In this document: one piece after another, positions 1-64,000 of the stretch
Position numbering within the stretch: the stretch's first letter is position 1
Layout: each line of letters starts with the position of its first letter
Virus record (IMG/VR): IMGVR_UViG_3300028394_002801
Location: 1-64,000 of that record
DNA: 64,000 nucleotides
Source: a virus
Reading direction: 5' to 3' (one strand)
Position numbers and translations under genes: made by a program
Notes under the pieces: model-generated
Database searches by the model: none
What the model was told of the DNA's origin: nothing
What the model saw: only the letters and a program-made list of their open reading frames with translations

Positions 1-4
1 TTTG

Positions 5-2188
5 TCATACTGAACAACTAATGTCATATGCTATTTTCAAGTTTATGGTTAATACCTGTGATGTTATACTATCTCCTGGGTCTGCTATGATGTTTATTGT
101 ATTTGTTATTAAGTCATAAGACACACTCTGTATTCCAGGGATTCCAGGTAACCCTTTTAGGGGGTTACCAACCAACAAATCAACTATTGAATCAACATAA
201 ACCGAATCTGCTGGCACATCTGTTCTTGTATATCCTGTGTAAAATGTGTATCCACTTGTTACTCCGCTTGGCTCTAATGTGCATTCTGTTCTGAAAACTG
301 CCGAATTTAAATTACATTTTGGATCGGTTATAGTGGTTGATCCGCTAAACTCCATATTCACCAAATCACTAAAACCCTCATTTAAAAAATCCAATAATCC
401 AAAGTTATTTAATGGTTGTAATGAAAAATTTTGTGAATCCACAACATATATCTTATATGATGTGTTTACACTAAAACAATTTATGGATGTTTCTCTTGTT
501 AATGTGCAACCGTTTGCATCTTGTAATGTCAAACTATAATTCCCCGTTGTTAATCCTGTTGCTGTTATGTATTGTGGGTTTCCACTTACATTGCTTGACC
601 ATGTGAATGTGAATGGTGGTGTACCATTTGTAATTAGTGCTGTGATTGATGCATCATCACCATTTACACAAGATGTGGGAAATAATGAAAAATCAATTCC
701 ATTGCTTGATGTAACTTGTATATTGTCCTTCTGTTCGCAGCCTGTTGCATCCACAACTCTTAACTCATATTGACCATCTGCTATATTCTGGAATGTAACT
801 CCTGTCAAATTTGTGTCAATTATTGAGGTTGTATTCAAATAGAAATCATATGGTGGTGTTGCCCCGGTGCTTATATATGCAAATATGCTTCCATTGTTTG
901 AACTACAAGTTGTTCCAGTTGTGGAATAACCTAATGTGAATTTATCCTCTGCTATGATTGTTATCTCTTCATCATAATAACAACCTATGGAATCTTGCAT
1001 ATAAGCAGTATATGTTCCACTAGATAAATTTTCAAATATATGATTTGTAAATGTTGTGGTAATAATTGTTGTATCACCACTTGGAGTTATCAACCCATAA
1101 TTATACGGTCCAGTCCCCCCAACAACGCTAATATTTATTAACCCATTTGATGCTGAACAAGTTGAATTAGTCCCATCAATTGAAACTGATGTTACCCCAT
1201 TGTCATTATTTAATGATGCAGTAAAATCTAATGTACATAATCCAGCATCAATAACTGAAATATCATAATCCCCAGAAGTCAATCCACTAATTACAAAATT
1301 TCTATCATAAGTTATAGCATAATACCCAGTATTTGCTGAATAATAGAAGGGAGCAGTACCACCACTTATGGTAATATTTAATGCCCCAGTTGCTGTAAAA
1401 CAATTTGGTTGTGTTAAAGTAATTTGCTGAACCCCTAATGAATCAGTATTAAGAACTTCAATACTTTTAGTTTTTGAATTACCTTGCCCATCTGTAACAT
1501 TTACAGAATATATGCCAGAAGTCAACCCAGTTAATGTACTACCTGTTGTATTATCAACCCAAAGATAAGAATATGGCCCAGGATTTGTTTGTCCTGTTAC
1601 AAATATCTTCCCTGCTGGTGTAGAATTGCAAGATGAATTATTAATAACATATAAACCAAAGTCAAAAGCGTTTGATGTCTTAATAATGAAACTTTCTGTT
1701 TTTGCTGTACATCCACCAAAATCATTAGCCGTTAAATAATATGTCCCAGCACTCAAACTACCAAATTCAACTAAATCTGAATTATTTGTTTGAGTATATA
1801 TTAAATCACCATTAGTAGAATAAAGATTGTAATCAACCGCAGAAAAAGCAGATGTTGTTGATGCACTAACTGAACCATTATTTTCCCCATTGTTTGTATT
1901 GACTGTTGACACAATTGATGCACAACAGCCACTAGAAACTGGTATGTTTATATAAAATTCTAAATTCTGTCCTAACGTGGAATCATTAACCCTAACACCA
2001 TATGTTGTTCCAGATAACCCAGTTTGGTATATTGGGAATACATCTGTTGTAATAGCAACCCCCAAAGGTGGATCAACCCACTCAATGGTATATGGGGATG
2101 TCCCTCCATCTAAAGATATTGATACTGCACCAACACTTGTGTTTGAACAATCCCCAGTTACGCTTAAAAAATAATCAAATGCCGCCAT
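5..2188 (-). CDS. SprB-repeat adhesin / tail-fibre-like protein
   Basis: This 727-residue protein is built from consecutive Ig-like modules of about 75-90 residues. They follow the SprB-repeat pattern known from Bacteroidota gliding adhesins: a GG(T/A)xPxxY first strand, an (L/I)xxGxY turn, and an end such as LQDANGCT or VVDATGCE. About six modules cover residues ~10-560; the last ~160 residues do not show the pattern. There is no signal peptide, which fits a virion protein better than a secreted host adhesin. The ATG at 2188 lies 4 nt past the stop of the preceding tail gene, so it belongs to the co-oriented tail block. The TGA at 5-7 makes the gene complete. A host-surface binding role is inferred from the repeats and neighbours; its place in the virion is not visible. 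Confidence 0.7.
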   Translation of the reverse strand: MAAFDYFLSVTGDCSNTSVGAVSISLDGGTSPYTIEWVDPPLGVAITTDVFPIYQTGLSGTTYGVRVNDSTLGQNLEFYINIPVSSGCCASIVSTVNTNNGENNGSVSASTTSAFSAVDYNLYSTNGDLIYTQTNNSDLVEFGSLSAGTYYLTANDFGGCTAKTESFIIKTSNAFDFGLYVINNSSCNSTPAGKIFVTGQTNPGPYSYLWVDNTTGSTLTGLTSGIYSVNVTDGQGNSKTKSIEVLNTDSLGVQQITLTQPNCFTATGALNITISGGTAPFYYSANTGYYAITYDRNFVISGLTSGDYDISVIDAGLCTLDFTASLNNDNGVTSVSIDGTNSTCSASNGLINISVVGGTGPYNYGLITPSGDTTIITTTFTNHIFENLSSGTYTAYMQDSIGCYYDEEITIIAEDKFTLGYSTTGTTCSSNNGSIFAYISTGATPPYDFYLNTTSIIDTNLTGVTFQNIADGQYELRVVDATGCEQKDNIQVTSSNGIDFSLFPTSCVNGDDASITALITNGTPPFTFTWSSNVSGNPQYITATGLTTGNYSLTLQDANGCTLTRETSINCFSVNTSYKIYVVDSQNFSLQPLNNFGLLDFLNEGFSDLVNMEFSGSTTITDPKCNLNSAVFRTECTLEPSGVTSGYTFYTGYTRTDVPADSVYVDSIVDLLVGNPLKGLPGIPGIQSVSYDLITNTINIIADPGDSITSQVLTINLKIAYDISCSV

Positions 2189-2192
2189 CTTT

Positions 2193-5177
2193 TTAACAAA
2201 TTATATTTACATCAACCCCAACATTTATTGTTAATAATTTGTTTGTTGCAATTTCATCAACACAATCCAAATCAATAAACTTAATAACACCATTAATAGG
2301 TGTTGTATAATTTATATCATAATAATATAAGTTAGATAATGCGTTAATCAACGATGTTTGCCATAAATCATTTGTTGGAACATCATCATTACCAATTCCA
2401 TCATAAAACTTAACCTTTGCAACAATGGTTGAATTCAACACAATCTCACTATACCAACTAGTCAATACATTAGTCCCATCACAACTCAAATCAAGTTCCT
2501 CAATTGTTGAACCAATTGCATTCCCCAGAATAACTGGGAATGTTTCTAATGGTGTTGCCACCAAACTAATGCCATTCTTAATACAAATATCTGAAAATAT
2601 TGGTGAAGTAATAAACTCATCTCCACTTGCAATTGGTGTAAGTGAACTAATATAAACATCAAGATTAGATGTTGTAATTACTTTAGGTTCATTTCCTGTA
2701 CACCCACTCATCACCCTCTTATAAACATATTTTTGCTTATGGAATATGGAATTCTCAAATTTAAGACCCCCCATCCATAATGTTGTTGCTGGTATCATCT
2801 GTTCAACCAACTTAATCCAATATGGGTTTATACCCTCAACAAACTTAATTAATTTCTCATATGTATATTTGTTTGTTGGTATATTAACCGTATATGGTGA
2901 TTCAATATATTTCCAAAAAATGGATTGCAACGTTGGGTATCCCCCGGTCTTACCATCATTAATGTACATCCTATTACGCACATTAATCATATTCTTTGCA
3001 AATGTTGCGGCAAACTCAAAAAATGATTTTGATTTTGGTTGTGGGTTTATCTCTGTTGCATCAGTCCCACCAGTTGTTGCATAAGGGAACGTCAAGCCAC
3101 TTTGTGGTATTGGGTAATCATACTCATTAGATTGAACCCAAACATCATACAGAAGCCCTTGTGAGGGGTTTAAAAATATACTAGTGTTTTTGACATTCAA
3201 TAACAATCTTTCATCACTAACAAAATAATAAGCATTATAACTTCCATCCACAGAAACCCTCATCAATGTATTATCCCTTGACCAAGATTTCTTATTATCC
3301 ACATATTTGGATAAGGTAAAACCCTCATCAATATATGGAAACTTCCTAAAAATATTTAAATACTTATTACCATATGTGAATGGCTCAAACTCTGTTCCAT
3401 ATTCAATATTTGGTGCAACCCCAGTTCTTGTTGCTATTTCAAGGCTTTTATGCTTGGGGGTTAATTGATACCATCCAGCACCCATCTGAAAGAATAGTTG
3501 GTCACTATCTTTTGGCTGTTTGGGATAACCTGTCAATCTATCTAAAGGGTAATTTGTTGTGTTAAAATTAACAATTAATGATGTGGTGTTTTCTGTAATT
3601 GCTGTGTATGTATAACCTGATAAGGTATATGTACTAGCACTAAACACAGGATCACTATCAATATAATTCCCTGTCTGTATCTTTGATAAATCTGAATTAA
3701 ATTTTGTTAGATTTATCTTTTGGTCAGCAATATATATATGCTCATTAAATTCTACCAACGCCTCTGGCGCACCAAACAACCTAAGTATAAACTCAATTGA
3801 ACGCCTTGTACCTTTTGATTTAAATAAGTAAAATGAATTGATGACCAAATTCCTATAAAAAGAATAATTCAATTCTAGTGGAGTTTGTGACCTATTATAT
3901 GCAGGATATTTAAAATCACTATTATCCCCAAATATGGATTCAATTAATGTCTGGTCTGTTAAGAATTGGAAATTTTCTTGCCACCCTAGTGTTTGTCCCA
4001 AATTCACCAATAATTGTGAAGGTATGTCATTCTTTGGGGTATAATTAACTGAATTCATATATGCCAAAGAATCAATGAACTTCTTAACCTCATCAAAACT
4101 TCTACCATATATTTGAAGCATACTTTCAATTCTCCTATCAAATGTATCAAATTCCTTCAATGAATCTGAAACAAAAAATCTTGATATAAGATTTGTTCTA
4201 GCATTATCAAAATAATTTGCAATAACTTGGATATTATCCAAGTATGCAGAAAAACTTTCACTTAAAATATCTATATTCCAAACCCCATCTAAAGGAAAGG
4301 TTATGTTTGTATCCACTAATGTAAATTGACCATTATCATTTTCTTGTGGCACTTGTAAGGTCATTGTATAAATGGGTGAAGATAATGTATTTAACATAAA
4401 TTGCTCCAACTCATCCAACTGACTCTTCAATACCAAATTATATAGAAAATCACTTGGCCTAATTATAAAAGATTGAGCACTATTGGTTGATGATACACCA
4501 AATGGTGAACCTGAAACTGTTATAGTTAGAGTACCCTCTGTTAAACTTTCAGAAGGATTCAAAATAACCAAGGGGTAAACAACCCCATTTATAGATAATA
4601 CATAATCAACATAATACTTTGTCAAATCCCTATATTCAGAAACAGCAATCTCATTTGCCAATAAATTAATTGCTGAATTTTGGCTAAAATCAACACCAAA
4701 AGGATTGTATATCTTCTCTATGTTAATATCAAAAGTTGTATCATCTGTAATAGCATCATAAACAATATTTGTTGCAGTATAACCAGTATTTAAATTGTTG
4801 TCATAAAAATTAACATCAATTGATGCCGGAAAATTATTTATTACATTTGTTATGGATACAGAAAATCTTTTGGATAATGATCCATACATAACAAAATTCA
4901 TAACTTGGGTTATGTCATAATTTGGATAAACATCTAATTGCTTTGATATTGCTGTTTTAACATCCCCAATATCATTAATTCCCAAACTTTCCAAACTGAC
5001 TGGTGCATCAAAAACATTTGTTTCAAATTTACGTGGATTAGTCTCAAATATAGATGGCGTGAATTCAAATGTACCAAAAGTCAAACCACCCCCTGTTACA
5101 AGTTGGTATCCAACCAAGTTGTCAAAAACACTACTAGCACCAGCAAGGGGGTTATTCTTAATGTAAATTATTGGCAT
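2193..5177 (-). CDS. Large tail/baseplate protein with gpI-like region
   Basis: This is a 994-residue tail protein. Residues ~340-480 contain a stretch typical of phage tail protein I-like and baseplate-periphery proteins: a helical segment (RRIESMLQIYGRSFDEV), then NLGQTLGWQ, then YLFKSKGTRRSIEFILRLFG, the usual signature where a short repeated-fold segment is fixed to the baseplate. The rest is beta-rich and Asn/Thr-rich without a pattern I recognise. Its ATG overlaps the TAA of the upstream gene by one base (TAATG), which suggests translational coupling within the baseplate operon. Given its size and its position beyond gp6/gp25 it could be a gp7-like wedge component, but I see no direct gp7 motif. 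The structural assignment is fairly safe; the exact subunit is not. Confidence 0.55.
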   Translation of the reverse strand: MPIIYIKNNPLAGASSVFDNLVGYQLVTGGGLTFGTFEFTPSIFETNPRKFETNVFDAPVSLESLGINDIGDVKTAISKQLDVYPNYDITQVMNFVMYGSLSKRFSVSITNVINNFPASIDVNFYDNNLNTGYTATNIVYDAITDDTTFDINIEKIYNPFGVDFSQNSAINLLANEIAVSEYRDLTKYYVDYVLSINGVVYPLVILNPSESLTEGTLTITVSGSPFGVSSTNSAQSFIIRPSDFLYNLVLKSQLDELEQFMLNTLSSPIYTMTLQVPQENDNGQFTLVDTNITFPLDGVWNIDILSESFSAYLDNIQVIANYFDNARTNLISRFFVSDSLKEFDTFDRRIESMLQIYGRSFDEVKKFIDSLAYMNSVNYTPKNDIPSQLLVNLGQTLGWQENFQFLTDQTLIESIFGDNSDFKYPAYNRSQTPLELNYSFYRNLVINSFYLFKSKGTRRSIEFILRLFGAPEALVEFNEHIYIADQKINLTKFNSDLSKIQTGNYIDSDPVFSASTYTLSGYTYTAITENTTSLIVNFNTTNYPLDRLTGYPKQPKDSDQLFFQMGAGWYQLTPKHKSLEIATRTGVAPNIEYGTEFEPFTYGNKYLNIFRKFPYIDEGFTLSKYVDNKKSWSRDNTLMRVSVDGSYNAYYFVSDERLLLNVKNTSIFLNPSQGLLYDVWVQSNEYDYPIPQSGLTFPYATTGGTDATEINPQPKSKSFFEFAATFAKNMINVRNRMYINDGKTGGYPTLQSIFWKYIESPYTVNIPTNKYTYEKLIKFVEGINPYWIKLVEQMIPATTLWMGGLKFENSIFHKQKYVYKRVMSGCTGNEPKVITTSNLDVYISSLTPIASGDEFITSPIFSDICIKNGISLVATPLETFPVILGNAIGSTIEELDLSCDGTNVLTSWYSEIVLNSTIVAKVKFYDGIGNDDVPTNDLWQTSLINALSNLYYYDINYTTPINGVIKFIDLDCVDEIATNKLLTINVGVDVNIIC

Positions 5178-6070
5178 TATTCTATTATATTATCAAAATT
5201 TTTGCTTATGTCTATATCATCACCCCTATCTTCCCTAACCTCATATAACAACTCATTAAACTGATTTCTAACCTCAAATAGATTATATTGTCTATATATG
5301 TTGTTTGCTGGGTCATATAATGTATAAACCCCATCTTCAATAGATTTGGTCTGATTGCCAAATATCCCAATTGCTAATGTGGATATATCATGCTCGGCTA
5401 TCTCAATTTCCAATGTTGTGGGATTGAAATAGGTGTTGGTTATAATTATGTTTTGATTTGGCTGGCCAATAAAAGGTGTTGCATTTGTCTTGTTTGAAGG
5501 CGAACTACTTGGGCTTAAAGTCAAGAAAACCAAATTGGTGTTGTTATCAACATACCTATATCTAATTGATTTTTGGTTTGTATTCACCTCATTTGTTACA
5601 ATTGGCTCACAAAAGAAAGATGATGTTATTAACCTAAAGAAGTTTGGAACTTTCTGCCCATTATTCAAATATTCAACCCTATACCCAACCAATTCTTGGG
5701 GAACTTCAAACTTATTTCTAAAATCATCTGGAACATCATCCAGATTTATAACAATACCCTTTACATTTGGTAATGCACTCAAAACTCCACAATCATTTAT
5801 TTTTGTCCTTATTTGTGCTGGTCTTAAATATAATGTATAATAACCAAGTGCTGTAAATTCAGACGCTGGTAATGTCAAATTATATAACCCACCCAATATC
5901 TCATTAGGATGCTCACTATCAAAATAAGGTTTTAATATGGTTGTTGCATCCAATCTTTTTTGTGAAATCAAATCTGCCTGATCCCTTGTTGGTGCATATA
6001 CCATTACTATCTCCACATCTTCAGGGCTTACATCACTAGGTCTAACTGTTCCATATGTGCCAATTGCCAT
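5177..6070 (-). CDS. Unrecognised tail/baseplate protein (297 aa)
   Basis: I do not recognise this family. The 297-residue product has no signal peptide, transmembrane segment or catalytic motif. The first half is mixed alpha/beta and mentions no known fold; residues ~195-215 are Ser/Pro/Asn-rich, probably a linker. It sits between two structural genes, overlaps the next one by a single base (TAATG at 5175-5179), and is preceded by a TATTTATA box at 6087-6094. Those features imply that it starts a transcription unit encoding distal tail parts. A baseplate or fibre-attachment role is inferred from location only. Confidence 0.45.
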   Translation of the reverse strand: MAIGTYGTVRPSDVSPEDVEIVMVYAPTRDQADLISQKRLDATTILKPYFDSEHPNEILGGLYNLTLPASEFTALGYYTLYLRPAQIRTKINDCGVLSALPNVKGIVINLDDVPDDFRNKFEVPQELVGYRVEYLNNGQKVPNFFRLITSSFFCEPIVTNEVNTNQKSIRYRYVDNNTNLVFLTLSPSSSPSNKTNATPFIGQPNQNIIITNTYFNPTTLEIEIAEHDISTLAIGIFGNQTKSIEDGVYTLYDPANNIYRQYNLFEVRNQFNELLYEVREDRGDDIDISKNFDNIIE

Positions 6071-6086
6071 ATTATTATATTTTTAT

Positions 6087-6094
6087 TATAAATA
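6087..6094 (-). promoter_or_regulatory. TATTTATA box upstream of 6070 gene
   Basis: The coding strand reads CTATTTATAAT, 17-24 nt before the ATG at 6070. It is one of eleven exact copies of an 8-mer found at transcription-unit starts in this window. A promoter -10/-7 role is inferred; none is proven. Confidence 0.4.
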
Positions 6095-6104
6095 GTTTAG
6101 TTCT

Positions 6105-7151
6105 TTATTTATTTGTTAATTTAAAATACCCGTATCCATATTTTTCCATATCTTGCAATGTCTTTACCTCACCAAGCCTCTGAACCTTTTCATAACCTGA
6201 ATTTTTACCCCTCTCCACAAAAACATTTGAGAAAATCTGCACATCATCTACTGATTTGATTAAAGCCTCATTCTTTGTGATAGGAACTAATTTAGCAGTA
6301 TCTTTGGTCAATCCTTTGCTCTTAACCTCAAAAGTTGTAACACCAAAAGGATAATCTACGTATTTGATGTCTTGTATTGTATATGCTGTAAACGAGTCGG
6401 TTATATTTGTTACTTTACCATAAATGGCACCATCTTTAAACACATCAACACCAGATTTGTAGGAAGTCTTTCCATACAATTCCAACTCAAGCAAATTTGA
6501 TTTTGTATATCCTGTAATAGTTACCTCACCATCATATATATAATCATCAATATCCATACCTGTATCACCAGTAAAAATATAATCATAACTTATTGGAGTA
6601 TCTTTCCAAGGACCCCCACTTGGAATAAACTCTACTGTACCATTTGGATTATCACTAACCTTATCTTTATCAAAAGGAATGGTTATAGTCTTGCTAATGA
6701 TATTTGTTCCAAAATTGTTTTTTTGTATTAATGTTATGACATATTTTGCATTTGTTTTTGGATAGACATGACAGCTCTTAATATCACCCATGGGCTCAAC
6801 CTTGCTATTATCCCCCCAGTATATTTGATAATCTGATCCTTTGCTATATGAACTCAAAATTGATGTATTATATATACAGTATTCATATTTATTTTCTGCA
6901 CTAAATACATAATTTAACACGGTTTCCTTTTGCTGTATTGCACCATCAAACTCTGAATAATACCCAGTGTCAATACAATCTTGAGTTAATAAAATGGGAA
7001 TTGTAAGACCAGTCAAGGATGATGCCCCATTTACCCCACTATTCAATAAACTAGTCATTCCTGTATAAACACCAAAGGTATTACCACTATAAGTAATTTC
7101 CTTAACTATGGACGATAATGACTCAGGGGATATTTTAATTTTATATACCAT
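6105..7151 (-). CDS. Structural protein with PKD-like domain
   Basis: This 348-residue protein has a PKD-like beta-sandwich signature around residues 105-160: YQIYWGDNS, followed by a C-H-V-Y-P strand and YVITLIQKNNFG. That arrangement is the usual WGDG...H.Y...Y.V.L...N.G pattern. The domain is common in bacterial surface proteins and phage fibres, where it acts as a spacer or binds ligands. The N-terminal ~100 residues and the C-terminal ~150 residues are not recognised. The ATG at 7151 overlaps the TAA of the upstream 194-aa gene by one base, so the two are probably coupled. A fibre or baseplate-decoration role is inferred. Confidence 0.5.
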   Translation of the reverse strand: MVYKIKISPESLSSIVKEITYSGNTFGVYTGMTSLLNSGVNGASSLTGLTIPILLTQDCIDTGYYSEFDGAIQQKETVLNYVFSAENKYEYCIYNTSILSSYSKGSDYQIYWGDNSKVEPMGDIKSCHVYPKTNAKYVITLIQKNNFGTNIISKTITIPFDKDKVSDNPNGTVEFIPSGGPWKDTPISYDYIFTGDTGMDIDDYIYDGEVTITGYTKSNLLELELYGKTSYKSGVDVFKDGAIYGKVTNITDSFTAYTIQDIKYVDYPFGVTTFEVKSKGLTKDTAKLVPITKNEALIKSVDDVQIFSNVFVERGKNSGYEKVQRLGEVKTLQDMEKYGYGYFKLTNK

Positions 7152-7735
7152 TATTTCTTTGTTACATATTCATACCATTTCATAGGATTCTTCTTAACAC
7201 CCACTTGGGTTTCATCCTTAATGTCATAATACTCATAAGTATAAGTATTGTAATTCAAATTTATCTTGTAATAAAAGTCAAAAACTTCATTCAAATTATA
7301 CCTATCACTTGTTGTTGATTGGCAAACATTTGCCATTCTGGTAAATACGCCAGTCTTACCATTAAAGAAGGTTGCACTAACATAAAAAGTATCAAAATTA
7401 AAAACTTCTTTGTCCTTTAACCAATAAACAAAAAATCCTTCTGTATTCTCTGTATAATCCAAAAGATATGTTGGTGTGGTAATACCATCTATTTTAACCC
7501 CATTACTTGCTTGTAATATTGTTGTTATATAAATTTTTTGTGATTTGTTAAATGGAGTATCATAATAATCTATTTTAAAGAAAGAATTATTAAAACTATT
7601 TGACACATTTTTAATATCAGTATCCAAGAAATTATTGCTTGGTGTCATATAAGTTGAACTCCAATTATTGATTGAATCCAATTCCTTTCCATTATGGAAA
7701 TTAAAATTTATATTTAAACTATAATCAATTCCCAT
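7151..7735 (-). CDS. Unrecognised small structural protein (194 aa)
   Basis: This gene encodes a 194-residue protein of unknown family, rich in Asn, Tyr and Phe and probably all-beta. No motif, signal peptide or membrane helix is visible. It is tightly packed: its ATG follows the stop of the FISUMP gene after a few bases, and its TAA overlaps the ATG of the PKD-like gene. The context suggests a tail-fibre or baseplate accessory made together with both neighbours. The coding assignment is strong because the frame fills the space between coupled genes. Confidence 0.45.
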   Translation of the reverse strand: MGIDYSLNINFNFHNGKELDSINNWSSTYMTPSNNFLDTDIKNVSNSFNNSFFKIDYYDTPFNKSQKIYITTILQASNGVKIDGITTPTYLLDYTENTEGFFVYWLKDKEVFNFDTFYVSATFFNGKTGVFTRMANVCQSTTSDRYNLNEVFDFYYKINLNYNTYTYEYYDIKDETQVGVKKNPMKWYEYVTKK

Positions 7736-7739
7736 TTCA

Positions 7740-8654
7740 TTAATCTTTTATACATCTAATAGAATACCCATTGTTTGGGTCATCCTCTTGAAAATCCAAA
7801 TTATCATTATCGTATTCCAACTGAACCAATTTCTTAAAATTAAGCCCACTTCCATTTGTTTGTGACCAAAATGATGTGGTTTTACCAAAATAATTAAAAT
7901 TACCATTATACAATCTTCTTCCGGCTGGATATGCATTAAAACCACTGCTATTTGTTGCACCATCATTTGGACTATTCCACCATACAAACCCGGCTGTTTT
8001 CATCTTACCCCCAGCAACACTATTACCACCAAGATAAGTGCTTAATGTTGTTAATTCAGCATTTGTTGGCACATGCCACCCAGTGGGACATAAGCCACCA
8101 CCATTTGATGTAGCATACCAATTGTATAAATACCCAAAACAATTATCAATAGAATTATTATATGCACAATAAGCACCACTACTTGTATTTTTCCAAGTTG
8201 TGGGATTTGTCACATATGGAATGATTGTTCCATTTTTATACCTTGTTGTCCTCAAATTCTCTGTAAACCAAGTTTGTGTTCCAATTACTGCTGTACCATA
8301 ATAATTACCATCATAATCCCTAACATAAGTTGTACCAGAACAAGTATTGACACTTGTCAAAACACCACTTGAATTAATGTTGAATACAGTTCCCTTTGTA
8401 CTGCTAACATACCAACCTTCAGGTAATATCTCATAACCAGTATCTGTCCCAATGTAAATAATATCATTAATTTCTATTTTCTGTGGAGTTCTTTGGTTTG
8501 TCACATATAACTTATCAAAATCCCCCACACAAGTTGTTGGTGTTGTTGTGCAAAATATTGAATTACAAGCATCCCCACTAGTTGTATAATTATACCAAGT
8601 ACCACAACCACTTGGGGTTGGTGCTGAACCTCCATATATGTTAAAATCTGTCAT
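7740..8654 (-). CDS. FISUMP-domain protein, probable receptor-binding tip
   Basis: The C-terminal ~180 residues match the Fibrobacter succinogenes major paralogous (FISUMP) domain: DGNYYGTAVIGTQTWFTENL, then RYKNGT, GYLYNWYA, LCPTGWHVPT, SSGFNAYPAGRR, FWSQT and the terminal YSIRCIKD. FISUMP domains occur on Bacteroidota and Fibrobacter surface proteins and resemble the C-type-lectin-like fold used by several phage receptor-binding proteins. The N-terminal part has Cys-rich segments (SGCGTW, CNSIFCTTTPTTC). I chose ATG 8654 (304 aa): the longer frame starts at TTG 8666 inside the preceding gene, while ATG 8654 follows that gene's TAA by 5 nt. A second FISUMP gene lies at 49394-50224. Receptor binding is inferred. 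Confidence 0.7.
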   Translation of the reverse strand: MTDFNIYGGSAPTPSGCGTWYNYTTSGDACNSIFCTTTPTTCVGDFDKLYVTNQRTPQKIEINDIIYIGTDTGYEILPEGWYVSSTKGTVFNINSSGVLTSVNTCSGTTYVRDYDGNYYGTAVIGTQTWFTENLRTTRYKNGTIIPYVTNPTTWKNTSSGAYCAYNNSIDNCFGYLYNWYATSNGGGLCPTGWHVPTNAELTTLSTYLGGNSVAGGKMKTAGFVWWNSPNDGATNSSGFNAYPAGRRLYNGNFNYFGKTTSFWSQTNGSGLNFKKLVQLEYDNDNLDFQEDDPNNGYSIRCIKD

Positions 8655-8659
8655 ATTTA

Positions 8660-9202
8660 TTAACAATTTTGTTTAAATGCTATTAAATTATTTGATGAAT
8701 AATATCTTAATTCAGTTGGTGTTACAGTTGGAGTTGGTGTTGGTGTAATTGTTTTAGTTGGTGTTATTGTTGGGCTTAATGTTATTGATGGGGTTATTGA
8801 AGGTGTTACTGTATTTGTTGGTGTTATAGTTGGCATAATTGATGCTGTTGGAGTTATAGTTGGAGTAATTGTTTTAGTTGGGGTGGGTGTAGGTGTTGAA
8901 TTAATTGTTTTGGTTGGTGTAGGAGTAATTGTTTTAGTTGGGGTGGGTGTAGCCGTTTTGTTTGGTGTAGCCGTTGGTGTTGGTGTCTTTGATGGGTTGG
9001 GGAAACCTTCAATCAGTCCCCTATGTGAAAATCGAACAACCTCGTAATCAGTTAATGCATTTATAGAGTTTGTTAAAATATATTCCCCATAACTATTTAT
9101 GGTATCTTGATGCCCAGCATTATCAAAATCTACCTTAATAGGTAAACTTATTGTCAAGTCATTTAATCTTGGTTGTAGTAATCTATATTTATTCACACTC
9201 AT
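8660..9202 (-). CDS. Thr-Pro-repeat stalk protein
   Basis: The 180-residue protein has a globular N-terminal ~85 residues followed by a low-complexity segment (about residues 90-160) of TPT-type hexapeptides such as TPTKTI and TPTPTV, and a short C-terminal tail ending KQNC. The repeat matches in composition and period the much longer stalk of the 51781-55563 protein, so both were probably built from the same mobile repeat. Such Thr/Pro tracts form extended spacers. The start overlaps the end of the 556-aa gene by 14 nt and the stop precedes the FISUMP gene by 5 nt. I infer a fibre or connector that holds the FISUMP protein away from the baseplate. Confidence 0.55.
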
Positions 9203-10859
9203 CTATCACTGGTTTTTTAACTAAAGGCACAACACCAGTTGATCCTATTATTCTTTTTGATTTAGTAACAACCTGCTCATAATAGTCGTAGCCCTCTGGA
9301 AATAACTTTAAAACATTATTAACAAAGGGATAAAATGAACCATTTACAAATGGATAATTAACTCCATTGTTATTTTCATCAAAAAATCCAACACTATAAA
9401 TATCCCTCCATCTAAATTGACCATCCACCTTTGAATAAAATGCATAATTTGGAACATTATCTGCCAAGTTCTTATCAACCGTTTCAACATAATCTGAAAA
9501 TACCTTTAGTTTTAATTTATTGTGTGGCTTATAATAATATCCTGATTTATTATTATCATAATTTGAAACTCTAAAAACACTTTCAGAATGTTTTATCTTA
9601 TGATATAATTCAGATATTATAATTTCCTCTTGATTGTAAGCATTGTATTCACAAAAATCGCCATCAATTATGTCAGACAATAATTTAAAATATTTAAAAT
9701 TGTTTTGTTTTTCATCAAAATAATTCTCAACAGTAATATCCACATTTGAATTTGATGTAGAATTATCCCACCAACTATTTGTTGGTTCTGTTATGTTAAA
9801 TAACCAACCTTTCTTTATCACATCAAAAAAACCAGAATATCCTTTATATATTGCAGTTAAATATAATTCAGTTAGGGGTCTATTTTGATTATCAATAAGG
9901 TCATCAATACTTACATCATCAGTTAATGTGAAATTATATGATATATTGGAAGTTTTTTTAACATATGAAAATTTATCTCCAATAAAACTCAAAACTTTTG
10001 GCTCATCATATGCATTTGTTTCAAATCCTGATTTTGTTATAGTAATTTTATCTGAATTACTAATAACCTTATGCTTTCTAACATAATAACTAGAAATAGT
10101 TTCACCACTATTTTCAATAAATAAAACCCTTTTTAATGCACCAAGTTTATTGTCTGAAATATTATTATCAATATTTAATATATTTAAAACAAAATTCTCT
10201 GATCCAACAGTACCATCACCAAATGAAAATATTTCATAAGCCCTACTAACTGAATCTATCTTAACAATTATAGATTCACCTTCATTTACATTATGAGGCA
10301 ATGCACAATTAATTCTAACAATATCAAAACCACCTTGTACAACCAAGTCAGTTACAAATGGTATCCCATCTTCTGCAACCCAATCATAGAATCTATCTCC
10401 TATTTTAACATTTAAATTTTGTTTACTATCCCCGGTATAAGGGTAAGTAATATAATAATCCCAGTTATATTTAAAAGCATTGATTGTTTCATAACCAAAA
10501 GAATTTGCTACATTTGGTCTAAAGAAATCAAATTCATATGATGGCAAAAATCCTTTATCCACATTTGATATTGATGTTGAAGTTTTGTTGTTTATGTTAT
10601 ATATCAACTGTGATTTATATTTACTATTAGTTGTTCCAGAATAAAAATTATCATATAAATAATTAATTTTAAACGTTGGTCTTACTTTAAATGAATTTGT
10701 TTTTTCTTGGCTATATAATTTCTTTAAATCAACAACAACATCTCTGTCAAACTCAATAAGTTCTTTCCTTGTGCTATCAAAATTTATGGATACCTGTGAA
10801 TTAGTGTCATCACCAATTTTATTCTTAAATACATTAGGTACAATATGAAACTTATTCAT
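9189..10859 (-). CDS. Unrecognised structural protein (556 aa)
   Basis: This 556-residue protein belongs to no family I recognise. It is rich in Asn, Lys, Tyr and Ser and looks beta-rich; no catalytic motif, signal or membrane helix is seen. The C-terminus has a repeated [17 protein letters not shown]-like aromatic segment (around residues 495-520). Its ATG overlaps the stop of the 1625-aa gene by 8 nt and its stop overlaps the next gene by 14 nt, so it is embedded in the distal-tail operon. A baseplate or fibre role is inferred from this context alone. Confidence 0.45.
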
Positions 10860-13800
10860 TTAAATATTTTGTTTTAAATATATCCAAAGCCGAAGCCCCT
10901 TTTTTTATACCAAAATAAAAATAAAATGGTGCGCCAACTGCAAATATGTTTTTTCTATTATTATATTTAGTTGCTTGATTTTTACTATTATATAAATAAG
11001 CCCTGTCATTGTTATAACTCAAAAGATTTTCATCATTATAGAAATATTTTTCAGTATTCTTTGGGTTAAAAGAATTTTTTAGTGTTGCCAAATCTGGCTT
11101 AATTCTATCTAAATTTTGATATTCATCAGATATAATATTTGTTGTGTACCATGTGTTGGTTTCATCTCCAAAAAAAGCAGTGGATCCAGATATTGCCCAT
11201 TGATAAAATGGAACTTTTTGTGATTTAATGCCAAAATATTGTGGCTTCAACTCATTATTTAATGTCCTAAAATTAACTCTACCAGGTGTCAAATAATCTT
11301 TTAATTGCAAATCATCTTGTGATGATGAATAAAAAACACCAATAACAGGATTACCCTTTTTATCATATTGAATAGATATTTCTGAATCAGCACTATTTGT
11401 CATACTGTAAAATTCAGTAGAAAATTTATCAACCCCAAATTCAGAATTTATTGATAATAATTGACTATAATCTCCATCTGTTTTTTTATACCCTCTTGAA
11501 AATAAATCATTAATATTTTTTAAATTTTTAATAAAATTACCATTAGTAATTCTGCTAATGGCAAATAAATTAAGAATATCTGAATTATCTCCATAACTTG
11601 TTGGTTCTAACTTATCTAATACAAAAGAATAATATTCAAAATTATCACTATTAAAACCATATAATGAATTTTTATAACCCAAATCCATTATTGTTGTTGG
11701 GAATAGTAAATTTTTTTTATTCTCCTCAAATTTGTTTGCTTTCCTACCAACAAAAATATTTTCACTCATATTGTAGGGGGAACTACGATAGTAAAAATTA
11801 TTTGTAATTTTATCAAAGTATATTAAATCATTACAATAAGATTCATCATCAATAATTGCTTGATTATTATTATCATACTTAATTTTTGTCTGGATTGGGA
11901 AGGCAAATAATGATCCATTCACCCAATTATTTACAAAGACCTCTGAAACCACTCCCCTACATAACGCATAGAAAAATCTAAATCTATTAATCCATTCTGT
12001 ATATGTTTTTAAATCTTTTGGAATGTCAAGTAAAGTTCTTTTTGCAAAAGTATAACATCCATTATCAACAGAATCTTTATCTGAACAAGTTTCATCCACT
12101 TTAAAATCAACTCCTTTGCCTTTGTAACAACCTAGACTAACCATATTGTTGCAACTATTTAAAGTTGTTAACAAATTTTCTGACATAGTATATCCTGAAA
12201 AATCTTGTGGTGAGTATCCTGTATCTGATGATGGTATTGGATTGTCTGCAAATTGTTCTGCCCCAACAATTTCATAAGTTGCAAATCCTAAATTTTGTTG
12301 TAATGCTGCTGCCATACCACCATTTATTTTAAAATTATTCACAGTACTAGAAGACCATGATGCCCCATCCAAATAATCAGAAGTAGGTAGCCTATCTGTC
12401 CTAAATAATGTTTTATTATTTACACTTAATTCATTTAAATTAGTACCTGACCCATTATCAAATGAAGGTTTTGAATAATAAGTATTATTATAATCTGTAT
12501 CTTTTTTTATTAATTTTTTTATGAAAAATTTGCTCAACATTGAATTTTCCAAATAAGATGATGAATGATTTGTCAAGTTATCTGTTTTATTATACCCATT
12601 TTTAACCTCATATTTATTTGAAATTAAAGTAAGTCTAAATGATCCATTTTCTAAAAGATTATCATCACTAACTCTAAGACCTATCAAATTACTAGTAAAT
12701 TTATTACTCTCTTTAAACCCTTTTTTTAGATACTCACCCTTGTATGCTGTATTTGTGTAATAACCTATAGCATTTGTCTTAAAACTTAAAGGATTTATTG
12801 GCTGCAAAAAGTAAGAATCAAATAATATTTCTGCTGGATTATCCACTCCTTGCATTGAACTTGTGCTTGTTGGTGACAGTGCTTGTATTGGCACATTTAA
12901 TCTTGTTTTTGTTTGTATTCTAATACTTTTGGTATCATCAAAACCAAAAACCTTCCCCAACTCAAAATCATTATCATATAATGGAGAATATGGATCAACA
13001 CCTCTTTGTAGAATTAAAACATATTGATTTTCAATATTATTAAAATAAGAAATTGTTGACTTTAATTCTGGTATAATATTATTTTCCCATTTATTTATTT
13101 CATTATCATTACCTTTCCTATCATAGAACAATAATGGTTTCTCCTCACCCAAGCAAATATTCAAAAAAGAATCTTTTTTATTGTTTGCTATTTTTTTAAA
13201 ATCCCCAATAGTTAATCCGGTTAAAACTTGATAATATTCAATATCAGAAGGATATAGATATTTATCAATATCAATACCATATGGCAAAACATATGTTGTT
13301 TCTAATGAACTTTTTGCATTTGATGGGTTTGCATATTTAACAACCACTTCAGCATTTTTTGTTTCTGCTGATATTTTTGTTGTTGCAGTATAACCAGATA
13401 TAAAATTTATATCTTTTGATTTATCAAAATTCAAAAATGATAATAAAGTGCCTGATTCTCTATTTTCACTTGCAATAATAACTATAACATTATCATTATG
13501 TGTTTTTTGGTTATTTTTTGAAGCAAATGTTACCCCTATTTTTGTATTACCTTGGAAGTAATTTTCTCTACTATTAAATTTATTCACTTTTTCTGCTGGA
13601 GATAGTCCAACAGATATTGCAGCAATTTCTTTGTTTGAAGTTGCCAATGTTTGAACTTCTGAAAATAATCCCCTAAAATAATATGGATTTTTTGAATTAT
13701 ATACTTGACCTATCATAGCTTGTGTTGTTATGTTTGAAACAACATCTAAATTAGTAAACATATCTTCTTTAAGCCCAGAATCAATTTTTGTATTGCTTTG

Positions 13801-15729
13801 TATTTTACTAGAAAATAATTCTGTAACTTTTTCAAGATATTCAGCAGGGTTAGCTAACTGAGTTATTAACCCTCCTGTTGGAATTTCACTACTAGATAAC
13901 TCCATATCACCCCCACTACAATCACAAAGTTCACAATCAGGATAAGTTATCATAGGTAAATCTAATGCTTGAAATCTAAAATTCTTAACATCCTTAAAAA
14001 TCTTAAACCACTCTATTGTTGCTTTTGCTGCTAAAGCACCCAGTGTTGAAAACCCTAATATCAAACCAACCGAAGGGAATGATGTTGCTGCCTGAAGAAA
14101 TAAAAATGCTGTGACAATAGGTAATGCAAGTGAAACAGCATAAACTAAAGGAACTGCAAATAAATTCCATAAAAATTTGACAAAATGATAAACTATTATT
14201 AATACCCTACCAGTAGTAGAAAATAAAATAAACAATATTGAAAATAGAAAATAAAAAAAATCAAAATTCCTAACCCCATCATTAACTGGATATTTATTTG
14301 TTGTTGCATCACATGATGTGTCTGCAATTTCCTTAATACCAATAAAACTACCCTTATTTGAACCCCCTCTATATTGGTCAATCAAACTTGATACTGTATA
14401 TACTTTATTTGATTTAAATTCATAGAATGTATCTTCACACTTTATTGCAGCATCACTATTTGTATAACCAGACCAATCCAATCCAAAATAATATGAGCCA
14501 GCAAGTTGATTTTTATTATCATTATTAGAATTCATTGGATCAATAGTGCCCAATTTATTCCAACCATATTCTCTTATATTTGGGACAAGGAAATATGCCC
14601 GTTTTGTTTGTTCACTTATTTTCCCTGATTGTTCCCACTTTACTTTAAATCTATATTTTGATTTTGTTGGTATTCCTATGGTTGGGTCATTTGTTATTAT
14701 CTTATCCCCATTTTCATCTGTTATAACATACTCCAAATTCATAGGTAATTCAACAACCCATGCACCATTTGCATCTATAACCTTACCAACCCTAAATGTT
14801 TCCAGCACTGGTAAACCTTTATCATCTTTATTAAATGATTGTCTTATTGCTAATATCTCACCTGGGCCACTTTCTAATCCACATAAATTACCAAAATCAT
14901 CTTTTGGTTTACAGTTTGAACGTATTCTTTTACTTGAAGCTGTGCTAAATATTGACCCCATAAATATTGCTGTGGGCTGTATATCAATATTAACATCATC
15001 CCTTAAATCAAAATCAACCCTATTTATGGATGAATCACAAGTTTCAATATTCCCCCACAATGGTGAAATATTCAAACCTTTTGATATGGACACAATTTGG
15101 GGTAAGGAACTCAAATCTGTTGATTGCTGATACTGATTATTATCAAACTGCCCCTCTGTTGCCATTCCCATCCTAATCAAATCTTGGGGGGTCAAAGAAA
15201 ACTCGCCCATATCTGACAAATCAAGATCCATTAATATTGTATAACTCCCAACCGGAATACCAAATATCATATAATCCCCACTTGAATTTGTCTTTACGGT
15301 ATATTTGTAATACTTCTCATACACCTCAATGGCTTGGCCATCAAACATAACATCATTTAGTGTGGGGAATGTTCCTGTTGCAACATGCCCAGGATATGAT
15401 GGTTCATATGGCAATAAGTTATACCTATAACCATCTTCATTTTTATCATTTATTGACTTATATGGATATATAGATGTAATTAACTCATTGTTCTCATCCT
15501 CCTCACTTAATGGAATAAAAATTGAAACTCTAGCATTTGGAATACCAAAACCATTATTTGCAGTAACTCTACCCGCAACAACCCCATAGTTTGCACAATC
15601 CAATGTATAAACATCAGATTGCCTTATTTTGAAAGATAAAATCTCAAGGAATTCAATATTTTGGTCTAACTGAAAATTAACAACCTTATCTTGCCCAATT
15701 TCAGTCCTAATTCTATAACTATTTTGCAT
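10852..15729 (-). CDS. Giant baseplate/tail protein with membrane-like helices
   Basis: This is a 1625-residue protein directly downstream of gp6- and gp25-like genes. Residues ~45-170 resemble a carboxypeptidase-regulatory-like beta-sandwich (GRVTANNGFGIPNARVSIF early, GVPVGSY-type turn FGIPVGSYTILMDL later). Residues ~485-580 are strikingly hydrophobic, with about three consecutive helices (for example FFYFLFSILFILFS, FVKFLWNLFAVPLVY, and an Ala/Leu-rich stretch), followed by a Cys cluster CELCDC near residue 600. The remaining ~1000 residues are polar and Asn-rich. Membrane-like helices are unusual in a baseplate protein and could help penetrate the host envelope; that is inference. It has its own leader with a TATTTATG box and a hairpin (15733-15788). 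Confidence 0.55.
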   Translation of the reverse strand: MQNSYRIRTEIGQDKVVNFQLDQNIEFLEILSFKIRQSDVYTLDCANYGVVAGRVTANNGFGIPNARVSIFIPLSEEDENNELITSIYPYKSINDKNEDGYRYNLLPYEPSYPGHVATGTFPTLNDVMFDGQAIEVYEKYYKYTVKTNSSGDYMIFGIPVGSYTILMDLDLSDMGEFSLTPQDLIRMGMATEGQFDNNQYQQSTDLSSLPQIVSISKGLNISPLWGNIETCDSSINRVDFDLRDDVNIDIQPTAIFMGSIFSTASSKRIRSNCKPKDDFGNLCGLESGPGEILAIRQSFNKDDKGLPVLETFRVGKVIDANGAWVVELPMNLEYVITDENGDKIITNDPTIGIPTKSKYRFKVKWEQSGKISEQTKRAYFLVPNIREYGWNKLGTIDPMNSNNDNKNQLAGSYYFGLDWSGYTNSDAAIKCEDTFYEFKSNKVYTVSSLIDQYRGGSNKGSFIGIKEIADTSCDATTNKYPVNDGVRNFDFFYFLFSILFILFSTTGRVLIIVYHFVKFLWNLFAVPLVYAVSLALPIVTAFLFLQAATSFPSVGLILGFSTLGALAAKATIEWFKIFKDVKNFRFQALDLPMITYPDCELCDCSGGDMELSSSEIPTGGLITQLANPAEYLEKVTELFSSKIQSNTKIDSGLKEDMFTNLDVVSNITTQAMIGQVYNSKNPYYFRGLFSEVQTLATSNKEIAAISVGLSPAEKVNKFNSRENYFQGNTKIGVTFASKNNQKTHNDNVIVIIASENRESGTLLSFLNFDKSKDINFISGYTATTKISAETKNAEVVVKYANPSNAKSSLETTYVLPYGIDIDKYLYPSDIEYYQVLTGLTIGDFKKIANNKKDSFLNICLGEEKPLLFYDRKGNDNEINKWENNIIPELKSTISYFNNIENQYVLILQRGVDPYSPLYDNDFELGKVFGFDDTKSIRIQTKTRLNVPIQALSPTSTSSMQGVDNPAEILFDSYFLQPINPLSFKTNAIGYYTNTAYKGEYLKKGFKESNKFTSNLIGLRVSDDNLLENGSFRLTLISNKYEVKNGYNKTDNLTNHSSSYLENSMLSKFFIKKLIKKDTDYNNTYYSKPSFDNGSGTNLNELSVNNKTLFRTDRLPTSDYLDGASWSSSTVNNFKINGGMAAALQQNLGFATYEIVGAEQFADNPIPSSDTGYSPQDFSGYTMSENLLTTLNSCNNMVSLGCYKGKGVDFKVDETCSDKDSVDNGCYTFAKRTLLDIPKDLKTYTEWINRFRFFYALCRGVVSEVFVNNWVNGSLFAFPIQTKIKYDNNNQAIIDDESYCNDLIYFDKITNNFYYRSSPYNMSENIFVGRKANKFEENKKNLLFPTTIMDLGYKNSLYGFNSDNFEYYSFVLDKLEPTSYGDNSDILNLFAISRITNGNFIKNLKNINDLFSRGYKKTDGDYSQLLSINSEFGVDKFSTEFYSMTNSADSEISIQYDKKGNPVIGVFYSSSQDDLQLKDYLTPGRVNFRTLNNELKPQYFGIKSQKVPFYQWAISGSTAFFGDETNTWYTTNIISDEYQNLDRIKPDLATLKNSFNPKNTEKYFYNDENLLSYNNDRAYLYNSKNQATKYNNRKNIFAVGAPFYFYFGIKKGASALDIFKTKYLNE

Positions 15730-15732
15730 TTT

Positions 15733-15788
15733 ATTCTTTATTATCCATAAATATTTTATTATATGTTATTTATGAAAGAATAAAGAAT
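15733..15788. other. Nested inverted repeat with TATTTATG box
   Basis: The 79-nt gap before the 1625-aa gene contains two nested inverted repeats: 15733-15742 with 15779-15788 (ATTCTTTATT/AATAAAGAAT) and 15746-15753 with 15767-15774. The inner left arm is also a one-mismatch copy (TATTTATG, minus strand) of the window's promoter-like box, 17-24 nt before the ATG at 15729. It could be a weak A/T-rich terminator for the gp6 transcript, an operator, or chance in A/T-rich DNA. Confidence 0.35.
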
Positions 15789-15808
15789 ATCCCCAAAAAA
15801 TAAATAAT

Positions 15809-17644
15809 TTAAATAATGGTTAATCCATTATTTGTCTTTACCTTAACTGTAATATCTCTTTCTGGATACCTTATATGATATATTTCATTTGAATCAGCAT
15901 AGATTGTTTCATCAGTTGAAAGTATAATCCTATTTGATGCTGGTGGATAATAACCCACAACTGGTTCTGCGCCAGAATAATTGCCACCAACCAAATTTTT
16001 GAACAAAATATTTGATACAGTAATCACCCCATTCAAATTCTGAATGCTACTCTTTATTTCAGATATATTTATATCTTTGCCCAACTGAATATTCTGTGGT
16101 ATGAAATAATTATTTATTGTTGAAATTATATTATTAACAATATCTTTTGATGCAAAACCTGCTGATATGGTAACAGCAGCCTCAACACCAACATCTATAA
16201 CTTTTGCTGATGAAACAACAATATAATCATTTATCATTCTATAATTTGATAAATAATTTGCAATATTGTCTGTTAAAAATCTTGAATTATCACTAATCAA
16301 TTTTCCATTTGCATCATAGGATAAAACAAGCACTTGTATTTTATTATCCACCTCTTGAACTGACACCTTTGCTGGAGCCCCAAATTGTGGTGGCATATTA
16401 CGTATGATTGATTCATAATCATTTATGGTAACTGCTCTTTTCTGTGCAGCAAAATTAAAGGATACAAAATTCCTAACCTCTTCTGTGGTTGGCAATCCTG
16501 CTCCCCCAATAGCCGGGAATAAATTATTAACCCTTAATGAATTAATAACAGCCGATTCTTGTGCTGGATTCCCTGCATTCAATCTAAATGAATTAACTCC
16601 AATCTGGTTAATTGTATTTGGCCCAAGATTTGTGTTTAATCCACCACCAACTCTATATTGAACAAACAATGTGCTATTTGCTTTTAATGTCCTGCCCAAT
16701 GAGAAATTATTCAAATAATTCTGTAATGTGGGTAATTGACCAGTTGTTGTGAATTGGTTTAATTGCTCTAATGCTGTATTAACCCCATTTCCAAATGTCA
16801 ATTTCTTAAATCCTTCTGATGTGAATTCACTTACAAAACGACTATCTGTTTGAATATACTTTCCAACCTTTATACCAGCATTACCTGTGTCCTTTGTTTG
16901 GTCAATAATGAAAACCCTGTCCTCTGCCAATGAATCAACCTCATACCATTTATTTGCATCCCCAATAAAGTCTGATGATGGGGGAATTGTATTTATCTGC
17001 CCATCTTTTAATAAAACACTTGTAATACCCAAAACATTTTTATCTGGCAAAAATAATTCAAAAAATGGTCTAACATCAGATGCTGTTATAACTCTCTTAA
17101 ATACCTTTGTAACCCCATTGATAACTGGCTCACGTTTTGTTAAAGTATAATTAATAACTATATTATTTAACTTATTTGGTATAACTGTCCTATTTGGAAG
17201 ACCCTGTCCATCATAATCTGATGAAAAATCAATATCATTTATGCTTTCAAAAATAACACCATTACCCAAAACTTGTGCACCTCTCTCAAGGATACCAGCA
17301 TATCTTGCATCTGGCTTATCACCAAATGGGGGGACAACTATTGAAAAATCACATAAGGTCAATGAAGGTCTTTGTCCTGGTATTTTTAGTCCATATGTTC
17401 TTGCTATATTATATATGGATGATTTTTGTTGTGCATATTGCAAAACTGTTTCTTGCAAACTCCTATCAATATGATAATGCAAATTGTCAGCAACTGCTGC
17501 ATTCAAATCAAGGAATACTGAAAATATGGAAGCATCATTAAAATCATTAATCAAGTCAGGGTAATATGTCCTAACATAATTTAATAATTCAGTTCTTATG
17601 CTCTGAAAATCCCTAACACCATATGATATTTTTCTATCTGACAT
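15809..17644 (-). CDS. Baseplate wedge protein, T4 gp6 / gpJ-like
   Basis: The 611-residue protein matches T4 gp6-type baseplate wedge proteins (Baseplate_J superfamily), which dimerise to form the iris-like ring of the baseplate. Visible signatures are the N-terminal DFQSIRTELLNYVRTYYPDL, NDASIFSVFLDLNAAVADNL with HYHIDRSLQE (the helical gp6 opening), and the central AQKRAVTINDYESIIRNMP stretch typical of gpJ-like proteins, followed by VQEVDNKIQVLVLSYD. T4 gp6 is about 660 residues, so length agrees. The stop of the gp25-like gene is 2 nt before this ATG (17644), so the two wedge genes are co-translated in the order seen in many T4-like phages. Confidence 0.88.
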   Translation of the reverse strand: MSDRKISYGVRDFQSIRTELLNYVRTYYPDLINDFNDASIFSVFLDLNAAVADNLHYHIDRSLQETVLQYAQQKSSIYNIARTYGLKIPGQRPSLTLCDFSIVVPPFGDKPDARYAGILERGAQVLGNGVIFESINDIDFSSDYDGQGLPNRTVIPNKLNNIVINYTLTKREPVINGVTKVFKRVITASDVRPFFELFLPDKNVLGITSVLLKDGQINTIPPSSDFIGDANKWYEVDSLAEDRVFIIDQTKDTGNAGIKVGKYIQTDSRFVSEFTSEGFKKLTFGNGVNTALEQLNQFTTTGQLPTLQNYLNNFSLGRTLKANSTLFVQYRVGGGLNTNLGPNTINQIGVNSFRLNAGNPAQESAVINSLRVNNLFPAIGGAGLPTTEEVRNFVSFNFAAQKRAVTINDYESIIRNMPPQFGAPAKVSVQEVDNKIQVLVLSYDANGKLISDNSRFLTDNIANYLSNYRMINDYIVVSSAKVIDVGVEAAVTISAGFASKDIVNNIISTINNYFIPQNIQLGKDINISEIKSSIQNLNGVITVSNILFKNLVGGNYSGAEPVVGYYPPASNRIILSTDETIYADSNEIYHIRYPERDITVKVKTNNGLTII

Positions 17645-17645
17645 A

Positions 17646-18122
17646 TTATATATTTATTACGACAAATTCACTACCTGAAAAACTATTGTTATTTGTAGTG
17701 TATTCTATTTTTATTTTTGCTGTATTTTGATATGTGCCATTACCAGGCGAACGATAAACCTTATCCCTTGATGATAACCCCACATCATCCACACTCAATC
17801 TGTTTCCTTGAACCTCCTCATTCTGATCCAAAGGCTCAATAATTATCTTGTTGATAACCAAATTTGGTATATACTTTGCAACAGAATCCCTAATATCATT
17901 TTCAATCACATCAAATGAAACAACATCCAATGGTTCAAATAGAAATTCATATAATCTTGTCCCAAAATCTGGTAAATAATATCTGCTACCTTTTCTTGTT
18001 AATAACAAATGCAATAAAGATGCTCTAATCTCATCTGAAGCAGTTTCTGTCATCTTTAAGGCATCACCCCTAAGTGATGTATCAAAGGGGAAATCAACAC
18101 CATATGTAAAACCTTCAGCCAT
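17646..18122 (-). CDS. Baseplate wedge protein, T4 gp25 / GPW-like
   Basis: This 158-residue protein is a gp25-type (GPW_gp25, lysozyme-like fold) baseplate wedge subunit, which nucleates the sheath at the baseplate. The conserved pattern is clear: DEIRASLLHLLLTRKGSRYY, then PDFGTRLYEFLFEP, then DVIENDIRDSVAKYIPNLVI. The GxxxxxPDFGxxLxxxLFEP motif is diagnostic of the family. T4 gp25 is 132 residues; the extra length is a C-terminal beta-rich tail after residue ~115. It is the first gene of the gp25-gp6 pair and is preceded by an exact TATTTATA box at 18138-18145. Confidence 0.88.
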   Translation of the reverse strand: MAEGFTYGVDFPFDTSLRGDALKMTETASDEIRASLLHLLLTRKGSRYYLPDFGTRLYEFLFEPLDVVSFDVIENDIRDSVAKYIPNLVINKIIIEPLDQNEEVQGNRLSVDDVGLSSRDKVYRSPGNGTYQNTAKIKIEYTTNNNSFSGSEFVVINI

Positions 18123-18137
18123 TATAACTCATTTAAA

Positions 18138-18145
18138 TATAAATA
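18138..18145 (-). promoter_or_regulatory. TATTTATA box upstream of gp25-like gene
   Basis: The coding strand reads GATATATTTATATT, 16-23 nt before ATG 18122. Read as TA-TA-TTTA it differs by one base from the Bacteroidota -7 pattern TAnnTTTG. Confidence 0.45.
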
Positions 18146-18186
18146 TATCTTTTTCACAAATTTGTAAACTATTTTAATTTATTGTA

Positions 18187-18194
18187 TATTTATA
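18187..18194 (+). promoter_or_regulatory. TATTTATA box upstream of 18206 gene
   Basis: This is the plus-strand copy (TGTATATTTATATA), 12-19 nt before ATG 18206. It shows that the box follows gene orientation, since here it is on the plus strand while neighbouring units carry it on the minus strand. Confidence 0.45.
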
Positions 18195-18205
18195 TAAAAA
18201 AAAAT

Positions 18206-18466
18206 ATGAAAACAATAAAATTATCAGAAGCTGATTTAACTAAATTAATTGCAAGAATTGTTGAAGAAAAAGGAAGTGAAGGTCACTTTATGGACTACCA
18301 TAAAGAAGGTAAAGCAAAAACTGGCAAAAAAGCACTATCTATGATTAAAAAAATCACAGATAAACTTTCAACAATGAAAGATAAATTTGATAATAGTAAT
18401 TTTGCATTTAGTGAAGCTGATGTAAAAAAACTTGAAAGTATTTATGATACATTGAGTGGAAAATAA
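18206..18466 (+). CDS. Small unknown protein with TESDL-type N-terminal peptide
   Basis: The product is an 86-residue, Lys-rich, helical protein, the only plus-strand gene in the left half of the window. I chose ATG 18206: it follows the TATTTATA box, and the eight extra codons upstream (MYIYIKKN) read through that box. The N-terminus MKTIKLSEADLTKLIARIVE resembles the short amphipathic leader seen on several small proteins here (57-aa protein at 55565, [16 protein letters not shown]). Such leaders could be capsid-targeting peptides like those of T4 internal proteins, but that is speculative. A strong bidirectional terminator follows immediately. Function unknown. Confidence 0.6.
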   Translation: MKTIKLSEADLTKLIARIVEEKGSEGHFMDYHKEGKAKTGKKALSMIKKITDKLSTMKDKFDNSNFAFSEADVKKLESIYDTLSGK

Positions 18467-18473
18467 AAAAGAT

Positions 18474-18513
18474 AAAAACCCCCAATTCTAAATTAATAGG
18501 TTGGGGGTTTTTT
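18474..18513. terminator. Bidirectional intrinsic terminator
   Basis: There is a perfect 12-bp inverted repeat AAAAACCCCCAA (18474-18485) / TTGGGGGTTTTT (18501-18512) with a 15-nt loop and T-runs on both strands. It lies between the converging ends of the 86-aa gene (plus) and nrdA (minus). Confidence 0.85.
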
Positions 18514-18534
18514 ATTTAACAAATTGTATCAAAT

Positions 18535-20160
18535 CTAAGATTCACAACTAACACACTCATTAATATTTCTTGCAAATGATTGTGCTGAACTCTGGCTAAA
18601 CTGATAGTAAAGCGTCTTAACCCCCTCTTCATGTGCATATAGATATAATTGATTTATATCCTTTGCTGGAACTGATGGGTGTATCATCAAATTTAATGAC
18701 TGTGATTGGTCAATAAATTTTTGCCTCTGTGCTGCTTGTAATATCAATTCTTTTGGTGATATTTCAATAAATGATTTAAACACCTCTTTTGTGGGAAAAT
18801 CCAAATGCTGAACCGATCCATCTTTCTTTAAAATGCTTTCCCAGGTTTCTGGTGTATTTAAACCATACTTATCCAATTCAATTTCCAAAAATGGATTCTT
18901 ATAAATTGTTTTTGATTTTGCCAAATCTTTAATAAAATAATTTGATTTGATTGGCTCAATACCCATACTTACTTGTCCCAGAATAAAAGAACTTGACTTG
19001 GTTGGGGCAATAGCAATTAATGTTGTGTTGGCATAACCTTCTCTTAAACATTCATATCCCTTCTCTTCATATAAATATTTTGAAGCCAATTCAGATTTTT
19101 CTTTAATTGTTTTAAATATTTGATGATTTAATTGCTTTGCCATCAAAGATTCAAATTGAATTAATTTTGATTGGAATAATGAATGATACCCCAAAACACC
19201 CAACCCAATTGCTCTATGTTGTGATGCAAATCTATTAGCCCTTTTCATACCAGCCATTTTACCTGACTTCAATATAAATTCATCCATAACTGCATTTAAG
19301 AACATAGTATAAACCTCAATTGCATCAGTCTCAATTATCTCATCCCAATGAAGTAAATTTAATGAACCTAAACAACAAACAAATGAGTTTAATGAATCTG
19401 TTGGCAATTGAATCTCGGAGCACAAGTTACTTGCAGTTATCTCCATACCCAACTCTTTATATGGGGTATTGTTGTTTGAGTTATCCTTGAACATAATATA
19501 TGGAAACCCAAACTCATTACGTCTTTGAATAATCTTTGCCCAGATTTTTCTCTTGCTTGGGTCACCCCCCTTCATATCATTAATCCAATTATCTGAAACA
19601 GTAACACCATATTGTAAATTCTGGATTGGATTGCCCTCTGATCCAATATCAAGAAACTCCATAATATCCTCATGTTCAACTGGCAACCAAACTGCGCATG
19701 CACCCCTTCTTGCCTCTGATTGTTTGCATACATCAACAACTGTGTCATACACCCTTGCATAATGCACAGGTCCATCAGCAGTCCCACCTGTTGATATTTT
19801 GCTACCTCTTGCTCTAATATTACCTAAATAAGCACTTGTGCCACCACCATATTTTGACATCATACCAATCTCTCTTCCAGCATTTAAAATGCTATCTAAT
19901 GTGTCATCAATATTGGATCCATAACAAGATATGGGTAAACCCTTCTCTTTGCCAAAATTAATCCATACTGGTGTAGAAAGGCTATAAAATCCCCTTGCCA
20001 TATATTCCTCAAACTTAACAGCAAACCCATCAATTTTTAAATATTCTTCTGCTTTATTTGCAATATCTTTAATCCTTTGCTCGGGGGTCTCATTTATATA
20101 CCCCCTTGATAAGAAAAGCCTACTCTCATCATTTAACCAATAATATTTTTCTTTATTCAT
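18535..20160 (-). CDS. nrdA: Ribonucleoside-diphosphate reductase, alpha (large) subunit
   Basis: This is a class I ribonucleotide reductase large subunit, which reduces NDPs to dNDPs for phage DNA synthesis. All catalytic elements are visible: Cys79 in PISCYGSN, the Asn245-Cys247-Glu249 triad in SNLCSEI, the second active-site cysteine at 262/263 (FVCCLGSLNL), the paired tyrosines Tyr518-Tyr519 of the radical pathway, and the C-terminal swivel pair Cys536/Cys539. It is 541 residues against ~750 for bacterial NrdA because it starts at the catalytic domain and lacks the N-terminal ATP-cone, so dATP feedback inhibition is probably absent (inference). It follows nrdB by 11 nt and ends at a strong terminator. 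Confidence 0.95.
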   Translation of the reverse strand: MNKEKYYWLNDESRLFLSRGYINETPEQRIKDIANKAEEYLKIDGFAVKFEEYMARGFYSLSTPVWINFGKEKGLPISCYGSNIDDTLDSILNAGREIGMMSKYGGGTSAYLGNIRARGSKISTGGTADGPVHYARVYDTVVDVCKQSEARRGACAVWLPVEHEDIMEFLDIGSEGNPIQNLQYGVTVSDNWINDMKGGDPSKRKIWAKIIQRRNEFGFPYIMFKDNSNNNTPYKELGMEITASNLCSEIQLPTDSLNSFVCCLGSLNLLHWDEIIETDAIEVYTMFLNAVMDEFILKSGKMAGMKRANRFASQHRAIGLGVLGYHSLFQSKLIQFESLMAKQLNHQIFKTIKEKSELASKYLYEEKGYECLREGYANTTLIAIAPTKSSSFILGQVSMGIEPIKSNYFIKDLAKSKTIYKNPFLEIELDKYGLNTPETWESILKKDGSVQHLDFPTKEVFKSFIEISPKELILQAAQRQKFIDQSQSLNLMIHPSVPAKDINQLYLYAHEEGVKTLYYQFSQSSAQSFARNINECVSCES

Positions 20161-20171
20161 TATATTTGTTT

Positions 20172-21149
20172 TTAAAATAAATCATCTTCTGTTATACTCT
20201 TACTTTTTTTATTGTAATCCACCGATTTTTTATAGAAGAAATCCCCCTCCTTTGTTGATAAAATCTCGACATCAAACCATAATGTCTTCTCAATCTCTGT
20301 AAAATCAACCTCAAATACTGGCTTCATGCCAATTCTACTTAATGAGTTGTTAAATCTATTCTGAATGAAATGTTTAATTGTGTCTTTTGACAAGAAACTT
20401 AATTCACCATTCTCAAATATCCAATCCAATATTCCACATTCAGCAGCATACGCTTTATGACAAGCAGAAACAATCAATTCCTCAAATTCAGCATCAAACC
20501 ATTCTGGGTTTTCTTCCTTGATAATATTGATAAGTTCTGATCCAAAATTGCCATGAATTTCTTCCTCCTTTGAGGTTGCCTCAACCACATTTGAAATACC
20601 CTTGAATAGATTTTTCTCCTTGTTAAAGGACATCATAATCAAAAACTGGCTAAATAAACTCACGTGTTCAATAAATAATGAGAACAACAATATAGACTTT
20701 GTGTACATCTTATTCTCCTTACTCCTTGTTCCATCCAAATATTTTGATAGATATCTAATTCTATTCTTTATGGCGGGGATTTCAATAACTGATTTAAACT
20801 CATCTTCTAATCCAAGAATTCGTAATAATTGTGCATAAGCATCCTTGTGACGAACTTCGCTTTCGGAGAATGTCATACCAACATCACCAATTTCAGTTAT
20901 AGGCATTCTCTTGTATAAGTCGGCCCAGAATGTTTTGACATTCACCTCAATTTGTGCAATAGCCAACATAGTTCTTTTAATAACTTCACGTTCTTCATTT
21001 GTTATTTTTGTCCTATAGTCATCAATATCACTTGTAAAGTTAAACTCACTTGCAAGCCAATAAGCATGTCTTATAGCATCCTTATATGCTAATAAAGATG
21101 GATATTCATAAGGCAAAATATTTACCCTCTTTTCAAAAATGTTCTTCAT
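20172..21149 (-). CDS. nrdB: Ribonucleoside-diphosphate reductase, beta (small) subunit
   Basis: This is the class Ia ribonucleotide reductase radical-generating subunit (325 residues, normal length). Di-iron ligands can be placed: Glu68 (AIAQIEV), Glu98 and His101 (SESEVRHKDAY), Glu161 (FIEHVSL), Glu196 and His199 (KEEEIHG). Tyr105, four residues after His101, is in the position of the stable tyrosyl radical (Tyr122 in E. coli), so this is a tyrosyl-radical enzyme rather than a radical-less variant. The gene precedes nrdA in the same direction, and a TATTTATC box lies 23-30 nt before the ATG, so nrdB-nrdA probably form their own unit ending at 18474. Confidence 0.95.
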   Translation of the reverse strand: MKNIFEKRVNILPYEYPSLLAYKDAIRHAYWLASEFNFTSDIDDYRTKITNEEREVIKRTMLAIAQIEVNVKTFWADLYKRMPITEIGDVGMTFSESEVRHKDAYAQLLRILGLEDEFKSVIEIPAIKNRIRYLSKYLDGTRSKENKMYTKSILLFSLFIEHVSLFSQFLIMMSFNKEKNLFKGISNVVEATSKEEEIHGNFGSELINIIKEENPEWFDAEFEELIVSACHKAYAAECGILDWIFENGELSFLSKDTIKHFIQNRFNNSLSRIGMKPVFEVDFTEIEKTLWFDVEILSTKEGDFFYKKSVDYNKKSKSITEDDLF

Positions 21150-21171
21150 ATTCCTTTTTTTATATGGTTAA

Positions 21172-21179
21172 GATAAATA
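21172..21179 (-). promoter_or_regulatory. TATTTATC box upstream of nrdB
   Basis: The coding strand reads TTTATATTTATCTT, 23-30 nt before ATG 21149. It is a one-mismatch copy of the recurring box and sits in the 78-nt gap between the helicase gene and nrdB. Confidence 0.35.
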
Positions 21180-21227
21180 TAAAACCAGAGGATAAAAGTA
21201 TCAAATTTTAATGTCAAAATCAATTTT

Positions 21228-22601
21228 TTACAAAAAATTATCATTAGTATTTTTCTTAACCAATAATTCCTTAATCCTTTCTTTCTTACGTTCAACTTGT
21301 TGTTCTTCAAATCCAAGGAATGTTGCAGTTGTATCTGTATCAATTTCAAGCATTTCATTATCAAACTTGCAATTCTCAAATACTATACCATCTTTTCCAA
21401 TCCTTGATTTGGTAATAGCAACTGTGGCCAAATTCATCTCCTTTTGTTGAAGACTTTTTGCAATACTAATAATAACATGCCCAACTTGTGCCTTCTTTAT
21501 TGAACCCCCCATCTGGTCATTTGTCACCACATTTGCAGAAATTGAAGACCTATTTCCTTGTGTACCAAGCCATCCAGCAATATTTAACTCATGGCACATA
21601 GCCTCAAAATGACGTATAACAGATCCCTCGTTTTTCCAATCATCATTACCTTGTCTATCAGGCACAACACAATCAATATAGTCCAACACAACCAAGTCAA
21701 GTTTAATGCCATCAGCAATAACCTTTCTTATTTGATTCTTTATTTGGTTCATTGTCAATGTGTCAGATGGTAATTTCTTTAATATTAGTTTATTTGTGTG
21801 GGTCTCTTTTATTTTATTAACCGTTTCAAATACTATTTCTTTATTGTTAGGTAATTCATCTGGGGCTATTTTTGTCCAAAGGGTAATATGCTTTCTCTGA
21901 ATAATTTTTGGGTTATCTTCAAAAAAGATATGCAACACATTATAATTGTTATTGAACGCAGTATTTGCAACCAAGGTCAATAGGGTTGATTTGCCAATAC
22001 CTGGGCCTGCAAATATAATACCAACCTCCCCCTTGGCTAAACCCCCCTTTAAGAGAGTGTCTATACCCTTCACACCCATTGGTATGGGGTGCCTATAATC
22101 CTCATCTAATACACCAATCAAATCATTGAAAACTTCAAAACCATTTGATTCTTTAACCCCAACTTGCAAGGCGTATCTTAACAACTCCTCAAGTTGGTCA
22201 TAAGATTCAAAATCACCCTCATTAATAACTTTCTGTGCCTTTTCCAAAACAATCTTAACTTCCTCTTGTTTGCAGAATTTAAGTGCCTTTTCTTGGACAA
22301 GTTCAACACCATCAAGTGGTGCTGAACTTACTTTGGATATGGTATCAATAACAATTTTTAAAGCCAATTCTTGTGATATTTCAGATTTGGCAATCATATT
22401 TAATGTTTCAAAGTTTGGGGCAGCATCATATTTTTTATGATACTCCTTAATCATTTGTATGATTAACTTAAAATACTTATTCTCAAAATAAGATATTTTA
22501 ATAAAATCCAATATGGCTCTTGCAAATTCCTTATCTAATATAATCTGGTTGATTAACTGCAATTGGAATGTCTGACCCAAGTAATCAAAATTCTTTGACA
22601 T
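21228..22601 (-). CDS. Replicative DNA helicase, DnaB / T4 gp41-like
   Basis: The 457-residue protein is a RecA-fold hexameric helicase that unwinds DNA ahead of the phage fork. Walker A is GPGIGKST (residues 199-206), preceded by the DnaB-type GIDTLLKGGLAKGEVGIIFA. Walker B is LDLVVLDYIDC (~295). GWLGTQGNRS, followed by a QMGGSIKKAQVGHVIISI segment, fits motifs H3/H4. The N-terminal ~150 residues are helical, as in DnaB N-domains. Length is close to T4 gp41 (475). It is the last gene of the ssb-uvsX-exonuclease-unknown-helicase series. No primase gene is seen next to it. Confidence 0.9.
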   Translation of the reverse strand: MSKNFDYLGQTFQLQLINQIILDKEFARAILDFIKISYFENKYFKLIIQMIKEYHKKYDAAPNFETLNMIAKSEISQELALKIVIDTISKVSSAPLDGVELVQEKALKFCKQEEVKIVLEKAQKVINEGDFESYDQLEELLRYALQVGVKESNGFEVFNDLIGVLDEDYRHPIPMGVKGIDTLLKGGLAKGEVGIIFAGPGIGKSTLLTLVANTAFNNNYNVLHIFFEDNPKIIQRKHITLWTKIAPDELPNNKEIVFETVNKIKETHTNKLILKKLPSDTLTMNQIKNQIRKVIADGIKLDLVVLDYIDCVVPDRQGNDDWKNEGSVIRHFEAMCHELNIAGWLGTQGNRSSISANVVTNDQMGGSIKKAQVGHVIISIAKSLQQKEMNLATVAITKSRIGKDGIVFENCKFDNEMLEIDTDTTATFLGFEEQQVERKKERIKELLVKKNTNDNFL

Positions 22602-22611
22602 AAAAAAAAGA

Positions 22612-23070
22612 TTAATGGTTAGATAATAAATTTTTCTCTAAATACTCATGTGTTAAATTTTCATTTATTAAAATATTTGTCAAATCCTTTAATGAATCTT
22701 TAATGAAGTGGCGAATATCAACAGTATATCTAACTTTTGGTGGATATTGTTTTCCATCAACAATTCTATGAGATACAATCTGGTCGCCAATTTTAACATA
22801 AATATTAAACAATTCAGGCTCATCTGTGGAAGATGTTTCCATAATTGAGGGGTCGTATAAAATACTATCCTTGTTTTCCATAAGATACCCAATTGACTTC
22901 ATTTTCAAATAATGTGTCAAATCTTCTGAAAAATACTTTACAAATTCATAAAGTTCTAAAGAATCCTTTGCATCTGGATTAATGTTTTTAATGTTTAAAA
23001 ATCTCTGAACAATAATGTTGTTGTTCAATGTTAGCAAGAATTCAACCTTTGTTACATCACTCTGTCTCAT
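22612..23070 (-). CDS. Unrecognised protein in replication operon (152 aa)
   Basis: The 152-residue product is soluble, mixed alpha/beta, without cysteine clusters or nucleotide-binding motifs. I do not recognise it. It lies between the 5'-3' exonuclease and the helicase, 10 nt before the helicase start and 17 nt after the exonuclease stop, so it is co-expressed with fork proteins. A helicase loader or accessory factor (T4 gp59 position analogue) is possible, but I see no sequence support for that. Confidence 0.5.
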   Translation of the reverse strand: MRQSDVTKVEFLLTLNNNIIVQRFLNIKNINPDAKDSLELYEFVKYFSEDLTHYLKMKSIGYLMENKDSILYDPSIMETSSTDEPELFNIYVKIGDQIVSHRIVDGKQYPPKVRYTVDIRHFIKDSLKDLTNILINENLTHEYLEKNLLSNH

Positions 23071-23087
23071 AATACTTTTTTTTGTTG

Positions 23088-24077
23088 TTAAAATTTTTTT
23101 TCTTTTCTACTTAATTTCATAAATGGTTTAACAAAATCAACCCAAGCATCGTCTTTCTTTGGTAAGAATTTGAAAAAACCATCATCTCTCATTAACTTTA
23201 ATAAGTTCTTATAACTTCTGTCTGTTGGGTCTAACCTTTCATTGTAAATCTCATAAACCATATTTTTGCCTTCATCTGTGATTAACGGATTTCTTAAATC
23301 AATTATCTTTCCTGTTTTCTCAAAAAACTCATCCCCAACCAAACCAGATTTACTAATACCAGATATTAAATTACTCAAAGTCTTGCTTTTGTTCTGCTCA
23401 AACAACAATTTTGCCTCATTCAATACCTCACCCAAAGTGTAATCCCTCTTATCAAAATTAGGAAAAAATGTTTTCAATTTCTTCTCACCAAAATTTGTGA
23501 TACCATAAATGTTGTCAGATGTATCACCAATCAATACTTTATAAACATAAACATTATTATGCGGAATATCAATGTTTTTGAAATGAATTAAATCCCCTTT
23601 CTTGGAATATGTTTTTGAAACCGGAGAATATAATGTAACATTATCTGTTATCAATTGTGTTAAATCCTTATCCCCAGAAAAAATAATCATATTCTCATCC
23701 TTTGCAATGTGGGTATAATGGGCAATCAAATCATCAGCCTCATTTTGCTCCACAACACATTGTCTTACAAAAACTTCTTCAAGATAATCTTTAACCCTCT
23801 CCCTTTGGTAAAGGTAGGATTCATACTTATAATCATCCAAAGAAATTCTACGATTTTCCTTGTATCTTGGGTATATGTTTTTTCTTATTAGTGAGTTGTC
23901 ATTCCCATCCCAAAATACAACAACTTTATTATGATTATGTTTATCAAGAAATAATCTAATTGTATTTAGAAAATGGAAAACCCCACCAATATGTTTGCCT
24001 TCAGAATAAAATTCACGAACGCCATGAAAACCAATTGTAAATAAATTGTTTCCATCTATTAGTAGGGTTTTCTTCAT
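23088..24077 (-). CDS. 5'-3' exonuclease (FEN / T4 RNase H-like)
   Basis: This protein is a PIN/FEN-superfamily 5' nuclease, which removes RNA primers and 5' flaps during lagging-strand synthesis. Acidic metal-binding motifs appear in the family order: LLIDGNNL (Asp8), VVFWDGND (~57), NEADDLIAHY, FSGDKDLTQL and IGDTSDNIYG, the last starting the helix-hairpin-helix region. I chose ATG 24077 (329 aa): the longer frame begins with TTG 24086 inside uvsX, while ATG 24077 is 1 nt past the uvsX stop and gives the usual MKKTLLIDGNN start. Length agrees with T4 RNase H (305). Confidence 0.9.
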   Translation of the reverse strand: MKKTLLIDGNNLFTIGFHGVREFYSEGKHIGGVFHFLNTIRLFLDKHNHNKVVVFWDGNDNSLIRKNIYPRYKENRRISLDDYKYESYLYQRERVKDYLEEVFVRQCVVEQNEADDLIAHYTHIAKDENMIIFSGDKDLTQLITDNVTLYSPVSKTYSKKGDLIHFKNIDIPHNNVYVYKVLIGDTSDNIYGITNFGEKKLKTFFPNFDKRDYTLGEVLNEAKLLFEQNKSKTLSNLISGISKSGLVGDEFFEKTGKIIDLRNPLITDEGKNMVYEIYNERLDPTDRSYKNLLKLMRDDGFFKFLPKKDDAWVDFVKPFMKLSRKEKKF

Positions 24078-24078
24078 A

Positions 24079-25083
24079 TTATTCAAAAATTATTGCATCC
24101 TCTTCTTCCTTTTCAGAAAAAGTGATATCCCCTTCCCCAGATAAAATACCATTCCAGTATTGAGAATATTCCTTTTTATATTTCTCAATGGATTCTTTTG
24201 TATCCGGTAAATAACCTTGGGGAACTGCCAATATCTTCCCATCTTTATATGCAATACCAGTCACATGGTTCTTTAAAATTGACACCTTTGTTCTAATTGC
24301 ATAAGAAACAGTTCTACCATTCTTTGTTGCTGTAATATGGTTAATACCAGAATTCTTCTGATTTCCAAATAAGAATATTAATGATGATGCCAACCATAAT
24401 GCCTCACCACCTTTTGCCTTGATTGTTGGCTGACCAAATGGTGAATCTGGTAACTCTACCCAAGGTTGGTTAATAACAACCATTGTGTTATGATAGGGGT
24501 AATCTTCTTTCTTTGATTTTGAAATCCTTGAATGCAAACCCATTCCAATCTTATCAGCAAGAACAGCCGCATTATGCATTTTACCCCCCTTACCATCATA
24601 AGTCATCTTGCAAGGTATTGATCCAATACTATCAATCAAGAACAGAACAGAATATGGTAATTCACCTTTTTCTTGGGCATCCAATATCTCATTGATGAAC
24701 TCTGTCATTTGCTCAATATAATCAAATGAATCATTAAATATGAAATCACCATCCCACTCATTATCATCATTAAGTTCAGCATTCAAGCCCAATTCAACAG
24801 CATGTGCCCAATTCCACTTCTTTTCTGTAATAATGAATATAGGTAAATGACCCTTCTTTTGAGCATCTGCTGCGGCTAATATCATTGCAGTTGTCTTACT
24901 TGTATTAGAGTGTCCCAAGAACATACTAATACCCCCCATTACTGGCCCAGGAACACCACAAGCATTATAAAAAGCATCACCACATGAATAATAATCCTCT
25001 GGTTTATACTTTGTTTTTGTTGAAAACTTCTCCTTGATAGCATCAACACTAGTTGCTGCACCCTTTTTCTTTATTCCTGCCAT
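24079..25083 (-). CDS. uvsX: UvsX/RecA-family recombinase
   Basis: This 334-residue RecA-fold strand-exchange protein serves recombination-dependent replication and repair. The P-loop at residues 57-65 reads GHSNTSKTT, with Ser62 in place of the last P-loop glycine of GxxxxGKT. T4 UvsX has a similarly divergent loop, so this supports UvsX over bacterial RecA. Walker B is SVLFLIDSIGS. The L2-adjacent segment includes VVINQPWVELPDSPFGQPTI, and GGEALWLASSLIFLF follows. It lies between ssb and the exonuclease; the 83-nt gap upstream holds a 14-bp hairpin. Closest alternative: a RecA homologue of another phage lineage with the same role. Confidence 0.88.
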   Translation of the reverse strand: MAGIKKKGAATSVDAIKEKFSTKTKYKPEDYYSCGDAFYNACGVPGPVMGGISMFLGHSNTSKTTAMILAAADAQKKGHLPIFIITEKKWNWAHAVELGLNAELNDDNEWDGDFIFNDSFDYIEQMTEFINEILDAQEKGELPYSVLFLIDSIGSIPCKMTYDGKGGKMHNAAVLADKIGMGLHSRISKSKKEDYPYHNTMVVINQPWVELPDSPFGQPTIKAKGGEALWLASSLIFLFGNQKNSGINHITATKNGRTVSYAIRTKVSILKNHVTGIAYKDGKILAVPQGYLPDTKESIEKYKKEYSQYWNGILSGEGDITFSEKEEEDAIIFE

Positions 25084-25103
25084 ATGTTTTTTGATTTAAA
25101 AAT

Positions 25104-25156
25104 AGAGATTTTTTGCACAAAGCATTCTTTTATGGTACTTTTTGCAAAAAATCTCT
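25104..25156. other. 14-bp inverted repeat between ssb and uvsX
   Basis: A perfect inverted repeat, AGAGATTTTTTGCA (25104-25117) / TGCAAAAAATCTCT (25143-25156), has a 25-nt loop. It fills the gap between the ssb stop (25167) and the uvsX ATG (25083). On the coding strand it is followed by ATTTTTAAA, a weak T-tract, so it could be an attenuator limiting uvsX relative to ssb, an mRNA-stabilising 3' hairpin for ssb, or a protein-binding operator. Confidence 0.55.
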
Positions 25157-25166
25157 TTTAGGTTAA

Positions 25167-26024
25167 TTAAAATGGTAAATCATCATCATTGTAGTCATCC
25201 TCAACAACCACATTTGTTTCTTTAACTATTGCGTTTTTTGCAACAGTTGCCCCTCCAAAGGAGGCTTCAGAATTTGATGTATTTAAATACACATATTTGC
25301 CCTGGGATTCATCCCATCTTGGGGATTCACCTCTTGAAATTGCTTCAAGATATTCTAATGGTTTTCTACTATAAACATCTCTCCATGTTGATTCATCTGT
25401 TGCCCATTTTTTTGCAAGATTTTCATCTTGTGATAATGGTGTTGGATCATCATACATAATTGTTGAAACACTTGTATATTCCTTACCTTTAGGACTTTTT
25501 GACTTAACTAACTCAATAATCAAGTCTCTTCCAGCATCCATATCAGATATATCCCCCTTGTTTCTGAAGATTGGAATAATCTTGTCAAGAATACCATCTT
25601 TCTTGTAATTGTGTTTGAACCTCCAATATTTTGGTCCATCTTGTTGATTATCACGGTCAATCACCTTAACAACATAGAATAACTTGGCTTTATAATCTTT
25701 TGCCATCTCATCATCATCTTTTCTCTTTGTTGCTTTAAGTGCATTATACACGTCAGTCAAAGGGGATGCTTCATTGTCATTTCCTGCTGGGTCATAAATC
25801 TTTTGGTAGTAACCACCAACTTGTAATTCATGAAACCATGCCTCCTTAAATACAGATGAACCATCTACTGTAGGTAAAATTCTAATCCTTTTTTGCCCTG
25901 TACTTTCTTTGTCATTTAACAATAATGTAAAATAACGCTTCATTCTGTCCTCTTGTGATAATTTTTGGGAGTCCCCTTTTTGGTTTTTTTCATACTGCGC
26001 CATTATGGCATCTAAATTCGACAT
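25167..26024 (-). CDS. Single-stranded DNA-binding protein, T4 gp32-like
   Basis: This is a 285-residue SSB of the gp32 type, coating ssDNA at the fork and during recombination. The N-terminal ~30 residues are basic/polar as in gp32 B-domains, then an OB-like core runs from KRIRILPT through FHELQVGGYYQKIYDPAG, FYVVKVIDRDN and YWRFKHNYKKDGILDKI. The four-residue zinc motif of T4 gp32 is not seen. The C-terminus is acidic and ends DDYNDDDLPF, close to the DDDIPF tip by which bacterial SSBs recruit host partners. It is the first gene after a terminator (26082-26109) and leads the uvsX-exonuclease-helicase series. Confidence 0.85.
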   Translation of the reverse strand: MSNLDAIMAQYEKNQKGDSQKLSQEDRMKRYFTLLLNDKESTGQKRIRILPTVDGSSVFKEAWFHELQVGGYYQKIYDPAGNDNEASPLTDVYNALKATKRKDDDEMAKDYKAKLFYVVKVIDRDNQQDGPKYWRFKHNYKKDGILDKIIPIFRNKGDISDMDAGRDLIIELVKSKSPKGKEYTSVSTIMYDDPTPLSQDENLAKKWATDESTWRDVYSRKPLEYLEAISRGESPRWDESQGKYVYLNTSNSEASFGGATVAKNAIVKETNVVVEDDYNDDDLPF

Positions 26025-26081
26025 ATTATATAGTTTTTGTTTACAATTTTTTAACTCTACAACAATAGGTAAGTTTTACTG

Positions 26082-26109
26082 AAAAAAAAAGGGGTGTTAC
26101 CCCCTTTTT
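26082..26109. terminator. Intrinsic terminator downstream of 244-aa gene
   Basis: The stem is AAAAAGGGG (26086-26094) / CCCCTTTTT (26101-26109) around TGTTAC, with a nine-A run at 26082-26090 that gives a U-tract on the minus-strand transcript. It ends the 27063-26130 pair before ssb. Confidence 0.75.
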
Positions 26110-26129
26110 CTAAAAAAAATATTTATTAC

Positions 26130-26864
26130 TTAAATTCTATCATTGTAATTTTGTTCATCAGTATACTCTTCATCATCATTTGATGATGTATAAAAAGTAT
26201 CCTTAATTTCATTAGGGTTGATGTTTGCCACATCATCAGTAGTTAAAACATAATCATTCTTTCCACTCTTTTGCATATCAACTTGTTTGTCATCAAAAAA
26301 TTGTGATAACTTCTGATTAAAAGGATAAGAATCATATGTCCTTAATTCAAGTTTTTCTTCTGGAGTTTTTTCCCTGTATTTTTCAACCTTAGAATCTATT
26401 GCATTCAACTTATCAAAAATACTATCCATAGTTGCCAACTTTTCTTCCAACTTATTAATTTGAGAAAACAAATTGTCAAAATATTCATTTTGTTTTGTTT
26501 CCATATTTTTTTGACTTGAAACCAAATCTGTGATATCTAACTCTTCTGAATCATCCCCTTCTTCTTTGCTATCACCTTCATCATCAATAGCCATAACATC
26601 ATCATCAGCCTCAACATCTATTGGCTCTGGATTTGCAGCACTTAAAGGGTCTTCACCCCCTCCTGGAGGTATTGGCGAAACTTCACCCGGAGGTGTTGTA
26701 GGTGCATTAGGCATTGGAGCAGCCATAGGGTCAACTGGAGGTGCCCCCATAGGGTCAACCGGAGGTGCTGCAAGTGCGTCTTGCTCTGTAATATACCTAT
26801 TTATATTATGGTATCTATTAATTTCATCTAATATTTTCTGATCTATTTTCATTTTATTAATCAT
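26130..26864 (-). CDS. Unrecognised acidic, Pro-rich protein (244 aa)
   Basis: This unknown protein has visible architecture: an N-terminal helix (MKIDQKILDEINRYHNINRY, then ITEQ), a Pro/Ala/Gly linker with repeated PPVDPMGA units (residues ~30-75), a very acidic stretch (~80-110), a predicted coiled coil (NEYFDNLFSQINKLEEKLATM, about 122-160) and an acidic C-tail. ATG 26864 overlaps the upstream stop by 8 nt; the second ATG (26852) is an equally possible start. The shape suggests a scaffold- or core-like virion or assembly factor, but this is inference from composition. It ends at a terminator. Confidence 0.5.
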   Translation of the reverse strand: MINKMKIDQKILDEINRYHNINRYITEQDALAAPPVDPMGAPPVDPMAAPMPNAPTTPPGEVSPIPPGGGEDPLSAANPEPIDVEADDDVMAIDDEGDSKEEGDDSEELDITDLVSSQKNMETKQNEYFDNLFSQINKLEEKLATMDSIFDKLNAIDSKVEKYREKTPEEKLELRTYDSYPFNQKLSQFFDDKQVDMQKSGKNDYVLTTDDVANINPNEIKDTFYTSSNDDEEYTDEQNYNDRI

Positions 26865-27063
26865 TTAACAATTCTTTTATACCCCCATGAGTTTTAACCT
26901 TAACTTGTCTATTTACTGTTTTAGTTTCAGTTCTTTCTATTAAACCATCTTTTTCCCTAACAACAAAACACTCACCTGTGATTAGGTCACAAACCTCTTT
27001 TGAACCATCATCCAATGTTTGTTCTTTTGTGGATTTTAAGTAATTATTCAAATTTTCAATCAT
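26857..27063 (-). CDS. Small unknown protein (68 aa)
   Basis: The 68-residue protein is soluble and charged, with one pair of cysteines (EVCDLITGECFVV). No family is recognised. Coding is supported by an exact TATTTATA box 17-24 nt before the ATG, an 8-nt overlap with the following gene, and a composition like its neighbours. It starts the short two-gene unit that ends at 26082. Confidence 0.55.
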   Translation of the reverse strand: MIENLNNYLKSTKEQTLDDGSKEVCDLITGECFVVREKDGLIERTETKTVNRQVKVKTHGGIKELLND

Positions 27064-27079
27064 ATTATTTTATTTTACA

Positions 27080-27087
27080 TATAAATA
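27080..27087 (-). promoter_or_regulatory. TATTTATA box upstream of 68-aa gene
   Basis: The coding strand reads TTGGTATATTTATATG, 17-24 nt before ATG 27063. It lies in the 52-nt gap after the 2253-aa gene. Confidence 0.45.
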
Positions 27088-27115
27088 TACCAATAATTTA
27101 AATTATCAAAATAAT

Positions 27116-30100
27116 TTACTCCAATTTTGGGTATAAAATTAATTTTGTATAATTTGTCCGCCAATATTTAATATTCAATAATTTGTTTTCATTTGAAATG
27201 ATATCCCCAATTGTATCATTCTCTTCATCTTTTTGATTTCCCTTGCTAAAATTGGGACTATCTTCAATTGAATCTCTAATAGTTTTTTCAGTTATTTTGT
27301 AAGTAATTGCTTCTGTTTGCCCAGATTCCGCAATAAACTTAAAACCAGTATAAGGAATATTGTCAGATTCCTTATCTATCTTTAAACTCACAGATATACT
27401 ATATGTATCTGCTGATTTAACCTTAATATCAAAAGATGAAACAACTACCTTTGGTGCACTATCTAATATATATAATCTTACCAACGTATCTTCTATGGTC
27501 TTATTCATTGCATCCAAATATAACAATTCTTTTGGATTCTTTGCCTCAAAAAACATATCAAGAGAATATGGTAAACTATATTCTGGTTCTGCTGGTTTCC
27601 TAATTACTTTAATATTATTGTAGGTATATTCACACACCTTACTTAATTTAGTTTTCTCTGACTTGTTTCTTGCACTAACATATAATTCTTTTTGGCTTTC
27701 TGTAACTTCTGCTGGGGGTGTTAAAGCCTTTAATGATGCATTAGCATCTGCAAATTTCTTATCTAATTTAGCATAAAAATTTTCCTTAGACAATCTTTCA
27801 TAATTCACTCTAGCACCTAAGTTTGCATCATTACTAAAATTCTGACCATATAGCCAAACTGTAATATATAATTCAGTAAAAGAACTTGACCCTTCCAAAC
27901 CAGAAAAAAGACTAGAAAAATCAGTCAAGGCTGATTGCATAAATTGCACATATAACTCAAATGATTTAAAAATTGCAAAAGGTGTTTGTATTTTTTTATT
28001 TTCAACACTTATTGCACAATAAAATAACTGATCAGGTGCATTATAAAGTGAAATATCACCCCTATTATAGGTTAACCATACATTTCCAAAATTATTGTGA
28101 TTTGCCTTGAATCCATCTTTATCATAAGATGCCAAATAAGTAATTAGATAGATATTATCTGCCATTTTCTTATCTGGAACCAACGAATTTATTGCTGCAT
28201 GAATTTGTGTGGCTGATGAATAAGTTATTAATTCCTCTGTTGTTTGTTCATAATTAGCATAATCCGCATATAAATACTTCCCACATACACTTGAATTTGT
28301 TTGTTTTGAATCACTAGTTTGTGTGCTATTTGTTGCAGTAGCCTTTTCATCTTTTTCATTAACAATTGATTTTGAATAATTACTTTCAATCTTTGTTAAT
28401 AAATTTTCATTAATACTTGTAAGATATGTATCTGTGCTAGGGGGTGAATATATACTTTGCCTAACCCCTGTAAATGTTGTTTCAAATGAACCTGGTGCAA
28501 TGTTATGTGAAACTTCTGTAATAAAATAAGGGCCCCCAAACATAGGAACATGTTCCAAATTGAAATACATTGTTGGTTGTATCAACGCATTACCCAGACA
28601 GTTAATTGTTGACTTATAACTCAAGTTCTTATACAAGTTAAATAAGGATACACTCTGTGTTGTTACCTCCCTATTTGATACATTATTTCTTAAAGCCTCT
28701 TGTTGGGTTAATGATTCAAGAGTTGCTGTACCACTATTCTGGTCAACTTGGATACCATAGAATATGGCTTGATTTCTAATTCCTGCATCAACCAAGAAAC
28801 TAACACACTTATTTGATTGCGACCAGTCTTTCTTGCCTGCCTGATCCTCCAAAAAAGGTATCTTTGATGGCTTTAGCATATCAATAGCATCATCCCCATA
28901 CCTAAAATCTTTTGGTCCGGATGGAGTTGTTGAACCCCTACCAGAATACATGCAAACCAATTTTGGTCCTGATTTCCTATAATCAACATCAGAATAATTG
29001 CCCCAAACATCATTTGCTATTTCTGTTGAATTTTGAATAATATCATCAATATTATCTGCCGCAGATAATGCCCCATAAAAATTAACATAAGATGGCATTG
29101 GCAAAACATTAAAGTTATTTTTAACCAAAATACCCCCAATAAAGTTGAATACAGGTGTTTTTACATTTGTTTTTGCCCCAACAAAAATCTTCTTTAAATC
29201 AAAAATATCAACATAATATAAATCCCCTATGTTTCTATTCCCCCTATCCAAAAATAAAACATCCTCAAATAACGTTCTACTTGTATAATCACTACCAGAT
29301 ATCCATTTATCATTTATGGATTTGAATGTCTCATATAAATCATATTTTGAAAACTTACTATCTAATCCTGATGTTATCTGATTGATTTCAACAATATCAA
29401 TATTATTTATCTCCCTCTTCAATAAGGATAAAGTTTGATTCACATTATCTTTCAAGAAGGTATCCAAGGCTTTTTGGTTATTATCTAGTAAAACCAAGAA
29501 TTCTTGTTTTGTAATGTTTGGGTTCTTTAACTTTTGTGTTGCATATATCTTTATTGGTTTTGCAAGTGCAATGATATTCTCTGATGTGAATTGGATATTG
29601 TTGTCAATGAAGAAATCTGTAATATATGAACCACCGTTCTTATATTTTAATGATTCAATTGTTGAAAATCCAATATGTAACTTTAATGTTTCCCAAGCAG
29701 GGGCATTTGATAATTCAGATGTTTGAAGTGATATGTTATTTGGCAAACTATTTGCCACATAACCCTTAAACCTTTTTGGGTTTTGAATGGTTGAATTTCC
29801 CCCCAAATGACTTATCAATGAATTATATTCATATCTGTCATATTGTGTTGGATTTCCATACTTAAACAAAACATCATAACTTAAAAATGCATCCAAGAAT
29901 TCTCTAATGTTCTGTATTTGATACTCTGCTGATTTATTGTACAAATCCAAATTATTCAAGTTAAGATAATTAGATGGAATTTCCATCAAATTTCTATATA
30001 ATAACTGGAAATTCCTATAAGCAGCAACAGGATTTCCAAACTCCAAGCCAACCAAATTTATCTGATCCTTATTCTCATTTATGTCATAAATAGATTTGCT

Positions 30101-33100
30101 AAAATCCAAAAACTCATTCTCAAATAAATTTAATGTATCATAATCAAAAACAGAAAACATATCCTCAATTGAAGCATAATCTGCACCCCCAGAATTTAAT
30201 AATGAAAATGAATTAATATCTTTCTTACTATTCAAATATTCTGTTGGTAATGGTTTCTTCAAATCTTTAAATGTAAATGAGTTAAATGTATCTTGCATTG
30301 TAACATTAACTGCACCATTATGCGCAACATTCAATAAGTCATCCAAAGAATCATAATTATATGAACTAGTTTGAAATAAATTATTATTAGGTATATTGTT
30401 ATTTGTTGATGGTAAAATATAATATTTTGATGTTAAACTAAAGTCAACATCCTCACAATAATCACTAAACATTGAACTATCATATATATTTTTTGGTACT
30501 AAAGTTGTATAACAATTAAAAGTCAATCCGCTTTTTGGAAATTCAAATGATTTAATCACCTTTAAACCCCTCTTTTGATTTGCAATCAATTCATTATTTG
30601 TAAACCCAGAAAATAAATCATAGCCATTCAAGAAGGCATTATAATCATTCATCATAACCGGATAAAATCCAACATCCACATTATTGCCAGATTTAAGATT
30701 TATAGTTTGATTTTCATTTACAATATATTGGAAATTTGAATCTATATTATAGTTTGACTTGTAATCAAAATCTTTCCACACATCATCCAAAAAGTCATCT
30801 CCTGTCTTAACATAATTCTTATACCTATGCCAAATGGATCCATATTTCAATATCCAAGCATATGGCAACTTATGCAAAGCAGAATACTTTATGAAGGCCG
30901 CAAAAACGTGCCCATTCTTCTCCCTTTGCCCTCTGGTGATAAAAAAGTTGGTCAGGGGTGATAATGGTAGGCTGTTCAAAAAAAGATAAGCAGAAGCAAT
31001 ATATGGATGTTTTTCCCCTGCTCTCCATTTGCTAACTCCGAGTTGAATTGCATTTGTGAAGATAGGTGTGTTAATCAATCCTCTCAATTGATTTGATGAA
31101 AAATTCTCTTGAAATATCTGCCCATATGTTGCCCCTCCTTGTGAGGCAAAGAATTTGAATGGTCTATTTATTACAGCTTGGTTATAGTCGTTGAAATTTG
31201 TTATTACGTTCCTTTTTGTATTAAAAAGAATTGTATTCTTTGTATCAAATTTATTTGGGAAAGTATTGATTAAGTTCTCATCAACCCATGTTGCATCTGT
31301 AAAAGGATATGTAAAATTTATATCCCCCTCAATTGGGGCTTTCTGTATAGCATCTGTAATTGTCTTGATTGTTTCCTCCCTCAAGTTGTTTGAAAAATTG
31401 TCTGTTGCTAACTTAAAATCATTTATATCATATATCTTGCTTGGGGCATCTAATATATCAATAATATATTTTGAGTTTGGTGTGCCATCCAAATATTTGT
31501 TATACCTCTCTGAAACACCGCTTGATAAAGATTGCAAAAGTTCACCGTAGTTGTTATAATCCAATCCCCCTTCTGAAAATAATATGTTTTTTAGTTGCTG
31601 GATGAATATTATGGAATTTGTCTTTAATGTGTTGCTTATGTTTTTGAATTCATTTTCCTTAATTAAAAATCCAATTCTTTTATCCTTCTCATAAATGGCT
31701 GAAAATCCTGAATTATATGATGATAGAATAAGCCTATCCCAAAGTTCATATAAGAACTTCACATTTGATGTCAGTTCATATGGTAAGGTGGTAAAGGGAT
31801 ATTCTATGGTGTTGGGTACATAACTATCTCTAATTATCTTATCTGAATCAAGAATATCACTTGGCGATGGAACTTCCAAACGTTTGGAATAACCATTTAT
31901 ATATTCCTCAACAAATTCAACTTCAGGCCATTTATCATAGTAATAACCTTTTGTAACATTAACAACAGTTGGATCACCAGGATAAATTAACTCATATTTG
32001 TTTGCATTTTTCTTATCATTTGTATAAAATACTGTTGGCCAAGGAAAAACAAATTGGTCAACATTTGGGGTATTGCTATTATCATCAACAGAAATCTTAT
32101 CACTACCTAATACCGCATTTTTTCTATCAACATCACTCCTAACATTCCAAGCAGAATTATGAACATCCTCCATCAACCTAAGAAAACCTTCTGTTGTTGC
32201 CATAATTACTGCAATCACATTTTTGATTGTTGGCTTAAAACCAATTCCTGTTTCCTTTTTTTCAATCTTTAATGCTAATTCCTGAGATAATGCTTGTTCA
32301 ATACCATTTAACTCATTGATGAATTTTGATTCCATCAAATTCCTTTCATCAATAAACCGTGTAACATTAAAAACTGGTGTGGTTTTTGTTTCCCCTGATA
32401 AAGTATATGTGTAAAATATATTCTTTTCTATTCTACTACGGCAAATGTCCTCTGTTAAAGTTGGAATTTCACTTATAGGAATTGATTTATTCTTTGATTT
32501 GTATGTTGTACACCAATCTATATCAGCATTAACCACATTAAACAAATCATAATTTATGTTATTTTGAATTGGTGATGTACCGTAAATCCCAAAGGTGGGG
32601 TTATCATTTAATTCAGTAGTATATTTTGATATTATGGTTTTCAAATCACTTTCAACCAGAAACAATTTACCATCCTTAATATTATCAATAAGTTCTTTCT
32701 TAACCCCAAATATAACATCATCTGTATTATTTAACCTTATAGGGGTTGAATCCAAATATTTGTTAAACCAAGACCTAAGATTGCCACGTATTTCTTGGTA
32801 ATAATTGGTAAGAAACTTCTTATACCTCTTTCCATCTGTTAACTTCTGAACATCAACTTTATTTAATGAGTTCAACACATTTTGCTCAAACATTTCAAGT
32901 TTATATATCAATTCAGATAGTGTTAACTCCGGAAAATTAGCATCAATTAATTCCTTTGATTTATAATCCTTATATACTTCTATTATTTTTTGATAACCAA
33001 TTTCTGTATTAACCTCAAATACTTTCTCATCCCCCAATGAACTTTGTGTTACCCCATCTAAGTGATTGACAATGTTATTTATTTGGGATGGTGTCAAATT

Positions 33101-33877
33101 AGAAGGGTTTTTTTGAGTCACATTATACTTCTTTGAATACATGTTTGGACATGCAATCAAATGACCAACACTTATATCAGACAAAACATTATATTTAAAT
33201 CCAAGAAAATCTAAAGTAACTGTATAATCTCCATTATTGGTGTTATAACTAGCGTTGAACTTTAACAAAACCAACTCATATCTAACTGCCTTCCCATAAT
33301 ACCCTTTGATGGTCAAATAAAATGGGGGGTATGGTAAATTGAAAAATGCAGCATATGGTGAATCATTCCCCAGACTAAACAAAGCCCTGCCTTGAACATC
33401 CTCCATAACAACTGTTACAGTTGGCACAAAAGATGAATTTGTCCTAATAGCAATACTTTTTATACCAAATAAGGTATTATCTGCAACATTAGTAGCATAG
33501 TCTAATGTATAAGTTTCATTATTCTCTTTTACCTGCTTAGACCTACTTTGATTTGCACCCCCATCTTTAGTTAAAGAATCCTTACCTGTAATCTCATCAT
33601 AATAACCAGATGTAAAATAATCATCCCCAGTATTTGGCTTCAAGAAGTTTATTGAACCAATACTAACATTACTAATACTATTATCAATAGCACCCCCAAC
33701 CAAAAGTTTTGTTCTTGGTATTAACTTTGTTTCCAGATTTGCATACATAACAAAGTCTTCAGGTATTACTGCTCTGTCAATAACTTCTCCAGTATTTGTA
33801 ATTACCTTATTGGGGTCTATATATATAACATTCTGATAATCATATATAACATGTACATCACCTTGCTCATTTGCCAT
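27116..33877 (-). CDS. Giant baseplate-hub-like virion protein (2253 aa)
   Basis: This is the largest gene here. The N-terminal ~250 residues include VVMEDVQGRALFSLGNDSPY and PPFYLTIKGYYGKAVRYELV, a beta-rich tail-protein pattern I associate with phage structural proteins. Residues ~1755-1795 (CLGNALIQPTMYF, then GGPYFITEVSHNIAPGSFET and TFTGVRQ) resemble the C-terminal part of gpD/gp27-type hub proteins. Residues ~1885-1985 (ASYDKDGF, NHNNFGNVW, PFAIFKSFELYVQFMQSAL) recall the glucosaminidase-lysozyme fold with its NNxFGxx core, possibly a tail-associated muramidase as gp5 is in T4. The middle ~1400 residues are unrecognised. It is translated 11 nt into the gp53-like gene. Hub identity is moderately supported; the lytic domain is tentative. 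Confidence 0.55.
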   Translation of the reverse strand: MANEQGDVHVIYDYQNVIYIDPNKVITNTGEVIDRAVIPEDFVMYANLETKLIPRTKLLVGGAIDNSISNVSIGSINFLKPNTGDDYFTSGYYDEITGKDSLTKDGGANQSRSKQVKENNETYTLDYATNVADNTLFGIKSIAIRTNSSFVPTVTVVMEDVQGRALFSLGNDSPYAAFFNLPYPPFYLTIKGYYGKAVRYELVLLKFNASYNTNNGDYTVTLDFLGFKYNVLSDISVGHLIACPNMYSKKYNVTQKNPSNLTPSQINNIVNHLDGVTQSSLGDEKVFEVNTEIGYQKIIEVYKDYKSKELIDANFPELTLSELIYKLEMFEQNVLNSLNKVDVQKLTDGKRYKKFLTNYYQEIRGNLRSWFNKYLDSTPIRLNNTDDVIFGVKKELIDNIKDGKLFLVESDLKTIISKYTTELNDNPTFGIYGTSPIQNNINYDLFNVVNADIDWCTTYKSKNKSIPISEIPTLTEDICRSRIEKNIFYTYTLSGETKTTPVFNVTRFIDERNLMESKFINELNGIEQALSQELALKIEKKETGIGFKPTIKNVIAVIMATTEGFLRLMEDVHNSAWNVRSDVDRKNAVLGSDKISVDDNSNTPNVDQFVFPWPTVFYTNDKKNANKYELIYPGDPTVVNVTKGYYYDKWPEVEFVEEYINGYSKRLEVPSPSDILDSDKIIRDSYVPNTIEYPFTTLPYELTSNVKFLYELWDRLILSSYNSGFSAIYEKDKRIGFLIKENEFKNISNTLKTNSIIFIQQLKNILFSEGGLDYNNYGELLQSLSSGVSERYNKYLDGTPNSKYIIDILDAPSKIYDINDFKLATDNFSNNLREETIKTITDAIQKAPIEGDINFTYPFTDATWVDENLINTFPNKFDTKNTILFNTKRNVITNFNDYNQAVINRPFKFFASQGGATYGQIFQENFSSNQLRGLINTPIFTNAIQLGVSKWRAGEKHPYIASAYLFLNSLPLSPLTNFFITRGQREKNGHVFAAFIKYSALHKLPYAWILKYGSIWHRYKNYVKTGDDFLDDVWKDFDYKSNYNIDSNFQYIVNENQTINLKSGNNVDVGFYPVMMNDYNAFLNGYDLFSGFTNNELIANQKRGLKVIKSFEFPKSGLTFNCYTTLVPKNIYDSSMFSDYCEDVDFSLTSKYYILPSTNNNIPNNNLFQTSSYNYDSLDDLLNVAHNGAVNVTMQDTFNSFTFKDLKKPLPTEYLNSKKDINSFSLLNSGGADYASIEDMFSVFDYDTLNLFENEFLDFSKSIYDINENKDQINLVGLEFGNPVAAYRNFQLLYRNLMEIPSNYLNLNNLDLYNKSAEYQIQNIREFLDAFLSYDVLFKYGNPTQYDRYEYNSLISHLGGNSTIQNPKRFKGYVANSLPNNISLQTSELSNAPAWETLKLHIGFSTIESLKYKNGGSYITDFFIDNNIQFTSENIIALAKPIKIYATQKLKNPNITKQEFLVLLDNNQKALDTFLKDNVNQTLSLLKREINNIDIVEINQITSGLDSKFSKYDLYETFKSINDKWISGSDYTSRTLFEDVLFLDRGNRNIGDLYYVDIFDLKKIFVGAKTNVKTPVFNFIGGILVKNNFNVLPMPSYVNFYGALSAADNIDDIIQNSTEIANDVWGNYSDVDYRKSGPKLVCMYSGRGSTTPSGPKDFRYGDDAIDMLKPSKIPFLEDQAGKKDWSQSNKCVSFLVDAGIRNQAIFYGIQVDQNSGTATLESLTQQEALRNNVSNREVTTQSVSLFNLYKNLSYKSTINCLGNALIQPTMYFNLEHVPMFGGPYFITEVSHNIAPGSFETTFTGVRQSIYSPPSTDTYLTSINENLLTKIESNYSKSIVNEKDEKATATNSTQTSDSKQTNSSVCGKYLYADYANYEQTTEELITYSSATQIHAAINSLVPDKKMADNIYLITYLASYDKDGFKANHNNFGNVWLTYNRGDISLYNAPDQLFYCAISVENKKIQTPFAIFKSFELYVQFMQSALTDFSSLFSGLEGSSSFTELYITVWLYGQNFSNDANLGARVNYERLSKENFYAKLDKKFADANASLKALTPPAEVTESQKELYVSARNKSEKTKLSKVCEYTYNNIKVIRKPAEPEYSLPYSLDMFFEAKNPKELLYLDAMNKTIEDTLVRLYILDSAPKVVVSSFDIKVKSADTYSISVSLKIDKESDNIPYTGFKFIAESGQTEAITYKITEKTIRDSIEDSPNFSKGNQKDEENDTIGDIISNENKLLNIKYWRTNYTKLILYPKLE

Positions 33878-34190
33878 AATAAAAGAAATAATTTTCTACT
33901 GCATTTTTATAATCTAATAAAGATGTTTCCAATGGGAAGGGTATTTTTAGCATGGCTCCATCATATATGTTATTTTCAAGGCCACCATGTTCTGGATTTG
34001 CTGCCAAAATTAGCCAACCAAAGAAGGGAGTTTGATAATATTGTTGGGAAACCTTATCCAATCTGCTAACATTTTTCTTATAAAAGAAAACATTATCACT
34101 TGACTTGGCTGGTATCTTGACAAATGGCACAACTTGTTGCACACCATTGAAGGTGAATTGTGAGTATCTATTATAATATTTTAAATTCAT
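33867..34190 (-). CDS. Baseplate wedge protein, gp53-like LysM fold
   Basis: This 107-residue protein has a LysM-type core: RLDKVSQQYYQTPFFGWLIL, AANPEH and GAMLKIPFP. It matches the R-x-D-x-(I/V)-(A/S)-x-x-Y(Y/W)G pattern followed by WWVIAxAN and G(T/M)xLxIP found in T4 gp53 and related LysM-like baseplate proteins. T4 gp53 (~200 residues) clamps wedges in the baseplate ring. Here the protein is shorter, essentially the LysM domain plus small extensions. It overlaps the 1567-aa gene by ATGA (34187-34190) and the hub-like gene by 11 nt, a tightly coupled baseplate trio. Confidence 0.7.
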   Translation of the reverse strand: MNLKYYNRYSQFTFNGVQQVVPFVKIPAKSSDNVFFYKKNVSRLDKVSQQYYQTPFFGWLILAANPEHGGLENNIYDGAMLKIPFPLETSLLDYKNAVENYFFYYGK

Positions 34191-37100
34191 CTCATTAACT
34201 TATTTTTAACTAGAATAAATCCATCACTATTCTTATTCCATGTATTTTTATTGCTATCATAATTATCCCCCCCACCCAAACTTAATAATGCATTTTTTGT
34301 TGCATCATCAGGTGATTCAATAACCTCATATGCACTTACATAACCTGATGTTCCAATTGGCTTAATTTCCTTTAACTTAACAAGCATATCATTTGTATAT
34401 TTGGTTAAATTAGATAGAAATTTTAATGTAACTTCATCATACTTATTATTATATGTTGTAAGTTTATTTCCCCAATAAACATTAAATATTTTTGAAATCT
34501 TTTCATTATTGGTAATCACATTTTTGTCGGGGTTTATTGTTTTCAAAAGGATTTGTTTCTCAAAATTTTCCAAACCATTTTTAGTTTTAAATGTGCCATA
34601 TAATAACAAATAAATTAAACTATCTTGCTCATTTGTAAAAACACCTTTTGGGTTATCCACATTCATCTTTAAGTATGGTAAGAAATATGTTTTGATACGT
34701 TCTGCAATACCAGATAAGATATCCATAATCCCTGTCAAAGAAGTTATTAATTTATAAACAAAGAAATTTCCACTTTTATCAACATAACCATCAAATCCAT
34801 TAAACCCACTATGATTGGAAATAATAAATAAAGCATTACTTAAAACTTTTTGAAATTTCTCTTGGGCATCCAGAATTGATTTTGTTATAACATTTATGTT
34901 ATCATTTACCTTAACCATTTCATTATCAACATACAATTGATAATTATTTGAAACATCAAACTTAATACTTTTTTCAGTTTTGAACTCCTCATTTATTTGC
35001 TCAATGAACCCATCAACATTATTTTTTATATTATTTTTTATTGTACTGGTATAGTCATCTATTGTTTTTTGATAATCTGTTGGAACACCAAATAACAAAA
35101 ATTCACCATTTGTTGCAGCATTATAAATTCCAGCAGTATTATTCAAAGATTTTAAAACCAAAGAAACAAATTCAATATTATAACTTTTTGAACTTTCTTG
35201 TATCACAGAATTAATTGTATTTACATAAGCAGTAGAAGATTCAATCAAATCTGTTGCCAAAGTAATATAATTCAATGTGGTTGCAGTCTTGTTAATTTCA
35301 CCTATTGTTTTATATGCACTAACAATATTTTCATCATCAAAATTTTCAGTCTTACCCTTCTCCTTCTCTTCAATAAATTCCAATATCTTCTTATCCATAT
35401 CATCCAAACTATTATCAGTTTTATCTGCCCTAGCATCATAAACTTCTGTATTTGCATAATAATTAAATGATAATGCATTTTGTAATTTATCAACAGCATT
35501 ACTCAAACCACTAGCCCCAACAAACTTGAAACTCAAACTAACCTTTGCAATCATAGGCTGAAACCCAATACCTTCAGGGTTAATATCCCAATGTAATGGG
35601 TCATAACTAATGCTCAAATTATCTGGTATTATTTTTGTATGGAAGAAATCCCCAACCCTCAATACCAAAACCGGGGGTACACCAAATGCTGTATTTCTAG
35701 CATCTTTAAAATCCTTTACAATACCATCCTTTGTTTCTCTTATTGTTGGTATTGTGTCTCCTGGTCTTAAACATTGCTGAAGAAATGTCAATCTACCATT
35801 TAACCCTTCTGGTGTTGTAGAATGGAATGCTGGACTAAAATATTTTAATTTTTCCTTCAAATTATTATAAATAAAAGGATTAGTCTCCTCTATTGTTTCA
35901 AAATAATCACATTCTGTCAAAAGTTTTTGTAAAACTCTTTTTGATACATTCTTATATACTTTCTGTTCTTCTGTGGTAAGTTTAGTTTCAGTTATTTGTT
36001 TTGTTATTTTAATTTCAGATTCATTTGTTGTTATATTTGGTTCAATCTTTGGTTCAATTTTTGGTGCTACCCCTTTCTTTGTTGCAGTAATGCTCCCTAT
36101 AGCAACTCTTCTACAAGCCATAGCATCTACACTATAAATTGTATTACCTGTAAAGCCACTACAAATTTCAACTCTCTTTGTTTGGGTTGGGTCAGTTGAT
36201 GACCTTGCTGTAACACCTGTGTCTTCACCAAGATTATTTGTTTTTATTGTAAAATTTGGTGATTTTATATTATTCTTTAAATATGCTATAACACTACTAC
36301 TACGTCTTACACTTAACAATTTATTATAATCATTGTTTGCTGGTTTTGATGCAGATGAATTAAGAGTAACTTCAATTAAATTTCCGTTATTCTGTGCAAG
36401 AAAATCATTGCAATCAATTATAAACTGGTTAAGGTATGTAAAATTATCTTTTACATAAGAATCCATAAAGGTTTTTAATTGTTGCGCCTGATTATATAAT
36501 GTTGATGCTGTATATGAATTAAAAGCAGTAATATAATTAGCATCAATTGAGTTTGGAACATCATTATCAAAATAGAAAGCATATTCAATATACTTGTTAA
36601 ATGTTGAGACTGTTTCATCAGGAGGGGTAGCCACATCAGATAAACTAATTGGGTCATTGTTTGTTATAACTGTTCTTTTGATATAACTAACTTGGTCCTT
36701 GATTGATGGTGATTCCTTAACTATTTTTTGGATTTCCTCAAGTTCAGATAATGTCATTGTATTATATATCTTTGCCAAATCATATATGTCATATTTTAGG
36801 CAACCAGCAAAGAAAGATGACAATATTCCATTAATGTTATCTGAATTATTTTCCTTTTCCAAAACCCTATTTGTGATTAGGTTCAATACTGATGGATGAT
36901 CCACAACAATAGAAAAATCCAATGAACCAGTTCTTGATGTGCTCTTATATGTGAATACAGGTTCAGGTCTGCCCAAGAAATCATTTGAATTCCAATTGGA
37001 TGATGATGTATCTGTAACCTTTAAATCATATGGTGGAAACCACATTATCCTCCCCCCATTTGGTCCTTTCTCACACTCTGGCAAATCCAAAAACTTGTTT

Positions 37101-38890
37101 GTTGTCCTCCATGCCAAATTCTCAAGGGATAACATATATTTTTTTGAATCATTCCCCTTCTTTGGGGCAATACTCAAATCATATGTCTTATTTATTACTG
37201 AACCTTTTAATCTTCGCCCTTCATTTGTAATACCACTTGTTTTTTGCAAACGTCCATATGTCATATAAGGTGAATCCTTTGTGAATAATCTACAATACTC
37301 TTGGAATGAACCCCCAACCAAAGTTTCAGGGTTTTCATACTTATATGTCTTAACCCTTGAACCTTTTGTTATTTCCTTATATCCATCATTAAACACCTTA
37401 CTAACTTGATCCATAGCATTACCAACATGCTTTAATCTATTTGCACCATTTGGTTGTGAATCTATAATCCTTTGAGTGTCATCCAATATTGAACCTGCCC
37501 TAAAATTATAATTTGTTGATTCTGAACTGTCAAAAGTGGTTTGCTTTGTTCCATTCTCACCATAAATCTCACCACCCTGTCCAGCATTTTTACCTGCATT
37601 ATTTTTATATTTTGGTGAAACCCATGTGAAACCACCCTCAACACCACCACCATCAATATCACTTTTACCATTAAAACCAATTGGGGGGTTGAAAGTCTCC
37701 CCCTCATATACTTTTGAAACCTCTGTTGAACTATAAACACTTGTTCTAATACGTCTTCCAAATTGGTCAATTGGTAAATCTCCTTCTGGTGAAAGAATAT
37801 CAATAATATCCAAATTGTCATTTCCAATATAATAGGCACCTTTGTTGCTTGTGAATAAATCCAAAAAAGAACCTAATATTCCACTTCTTTCATAATTTGG
37901 TTTATATAAATTCTTATTTATATTTTTATATAAAACTGACCTCTGACCAGCCCCCATATTATCATAAAATAATTGTGAACCTGTCTTCTTTTGTTGAAAT
38001 AACCCACCAAGAAACCCCTTATTCCCTTTACCTGTCAAACTTATTGACTCATCAAAGTAACTTCCAACAATAGTTGGAAATGGTAACTCTGCACCAACAA
38101 GTTCCAAGGCCAATTGCGATGCTGCAACAAGTAAATTATTTGGCTTTGTTATACTCCAGTTTGGTTGAATGATTGGATTTGATCCTGTTATAATGTTATA
38201 TACATCCAAAGGGTCATTCAAACTTGCAATAGTTTGCTCAAATTTTTTAGAATTATCAAATTTTATTGATAATCTACCAACTCTCTCAATAAAATATTTG
38301 GTCAAAACCTCTGCACCTAATCTTGTGATATAGGAATCAGCAGATAAATTAGATTTTGTTTCAGCATTATTGGTAAGAATGCCAAAAGGTGTATACATAG
38401 ATGGTGTGAAACTATTATCCCCTACACCCCAATAATATAATATACCCTTTTTTGGTAATTCTGGGTCAAACCAATTTTCATCTTGTTCAATAAAAATGGC
38501 TGAATCAATTAAATTATCTTGTGATGTGTAAAAATTCTTGAGTAAATTATCTTTTAGAATGGGTTTATTAATCTTTAATGCAACAGCATTTTTTAACCCA
38601 TATTCACCATAATTTGTATTATTATTATTTAATACATTTACATCACTTGTTTGAATATAGCCACCATAAGCGCCATATTTGTTTAAAACATATGCCCCTT
38701 TTGCAAATATTGGCTCATCAATAAGTTTATCAGGAGAATCAACAACATTTAATATAGTTGCAAAAGGAGATACCTCATAATTAAATGGGGGACTTTTTCC
38801 ATGCGGGGTTTTTTTGTAAGGTGCTAGATTTTTTGTTATTAACAAATTCCTAAAACTCTCACTATTTCCAAAATCTAAGGGGCTTCTCAT
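34187..38890 (-). CDS. Giant virion protein with OmpA-like region (1567 aa)
   Basis: This is a structural protein directly downstream of the tape-measure gene. Residues ~800-930 look OmpA/MotB-like: a long helix, LIEVTLNSSAS, LLSVRRSSSVIAYLKN and a final RVEICSGF strand, comparable with the GHTDxxG...NxxLSxxRAxxVxxYL pattern that binds peptidoglycan, though the usual GHTD is degenerate. Residues ~1077-1130 (VGDFFHTKIIPDNLSISYDP, then LHWDINPEGIGFQPMIAKVS) form a well-conserved-looking tail-protein block. The N-terminal 800 residues are unrecognised. Peptidoglycan contact during infection is an inference; a baseplate or tube-initiator role fits the location between the tape measure and gp53-like genes. 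Confidence 0.55.
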   Translation of the reverse strand: MRSPLDFGNSESFRNLLITKNLAPYKKTPHGKSPPFNYEVSPFATILNVVDSPDKLIDEPIFAKGAYVLNKYGAYGGYIQTSDVNVLNNNNTNYGEYGLKNAVALKINKPILKDNLLKNFYTSQDNLIDSAIFIEQDENWFDPELPKKGILYYWGVGDNSFTPSMYTPFGILTNNAETKSNLSADSYITRLGAEVLTKYFIERVGRLSIKFDNSKKFEQTIASLNDPLDVYNIITGSNPIIQPNWSITKPNNLLVAASQLALELVGAELPFPTIVGSYFDESISLTGKGNKGFLGGLFQQKKTGSQLFYDNMGAGQRSVLYKNINKNLYKPNYERSGILGSFLDLFTSNKGAYYIGNDNLDIIDILSPEGDLPIDQFGRRIRTSVYSSTEVSKVYEGETFNPPIGFNGKSDIDGGGVEGGFTWVSPKYKNNAGKNAGQGGEIYGENGTKQTTFDSSESTNYNFRAGSILDDTQRIIDSQPNGANRLKHVGNAMDQVSKVFNDGYKEITKGSRVKTYKYENPETLVGGSFQEYCRLFTKDSPYMTYGRLQKTSGITNEGRRLKGSVINKTYDLSIAPKKGNDSKKYMLSLENLAWRTTNKFLDLPECEKGPNGGRIMWFPPYDLKVTDTSSSNWNSNDFLGRPEPVFTYKSTSRTGSLDFSIVVDHPSVLNLITNRVLEKENNSDNINGILSSFFAGCLKYDIYDLAKIYNTMTLSELEEIQKIVKESPSIKDQVSYIKRTVITNNDPISLSDVATPPDETVSTFNKYIEYAFYFDNDVPNSIDANYITAFNSYTASTLYNQAQQLKTFMDSYVKDNFTYLNQFIIDCNDFLAQNNGNLIEVTLNSSASKPANNDYNKLLSVRRSSSVIAYLKNNIKSPNFTIKTNNLGEDTGVTARSSTDPTQTKRVEICSGFTGNTIYSVDAMACRRVAIGSITATKKGVAPKIEPKIEPNITTNESEIKITKQITETKLTTEEQKVYKNVSKRVLQKLLTECDYFETIEETNPFIYNNLKEKLKYFSPAFHSTTPEGLNGRLTFLQQCLRPGDTIPTIRETKDGIVKDFKDARNTAFGVPPVLVLRVGDFFHTKIIPDNLSISYDPLHWDINPEGIGFQPMIAKVSLSFKFVGASGLSNAVDKLQNALSFNYYANTEVYDARADKTDNSLDDMDKKILEFIEEKEKGKTENFDDENIVSAYKTIGEINKTATTLNYITLATDLIESSTAYVNTINSVIQESSKSYNIEFVSLVLKSLNNTAGIYNAATNGEFLLFGVPTDYQKTIDDYTSTIKNNIKNNVDGFIEQINEEFKTEKSIKFDVSNNYQLYVDNEMVKVNDNINVITKSILDAQEKFQKVLSNALFIISNHSGFNGFDGYVDKSGNFFVYKLITSLTGIMDILSGIAERIKTYFLPYLKMNVDNPKGVFTNEQDSLIYLLLYGTFKTKNGLENFEKQILLKTINPDKNVITNNEKISKIFNVYWGNKLTTYNNKYDEVTLKFLSNLTKYTNDMLVKLKEIKPIGTSGYVSAYEVIESPDDATKNALLSLGGGDNYDSNKNTWNKNSDGFILVKNKLMR

Positions 38891-38901
38891 TATGTTTTAT
38901 A

Positions 38902-38909
38902 TATAAATA
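38902..38909 (-). promoter_or_regulatory. TATTTATA box upstream of 1567-aa gene
   Basis: The coding strand reads TTATATTTATATA, 12-19 nt before ATG 38890, inside the 22-nt gap after the tape-measure gene. Confidence 0.4.
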
Positions 38910-38912
38910 TAA

Positions 38913-40721
38913 TTATTCATTAATTTTAAATACTAAAGGTGTAAGAACTGCATTATCTTTTAACCCTAAAGTGTAATTATCAATCTGATTCATTGGTTTA
39001 ACTGCACCAGATGAATCCATCATTTTATGAATTACATCTATTTTAAGATTGAAATCCATATTCTTAAAATTTGATAAACCATTATCTATTTTATTAGTCA
39101 AAATCTGATTATTATCACCATATTGTGGTCCACCCGTGCCACCAGCATTTGTTGGGACAATTTTACCCGTATTTGCATTTTGATTAAGCACCTTTGAACC
39201 AAAATCTTTCATATCATCAAGTGATGTTGCAATCCAACTATCACTCAATCCTTCTTTTTTAGCAGTAGTAAGTAACCGTGTCTTAATTTTATCTATGATA
39301 TCATCCATACTTGGTAACTTTGTTAGAGCTGTTTCCAACCCGCTTGTGAAACTTGTTGAGGTTTTAACCAAATCTGTTAAATCTGTATAGCTATTCTTTA
39401 TAAAAGACCTTATCTCTTTTTGATCTATTGATTCATATACGGTGCTAAGTGTTGGGTCAACAAGCCCCCCTCTTACTTTCTCTTGCATTTCAGCAATTCC
39501 GGGTGTACCAACAGCACCAAACAAAATCTTATATTTTATTGCTTGAACATCATTCTTTATAATATCTGTAATACTCATTGATTCTCTTGCAAGGTCTTCC
39601 ATCGTCTTTGGTTCTTCCTTAGATAATTCTTGCAATTTCTCCATTTGTTTATCTGTTAATTCTGAAACTTTCTGTGCAATTGATGCACCTGTCTTTTCAT
39701 CCTTAACATTAATTACATACTCACCCTTATCATTCAAATAAGATAAGTTAGCAATAAACATTTTTTGGTCTTCTGTAATATCAAACTTAAAATCTATCTC
39801 TGATGACCTTTCATTAAACTCCCTAAGTGCAATTGCCATTTTCTTCACCTTGTCTGCACCTAAACCTGTGGCATCCCCAAGTTCCTTGAACATACCCATT
39901 GCTGATGGATTTATTTCAATCCTTCCTGTTTCAGCATTCAATTCTGTGAACATCTCACCAGCCTTTGCAATACTCTTTATAAGTCCTTCTGGACCATTTA
40001 CTGAACTATTCATCAATGAAAAAGGATCCGCCAAATCACCCATAAAGACACCCAATCTTTGAAATGTAGAAGCAGTTTCAACAGCACCCTCAATATTAAA
40101 CACCTTATCAGCAAATGACTGAATGGAAGACATATCAACTTTAAGCATTGCAGCTGTTGCTGCCATCTTTGAAAACCCTAAAACCCCTTCCTTAAAGTTA
40201 AATCTATTTAATAAATCAGTATTATTAACAACCTCTTTCATTATGGTTTTTGCATCCATACCAACACTCTTAATGTAACTTATTGAATTTTCAACCTCCC
40301 CACCAACTTTAGCAATTGAAATACCCACATCTGAAAAGTTCTTGGTAAGGTCACTAGCACTTACATCCATTAAAGTAGTTAGGGCATATAATTTTTCATA
40401 AATTTCAGGTGAAAATACAACATTCCTTGAAAGTGCTTGACCTGTTTGCTCAACCATAGCAACAATATCACCAATATCACCTCCCAATCTTCTAACAAGT
40501 GGTGCTGTGTCTGCAATAACCCCTTTGAATTCATTAATCCTTGACCTACCAAGAAGAAAACTTTGACTTATTCTGGCAGATTCGGTATCCAATGTCACCA
40601 AAGCTCCAGTAAAGTTTGTCATCTCTTTTATTTGTTCTTTAAGAAAATCAGGATCAAGACCAAATAACTTCCCTTGAAGTTTACCTAAACCCCCAAATAT
40701 ACTATCATAAAATCCTGCCAT
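38913..40721 (-). CDS. Tail tape measure protein
   Basis: This 602-residue protein reads like a tape-measure core: long helices with regular Ala/Ser/Val spacing, TGALVTLDTESARISQSFLL near the start, LGGDIGDIVAMVEQTGQAL, SASDLTKNFSDVGISIAKVG, GFSKMAATAAMLKVDMSSIQ and FADKVFNIEGAVETASTFQR, the same kind of sequence as TP901-type tape measures. The length is close to T4 gp29 (590), so the tail may be about T4 length if the usual residue-to-length ratio holds (inference). No membrane helix is obvious. It follows the gp26-like gene and its terminator and is preceded by a TATTTATA box. Confidence 0.75.
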   Translation of the reverse strand: MAGFYDSIFGGLGKLQGKLFGLDPDFLKEQIKEMTNFTGALVTLDTESARISQSFLLGRSRINEFKGVIADTAPLVRRLGGDIGDIVAMVEQTGQALSRNVVFSPEIYEKLYALTTLMDVSASDLTKNFSDVGISIAKVGGEVENSISYIKSVGMDAKTIMKEVVNNTDLLNRFNFKEGVLGFSKMAATAAMLKVDMSSIQSFADKVFNIEGAVETASTFQRLGVFMGDLADPFSLMNSSVNGPEGLIKSIAKAGEMFTELNAETGRIEINPSAMGMFKELGDATGLGADKVKKMAIALREFNERSSEIDFKFDITEDQKMFIANLSYLNDKGEYVINVKDEKTGASIAQKVSELTDKQMEKLQELSKEEPKTMEDLARESMSITDIIKNDVQAIKYKILFGAVGTPGIAEMQEKVRGGLVDPTLSTVYESIDQKEIRSFIKNSYTDLTDLVKTSTSFTSGLETALTKLPSMDDIIDKIKTRLLTTAKKEGLSDSWIATSLDDMKDFGSKVLNQNANTGKIVPTNAGGTGGPQYGDNNQILTNKIDNGLSNFKNMDFNLKIDVIHKMMDSSGAVKPMNQIDNYTLGLKDNAVLTPLVFKINE

Positions 40722-40738
40722 AAAATATAAATTATATA

Positions 40739-40746
40739 TATAAATA
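40739..40746 (-). promoter_or_regulatory. TATTTATA box upstream of tape measure
   Basis: The coding strand reads CTATTTATATAT, 18-25 nt before ATG 40721 and directly after the terminator stem ending at 40748. Confidence 0.45.
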
Positions 40747-40747
40747 G

Positions 40748-40780
40748 AATAAGGGATGATTTTTTACATCATCCCTTATT
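40748..40780. terminator. Intrinsic terminator after gp26-like gene
   Basis: A perfect 13-bp stem, AATAAGGGATGAT (40748-40760) / ATCATCCCTTATT (40768-40780), has a 7-nt loop. The stop codon of the +1-frame extension (40769) lies inside it, so transcription ends just after that extension and not after the zero-frame stop at 40914. Confidence 0.75.
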
Positions 40781-40960
40781 ATTATTGTTATTAATATCCT
40801 CTGTCCATTTGTGTATCAAGAATTTCCGAAGAAATATTGGCATAGTTAAGAACTCAGAATATGAAACATGTAAAAGTTTTTTTAAATAATAAAATTCTGT
40901 TGATTGTGATAGCCTATAATCCGAAGAAAGGGCGAAAAAACTCCACCCCAAACCCAGCAT
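40769..40960 (-). CDS. +1-frame extension of gp26-like protein
   Basis: This open frame overlaps the last 47 nt of the gp26-like gene in the +1 (or -2) frame and continues to the terminator. From the overlap onward it encodes SSDYRLSQSTEFYYLKKLLH, then VSYSEFLTMPIFLRKFLIHK and WTED. This resembles the expected C-terminus of T4_baseplate-family (gp26-type) proteins, where a YSExxxMPxxxRxxxIxxL pattern is usual. The frame is closed by TGA just upstream of ATG 40960, so the two frames can only be joined within 40914-40960, which contains TTT TTT CGC. Its own ATG is probably incidental. It is either the product of programmed frameshifting, or the second half of one gene broken by a mutation or assembly indel. 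Confidence 0.6.
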   Translation of the reverse strand: MLGLGWSFFALSSDYRLSQSTEFYYLKKLLHVSYSEFLTMPIFLRKFLIHKWTEDINNNNNKG

Positions 40961-41663
40961 TCACTGTGGTCACATCTCCTGATGGGGTCTTGATATCTTT
41001 TTTCATATTAAGTTTAGGCTCATTTTCAGTTAAATATCTACGTATAAATTTTGAATCAGCAATTGGCATAGTCTCCACATGTTTAACAATATTAGTCTTA
41101 TCAATTTCACCATTAATTTCAACAATTTCCCTAGATAATCTTAATGTTGCCTTGGGTGCAATCCTTGATGGGGGGTAATTATCAATTATATCATTCACCT
41201 CCAATATTTCACCATATGTCAAAGGTTTTAATTTAACCACATCCCCACTCTTGGGAAGAGTAACTGTATATGTTCCATCCTCATTTGGCTTATTACCAGG
41301 CTCAATACTTAACTCACCCAAATCAACAATTGCCTTAAAAGACTTTCCGGTCTTGGGGTCAGTAACTGAAAGTTCAATATCTGAACCAAAAGAAGTATTT
41401 CTCAAAAAGATTAGAATTGCTTCTATATCACTTTCAATCATATCCTCTGGTCTTATATCATATTCATATATTTTGTTCTTCAAAAGTTGTAATGTGAAAT
41501 TCTTGCTATTACCTAATAATAGATTCTCATCAGCAGCTGTTAAATAACCAACTTTAACTGCTTTTTTCTTGTTTTTGTAAAAGATGCCACCAGAAGGTAG
41601 TTGGACAACATCATGGGGTAAATCAAAATTTGATTGACCATACTCTTTAGATTTATCTTCCAT
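40914..41663 (-). CDS. Tail assembly chaperone / gp26-like baseplate hub protein
   Basis: The 249-residue zero-frame product has features of the T4_baseplate family (gp26-like): VVQLPSGGIFYKNKKKAVKV at the start, LTAADENLLLGNS, a (D/E)DMIESDIEAILIFLRNTSF helix, a four-strand middle with VKLKPLTYGEI, and EFFRPFFGL at the end. It sits between tape measure and tail tube, the normal place for tail assembly chaperones. The frame stops at TAG 40914 just where family members usually continue; the continuation is in another frame (see 40769-40960). No upstream TATTTATA box; the gene is 41 nt from a terminator that isolates it from the tail tube gene. Confidence 0.6.
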   Translation of the reverse strand: MEDKSKEYGQSNFDLPHDVVQLPSGGIFYKNKKKAVKVGYLTAADENLLLGNSKNFTLQLLKNKIYEYDIRPEDMIESDIEAILIFLRNTSFGSDIELSVTDPKTGKSFKAIVDLGELSIEPGNKPNEDGTYTVTLPKSGDVVKLKPLTYGEILEVNDIIDNYPPSRIAPKATLRLSREIVEINGEIDKTNIVKHVETMPIADSKFIRRYLTENEPKLNMKKDIKTPSGDVTTVNAGFGVEFFRPFFGL

Positions 41664-41717
41664 AAATTTTATTTTAATAATAGATTTAAATTGAAGAAAA
41701 GAAAATAGTTAAAATAA

Positions 41718-41759
41718 AAAATCCATATGTAAATGTTAATACATAAACATATGGATTTT
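41718..41759. terminator. Intrinsic terminator after tail tube gene
   Basis: There is a perfect 13-bp inverted repeat AAAATCCATATGT (41718-41730) / ACATATGGATTTT (41747-41759) with a 16-nt loop. A/T-tracts on both sides make it usable in both directions. Confidence 0.7.
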
Positions 41760-41781
41760 AATGCGATTAAATCTATTAAGT

Positions 41782-42270
41782 TTAATAAACCAATATACAT
41801 CTATCTGGCTGAATAGTCACACTAATTCCTGCAATTGCATCAGAACTATAACTTAAATTACCAAAGTCAACATTTGTTAATAGGCAACCTTCAAGCAACC
41901 ATTTTTCAATTACAACTCCTGTTGGGTCAAGCATTTCTAATGTTAAATTTTGCTTATATCCAGCAGCATAACCCATTCTGCCTGTTACTGATTCAGCATG
42001 TAATCTAACCCACTCCATTAATGCTTGTGAAGCTGATGGTCCAATTGGATCCCTAAACTTAACACTAATAGCTTCCCACTTAAATCTTCCTGAAACATAT
42101 GTTGATGTATTCAAGAATTGTATCTCTGTTGAAGCTATGCTAATCTTAGGTCTTGATGCTGTTTCAACAAACCATTCATTTATACCCATACTTGATGGAA
42201 ACCTCAAAATGAACCTATTTTCCCTTTTTGGTTCGTATGGTAGGGGCATTTTCATTAATAAATCAGCCAT
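41782..42270 (-). CDS. Tail tube protein, T4 gp19-like
   Basis: This 162-residue protein forms the stacked hexameric rings of the inner tail tube. The signature is strong: RENRFILRFPSSMGINEWFV near the start, IEF-like strand TEIQFLNTSTYVSGRFKWE, then GPSASQALMEWVRLHAES and VTGRMGYAAGYKQNLTLEML, which closely follows the T4 gp19-type pattern PSASxxVxEWxRxHxESxTGRxGYAAxYK. T4 gp19 is 163 residues. Expression is probably high; the gene forms its own unit between a 200-bp A/T-rich leader and a terminator. Confidence 0.9.
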   Translation of the reverse strand: MADLLMKMPLPYEPKRENRFILRFPSSMGINEWFVETASRPKISIASTEIQFLNTSTYVSGRFKWEAISVKFRDPIGPSASQALMEWVRLHAESVTGRMGYAAGYKQNLTLEMLDPTGVVIEKWLLEGCLLTNVDFGNLSYSSDAIAGISVTIQPDRCILVY

Positions 42271-42472
42271 ATTTTATTTTTTAATTTTTTTTTATTATTA
42301 TATTATAACTTATAATAAATATAGGGAATATAAAAATATTTCAACTTTTTTAAAAAATAGTTCAAAAAACACTATTTACTTTTTTTATAAGATGATATAA
42401 TTTTATATATATTAATATAATTAATTATTATTAATAATAATAATATTACTATTATAATATAATATATAATTA
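42271..42472. other. 202-bp extreme A/T intergenic region
   Basis: This is nearly pure A/T DNA with TTA/ATT runs, no credible ORF, a weak inverted repeat AAATAGT/ACTATTT (42355-42361, 42371-42377) followed by a T-run, and a TATTTATT box on the minus strand at 42314-42321 (44 nt before the tail tube ATG). It is the largest gene-free gap apart from the coding accessory regions. It may hold a strong tail-tube promoter, the terminator of the HAD gene, or an easily melted origin-like stretch. Confidence 0.5.
42314..42321 (-). promoter_or_regulatory. TATTTATT box upstream of tail tube gene
   Basis: The coding strand reads CTATATTTATTAT, a one-mismatch copy of the recurring box. At 44-51 nt before ATG 42270 it is farther from the start than elsewhere. 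Confidence 0.3.
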
Positions 42473-43291
42473 TTAATATTTATTAACTTTTTCTTTTTCA
42501 CCTTTATTTGTTGAATATATTGTTAATCCTTTTCTATTAACTTTATCTTTCATAACTTCAATATTTTTAGGATCATCATCAGAAAATCCTATTGTGAAAT
42601 TCAATATATTACCTTTTTCTCCATTCATATCATTTTTAAAGTAAAATGCTTTTTTGAGTCTTTCTGACATATCTTCACAATAATCATAAAATTCATTTAA
42701 TGCTTTAACTTTCTCAATTTCAGGATTTGCTGCACTACCAGATCCAAATGATACTGGGTAGAATTTACATAAATCCAAATATTCATCAACAATATCTTCA
42801 TATTGATTTTCTGGTGCAACTAAATCCCTATATTTCTGTAAATTTTTAATTAACTTTTCTTCATCAATACCATTAAACCCATTTGTTATATATTTCTTAA
42901 CACCTTTCTTTAAAGTTTCTGGATTATGTCCCCTTGCTGTAATAATTGAAAAAATTGAACCATTATTAATTGCTTCTTTAAAATCATCAAAAGCTGGACC
43001 TTTCTTTGCTGTAAGCACATCAGATAAAAAAGCCTCATCACCTGTAACTTTAAATTGTCTAAATGGTAAATCAGCATAATTAACTATTGTTGTACCTCTA
43101 TATTTAAAATTAGTCTTTCCAATTTCCCCTCTATATTTGGCAAAATCATGGGTTGACATTCCAACTTCATCACCAACATCATCAATTAATATAATTTCAG
43201 TTGGCATATATACAATATTATCATCCCAATCAAATGCATAATATTTCATATCAGGTGTTCCTTCATTATTAAAACCTTCAAATAAATTCAT
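42473..43291 (-). CDS. HAD-superfamily hydrolase-like protein
   Basis: The 272-residue protein has HAD-fold landmarks: YAFDWDDNIVYMPTEI (Asp21-Trp-Asp23, motif I), SIITARGH (Thr/Ser of motif II) and FTIGFSDDDPKNIEV (motif IV acidic pair). HAD enzymes are mostly Mg-dependent phosphatases; phage members include polynucleotide and nucleotide phosphatases, but the substrate cannot be read here. A large insert with a helical, Lys-rich middle (residues ~130-220) is present. The gene is alone between an A/T-rich gap and a TATTTATA box, next to the lysis candidate. Metabolic or nucleic-acid-end processing roles are both possible. Confidence 0.6.
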   Translation of the reverse strand: MNLFEGFNNEGTPDMKYYAFDWDDNIVYMPTEIILIDDVGDEVGMSTHDFAKYRGEIGKTNFKYRGTTIVNYADLPFRQFKVTGDEAFLSDVLTAKKGPAFDDFKEAINNGSIFSIITARGHNPETLKKGVKKYITNGFNGIDEEKLIKNLQKYRDLVAPENQYEDIVDEYLDLCKFYPVSFGSGSAANPEIEKVKALNEFYDYCEDMSERLKKAFYFKNDMNGEKGNILNFTIGFSDDDPKNIEVMKDKVNRKGLTIYSTNKGEKEKVNKY

Positions 43292-43304
43292 AATAAATTT
43301 TTTA

Positions 43305-43312
43305 TATAAATA
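43305..43312 (-). promoter_or_regulatory. TATTTATA box upstream of HAD-like gene
   Basis: The coding strand reads ATGATATTTATATA, 14-21 nt before ATG 43291, in the 29-nt gap after the glucosaminidase-like gene. Confidence 0.45.
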
Positions 43313-43320
43313 TCATTAAA

Positions 43321-44256
43321 TTAAAATTCTTCAATAATGATTGGAAGGTTTTCTGTTTTGAATTTCCAAAATTCTGCCATAAATTGTGCTCTAAACTTAT
43401 ACTTGGGGTCTGTATGATAACCAGATTCATAAACACACTTGCATATGCTTTCATATAATTGTTTCTTTGGTAATTCATAATTTGCTTTTTTGCATTCATA
43501 ATATCTTCCTGAATTTAATACTTTTGCCCAAGCCTCAATTCCTTCTTGAGTATTTTTTGCACTCATAAATTTTGCTTTCATAGTTACATTTTTTCCCCTT
43601 ATCACTTCATAGGTTCTATATGTCACAGAACCATATCCCTTAAATGCCTTCATTCCCCCCGCATTTGCGTGCAGTCGCCATAAGTTGGTCTCAATGCCAT
43701 TAGTAGTTGCCTCAATGATAAAGAATGAATAGAGCATAGATATGGGGAATTCTGTCAATAGATGTAAATTCATTAACATACTCTCGTAATGGAATGCCAT
43801 CCACATTCTCCTCATCTGAACCAAAGTTGCATTTTCCAAATTTCTAAATCCATTAGTTTTTAGATGTTTTCTTAATGCAGTCTTATCCATATTTCGAATA
43901 TCATAAACATATGACCTTTTTCCATAAGCATCCTCATCAATTATTGTAACACCTTCAAGAGCATCATTTTCTGGTATGATTGATTCTGTTGTATCAACTT
44001 TCACTTTAATGGTTTCAATCACCTTTTCAATAAAAACTGTTTCTTGTTGAATTATTGGAAGATAAGATTGTTTTTCATATTTAATTTTGTTTGGGGTATA
44101 TATTATCCCCAATAAAAATGAACCCCATAATCCAAGTGCAATATAGATTGCAACACTAGGGTTGTTCTTTGGTAAAGTATTTTTTTTCATTAATTTATAT
44201 ATTATATAAAAAAATAATACTTGATATAGTGAAAGTAAAGTAATTGCCCCTAACAT
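43321..44256 (-). CDS. Membrane-anchored glucosaminidase-like lysis protein
   Basis: The protein (311 aa from ATG 44256) has two N-terminal membrane helices (LGAITLLSLYQVLFFYIIYK and SVAIYIALGLWGSFLLGIIY), a linker, then a lysozyme-like glucosaminidase (GH73-type) region: FPISMLYSFFIIEATTNGIE (putative catalytic Glu in FIIE), LHANAGGMKAFKGYG, AKNTQEGIEAWAKVLNSGRY, and ESGYHTDPKYKFRAQFMAEF, the typical YATDPxY ending. It should cleave peptidoglycan glycan strands, probably at lysis, from an inner-membrane anchor. I chose ATG 44256 because the longer frame starts at TTG 44271 against the terminator. Closest alternative: an anchored endolysin needing holin or membrane depolarisation. Confidence 0.6.
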   Translation of the reverse strand: MLGAITLLSLYQVLFFYIIYKLMKKNTLPKNNPSVAIYIALGLWGSFLLGIIYTPNKIKYEKQSYLPIIQQETVFIEKVIETIKVKVDTTESIIPENDALEGVTIIDEDAYGKRSYVYDIRNMDKTALRKHLKTNGFRNLENATLVQMRRMWMAFHYESMLMNLHLLTEFPISMLYSFFIIEATTNGIETNLWRLHANAGGMKAFKGYGSVTYRTYEVIRGKNVTMKAKFMSAKNTQEGIEAWAKVLNSGRYYECKKANYELPKKQLYESICKCVYESGYHTDPKYKFRAQFMAEFWKFKTENLPIIIEEF

Positions 44257-44280
44257 ATATAAAAACCCCAAATATTAAAA

Positions 44281-44310
44281 AACCCCCACTTCTATTTTGA
44301 GGTGGGGGTT
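44281..44310. terminator. Intrinsic terminator upstream of glucosaminidase-like gene
   Basis: The stem is AACCCCCAC (44281-44289) / GTGGGGGTT (44302-44310) with a 12-nt loop, followed on the minus-strand transcript by a T6 tract. It follows the second copy of the sheath 3' end, so it was probably the original terminator of the sheath gene. Confidence 0.75.
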
Positions 44311-44367
44311 TGTTGTAAAATTCCATCATTATAAACCATTATGGTATTTAATGTTGGTTATATCCAT

Positions 44368-44396
44368 CATTATACATCTTCAAATGAAGCACCAGT
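44368..44396. repeat. 29-bp direct repeat, copy 1 (displaced sheath gene end)
   Basis: This is identical over 29 bp to 46188-46216. Read on the minus strand it repeats the last eight sense codons and stop of the tail sheath gene (TGASFEDV, stop) directly after the homing endonuclease stop codon, but with no sheath gene in front of it. Confidence 0.9.
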
Positions 44397-46090
44397 TAGT
44401 CATTTTGATGTAGTTTTAATTCAAATTTTAATGAACCACAATCCCATATTTTATCATAACCATTTTCAAACATTATTTCAAATTCAGTTTTGTTTATATC
44501 AAAACCTTCTTTAACCAATACATTCTTTCTAAATTGGTATCTATGTAATCTACTTTGATAATTTTTTTTATACACATACCAATAGTTGGGGGGTGTCTTT
44601 GAAACAAAATCAAAATTATTTTTCTTATAAATATTATTATCAATATCAATACCTGACCATCTTATATCAGCATAAGATATAATTCTGCTTGGATTATATT
44701 TTTTAATAAAAAACTTCAAACATTTTCCAAAACCCCCAATAACAGATGTATTAATTATGGAACAAGATCTATATAATTCATAAGAATTTTTATCCTTATC
44801 CATTCTTGGTTTTCCAAATGTTGAGACAAAAACCAATTTATTATCATAATATAATCCAATTTTTATTTTTGATGATATGCTACCTTGGATATGATTTTCA
44901 TTTAAAAAATTTGAAACATCTTCATTTGATATGTCCCTAACTTCTGTTTTTCTTCCTGGTATCACAATTGGGGATTTACCAATTGATGCCATAATTTTTG
45001 ATTCAACAATTTCTGGCTTATGAATAATTTCATCTTCAAAAATATGAATTAATTTTATGCTTTTATTTTTGCATAAATTTGTTTTATTTATATGATAACC
45101 TTTTAATTTTCCCCCACCATATTCTGAATGATAATAATTACCATTTAATTCAAATGCTATGTTATGTTGGGGTAAAAAATAATCTAATTCAAATGGTTTA
45201 ATTATTGTTCTATTATTTTTAATAAATTCAATATTATATTTATTCATTATTTTCTCAAAAAAAACATTTAAACTATTGTTATTAACAATTGGATTACAAA
45301 CTGGACATTTTATTGTATAATTTCTAAAATATTGAGTATGTTCAAATATGCTATTACATTTTACACATTTTAATTGTGCAACACCTTTTGATTCAATTTC
45401 ATCATTTATTAAAATTAAATCCAAATTAGCCATTCTACTCCTAACATTTTCTAATCTTATTTTTCCTTGTTTTTCCTTATAGTGATTAGATTGTTGGTAT
45501 GTTTTTGTTCCATATTTTTCTAAAATATGAGCCTTCATATTATCTTTTGTTTTTTGTAATTTAAGTGAACTATCAACCCCATATCTTTCCAGCATTGTAT
45601 TTTTAACTTTATCTTTAAATTCATCTAACCTTAAATGAAATCCTCCATATTTTTCATTCAAAGTATTATTAAATTTACCTCTGTTATTATAATTTCCATC
45701 CCCATACCTTTCAAGTTTTGTTTGGTTTCTCTTTGCTATAATTTCATCTTTATTTAATTCAATACTTACTTTTTGGGATGAAATTGTTTTATTCTTCATA
45801 TTTTCATTTTTCATATAATGGTCAACCCCATATCTTTCAATTGAAGTTTGTTTTATTTTATCTTTAACAGATTCAAGTTGAAAACTATGTTCAACACCAT
45901 ACTTTTCTACCATTGCTTTTTTACCCAAATTAAGTCTATTCTGTTTATTAACATCTATTAACCCCCATTCTTTTCTACATTCATCTGAACATAATTTATT
46001 AGGTAGTATTTTTCTAACTTCAAATTCATTATTGCAATGAACACAATTTCTTTTCTCCCAATACTTTTGATTTTTTTCTTTTTTTTCCAT
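44396..46090 (-). CDS. Homing endonuclease, Vsr-like (EDxHD-type) with repeats
   Basis: The protein has 564 residues. Order: an N-terminal zinc finger (CVHC...CSDEC, residues 16-38); five or six degenerate DNA-binding repeats of the KYGVEHSFQLESVKDKIKQT type (residues ~60-210), as in phage free-standing endonucleases; a second zinc ribbon (CVKC...CPVC, ~250-275); a Vsr-like/PD-(D/E)XK nuclease core with FELDYFLPQHNIAFELNG (Asp and Glu), YYHSE and KLIHIFEDE; and a C-terminal region with YELYRSCS and IISYADIRWS. The nuclease cuts an unoccupied target and spreads by repair. It sits between tail sheath and lysis genes, flanked by a 29-bp duplication of the sheath gene end, and has its own promoter candidates. 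Confidence 0.85.
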   Translation of the reverse strand: MEKKEKNQKYWEKRNCVHCNNEFEVRKILPNKLCSDECRKEWGLIDVNKQNRLNLGKKAMVEKYGVEHSFQLESVKDKIKQTSIERYGVDHYMKNENMKNKTISSQKVSIELNKDEIIAKRNQTKLERYGDGNYNNRGKFNNTLNEKYGGFHLRLDEFKDKVKNTMLERYGVDSSLKLQKTKDNMKAHILEKYGTKTYQQSNHYKEKQGKIRLENVRSRMANLDLILINDEIESKGVAQLKCVKCNSIFEHTQYFRNYTIKCPVCNPIVNNNSLNVFFEKIMNKYNIEFIKNNRTIIKPFELDYFLPQHNIAFELNGNYYHSEYGGGKLKGYHINKTNLCKNKSIKLIHIFEDEIIHKPEIVESKIMASIGKSPIVIPGRKTEVRDISNEDVSNFLNENHIQGSISSKIKIGLYYDNKLVFVSTFGKPRMDKDKNSYELYRSCSIINTSVIGGFGKCLKFFIKKYNPSRIISYADIRWSGIDIDNNIYKKNNFDFVSKTPPNYWYVYKKNYQSRLHRYQFRKNVLVKEGFDINKTEFEIMFENGYDKIWDCGSLKFELKLHQND

Positions 46091-46107
46091 CTACTAGTTG
46101 TTTAGAA

Positions 46108-46115
46108 TATAAATA
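46108..46115 (-). promoter_or_regulatory. TATTTATA box upstream of homing endonuclease
   Basis: The coding strand reads TGTATATTTATATT, 18-25 nt before ATG 46090. It lies just downstream of the TTG-N19-TATTTTTG candidate at 46118-46147, so at most one of the two is likely to be the real start signal. Confidence 0.4.
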
Positions 46116-46117
46116 TA

Positions 46118-46147
46118 CAAAAATAAACCAAAAAACAAAACCCCCAA
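46118..46147 (-). promoter_or_regulatory. Bacteroidota-type promoter candidate for homing endonuclease
   Basis: On the minus strand TTG (46147-46145), 19 nt, then TATTTTTG (46125-46118), matching the Bacteroidota TTG-N17-23-TAnnTTTG pattern. Its upstream part overlaps the sheath terminator stem, a compact design for a free-standing element. Confidence 0.5.
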
Positions 46148-46173
46148 GTCTAATTAAAGAAATGGGGGTTTTG
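46136..46173. terminator. Intrinsic terminator after tail sheath gene
   Basis: The perfect 11-bp stem CAAAACCCCCA (46136-46146) / TGGGGGTTTTG (46163-46173) has a 16-nt loop and T/A-tracts on both sides. It separates the sheath transcript from the homing endonuclease gene. Confidence 0.8.
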
Positions 46174-46187
46174 TATTAAAAATTAAC

Positions 46188-46216
46188 CATTATACATCTT
46201 CAAATGAAGCACCAGT
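46188..46216. repeat. 29-bp direct repeat, copy 2 (sheath gene 3' end)
   Basis: The functional copy: minus-strand codons for TGASFEDV plus TAA at the end of the sheath gene. The second copy is at 44368-44396, on the far side of the homing endonuclease gene. Confidence 0.9.
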
Positions 46217-49200
46217 AGGGGTTATAACAAATTCAAGGCTAATAAACTCAAGAGACCTTGTAGGTTTAATATATATTTTTCCACTCATTGTATTTCTATC
46301 AATATCCTCTGGGTCATTTGAAACCGTAACACGGAAATCAGTTAAACCACGATCCCTTCTAATTCCATCAAGAATTGGATTTATGGTATCTAAAAACTGT
46401 TGGCGGACTATCTGGTCATTTTGTTCAAAAAGTAGCCTCACAGCGACCGCGGAGATTAATTTACGTGCTTGCAATAACAACCTACGAACGTTAATTCTAT
46501 TTAATGCTGATTCTCTAACTTGCAAAGTTTTATTTCCCCAAATTACAGTATTCACATCAGAGAATGTTGCAATTGGATTTATTCTTCCTTGATATAAAGT
46601 ATCTCTATCATCTTGTGTTAATTTTAATCTTGCTTTAACTGAATTAACCAATCCTCTATTATAACCTGCTGATGCAAACCAAGGGAATGCTACGTTATCA
46701 GTTAATGCCAAATTTCTACAAACTTCTGCTGTTGGTGGAATATATACTTGGGTATTATTCACTTGGTCTCTAACCAAAATCCAAGGATAATATGTTGCAG
46801 TATAATTTGAATCAATATTTGTTTCCTCCAAAGAAACAATTGATTCTTGGGGATAAATAACATTATTCACATCAGTTGTTAATAAATTTGCATCAGGTGT
46901 TGTAACAATATAAATTGAATCTGCTCTATCGCTTTCAATCATATCAATTGCATTTTCAACCAAGTTGCTATTATTAATATAATCAATACCTGGTGTAACA
47001 AAAATATTTATATTTGTTGATTCTGGATTTTGATATGTTAAAATTCCCTTTAAATATGCATAATAATCTGTTGTTGCAAATTCAATTGAACCATCACCAT
47101 CTGTAATTTGTTTAAATGTTCCTTGTCCTGTTGCCGCTACATATTTGCCAGATACAGATAATGCACCTCTCATATAATCAATACCTCCAATTTGGTATGA
47201 ATCACCATTTGTTCTTCTTTCAGAATAAACATCCCATCCATCAAAACCACCCTCAAATAATAAGGTGAATTTTCTTGAATATAAGTAATAATATGGATTT
47301 GAATTTGTTTCTGGTTCTGAATTAAAACTTCCACTACCAACCTCAAATGCTGTTTGACCACTTGTTGTATAACTATTTGCTATTGTAACAATTGTTGCAC
47401 CTGAATCCATATGGAAACCTTTTGTCACCACATTCCATTCTGAACCATCAGAAATAATGCTTGCTGGATTTTGTTTACCCTTATAGTTTAATAAAGAATT
47501 ATCATATCCATAATTTGTTGAAAATCCAAGATATGTTCTTTTTACATTATCAGCGGCTACAGCATTTGATGCTGCAAATGGTTCATTATTAACAACCTCA
47601 TTATTATAATAATATTTTGTCTTATATAATAAATTTGGTGTTAATGCACTACCATACTTTCTATGGGGATAACCCATAAATCCACAAGGAATTGCATCAA
47701 ATGGAAATTCATCACCCATTTCAAGCATAATGTATTTTGAAACCAAATTATATTTGCCATCACTTGTTCCAATCTTCTTTCCAACAAAACTATTTTGTGT
47801 TTCATCTAATGTGCAATTTGTATATTTTTCCAACACAACTGGCGCTGAATCTGAATCATAATAACTTCTAACCAATACATCAAATGTTCTATTCTTAAAT
47901 GACATATTAACAATTGAAGCCTTAACTTCAGTATTTGCTGAATTTCCATCAGATATTGAAATGAATTTGAATAAGTTATAAACTTTATTTCCTCTCAATT
48001 CAGAAACAACAAATGGTGTTTTTGGTGATTGATATTTTTCAAGATACCATCCAATTGATGTACCACTACCACTTCTTGCTGATGGCAAATAAGTTAAAGT
48101 TTGTTTTAATCCTCTAATATAACCAAGTCTATATGCTTGATTTAATAATGTTGGATAATGTTCTTCAACAAATATTGGGACATCATTCCTATCTTTCCCA
48201 AAATTATCAACACCCAATACATTTGCAATATAATTTGAATTGGTATTTTTTAATGATACATTAAATGTGTAATTAGTGTTTGATGTTGTTTTTCCACTTA
48301 AAACAAAATTACCAAATGGTGTCTCACTTATAGTTGTACTATTAGCTGTATCAATAGTTAATGCACTTAAACTATAAAGTTGACCATGATCGGTTGATGA
48401 ATAATTTGTGATACCTCTTGACCTAATTGTTGCAACAACCATATCATTATAATCTGTATATGCTGTTCCAGTAAATGTATAAGTGTTACCAGTTACTGTT
48501 CCAGTGAATGCGCCACTTGATACATTAAAACTAGATGTGTTGTAATAAAATGAATAACCTGTATAATCATTCCCAGAATTAGCAAATGTTGCATAATACC
48601 AAAAATCATTTTCATTTGCTGGCTTACCATTACTACCCAAAGATACAGTTGTTCCAAAATAATTATATTCAGTTAATCCTGACTTTGTTGATCCTGTGAT
48701 TGAATTATACACAGATACTGGTAATGAACCATAAGTTGATGTTTGACCAGTTAATGAAGTTGATAAAGCCACATCATTTGCAAATGTCTTTAAATCATCA
48801 TAGAATGTTGATGTTGAACCATTGCTTGCTGTATAAGTATCACCAGAAAATAATGCTGCACTTATACCATTTGGATATGTAGCACTTGTTATTACAAATG
48901 TTCCAGTTGTTCCAGTTGTTCCAGTAAATACTATTGAGATAGATGGACCAACACCAGTTCCACCGGTTAAACCAACAGTTGAATGATTAACATTTGCAAT
49001 TGTTGTTATTGACCAAGATGGACCAGCATCATAACCAGATAGTCCCAATACCCTTGTAACATACATTTGATTTGATTGTTGCAAATATGACTTGGCAATA
49101 TATGCAGATTCATATTTTGGTATCTGTGTGTTTATATATTTTTCAGGTGATGTTCCACCAAAATAAGTTTGAAATTCATCATAACTTGTAATGAATATAG

Positions 49201-49333
49201 GCTCAAATGCGGGGCCTTTGATCGTCTCACCGACCATTCCCAGTGTGGTTACACCAATACTCTGTGAAACAAAACTTAAATCTGTTTCAGAGGTATATAC
49301 ACCAGGAGATACGAATACTTTTTCATTTGCCAT
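46190..49333 (-). CDS. Tail sheath protein, T4 gp18-like
   Basis: This contractile tail sheath subunit has 1047 residues, against 659 in T4. The N-terminus has the canonical SPGVYTSETDLSFV, VGETIKGPAFEPIFITSYDE and FQTYFGGTSP. The C-terminal third is typical sheath: NYTATYYPWILVRD, YIPPTAEVCRNLALTDNVAF, PWFASAGYNRG, LYQGRINPIATF, VRESALNRINVRRLLLQARK, FEQNDQIVRQQFLDTINPIL. The extra ~400 residues are Gly/Thr/Ser-rich insertions (roughly 110-400), probably surface-exposed domains on the tail. Its last codons are duplicated beyond the adjacent homing endonuclease. A TATTTATA box precedes the ATG and a terminator follows the stop. Confidence 0.93.
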   Translation of the reverse strand: MANEKVFVSPGVYTSETDLSFVSQSIGVTTLGMVGETIKGPAFEPIFITSYDEFQTYFGGTSPEKYINTQIPKYESAYIAKSYLQQSNQMYVTRVLGLSGYDAGPSWSITTIANVNHSTVGLTGGTGVGPSISIVFTGTTGTTGTFVITSATYPNGISAALFSGDTYTASNGSTSTFYDDLKTFANDVALSTSLTGQTSTYGSLPVSVYNSITGSTKSGLTEYNYFGTTVSLGSNGKPANENDFWYYATFANSGNDYTGYSFYYNTSSFNVSSGAFTGTVTGNTYTFTGTAYTDYNDMVVATIRSRGITNYSSTDHGQLYSLSALTIDTANSTTISETPFGNFVLSGKTTSNTNYTFNVSLKNTNSNYIANVLGVDNFGKDRNDVPIFVEEHYPTLLNQAYRLGYIRGLKQTLTYLPSARSGSGTSIGWYLEKYQSPKTPFVVSELRGNKVYNLFKFISISDGNSANTEVKASIVNMSFKNRTFDVLVRSYYDSDSAPVVLEKYTNCTLDETQNSFVGKKIGTSDGKYNLVSKYIMLEMGDEFPFDAIPCGFMGYPHRKYGSALTPNLLYKTKYYYNNEVVNNEPFAASNAVAADNVKRTYLGFSTNYGYDNSLLNYKGKQNPASIISDGSEWNVVTKGFHMDSGATIVTIANSYTTSGQTAFEVGSGSFNSEPETNSNPYYYLYSRKFTLLFEGGFDGWDVYSERRTNGDSYQIGGIDYMRGALSVSGKYVAATGQGTFKQITDGDGSIEFATTDYYAYLKGILTYQNPESTNINIFVTPGIDYINNSNLVENAIDMIESDRADSIYIVTTPDANLLTTDVNNVIYPQESIVSLEETNIDSNYTATYYPWILVRDQVNNTQVYIPPTAEVCRNLALTDNVAFPWFASAGYNRGLVNSVKARLKLTQDDRDTLYQGRINPIATFSDVNTVIWGNKTLQVRESALNRINVRRLLLQARKLISAVAVRLLFEQNDQIVRQQFLDTINPILDGIRRDRGLTDFRVTVSNDPEDIDRNTMSGKIYIKPTRSLEFISLEFVITPTGASFEDV

Positions 49334-49353
49334 TATTATTTTTTATTTATTCA

Positions 49354-49361
49354 TATAAATA
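49354..49361 (-). promoter_or_regulatory. TATTTATA box upstream of tail sheath
   Basis: The coding strand reads TTAGATATTTATATG, 21-28 nt before ATG 49333, in the 60-nt gap after the FISUMP gene. Confidence 0.45.
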
Positions 49362-49393
49362 TCTAAAAAATAATCAAAAACCATTATTGAGTT

Positions 49394-50224
49394 TTAATCT
49401 TTAATACAACGTACTGAAAGTCCATATCTTTCATCAAATGTATCAGGATAAGTTATTGTACTAGGATTTGATGCAAATGCATCAATTTGAATTGCTGTAC
49501 GATCAGATGTTGTCCAAAAATAATTTTGAAATTTGAGTCCAGAGGAATCCCCAGTTTTGGATCTATTATCAGAACCTAAAGAATTAAACCCACTTGTATT
49601 AGTCCCCAATGGGGCTGCAACATACCAATAAGTTGTTCCTGGATGTCTTGCAGCAAGAGTAGTGCCAATATTTGCTATAAAAGTGTTTGCTTCACTTAAT
49701 GTTGGAATATGCCAACCTGCTGGGCATAAAGTACTTCCTGAGGTGCTTCCAGTTACAGCATATTGGTTATATAATAAACCCTCAATTGCTTTACTATTAG
49801 AATCATCATGAACATATGCCCAATATTTACTTGACGTATTATTTGCATTTGACCAAGCGGTATTATCAACTTGTGTTGTATTGTCTAATAGTGTACCATC
49901 TCTAAATTTTGTTGTCCTTAAACTTTCTGACATCCAAACTTGATTACCAATCTTAATTGTTCTATATCTATTACCATCACCATCTGGTGGTGTTAATTGT
50001 GAAGCTGTACATATCTTATTTGATAACCCAGGAAATTGACAAGAAAATGTACCATACTCATTACTTATAGTTGCTGATGAATATGTGAAAGGCATTGTCT
50101 GTGTGCCTACATTTATAGTTGTGCCAGATGGATGATTATAAGGTATTGTATACCCTGTTGCCGCATATATTGAAACATTTGCTGTCTGACCGCTATAATT
50201 TATTGAACTTACTTGAATTGCCAT
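49394..50224 (-). CDS. FISUMP-domain protein 2, probable receptor-binding protein
   Basis: The 276-residue protein has an N-terminal beta region (MAIQVSSINYSGQTANVSIY, with GTTINVGTQTMPFTY) of ~85 residues, joined to a full FISUMP domain: DGDGNRYRTIKIGNQVWMSE, SLRTTKFRDGT, LLYNQYAV, LCPAGWHIPT, TSGFNSLG, FWTTSDRT, and the terminal YGLSVRCIKD. It is thus a paralogue of the 7740-8654 protein at the domain level, but with a different N-terminal module, so the shared tip seems to have been moved between fibre scaffolds. It is the last gene of the fibre cluster, with the three KISELP paralogues and the Thr-Pro stalk protein upstream. Confidence 0.72.
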   Translation of the reverse strand: MAIQVSSINYSGQTANVSIYAATGYTIPYNHPSGTTINVGTQTMPFTYSSATISNEYGTFSCQFPGLSNKICTASQLTPPDGDGNRYRTIKIGNQVWMSESLRTTKFRDGTLLDNTTQVDNTAWSNANNTSSKYWAYVHDDSNSKAIEGLLYNQYAVTGSTSGSTLCPAGWHIPTLSEANTFIANIGTTLAARHPGTTYWYVAAPLGTNTSGFNSLGSDNRSKTGDSSGLKFQNYFWTTSDRTAIQIDAFASNPSTITYPDTFDERYGLSVRCIKD

Positions 50225-50251
50225 TTTTTATAAAATTTATTTTTAATTATA

Positions 50252-50758
50252 TTAACTTATTTTAAGATATGCCCAAGTTACTACTTGTGATGTATTAGTA
50301 TTATTGGTTATAGTAAATTTAAATACATTTGTATTAGTTGGAAATGGATTGTAGGTAATAATACTGCCTGGTGTTCCTATTATTTGAGCAGGTATGTTCT
50401 CAAATCTTAATTTATTACCTGTACTATTATACCAAGCTCGTTGATCACCTATTACAGGCACATTTGTGTTTGATAAGGTTACAAATCCATTCCATTTAAT
50501 AATACCTTGACCATCTGAAGTAATTCCAATTACTGACATCATATATGATGCAGATGAATTAGTTGTAAAACTATATTCATTACTAGAATTTGAAGGTAAA
50601 GTCCAAGTTCCTGTCTCTGGTGCTAATAATACAGGACCAAGTAATGATTCTCTTGTAATTTTAAATGATTCTGCATTTGAACTATTATTCATAACAAGAT
50701 AAGTACCTGTAGGGCTACCTGTAAATGTTGGTAATTCACTTATTTTTCTATTTGCCAT
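50252..50758 (-). CDS. KISELP-family fibre-like protein, copy 3
   Basis: This 168-residue member of a tandem trio starts MANRKISELPTFTGSPTGTY, then LVMNNSSNAESFKITRESLL. The N-terminal ~45 residues are almost the same in all three; the remainder is a beta-sandwich-like domain with the shared pattern G(T/S)WTL, YxxSVxG, LSNTNVPVxGxQxAWY and a C-terminal SQVVxWAYLK. The N-terminal ISELP peptide is common at the start of phage fibre proteins and may be the docking part. This copy is the most diverged in the middle. It follows copy 2 after a single base. Confidence 0.55.
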   Translation of the reverse strand: MANRKISELPTFTGSPTGTYLVMNNSSNAESFKITRESLLGPVLLAPETGTWTLPSNSSNEYSFTTNSSASYMMSVIGITSDGQGIIKWNGFVTLSNTNVPVIGDQRAWYNSTGNKLRFENIPAQIIGTPGSIITYNPFPTNTNVFKFTITNNTNTSQVVTWAYLKIS

Positions 50759-50759
50759 A

Positions 50760-51263
50760 TTAATTTGTTTTAAAATACGTGTAATTCACAACTTGTGGTG
50801 AACCGCTACTATTGCCAAACTGAAATTGAAATACACGTGAATCAGAAACAGCTGGGGAAGTATCAATTCTAGTGCCTGCAATTCCAACTATCTGACTAGG
50901 AATTGAAACAATATTTATAGGAGTTCCTCCTCCATTATAAACCCATGCATATTGCATACCTAATGCGGCTACATTTGTGTTTGATAGTGTTACTCGAGCA
51001 AACCAAACAATAATACCATTTGGAATACTTCCTACTACTGACATAACATATGATGATTGAGCTGAAGGAACTGTAAAACTATAAGTATTTACACCCGCAC
51101 TTAAAGTCCAACTTCCTAAGGTTGCTGGTGATAATAACCCACTAAGGAATGTTTCTTTTGTAACTTTAAATGATTCAGTTAAGCTACTATTATCCATAAC
51201 AATATAAGCACCTGTAGTACTACCTGTATATGTTGGTAATTCACTTATTTTTATATTTGCCAT
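50760..51263 (-). CDS. KISELP-family fibre-like protein, copy 2
   Basis: This copy has 167 residues and starts MANIKISELPTYTGSTTGAY, then IVMDNSSLTESFKVTKETFL. It shares the whole layout of its neighbours, with LSNTNVAALGMQYAWVYNGG and a terminal VVNYTYFKTN. Variation between the copies is concentrated in the central strands, which is where a ligand-binding face would be expected (inference). It follows copy 1 by one base, so all three are translated from one message. Confidence 0.55.
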   Translation of the reverse strand: MANIKISELPTYTGSTTGAYIVMDNSSLTESFKVTKETFLSGLLSPATLGSWTLSAGVNTYSFTVPSAQSSYVMSVVGSIPNGIIVWFARVTLSNTNVAALGMQYAWVYNGGGTPINIVSIPSQIVGIAGTRIDTSPAVSDSRVFQFQFGNSSGSPQVVNYTYFKTN

Positions 51264-51264
51264 A

Positions 51265-51768
51265 TTAACTTATTTTAAGCCATGCATAATTCACAACTTG
51301 TGATGAACCACTATTATTGGTTATACCAAAATCAAATCTATTTGTAGTAACAGAAGGTGAGACTGAGCTGGCTAAAATAGTACCTTCTGTCCCAATAAAC
51401 TGATTAGGAAGTGAAGTAAAAAATATAGGACTTCCTCCATTAGTATAATACCATGCATATTGCGTACCTACTACGGGTACATTTGGGTTTGATATTACTG
51501 CTTCAGCAATATAACTCAAAATACCATTTGGAATATTTGCAAATACTGAAATAAAATATGATTCATTTGCATCAAGTGTGAGACTAACAGTATTTGCACC
51601 TGTATTTACAGTCCAACTTCCTCTTGTTGGTTCGGGTAGTAATGTACCAGTAAATATTTCTTTTGTAACTTTAAATGTTTCAGTTAACGCACTATTATCC
51701 ATAACAAGAAAAGCGCCTGTAGTATCACCTGTAAATGTTGATAATTGACTTACTTTTTTATTTGCCAT
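51265..51768 (-). CDS. KISELP-family fibre-like protein, copy 1
   Basis: The first of the three tandem paralogues (167 residues) starts MANKKVSQLSTFTGDTTGAF, then LVMDNSALTETFKVTKEIFT. It ends in VVNYAWLKIS, nearly the same ending as copies 2 and 3. No enzyme motif, signal peptide or membrane helix is seen. It lies directly downstream of the long Thr-Pro stalk gene (12-nt gap). Three near-identical-length genes in a row suggest recent tandem duplication and perhaps a hetero-oligomeric fibre or a choice of receptor specificities. Confidence 0.55.
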   Translation of the reverse strand: MANKKVSQLSTFTGDTTGAFLVMDNSALTETFKVTKEIFTGTLLPEPTRGSWTVNTGANTVSLTLDANESYFISVFANIPNGILSYIAEAVISNPNVPVVGTQYAWYYTNGGSPIFFTSLPNQFIGTEGTILASSVSPSVTTNRFDFGITNNSGSSQVVNYAWLKIS

Positions 51769-51780
51769 TTTTATTTTATT

Positions 51781-54700
51781 TTATAATCCATATTTCTCTT
51801 TATCTGCGTTATAGTTTTGTAATACTTCAGCATCACTTAATGTTGTGTTGTATAAACGAGTAATGCCAATTCTTCCAGCATAATATTGATTAAGTTCTCC
51901 ACCATTATAACTACCTATGTATAATGGATTAGTTGTATTTAATGTAGTTCCAAAAATATTTGCATTACTTCCCCAAAACGATCCATTTATATATGTTCTA
52001 ATTGTATTAAGTGGGTTGCTAAATACATAAACTAATTGATACCATGTATTAAGTGTTCCATTAAAGTTAGTACCTATAGCAACTCCAGTACTCCCGGGGC
52101 TAAATTGGGCATTATTTCCAGTAGCAGTATTTACCTTAATAGCATAACTCACATCAATATTTGCTCCTCCAGTACGGAATTTTCCAAGTATAACTTTTTG
52201 AGTACCACTACTTGTCTGATAAACCCATGCTTCCATAGTCCAACTTCCACTTCCTGGTTCTAATACTGCATTATCAGCAACACTAATTTGTGATGAAGTT
52301 CCATTATATTCAAAATATGGGTATGTATATGTAATAGCCGACATTTGACCAACTAATCCATTTGGTGATAAATCATTTATTACTGTACTATGTCTATTAT
52401 AAGAATCTAAATTACTTGGGTCAAAGTGTAATACAAGATTGGCTGTTACAGCAGTAATAGCATTAAAAGTAATATTATCACCAGCTTCAGTATTTGCAAA
52501 ATCTAAATCCTCCCAATATAAATAGTTACGATCAGGTACAGTAGGTGTAGGTGTTGGTGTTAGTGTTGGTGTTATTGTTTGAGTTGGTGTTATTGTTGGT
52601 GTTGGTGTTTCTGTTTGAGTTGGTGTTATAGTTTGAGTTGGTGTAATAGTGCTTGTAGGTGTTTCTGTTGGTGTTGGCGTTTCTGTTTGGGTTGGTGTAA
52701 TAGTGCTTGTAGGCGTTTCTGTTTGAGTTGGTGTAATAGTATTAGTTGGTGTTGGTGTTAGTGTTGGTGTTATTGTTTGAGTTGGTGTTATTGTTGGTGT
52801 TGGTGTTTCTGTTTGAGTTGGTGTTTCTGTTTGAGTTGGAGTAATAGTGCTTGTAGGTGTTTCTGTTGGTGTTGGAGTTTCTGTTTGTGTTGGTGTTGGC
52901 GTTTCTGTTTGAGTTGGTGTTTCTGTTGGTGTTGGAGTTTCTGTTTGGGTTGGTGTTATAGTTTGAGTTGGTGTTATAGTTTGAGTTGGTGTTTCTGTTT
53001 GAGTTGGAGTTTCTGTTTGGGTTGGTGTTATAGTTTGAGTTGGTGTTATAGTTTGAGTTGGTGTTTCTGTTGGTGTTGGTGTTTCTGTTGGTGTTGGTGT
53101 TTCTGTTTGGGTTGGTGTTTCTGTTTGGGTTGGTGTTATAGTTTGAGTTGGCGTTTCTGTTGGTGTTGGAGTTTCTGTTTGAGTTGGTGTAATAGTATTA
53201 GTTGGAGTTTCTGTTTGAGTTGGTGTAATAGTATTAGTTGGAGTTTCTGTTGGTGTTGGAGTTTCTGTTTGAGTTGGAGTTTCTGTTGGTGTTGGCGTTT
53301 CTGTTTGAGTTGGTGTAATAGTATTAGTTGGAGTTTCTGTTGGTGTTGGAGTTTCTGTTTGAGTTGGAGTTTCTGTTGGTGTTGGCGTTTCTGTTTGAGT
53401 TGGTGTAATAGTTTGAGTTGGCGTTTCTGTTTGAGTTGGAGTTTCTGTTTGAGTTGGAGTTTCTGTTGGCGTTGGTGTTTCTGTTGGTGTAATAGTGCTG
53501 GTTGGTGTTTCTGTGTTAGTAGGAGTTATAGTTTGAGTTGGTGTTTCTGTTGGTGTTGGCGTTTCTGTTTGAGTTGGTGTAATAGTTTGAGTTGGTGTAA
53601 TAGTTTGAGTTGGTGTTGGAGTTTCTGTTTGAGTTGGTGTAATAGTTTGAGTTGGAGTAATAGTGCTTGTAGGTGTTTCTGTTGGTGTTGGTGTTTCTGT
53701 TTGAGTTGGAGTTTCTGTTTGAGTTGGCGTAATAGTTTGAGTTGGTGTTTTGGTTGGTGTAATAGTGCTGGTTGGTGTAATAGTGCTGGTTGGTGTAATA
53801 GTTTGAGTTGGTGTTTCAGTTGGTGTTGGTGTTTCTGTTTGAGTTGGTGTTATTGTTGGTGTAATAGTGTTTGTAGGTGTTATTGTGTTAGTAGGTGTTA
53901 TTGTGTTAGTAGGTGTTTCTGTTGGTGTTGGCGTTTCTGTTTGGGTTGGAGTTTCTGTTTGAGTTGGAGTAATAGTTTGAGTTGGTGTAATAGTGTTGGT
54001 TGGCGTTTCTGTTGGTGTTGGAGTTTCTGTTTGAGTTGGAGTTTCTGTTGGTGTAATAGTGTTGGTTGGTGTAATAGTGTTGGTTGGTGTAATAGTGTTG
54101 GTAGGAGTAACTGTATTGGTTGGTGTTTCTGTTACTGTTGGTGTAATAGTTTGAGTTGGTGTTTCTGTTTGAGTTGGTGTAATACTGTTAGTAGGAGTTA
54201 TTGTTTGAGTTGGCGATACTGTTGGTGTAATAGTGTTGGTTGGTGTTATAGTGTTGGTTGGTGTGATTGTGTTGGTTGGTGTTTCTGTAACTGTTGGTGT
54301 GATTGTTTTTGTAGGTGTAATTGTCTTGGTAGGCGTAATTGTGTTAGTAGGTGTAATTGTATTGGTTGGTGTTTCTGTTACTGTTGGTGTAATAGTTGGT
54401 GTAATAGTTTTAGTTGGTGTAATAGTTGGTGTAATAGTTGGTGTAATTGACCTAGTTGGAGTAATAGTTGGTGTAATTGTTCTTGTTGGTGTAATAGTGC
54501 TAGTAGGAGTCACAGTTTGAGTTGGCGTTGGTGTTGGTGTTGGATCAACTCCTTCTGGAATAATTAAATCATAAGTTGTAAGGTAACTTGGAATATATAA
54601 ACTATATATTCCACTTATCCTATCTGTTTCAGGTCTTGGCTCAACATCAAAAGGTATAGTCTTCTCACCAAGATTATATGTCACACCATTTTGCAATAAT

Positions 54701-55563
54701 GATACAAATGCTTGCTCTCCATTTAAATTTACACTTGATATTCTTATTCTTATTCTATAAGTCAAATCATTTACTGGAATTGGGTCATTTAATTGTATTT
54801 TTGGTACTGAATTTACCAATTCTGTTTCAAAAACTTGACTAATTCTATTTATTGCAGGTTTAACCTCAAATTCTTTTTCATCAATCAAAAACCCAAGCAT
54901 TGTAAAATCATATGATTGAATATAAAATTTTCTGCTATCTGTGTTAATTTGAGATTCATCTTGAACATTTGTTAATAATATTGGTATATAATGTCCATTT
55001 ATGGTTGTATATGATTGTCTTGATGAGAACTTTTGCAATACTTTTGTATTAAAATTATTCAAATCTCTAATCCTATTTGTGATTATCTTAACACTAAAAT
55101 TAATGTCTATTGGTACTGGTTGTGGAATTGAGTAAATATCTGTGCCATTTCTTTGACCATCCCAAGTTGGCACACTTGCAAAATAAAATGGTTTTCTATC
55201 TGGTATATTATAAAGTGTTGCTGGATTTGATCCATATTTTGTATCATTCATCCTAACCAATGTAACAAATGGTGGGAGCGGATTATTATCTTCATCAATA
55301 AATGTCCATGTTTCTGTATATTGCGACCAGTTCTGTGTGCTAACTATTCTATCTAATGTTTGTATTATTTTTCCTTCTGATGTGATTTCCAAATCATTTT
55401 TAACAAAATCAAGCATCCCCCTATCCAAGTCATCATGTAATAATGATTTTGGCAAATAAGTCCCATCTTTAGTTATATTATCCAATAACTCCTGCCTTCT
55501 TTCAAAGAGGATTTTTTCATTAGCGATATCCAAATCTGTTTTTATATTTTTGGGTAATGGCAT
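51781..55563 (-). CDS. Long tail fibre: Thr-Pro stalk with LamG-like tip
   Basis: The protein has 1260 residues in three parts. Residues 1-~335: an N-terminal module ([51 protein letters not shown]) that looks like a virion-docking or baseplate-proximal domain. Residues ~340-1007: about 110 copies of a TPT(Q/P/N/S)T(E/I) hexapeptide, an extended stalk. Residues ~1030-1260: a concanavalin/LamG-like jelly roll, with [68 protein letters not shown] and INGSFWGSN, which often binds carbohydrates. A receptor-binding fibre is inferred. It overlaps no neighbour, but the Zn-ribbon gene ends 2 nt before its ATG. Confidence 0.7.
52541..54545. repeat. 2-kb tandem 18-nt repeat encoding TPTxT(E/I)
   Basis: An 18-nt-period tandem repeat (plus-strand units such as GTTGGTGTTTCTGTTTGA) is present for about 2 kb. 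Units fall into a few variants (TE, TI, NT, QT, ST), arranged in irregular higher-order blocks, as expected from repeated slippage or unequal recombination. A shorter version of the same repeat is in 8660-9202. Assembly across it may be unreliable. Confidence 0.9.
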
Positions 55564-55564
55564 A

Positions 55565-55738
55565 TTATTTCTTTAATTTAACTTCATTATTATGCCAACA
55601 TTTATGGCATATATAAGGATCATCACCACCTTCTGATAATTTCCAAGACCAACCACAGTTATCACAAATAACTTTCTTTTTTGTTACAATTTCAATAATT
55701 CTATTTAATTGTGTTTCTGTTATATGTAATTTTCTCAT
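55565..55738 (-). CDS. Small zinc-ribbon protein (57 aa)
   Basis: This gene encodes a 57-residue protein. After an amphipathic N-terminal helix ([16 protein letters not shown]) comes a zinc ribbon, [20 protein letters not shown] (Cys 25 and 28), with the second CxxC in the following CHKC (Cys 44 and 47). The pattern CxxCxWSWK(I/L)SxGGxDxYxCHKC is a typical small phage Zn-ribbon. ATG 55738 overlaps the stop of the upstream gene as ATGA (55735-55738), so translation is coupled; the stop is 1 nt before the fibre gene ATG. The ligand, DNA or protein, is unknown. The leader resembles that of the 18206 gene. Confidence 0.75.
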
Positions 55739-56247
55739 AATCCTCTAAATTCATCTTTATTTACAAATGTTGCAACAACTGACCTATAAAATGGTTTATA
55801 ACCTCCATAAGTGTGTTTATTATCCATATTTACAATTCCATCATCAATAACAGAATAATATCTAACCTTATTTTCTGTAACATAATATCCCAAATAATCA
55901 CCTTTCAATAGTTCAACATTAAGGTCATCAAGTTGTTTTTGGTAAAATGAGAATTTCATATTCCCAGGTTCTTTCTGTTCAACTTTGGAATTTCCAAGTT
56001 GCTTTAGTGTTGATTCGGTAATTTGAACAACACCTTTAACTTCAATGGGTGGCATAAAAACAATTCCATCTTTTGGTGCTTCACCATATATATCATCTTT
56101 TATTGTTCTCTTTCTGTCTATTCTATACAATACAACGCTCATATTTAAGTCATCACCCAGATATTCCATTCCCATTTCAATATCCAGATTAAAATCTTCT
56201 TCTCCAAAAAACTTACCAATCCTTGATATTGGAACTAATTTTCCCAT
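55735..56247 (-). CDS. Unrecognised virion-associated protein (170 aa)
   Basis: The 170-residue protein has no catalytic motif. Conserved-looking stretches are MGMEYLGDDLNMSVVLYRID, DDIYGEAPKDGIVFMPPIEV, KEPGNMKFSFYQKQLDDLNV and NKHTYGGYKPFYRSVVATFV, which I associate with small structural proteins near the head-tail junction in large phages, though I cannot name the subunit. It is the first gene of the minus-strand fibre operon, with a TATTTATA box 20-27 nt upstream, and overlaps the Zn-ribbon gene by ATGA. A connector or neck role is a tentative inference. Confidence 0.5.
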   Translation of the reverse strand: MGKLVPISRIGKFFGEEDFNLDIEMGMEYLGDDLNMSVVLYRIDRKRTIKDDIYGEAPKDGIVFMPPIEVKGVVQITESTLKQLGNSKVEQKEPGNMKFSFYQKQLDDLNVELLKGDYLGYYVTENKVRYYSVIDDGIVNMDNKHTYGGYKPFYRSVVATFVNKDEFRGL

Positions 56248-56266
56248 TGTTTTTATTTATAATATA

Positions 56267-56274
56267 TATAAATA
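56267..56274 (-). promoter_or_regulatory. TATTTATA box upstream of fibre operon
   Basis: The coding strand reads TATATATTTATATA, 20-27 nt before ATG 56247, in the 92-bp divergent gap before the plus-strand SNF2 gene. The SNF2 side has only TATATTTAAA (about 15 nt further from its ATG), a weaker match. Confidence 0.45.
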
Positions 56275-56339
56275 TATAGGAAGTATTAAATTGATAATTA
56301 GTTTGATTTTTATTATATTTAAAATAATGTAAATTACTT

Positions 56340-59210
56340 ATGGCAAAAAAGAAAATAACAAAAGATGAGGTTTTAGAAATATTGAAATTATATAATGGAA
56401 GTAATAATTATTTGATTAATATTCGTTATCTATATTTAAACAATCCAAATTTTTCATTGACTGATAGTCAGATTGAGTATATTACATCATTTAGTGAAAC
56501 AAAACCAAAGGTTGCAAGAAAATGGGTTGAATTGGATTCTTATTATGCAAAAATGATTGCTGATGATAAGTTATTGGTTAAAATTCCAGAGAAAATGTGG
56601 GTTGAGAAATTATTGGCTGAAAAGGAGAAATCATATCATATTCTTGGTAGATTTTTTGAAAATGATAACTTAAATCTTTATTGGATTCCAAAGGATGCAA
56701 TTGTTGTGGATAAAACAAATAAGAATGTTGTTGTTGATTATGAAAAGTATTCACATAGAATGCCATTTGAACATCAAAAAGAGGCTATTCAAAAGTTGCT
56801 TGAAAATGATAAGTTTATTTTGGCTGATGACATGGGTTTAGGAAAAGGACTTATAAATTCAACACCTATTTATACCCCAACTGGGGTTAAAAAAATATGT
56901 GATTTATCTGTTGGTGATAAAGTAATTGGGTCTAATGGTGAATCTTGTATTGTTACTGGAGTATTCCCCCAACCAAAACAAGAAATATATGAAATTACTT
57001 TTAATGATCATGTTAAAATAAAAACTGATGCTTCACATTTATGGTCAGTATCTTCACCAAATTATAGTAAAAATAGAAAAAATAATAGAATAAAAAAATC
57101 TTTAATTTTATCTACAAAACAAATGTATGAGGGTGGGAAGATAAAAATAAAAGGGAATGGTTATAATAACCAAATGGATTATGAAGTTGAAACTTTTTAT
57201 AAAAGTCCTAATGGTAATAACAAATGGCAAATACCTATTGTGAAACCAATTGAATTTTACAATAATGTAGAGTTACCAATAGACCCTTATTTATTGGGTC
57301 TTTGTTTGGGTGATGGGTATTTTAATAAAAATAATACTTGTGTTATTGGAACACACAAAGATGATTTTGACGAATTGCTTGGGTCTTTTGAACTCAAATC
57401 TATAGGTTTTAATAGAGAACTAAAAGAAGGTAGGATACCTTTTGGTAAAATATTAAATGAACTAGAATTACATAATACTCGCTCACACACCAAATTCATT
57501 CCAGATATATACAAATATTCGTCCATTGAGAACCGCCTTGCTATATTGCAAGGTTTAATGGACACAGATGGTCATTGTATGTTATCCAAAAATGGGTCAT
57601 TTCAGGGGACAGAATTTTCAACAGTTTCTGAAAAATTATGTGATGATGTTGCTGAAATTGTCCATACATTAGGTGGTATTTGTAGAAAACGTTCAAAGCG
57701 TGGTTCATATACTAAAAATGGAGTAAAAGTGGAATGTAGGATTGCATATAGGCTTAATATCAAATTATCTAATGATATGAACCCTTTTAGGTTAAATAGA
57801 AAAGCAACTGCTTATAATCAACCTAAAAAATATTCAGTTGGTAGATATATTAAAAATATTGAGAAAGTGGGGGAAGATTATACAACTTGCATTTCAGTTG
57901 ATGCTGATGATAAATTATATGTTACTGAACATTGCATTGTTACGCATAATACAAGTTCAGCAATTGTTGCTTCAATTGAAGCAAAACCAAGTAAAACTTT
58001 AATTGTTTGCCCAGCAAGTTTAAAACAAAATTGGAAAAGAGAAATTGAAAATTATTCAAACAAAGAAATTTATATTTGTGAGGGAAAAAAATATGAAGAT
58101 TCTGCTGATTATGTAATCATTAATTATGATATCATTAAAAACTTTCATTCATTAAAATCAAAAGAAGAAACAATAATCCAAAAGTCAAAATTTGATTTGG
58201 TTATAATTGATGAATGCCATTATATTAAATCCCCCCAAGCATCGAGAACAAAATTGATAAATGATATTTGCAAAGATATTAATAAAATATGGTTATTGAC
58301 TGGAACGCCATTAACATCAAGACCAATTGATTATTTTAATTTATTATCTTTGGTTGACAGCCCTGTATCAAAAAACTGGATGGCCTATGTTAAAAGATAT
58401 TGTGCAGGATATCAGTTTAATGTTGGAATGAATAAGGTATGGAATGTGAACGGTGCGTCAAATTTGGATGAGTTAAGGGAAAGAACATCCCCATTATTAT
58501 TAAGGCGACTAAAAGAGAATGTATTAGATTTACCAGAAAAAATAATAACACCAATTTATTTGAGATTAAAATCAAAAGAATATGAGGATGTTATGGGGGA
58601 GTATTTTGAATGGGTTAAAAATAATCCAAAAGAATCAAAATCATTGAGCGTTCAATTTACAAAGTTAATGAAGGTTAGACAAATAATTGCGGATGAGAAG
58701 ATTAAGAGTACCATAGAATTTATTGAGAATACATTGGAGCAAGAGAAGAAGATTATTGTTTTCTCAAATTTTACAAACTCATTAAATAAAATATATGAAC
58801 ATTTTAATAAAATTGCGGTTAAATTAGATGGTAGTTCAACAGCAAAACAAAGACATGAGAGTGTTGATGAATTTCAAACAAATGATAAGATAAAGGTTTT
58901 TGTTGGAAACATAAAAGCGGCTGGGGTTGGTATTACATTGACAAGTGCAAATGTTGTTATCTTTAATGATTTATCCTTTGTTCCAGCGGATCATAGTCAA
59001 GCGGAAGATAGGGCATATAGAATTGGACAAAAGAATTCAGTTTCTGTATTATATCCCATATTTGAAAACACCATTGAGGGAATTATATATGATATGTTGG
59101 ATAGAAAGAAAAAGATAATATCAACTATTCTTGGGGATAACTTATTTGAAACTGATACCACAGAAGATATTTTAACCCAGATATTAAATATGAAAATAAA
59201 AACAAAATAA
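56340..59210 (+). CDS. SNF2-family helicase interrupted by an intein
   Basis: The 956-residue precursor contains SNF2/UvsW-like superfamily-2 helicase exteins (588 residues after splicing). Extein motifs: FEHQKEAIQKLL (Q-like), LADDMGLGK-T (motif I, split by the intein), TLIVCPASL (Ia), LVIIDECHYIK (II, DECH), LLTGTPLTS (III), IIVFSNFTNS (IV), GNIKAAGVGITLTSANVVIF (V) and HSQAEDRAYRIGQ (VI). The role may be strand annealing, fork remodelling or transcription-related translocation. N-terminal ~140 residues are a family-specific domain. It is the first plus-strand gene of the accessory region. The intein occupies G170-N537 and must splice for the Walker A to form. Confidence 0.9.
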   Translation: MAKKKITKDEVLEILKLYNGSNNYLINIRYLYLNNPNFSLTDSQIEYITSFSETKPKVARKWVELDSYYAKMIADDKLLVKIPEKMWVEKLLAEKEKSYHILGRFFENDNLNLYWIPKDAIVVDKTNKNVVVDYEKYSHRMPFEHQKEAIQKLLENDKFILADDMGLGKGLINSTPIYTPTGVKKICDLSVGDKVIGSNGESCIVTGVFPQPKQEIYEITFNDHVKIKTDASHLWSVSSPNYSKNRKNNRIKKSLILSTKQMYEGGKIKIKGNGYNNQMDYEVETFYKSPNGNNKWQIPIVKPIEFYNNVELPIDPYLLGLCLGDGYFNKNNTCVIGTHKDDFDELLGSFELKSIGFNRELKEGRIPFGKILNELELHNTRSHTKFIPDIYKYSSIENRLAILQGLMDTDGHCMLSKNGSFQGTEFSTVSEKLCDDVAEIVHTLGGICRKRSKRGSYTKNGVKVECRIAYRLNIKLSNDMNPFRLNRKATAYNQPKKYSVGRYIKNIEKVGEDYTTCISVDADDKLYVTEHCIVTHNTSSAIVASIEAKPSKTLIVCPASLKQNWKREIENYSNKEIYICEGKKYEDSADYVIINYDIIKNFHSLKSKEETIIQKSKFDLVIIDECHYIKSPQASRTKLINDICKDINKIWLLTGTPLTSRPIDYFNLLSLVDSPVSKNWMAYVKRYCAGYQFNVGMNKVWNVNGASNLDELRERTSPLLLRRLKENVLDLPEKIITPIYLRLKSKEYEDVMGEYFEWVKNNPKESKSLSVQFTKLMKVRQIIADEKIKSTIEFIENTLEQEKKIIVFSNFTNSLNKIYEHFNKIAVKLDGSSTAKQRHESVDEFQTNDKIKVFVGNIKAAGVGITLTSANVVIFNDLSFVPADHSQAEDRAYRIGQKNSVSVLYPIFENTIEGIIYDMLDRKKKIISTILGDNLFETDTTEDILTQILNMKIKTK
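56847..57950 (+). other. Class 3-type intein with LAGLIDADG endonuclease
   Basis: The intein spans residues 170-537 (368 aa), between Lys169 of GLGK and Thr538. Residue 1 is Gly, so there is no N-terminal Cys/Ser nucleophile. Class 3 signature residues are all present: Trp235 in block B (DASHLW), Cys517 in block F (TTCISV) and Thr535 in block G (VTHN), followed by His536-Asn537 and Thr538 at +1. Blocks C and E of the homing endonuclease are YLLGLCLGDGYF (317-328) and LQGLMDTDGHC (403-413), both with Asp, so the nuclease is probably active. The D. radiodurans Snf2 intein is an established class 3 intein in a homologous host protein. Confidence 0.85.
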
Positions 59211-59212
59211 TA

Positions 59213-59243
59213 TTTGTTTTTTGGTTAAATTATTTTACCTTTG
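59213..59243 (+). promoter_or_regulatory. Bacteroidota-type promoter for 59283 gene
   Basis: TTTG (59213-59216), a 19-nt spacer and TACCTTTG (59236-59243) match the Bacteroidota -33/-7 consensus TTTG-N17-23-TAnnTTTG exactly. The ATG is 40 nt downstream. Confidence 0.6.
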
Positions 59244-59248
59244 CAGAA

Positions 59249-59256
59249 TATTTATT
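59249..59256 (+). promoter_or_regulatory. TATTTATT box upstream of 59283 gene
   Basis: The sequence GAATATTTATTAC, 27-34 nt before ATG 59283, is a one-mismatch copy of the recurring box; it overlaps the transcription start expected from the promoter at 59213-59243. Confidence 0.3.
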
Positions 59257-59282
59257 ACTTGAAACAAAAAAAAACAAATAAA

Positions 59283-59513
59283 ATGAAATTACACGTAATT
59301 AAAACCTCGGATTTGCAAAATTTTATTGTTGAGAAGCACAGAGAAATTCTCAATGATATGAATTCATTTGAAAAAAATGGTGCAATACTTGCACAGAAAA
59401 TGGAAAACTTAAATTGTAAAATTGAATTGCTTGAAGATTTTACCAAGTTCATTGGTGAGAATGATGGTAGTTTTGTATTTGATAATGAATTTTTTGAAAA
59501 TGAGTGCCATTAG
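59283..59513 (+). CDS. Small unknown helical protein (76 aa)
   Basis: The 76-residue protein is mostly helical (NFIVEKHREILNDMNSFEKN, LAQKMENLNCKIELLEDFTK). I do not recognise it. ATG 59283 is preferred to an upstream TTG (59241) because the TTG overlaps the -7 box of a clear Bacteroidota-type promoter. It follows the SNF2 gene by 72 nt and meets the LRR-like genes head-on. Its stop codon is inside the hairpin at 59499-59521. An early regulatory or anti-host role is possible, given a host-type promoter, but this is only inference. Confidence 0.55.
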   Translation: MKLHVIKTSDLQNFIVEKHREILNDMNSFEKNGAILAQKMENLNCKIELLEDFTKFIGENDGSFVFDNEFFENECH

Positions 59514-59521
59514 CACTCATT
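59499..59521. terminator. Hairpin over convergent stop codons
   Basis: The hairpin is AATGAGTGC (59499-59507), a 5-nt loop, GCACTCATT (59513-59521). It contains the TAG of the 76-aa gene and part of the TAA of the last LRR-like gene. No T6 tract follows directly, so it could be a weak bidirectional terminator or an RNA-end stabiliser. Confidence 0.5.
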
Positions 59522-59990
59522 AAACCATTATGTTTTTATGAACTTTGCAATTTCTTTCCTCTAATTGTGCTTTTATTTCTTTTACTGTATAACGACCTAA
59601 TGGTGAGCCTTTCAACCAAATACTATTTTTAACTTCCATTCCAATAGGAAATTCTTTTATCCCAGTTCTTTGTATAGATAAGGCACCCCCAACATATAGG
59701 TTATCTGGTAAAGATTTTAAATCCCTACAATCATACAAAAGTAAATCATCACCAACTATAAGTTTTTCTGGTAATTCTGTTATTGTTGAAAAACTTAAAT
59801 CTAAGTAGTCAGTGACTTCTAAAATTTTTGGTAATTTAGTTATCAATTCACCATACAACTCTAATGCTCCCTTGTGAAAATACTTTTCAGGTATTGACTC
59901 AATGTCATGCAATAATATCCATTTTAATGATAATTTGTCTTCCTCTGATTTTAGGAAATCCATTATTCTTTTTATTGTTGTTTTATCCAT
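59520..59990 (-). CDS. LRR-like paralogue G (156 aa), most diverged
   Basis: This is the last member of the seven-gene LRR-like array. It keeps the N-cap (MDKTTIKRIMDFLKSEEDKL) and four degenerate repeats (KLPKILEV, ELPEKLIVGDDL, SLPDNLYVGGAL, EFPIGMEVKNSI), but has lost the shared C-cap MIxPGFIxGxIIR and ends in a helical ALEERNCKVHKN-like tail. The overlap with paralogue F is 8 nt. Divergence at the array edge suggests that it is old or decaying, or has specialised. No signal peptide, no membrane helix, so it is cytoplasmic in the host or packaged. Confidence 0.65.
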   Translation of the reverse strand: MDKTTIKRIMDFLKSEEDKLSLKWILLHDIESIPEKYFHKGALELYGELITKLPKILEVTDYLDLSFSTITELPEKLIVGDDLLLYDCRDLKSLPDNLYVGGALSIQRTGIKEFPIGMEVKNSIWLKGSPLGRYTVKEIKAQLEERNCKVHKNIMV

Positions 59991-60648
59991 TATCTTCTCT
60001 TATTATATCCCCATTTATATAACCATCTGGTTCTATCATACTTAATATGGCTTCATCTGAAATTTTTGCTAATGGGTTATTTTCAATAGATAAATCACCA
60101 TCAACTTGTAAGCCTTTTGGTAATGTGTTTATCATTGTGTGATCTAAATACAAATTCTCCCCAACTTCCAATCCTTCTGGTAATGAGGTTATTTTTGTAT
60201 TGTATAGACTTAAATAGCCACCAACTTTCAAATTGTTAGGTAGTGAAGTCAAGTCTGTACAATAACCCAAATCCAAACCACCATCAACATTTAAGTCTTT
60301 TGGTAATGATTTTATTTTTAAAGCGACTAATTTAAAATCACCACCAACATATAAACCTTTTGGGATTTGTTTTATACTTGTACCTTCCAAATCCAAATCA
60401 CCACCAACATATAAGTTATCTGGTAAATATTTTAAATGTTTACAACTTGATAAATTCAAATTATCCTCCACCTTTAATCCTTCTGGTATGTAAGTTATAT
60501 TTTCTTCAAATAAATCCAAATCACCTTTAATGTTTAATTCATCATCTGTAAATGTTTCATTATTCATTAATTTCCAAACAAATGGTTTATTTTTATTCTC
60601 TTTTTCTTCAAGAAAATCAAATATGTTTTTCAATGTGGTATTATCCAT
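59983..60648 (-). CDS. LRR-like paralogue F (221 aa)
   Basis: This paralogue has seven repeats of 20-21 residues between conserved caps: YIPEGLKVEDNL, YLPDNLYVGGDL, QIPKGLYVGGDF, SLPKDLNVDGGL, SLPNNLKVGGYL, SLPEGLEVGENL, TLPKGLQVDGDL. Each continues to an L-x-L-x-x-(T/C/N) strand, the usual LRR layout of a strand plus a short turn. The N-cap is MDNTTLKNIFDFLEEKENKN; the C-cap is MIEPDGYINGDIIR, with a short extension. The ATG is 2 nt downstream of the stop of paralogue E. Confidence 0.7.
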   Translation of the reverse strand: MDNTTLKNIFDFLEEKENKNKPFVWKLMNNETFTDDELNIKGDLDLFEENITYIPEGLKVEDNLNLSSCKHLKYLPDNLYVGGDLDLEGTSIKQIPKGLYVGGDFKLVALKIKSLPKDLNVDGGLDLGYCTDLTSLPNNLKVGGYLSLYNTKITSLPEGLEVGENLYLDHTMINTLPKGLQVDGDLSIENNPLAKISDEAILSMIEPDGYINGDIIREDNG

Positions 60649-60650
60649 TA

Positions 60651-61178
60651 TTATCTTATTATATTTCCTTTTATAAATCCTGGCTCAATCATTTTTCTTA
60701 ATTGATCATTTGAATATATTATTAATTCTGTTCCTCTTATATTCAAATCACCACCAACTTTCAATCCTTTTGATAATGATTTTAAATTTTTGCACATTAT
60801 TAAATATAAATTCCTGCCAACATATAATCCTTCTGGTAATGATGTTATTTTTGTATAATCTAAATGCAAATCCTCCCCAACTTTCAATCCTTCTGGTAAT
60901 GAGGTTATTTTTGAAAATGATAAATCCAAACTCCCCCCAACTTTCAATTCTTCTGGTAATGAGGCTATTTTTGAATACTCTAAAATCAAATTACCCCAAA
61001 CTTTTAAACCTTCTGGTAATGAAGTTATTTTTGAATTTCTTAAATATAAATTGCCTTCAAAATTCAAATCTTCTTTTGTTAATGGAATATTATTTGATGC
61101 TTTCCAAATAAAAGGTATTTTATGTTCTCCTTTTTCTTCAAGAAAATCTAATATGTTTTTCAATGTGGTATTATCCAT
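60651..61178 (-). CDS. LRR-like paralogue E (175 aa)
   Basis: Five repeats (SLPEGLKVWGNL, SLPEELKVGGSL, SLPEGLKVGEDL, SLPEGLYVGRNL, SLSKGLKVGGDL) lie between N-cap MDNTTLKNILDFLEEKGEHK and C-cap MIEPGFIKGNIIR. Its first repeats are almost the same as those of paralogue C (KVWGxLILEyS / KVWGDLILEDS), so blocks seem to have been exchanged between the two. Its start region and the preceding gene end repeat over ~75 nt nearly identically at the E/F and D/E junctions. Confidence 0.7.
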   Translation of the reverse strand: MDNTTLKNILDFLEEKGEHKIPFIWKASNNIPLTKEDLNFEGNLYLRNSKITSLPEGLKVWGNLILEYSKIASLPEELKVGGSLDLSFSKITSLPEGLKVGEDLHLDYTKITSLPEGLYVGRNLYLIMCKNLKSLSKGLKVGGDLNIRGTELIIYSNDQLRKMIEPGFIKGNIIR

Positions 61179-61180
61179 TA

Positions 61181-61600
61181 TTATCTTATTATATCTCCTT
61201 TTATAAATCCTGGATCAATCATTTCTCTTAATTGTTCATCTGAATATTTTGTTAAGGCTGTACCTTCAATCTGTAAGTCATCCCCAACTTCTAACCCTTT
61301 TGGTAATGAGGTCACACTTGAATGATTCAAACTCAAAATACCTCCAACTTTCAATCCTTCTGGTAAAGATGTTAAATGTTTACACATAAATAAATATAAA
61401 AACCCACCAACTTTCAATCCTTTTGGTAAGGATGTAATTTTTGTAAATGATAAATGCAAATTACCTTTTTGATTTAACTCTTCTTTTGTTAAGGGGTATC
61501 CAAATCTTAATTTCCAAACAAGATTATCTCTTTCTGAATGTTTTTTGTTTTCTTTTTCTTCAAGAAAATCTAATATTTTTTTTATTGTGTTATTATCCAT
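61181..61600 (-). CDS. LRR-like paralogue D (139 aa), shortest
   Basis: Only three repeats (SLPKGLKVGGFL, SLPEGLKVGGIL, SLPKGLEVGDDL) remain, yet both caps are complete (MDNNTIKKILDFLEEKENKK; MIDPGFIKGDIIR). The N-cap carries a seven-residue insertion (HSERDNL) like that of paralogue A (HKDKDTF), so caps as well as repeats have been shuffled. The TAA overlaps nothing; the ATG at 61600 shares one base with the stop of C (TAATG-like arrangement). Confidence 0.7.
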   Translation of the reverse strand: MDNNTIKKILDFLEEKENKKHSERDNLVWKLRFGYPLTKEELNQKGNLHLSFTKITSLPKGLKVGGFLYLFMCKHLTSLPEGLKVGGILSLNHSSVTSLPKGLEVGDDLQIEGTALTKYSDEQLREMIDPGFIKGDIIR

Positions 61601-62247
61601 TATAATCTTATTATACTACGTGTTATAAATCCTGGCTCAATCATTTTCATTAATTTCTCATCTGAATATCTTGTTAATCGAGTCTGACTTATTTGCAAAG
61701 TACCTCCAACTTTTAATCCTTTTGGTAATGTCTTTATGGTGCTGAAAGACAAATATATACTACCACCAACTTCCAATCCTTCTGGTAATGATTTTATTTT
61801 TGTACCAAACAAACTCAACTGACCTTTAACTTGTAATCCATTTGGTAATGATGTTATTTTGGTATTACTCAAATCCAAACTACCTTTAACTTTCAATCCT
61901 TCTGGTAATGCCTTTATGAGGCTGTCATTCAAAAATATACTACCACCAACTTCCAATCCTTTTGGTAATGATGTTATTTTGGTACCACTCAAATTCAAAC
62001 TACCTTTAACTTTCAATCCTTCTGGTAATGAGGCTATTTCTGAATCCTCTAAAATCAAATCACCCCAAACTTTTAATCCTTCTGGTAATGAGGTTATATT
62101 TGAATGCCTTAAATCCAAATTACCATTAACATTTAAGTCTTCTTCTGTTAATGGTATATTATTTGATACTTTCCACATAAAAGGCGTTCTATGTTCTCCT
62201 TTATCTTCAAGGAATTTAAATATGTTTTTTAGTGTTGTATTATCCAT
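61600..62247 (-). CDS. LRR-like paralogue C (215 aa)
   Basis: Seven repeats (KVWGDL, KVKGSL, EVGGSI, KVKGSL, QVKGQL, EVGGSI, KVGGTL endings) sit between N-cap MDNTTLKNIFKFLEDKGEHR and C-cap MIEPGFITRSIIRL. Inside the gene the KVKGSL-EVGGSI pair recurs, which indicates internal duplication of a two-repeat block of about 120 nt. All repeats are the 20-residue type with T-K-I at the turn, giving a regular solenoid. Confidence 0.7.
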   Translation of the reverse strand: MDNTTLKNIFKFLEDKGEHRTPFMWKVSNNIPLTEEDLNVNGNLDLRHSNITSLPEGLKVWGDLILEDSEIASLPEGLKVKGSLNLSGTKITSLPKGLEVGGSIFLNDSLIKALPEGLKVKGSLDLSNTKITSLPNGLQVKGQLSLFGTKIKSLPEGLEVGGSIYLSFSTIKTLPKGLKVGGTLQISQTRLTRYSDEKLMKMIEPGFITRSIIRL

Positions 62248-62248
62248 A

Positions 62249-63031
62249 CTAATATTTTCTCATTATATCTCCGTTTATAAATCCTGGCTTAATCATTTCT
62301 CTTATTTCATCATCTGAATAATCCTCAATAGAAGACATAGATATATATAAATCCCCACCAACTTTTAATCCTTTTGGTAATGATGTTAAACTTTCGCAAT
62401 CCATTAAATTCAACCGACCCTTAACTTCCAATCCTTCTGGTAATGAGGTTATATTTGTTTTTGACAAAGTAAAATTAAGCCCAACCTTCAAACCTTGTGG
62501 TAATGATTGTATATTCTTACAATTGAGTAAAGATAAATGACCTCCAACTTTCAATCCTTCTGGTAATGAGGTTAATTTTTGACAAGCAGATAAATCTAAA
62601 TTGCCACCAATTTTTAATCCTTTTGGTAATGATTTTATTTGAGAAGCAAACAAATTCAAATCACCTGTAATACTAAATCCTTCTGGTAATGAGGTTATTT
62701 TTGAATTTGATAAATCCAATTCGCCACTAACTTTCAACCCTTTGGGTAATGAGGTTATTTCAGTTTTTCTTAAACTCAACCAACCCCTAACATTTAACCC
62801 TTCTGGTAGTGATTTTATTTTTGTATTAGACAAAGCCAAGTCGCCATTAATTTTCAATAATCCTTCTGGTAATGACATAATATTTGTATGTGATAAGTCA
62901 AAAGTACCTTTACCATTAAAATCATCAACTGTTAATGGTATATTATTTAATACTTTCCATTTAATTGGTATTTTATGTTCTCCTTTATCTTCAATGAATT
63001 TAAATATGTTTTTTAGTGTGTTATTATCCAT
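62249..63031 (-). CDS. LRR-like paralogue B (260 aa), longest
   Basis: Nine repeats are present, mixing the 20-residue type (SNTKIKSL) and the 21-residue type with a Cys at the turn (SACQKLTSL, LNCKNIQSL, MDCESLTSL). Cys positions in LRR-type repeats line the same face of the solenoid. The N-cap is MDNNTLKNIFKFIEDKGEHK and the C-cap is MIKPGFINGDIMRKY. It follows paralogue A with a one-base overlap and precedes C by one base, so all seven genes probably share one message. Confidence 0.72.
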   Translation of the reverse strand: MDNNTLKNIFKFIEDKGEHKIPIKWKVLNNIPLTVDDFNGKGTFDLSHTNIMSLPEGLLKINGDLALSNTKIKSLPEGLNVRGWLSLRKTEITSLPKGLKVSGELDLSNSKITSLPEGFSITGDLNLFASQIKSLPKGLKIGGNLDLSACQKLTSLPEGLKVGGHLSLLNCKNIQSLPQGLKVGLNFTLSKTNITSLPEGLEVKGRLNLMDCESLTSLPKGLKVGGDLYISMSSIEDYSDDEIREMIKPGFINGDIMRKY

Positions 63032-63510
63032 TATCTATATATTTTTCCTTTTATAAATCCAGGTGCAATCATATTTCTAATTTCACTTATTTTATATTTT
63101 TGTAATGCCGCACTAGGACGTAATTCACCTCCAAGTTCCAAACCTTTTGGTAATAAGGATATTTCTGTATTTCTTAAATCCAAATTACCCCCAACTTTCA
63201 ATCCTTCTGGTAAAGAAGTTAATTTTTCAGCCCAATTTAAATCCAAATTACCACCAACTTCTAATCCTTTTGGGAGGGTGGATAAATGTTCAGTATGACT
63301 TAAATTTAAATCACCTTTAACTTTTAAACCTTCTGGTAGTGATACTATATCTGAAAGTTTTAAATTAAAATCACCCTCAACTTCTAAATCTTCTTTTGTT
63401 AATTGGTAGCCAAGTCTATATTTCCAAATAAAGGTATCTTTATCTTTATGTTTTTTGTTTTCTTCCTTTTCAAGAAAATCAAGTATTTTTATTAGTGTTG
63501 ATTTATCCAT
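63031..63510 (-). CDS. LRR-like paralogue A (159 aa), first of array
   Basis: This is the promoter-proximal member. N-cap MDKSTLIKILDFLEKEENKK, with the same kind of insertion as D (HKDKDTF), four repeats (SLPEGLKVKGDL, TLPKGLEVGGNL, SLPEGLKVGGNL, LLPKGLELGGEL) and C-cap MIAPGFIKGKIYR. The ATG at 63510 is preceded by an exact TATTTATA box (63528-63535) in a 34-bp divergent gap shared with the superoxide dismutase gene. No known LRR effector motif, ubiquitin-ligase domain or signal peptide accompanies the repeats. Confidence 0.72.
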   Translation of the reverse strand: MDKSTLIKILDFLEKEENKKHKDKDTFIWKYRLGYQLTKEDLEVEGDFNLKLSDIVSLPEGLKVKGDLNLSHTEHLSTLPKGLEVGGNLDLNWAEKLTSLPEGLKVGGNLDLRNTEISLLPKGLELGGELRPSAALQKYKISEIRNMIAPGFIKGKIYR

Positions 63511-63518
63511 TATCTAAA

Positions 63519-63535
63519 TATTTATCTTATAAATA
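63519..63535. promoter_or_regulatory. Overlapping divergent boxes between LRR array and SOD
   Basis: TATTTATC on plus (63519-63526), 19-26 nt before the SOD ATG at 63545, and TATTTATA on minus (63528-63535), 18-25 nt before the LRR ATG at 63510. If both are promoters, their start sites overlap and the two genes would compete. Confidence 0.45.
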
Positions 63536-63544
63536 TAATAACTA

Positions 63545-64000
63545 ATGAAAATACTTGAAACAATCAAAGAAGAAATAATATCAAGAATACACAAAAACAA
63601 TGTTAATTTTTTAATCAATGAGATGAAAAAGGTTGGAATTGAAAAACTACCTTATTCATATGCCTCATTAAAACCTTTTATTGATGAAAAAACAATGGAT
63701 ATTCATTACAACAAACATTATAAAGGTTATGTTGATAAATTGAATAAAGCATTAAAAAATAATAAATCAAATTATGATTTAAAACAGATAATAACAAATA
63801 TAAGCAAATTCAATAAAACAATTAGGAATAATGCTGGTGGAGCATTTAATCACGCTTTATTCTGGAATATGCTATCACCCACCAAAAAGAATATACCAAA
63901 AGAATTAAAAGATAAGATAATAAAAAGTTTTGGCTCAATTAATTCATTTAAAACAAAATTTGAAGAAAAAGCAAAAAGTCATTTTGGATCAGGATGGGTC
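63545..64000 (+). CDS. Fe/Mn superoxide dismutase, truncated by window end
   Basis: The first 152 residues of an iron/manganese superoxide dismutase, which converts superoxide to H2O2 and O2. Residues ~34-40 start the fold (KLPYSYASLKPFIDEKTMDI), followed by the helix with the first metal ligand, HYNKHYKGYVDKLNKAL (His of IHYNKH), and the second ligand His in GGAFNHALFWNMLSP; FGSINSFKTKFEEKAKSHFG and SGWV follow. The last two ligands (DVWEHAY region) lie beyond 64000. An N-terminal extension of ~33 residues, not in bacterial SODs, precedes the fold. SOD is rare in phages and suggests oxidative-stress control during infection. Confidence 0.88.
   Translation, partial: MKILETIKEEIISRIHKNNVNFLINEMKKVGIEKLPYSYASLKPFIDEKTMDIHYNKHYKGYVDKLNKALKNNKSNYDLKQIITNISKFNKTIRNNAGGAFNHALFWNMLSPTKKNIPKELKDKIIKSFGSINSFKTKFEEKAKSHFGSGWV

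What the first reader, a model, noticed from the sequence alone, without database searches (positions are those of the whole stretch)
40769..41663. gp26-like tail chaperone split between two frames: +1/-2 frameshift or lesion
The 249-aa frame ends at TAG 40914, but conserved-looking C-terminal sequence of the family (YSEFLTMPIFLRKF) continues in the +1 frame to a stop inside the terminator. The frames can join only within 40914-40960, which contains GAG TTT TTT CGC; a Phe tRNA could slip from UUU to UUC by +1. Programmed frameshifts in tail-assembly genes are established (lambda G/GT -1; -2 in Mu-like phages). The terminator sits just after the second frame, which supports its translation.
Basis: partly seen in the sequence, partly recalled or inferred. 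Interest (0 to 1): 0.6.

Follow-up and report, generated by a model that had tools for sequence, protein, structure and literature searches.

The report
+1 frameshift in phage tail chaperone
A large family of uncultured tailed phages almost certainly makes a short and a long version of a tail-building helper protein by having the ribosome slip forward one base at the sequence UUU_CGN, the same motif that influenza virus uses for PA-X; it is a real, conserved gene-expression signal, not a sequencing error or a broken gene.

Summary
The 249-aa gene (T4 gp26 family, PF12322) ends at TAG 40914-40916, and a second coding frame (+1) continues to TGA 40769. At least 109 distinct relatives in public viral contigs show the same split; no uninterrupted version was found. 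All have UUU_CG(C/T/G) at the junction, and frame 0 stops 5 or 7 codons after the slip codon. Substitution patterns switch frame at this site: pN/pS of the +1 reading is 1.45 upstream and 0.34 downstream. Members with a +1-frame TAG 8 nt before the slip codon, or with UUC before it, rule out a GGG_G slip, upstream re-initiation, homopolymer slippage and (for the UUC members) -2. In 20,339 window codons TTT_CGN occurs once, here; CGC is among the rarest sense codons (5). The extension is a confident three-helix domain resembling T4 gp51. Best explanation: programmed +1 frameshifting makes a TAC-N/TAC-NC tail assembly chaperone pair, as in lambda G/GT. Frameshifted chaperones are known, and gp26/gp51 were proposed as the T4-like ones. 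What looks new is the direction and the PA-X-like UUU_CGN site, conserved across a large phage lineage and seen in named Streptococcus and Streptomyces phages. Nothing here was shown experimentally.

The parts
40914..41663 (-). Frame-0 gene, 249 aa: short form, T4 gp26-like (TAC-N); TAG stop 40916-40914
   Evidence: PF12322 E 3.5e-9; phrog_150 E 2.6e-12; AlphaFold model pLDDT 82, matches gp26-like viral proteins
40935..40937 (-). Slip codon UUU (P site), codon 243; +1 re-pairing to UUC (40936-40934)
   Evidence: TTT in 58 of 58 distinct junctions and all 30
40932..40934 (-). A-site codon CGC, among the rarest sense codons of the window
   Evidence: CGC 5 of 20,339 codons; TTT_CGN only here; CGT/CGC/CGG in relatives
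40946..40949 (-). GGGG 8 nt 5' of the slip codon: possible SD-like stimulator (unproven)
   Evidence: The codon four before the slip codon is GGG in 55 of 58 junctions although Gly codons vary elsewhere
40914..40931 (-). Dual-coded overlap: frame 0 PFFGL*, +1 LSSDYR
   Evidence: positions free in one frame are fixed by the other
40772..40933 (-). +1-frame extension, 54 aa, gp51-like three-helix domain (TAC-C); full fused product 297 aa
   Evidence: fused reading; pN/pS; pLDDT 90.6; hhalign to gp51-like set
40748..40780 (-). 13-bp hairpin holding the +1 stop codon; terminator- or processing-like
41782..42270 (-). Tail tube protein upstream (context)
   Evidence: phrog_4542 E 5.5e-29
38913..40721 (-). 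602-aa gene downstream in the tape-measure position (context, inferred)
   Evidence: No family match; in LIS04, SP-15 and immuto the tape measure gene is annotated just downstream of the gp26-like gene

Best explanation
It is a T4 gp26/gp51-type tail assembly chaperone gene expressed by programmed +1 ribosomal frameshifting. Most ribosomes read frame 0 and make a 249-aa short form (TAC-N). Some pause with tRNA-Phe on UUU in the P site while the rare CGC codon waits in the A site; the tRNA re-pairs one base downstream on UUC (a better match to its GAA anticodon), and translation continues at GCC in the +1 frame to make a 297-aa long form (TAC-NC) ending in a gp51-like helical domain. By analogy with lambda G/GT, many short and few long copies coat the tape measure protein and recruit tail tube subunits. 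Shown here: conserved split, frame switch at UUU_CGN, family of the first part, gene order. Inferred: that shifting occurs, its efficiency, and the chaperone function.
For: Every relative covering the junction keeps the split. Slip codon TTT 58/58, next codon CGT 24, CGC 23, CGG 11, although the preceding Phe codon varies TTT/TTC. pN/pS: last 36 nt upstream 0.27 in frame 0 and 1.45 in +1; extension 0.34 in +1. Six junctions carry a +1 TAG 8 nt before the slip codon (also L247, L270), confining the shift to about 26 nt where UUU_C is the only good +1 re-pairing. TTT_CGN occurs once in 20,339 codons and CGC five times. The extension folds with pLDDT 90.6 and aligns with gp51-like C-terminal domains. 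Position after the tail tube gene and before the probable tape measure gene. UUU_CGU is a proven +1 site in influenza PA-X, with preference for CGN in related viruses (PMC3498833).
Against: No expression, reporter or mass-spectrometric data. The host and its tRNA pool are unknown. TTT_CGN rarity in the window is weak by itself (expected 2.5, seen 1). The 602-aa downstream protein has no family match, so 'tape measure' rests on position. Direct match of the extension to the gp51 family phrog_634 is weak (E 0.073). The sequence pairs used for pN/pS are not independent.
Confidence: 0.9

Rival explanations
1. Sequencing or assembly error, or a recent inactivating indel: the true or ancestral gene is one frame.
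For: Homopolymer T6 at 40940-40935 in the window.
Against: The same split is in independent contigs from many samples at 100-46% identity, with frame-0 stops in several forms (TAG, TAA, TGA) and relatives lacking the homopolymer (TTCTTTC). The extension is under purifying selection.
Confidence: 0.01
2. -2 frameshifting, as in phage Mu, at the U6 run; the long product would have one extra Phe.
For: Same downstream frame; TTT TTT in most members would allow UUU to re-pair on UUU two bases back.
Against: Members with TTC TTT CGC (the L003 group, L150, L279) would need Phe-tRNA to pair with UCU; UUU followed by C is invariant, which +1 needs and -2 does not.
Confidence: 0.04
3. The extension is a separate gp51 gene translated from its own start or by re-initiation, as T4-type genes 26 and 51 are annotated.
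For: In Sinorhizobium phiM12 gp51 is annotated separately with an ATG. In the window the +1 frame has an ATG at 40960.
Against: 7 of 58 junctions have no ATG, GTG or TTG in the +1 frame before the frame-0 stop and 44 have no ATG. The +1 frame upstream of the slip codon is not conserved as protein (pN/pS 1.45), and the conserved +1 reading starts right after UUU_C.
Confidence: 0.04
4. Slip at GGG_G (40949-40946) instead of UUU_C.
For: GGG codon conserved in 55 of 58; +1 re-pairing would be perfect.
Against: Several members have GGG GTA GAR, a +1 TAG directly after that site. GGG_G occurs more than 100 times in frame in other window genes. +1 residues between the two sites are not conserved (W/L/S/R).
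Confidence: 0.01

Closest known systems
Lambda G/GT and related tail assembly chaperones of long-tailed phages
   Same: Gene after the tail tube gene and before the tape measure position; short form plus low-level frameshifted long form; -1, -2 and +1 all reported across tailed phages (PMC5009743)
   Different: Here the shift is +1 at UUU_CGN, not -1 at a heptamer; the protein family is gp26/gp51, not lambda G/T
T4-like gp26/gp51 chaperones (Vladimirov, Gautam and Davidson 2022, Virology 566:9; not held, known here from title, citations and memory)
   Same: Frame-0 protein is PF12322/gp26; extension resembles gp51
   Different: T4 itself is said (memory) to use separate genes, and poly-T -1 sites are cited for T4-like phages (PMC12846349); here one +1 site joins the two parts. 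I could not check whether the 2022 paper reports +1 cases
Influenza A PA-X +1 site UCC_UUU_CGU and 'PA-X-like' sites of fijiviruses, chronic bee paralysis virus and amalgamaviruses (PMC3498833)
   Same: P-site UUU, A-site CGN, +1 direction, no obvious 3' stimulatory structure
   Different: Bacterial phage; E-site codon is UUY not UCC; function is tail assembly. The 2012 paper proposed the class for eukaryotes
Listeria phage PSA/A118/A500 and SPP1 +1 frameshifts in tail shaft or capsid genes (PMC5009743, PMC3498833)
   Same: +1 frameshifting in phage structural genes
   Different: Site in the Listeria phages is Pro CCC_U; product is a tail shaft or capsid variant, not a chaperone

Membership tests
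Frameshifted tail assembly chaperone (G/GT type) | Lies between tail tube and tape measure genes | tested here: inconclusive
   Tail tube upstream met; downstream 602-aa gene unmatched, though relatives have annotated tape measure genes there
[quoted passage not shown]
   109 distinct junctions
Frameshifted tail assembly chaperone (G/GT type) | Both products made, in a defined ratio, absent from the virion | not testable with these tools
   Needs proteomics
T4 gp26/gp51 | N-part belongs to PF12322 / gp26 | tested here: met
   E 3.5e-9, above cut-off; fold match to gp26-like viral proteins including Aeromonas phage 25 Gp26
T4 gp26/gp51 | Extension homologous to gp51 | tested here: inconclusive
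   hhalign 97.7-97.8% to a small set led by phiM12 gp51, which itself matches phrog_634 at 8e-22; direct phrog_634 match only 0.073 in 1 of 12
PA-X-like +1 site (UUU_CGN) | UUU in P site followed by CGN, +1 frame downstream | tested here: met
   58 of 58, 30 of 30
PA-X-like +1 site (UUU_CGN) | Rare A-site codon | tested here: met
   CGN 61 of 20,339 codons, CGC 5; rarity in the host not known
PA-X-like +1 site (UUU_CGN) | UCC in the E site (influenza form) | tested here: not met
   E-site codon is TTT or TTC
PA-X-like +1 site (UUU_CGN) | Measured +1 shift at the site | not testable with these tools
   Needs reporter or mass spectrometry

The most novel reading that the evidence does not exclude
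UUU_CGN is a general +1 recoding signal in bacteria, used without a strong 3' structure by a large group of contractile-tailed phages for their gp26/gp51 tail chaperones, independently of its use in eukaryotic RNA viruses; the wider gp26 family switches between +1 (UUU_N) and -1 (U_UUU_UUU) shifting among lineages, so the 'long-tailed phages except T4' exception applies only to a small T4 subgroup.
Probability: 0.5. Interest if true: 0.7.

Novelty: new variant of a known kind. Interest (0 to 1): 0.58.

Why it matters
It gives a large comparative data set (over a hundred distinct junctions) for a +1 shift site in bacteria, where general +1 motifs are poorly defined, and shows the same UUU_CGN solution in phages as in influenza A virus. 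It also means the long form of this chaperone is probably missing or mis-annotated (as a separate small hypothetical gene) in named phages such as BRock, SP-15, LIS04, GXN1 and immuto, and makes the gp26/gp51 question testable with a simple reporter.

Tried and rejected
Lesion or assembly error, -2 shift, GGG_G slip, re-initiation and homopolymer transcriptional slippage were tested against relatives and rejected (see rivals; slippage is excluded by members with only TTCTTTC). A genome-contig scan for host-integrated relatives found none. PDB fold searches gave no significant match for either part. A PHROG search with the fused protein extended the phrog_150 match only slightly, to position 236 of 282. 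No strong RNA structure was found downstream of the slip site (median MFE -8.3 kcal/mol for 70 nt; not compared with shuffles). No tRNA genes in the window. The Vladimirov 2022 paper is not held.

Full report
OBSERVATION. On the minus strand the 249-aa frame runs 41663 to TAG 40914 and the +1 frame is open from 40960 to TGA 40769. Around the junction the codons are GGG TTT GGG GTG GAG TTT TTT CGC CCT TTC TTC GGA TTA TAG. Reading UUU_C as a +1 slip gives ...GFGVEFF|ALSSDYRLSQSTEFYYLKKLLHVSYSEFLTMPIFLRKFLIHKWTEDINNNNNKG, 297 aa in all.

WHAT THE GENE IS. The frame-0 protein matches Pfam T4_baseplate (gp26 family, E 3.5e-9, over the curated cut-off) and PHROG 150. Its AlphaFold model (pLDDT 82) matches predicted gp26-like viral proteins, for example the Bacillus phage SP-15 baseplate hub subunit (TM 0.80) and Aeromonas phage 25 Gp26. 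Upstream lie a tail tube gene and, further up, a tail sheath gene; downstream lies a 602-aa gene in the place where relatives have an annotated tape measure gene.

CONSERVATION OF THE SPLIT. A search of viral contigs with the window protein gave 19 loci at 100-68% identity, all with the same frame-0 stop and the same +1 extension. A search keyed on N-terminal peptides, and thus blind to the junction, gave 52 loci down to 48% identity; every one that covers the junction keeps TTY TTT CG(C/T) CCT TTC TTC. A wider one hit its limit at 600 stretches with 584 relatives; the 80 kept show 30 distinct junctions, all with TTT_CG(C/T). A DNA motif scan gave 119 or more stretches; of those listed all but one (L146) are C-termini of this gene followed by a homologous +1 extension. 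In total 109 distinct junction sequences were collected. These sets overlap, and the motif scan is biased towards the motif; the two peptide-keyed searches are not.

WHERE THE SHIFT IS. In 58 distinct junctions the slip codon is TTT in all, the next codon is CGT (24), CGC (23) or CGG (11), while the Phe codon just before varies (TTT 54, TTC 4). The third base of CGN sets Ala, Val or Gly as the first +1 residue, so it varies as the +1 protein allows. The frame-0 stop codon begins 15 or 21 nt after the start of the slip codon. Six junctions have a TAG in the +1 frame 8 nt before the slip codon, as do L247 and L270, which rules out any upstream shift or start in those phages. Pairwise pN/pS gives 0.27 for frame 0 and 1.45 for the +1 frame in the 36 nt before the slip, and 0.34 for the +1 frame in the extension against 1.04 and 1.33 for the other two. 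The coding frame therefore switches at UUU_CGN. Both frames are maintained in the short overlap, which argues that both products are used.

WHY UUU_CGN. tRNA-Phe (anticodon GAA) pairs better with UUC than with UUU, so a +1 move is favourable, and CGN codons are rare here: 61 of 20,339, CGC 5. TTT_CGN occurs nowhere else in the window's genes (expected 2.5, so weak evidence alone). The influenza A PA-X site UCC_UUU_CGU was mapped to +1 by mass spectrometry, and related viral sites prefer CGN (PMC3498833). A GGG codon four codons before the slip codon is kept in 55 of 58 junctions; it may be an internal SD-like stimulator, but its spacing differs from that of prfB (from memory) and it is unexplained.

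THE EXTENSION. It is 47-66 aa long, is predicted as three helices with pLDDT 90.6, and aligns by profile with C-terminal pieces from more distant phages, including annotated gp51 of Sinorhizobium phage phiM12 (hhalign 97.7-97.8%). That gp51 matches phrog_634, baseplate hub assembly catalyst, and the C-terminal end of phrog_150. The direct family match of our extension is weak, so gp51 homology is likely rather than proven.

WIDER FAMILY. In distant named phages the gp51-like piece also lies in another frame right after the gp26-like gene: +1 with UUU_CGU in Streptococcus phage GXN1, UUU_CGC in Streptomyces phage BRock, UUU_CAC in Bacillus SP-15, UUU_CUU in Flavobacterium phage immuto, UUU_UGG in Microcystis phage Mel-JY01 and UUU_AGU in Listeria LIS04; and -1 after U_UUU_UUU in XacN1, RAS14 and phiM12. 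None is annotated as joined in the annotated records read. These single cases are leads, not tests.

KNOWN OR NEW. A review states that lambda-type G/GT frameshifting is found in long-tailed phages 'except T4', and that tailed phages use -1, -2 or +1 (PMC5009743). [quoted passage not shown] I know its content only from the title, citations and memory (memory: genes 26 and 51, with frameshifting in some T4-like groups). A 2025 paper cites poly-T -1 sites for T4-like phages (PMC12846349). I found no report of a UUU_CGN +1 site in phages in the held library. I therefore rate it a new variant of a known kind, with the caveat that the 2022 paper could not be read.

Noticed in passing
window, 19-28 nt upstream of ORFs starting at 6070, 18122, 38890, 40721, 43291, 46090, 49333, 56247, 63510 (minus strand): The octamer TATTTATA (reverse complement of the T4 late promoter TATAAATA) recurs at a near-fixed distance before 9 of 42 start codons, mostly those with an intergenic gap; the opposite orientation occurs once in the same windows. 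Possibly a phage promoter or leader element.
   Followed up: partly
L194, L195, L199 (XacN1, RAS14, phiM12): gp26-like genes ending at T TTT TTT with the gp51-like piece open in the -1 frame, annotated as separate genes; likely -1 frameshifting.
   Followed up: partly
L192, L196, L197, L280, L281, L282: Named phages LIS04, GXN1, BRock, immuto, SP-15 and Mel-JY01 have an unannotated or separately annotated +1-frame gp51-like extension after the gp26-like gene.
   Followed up: partly
window 40748-40780 and the equivalent place in relatives: A hairpin of changing sequence, often holding the +1 stop codon in its 5' arm, followed by (C/G)TATTTAT, recurs in many relatives but not all.
   Followed up: partly
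window 59520-63510: Seven tandem minus-strand ORFs of leucine-rich-repeat-like proteins (LTSLPEGLKVGG...) that look like a recent paralogue array.
   Followed up: no
window 51781-55563: Very long (TPTxT)n repeat in a 1260-aa virion-like protein.
   Followed up: no
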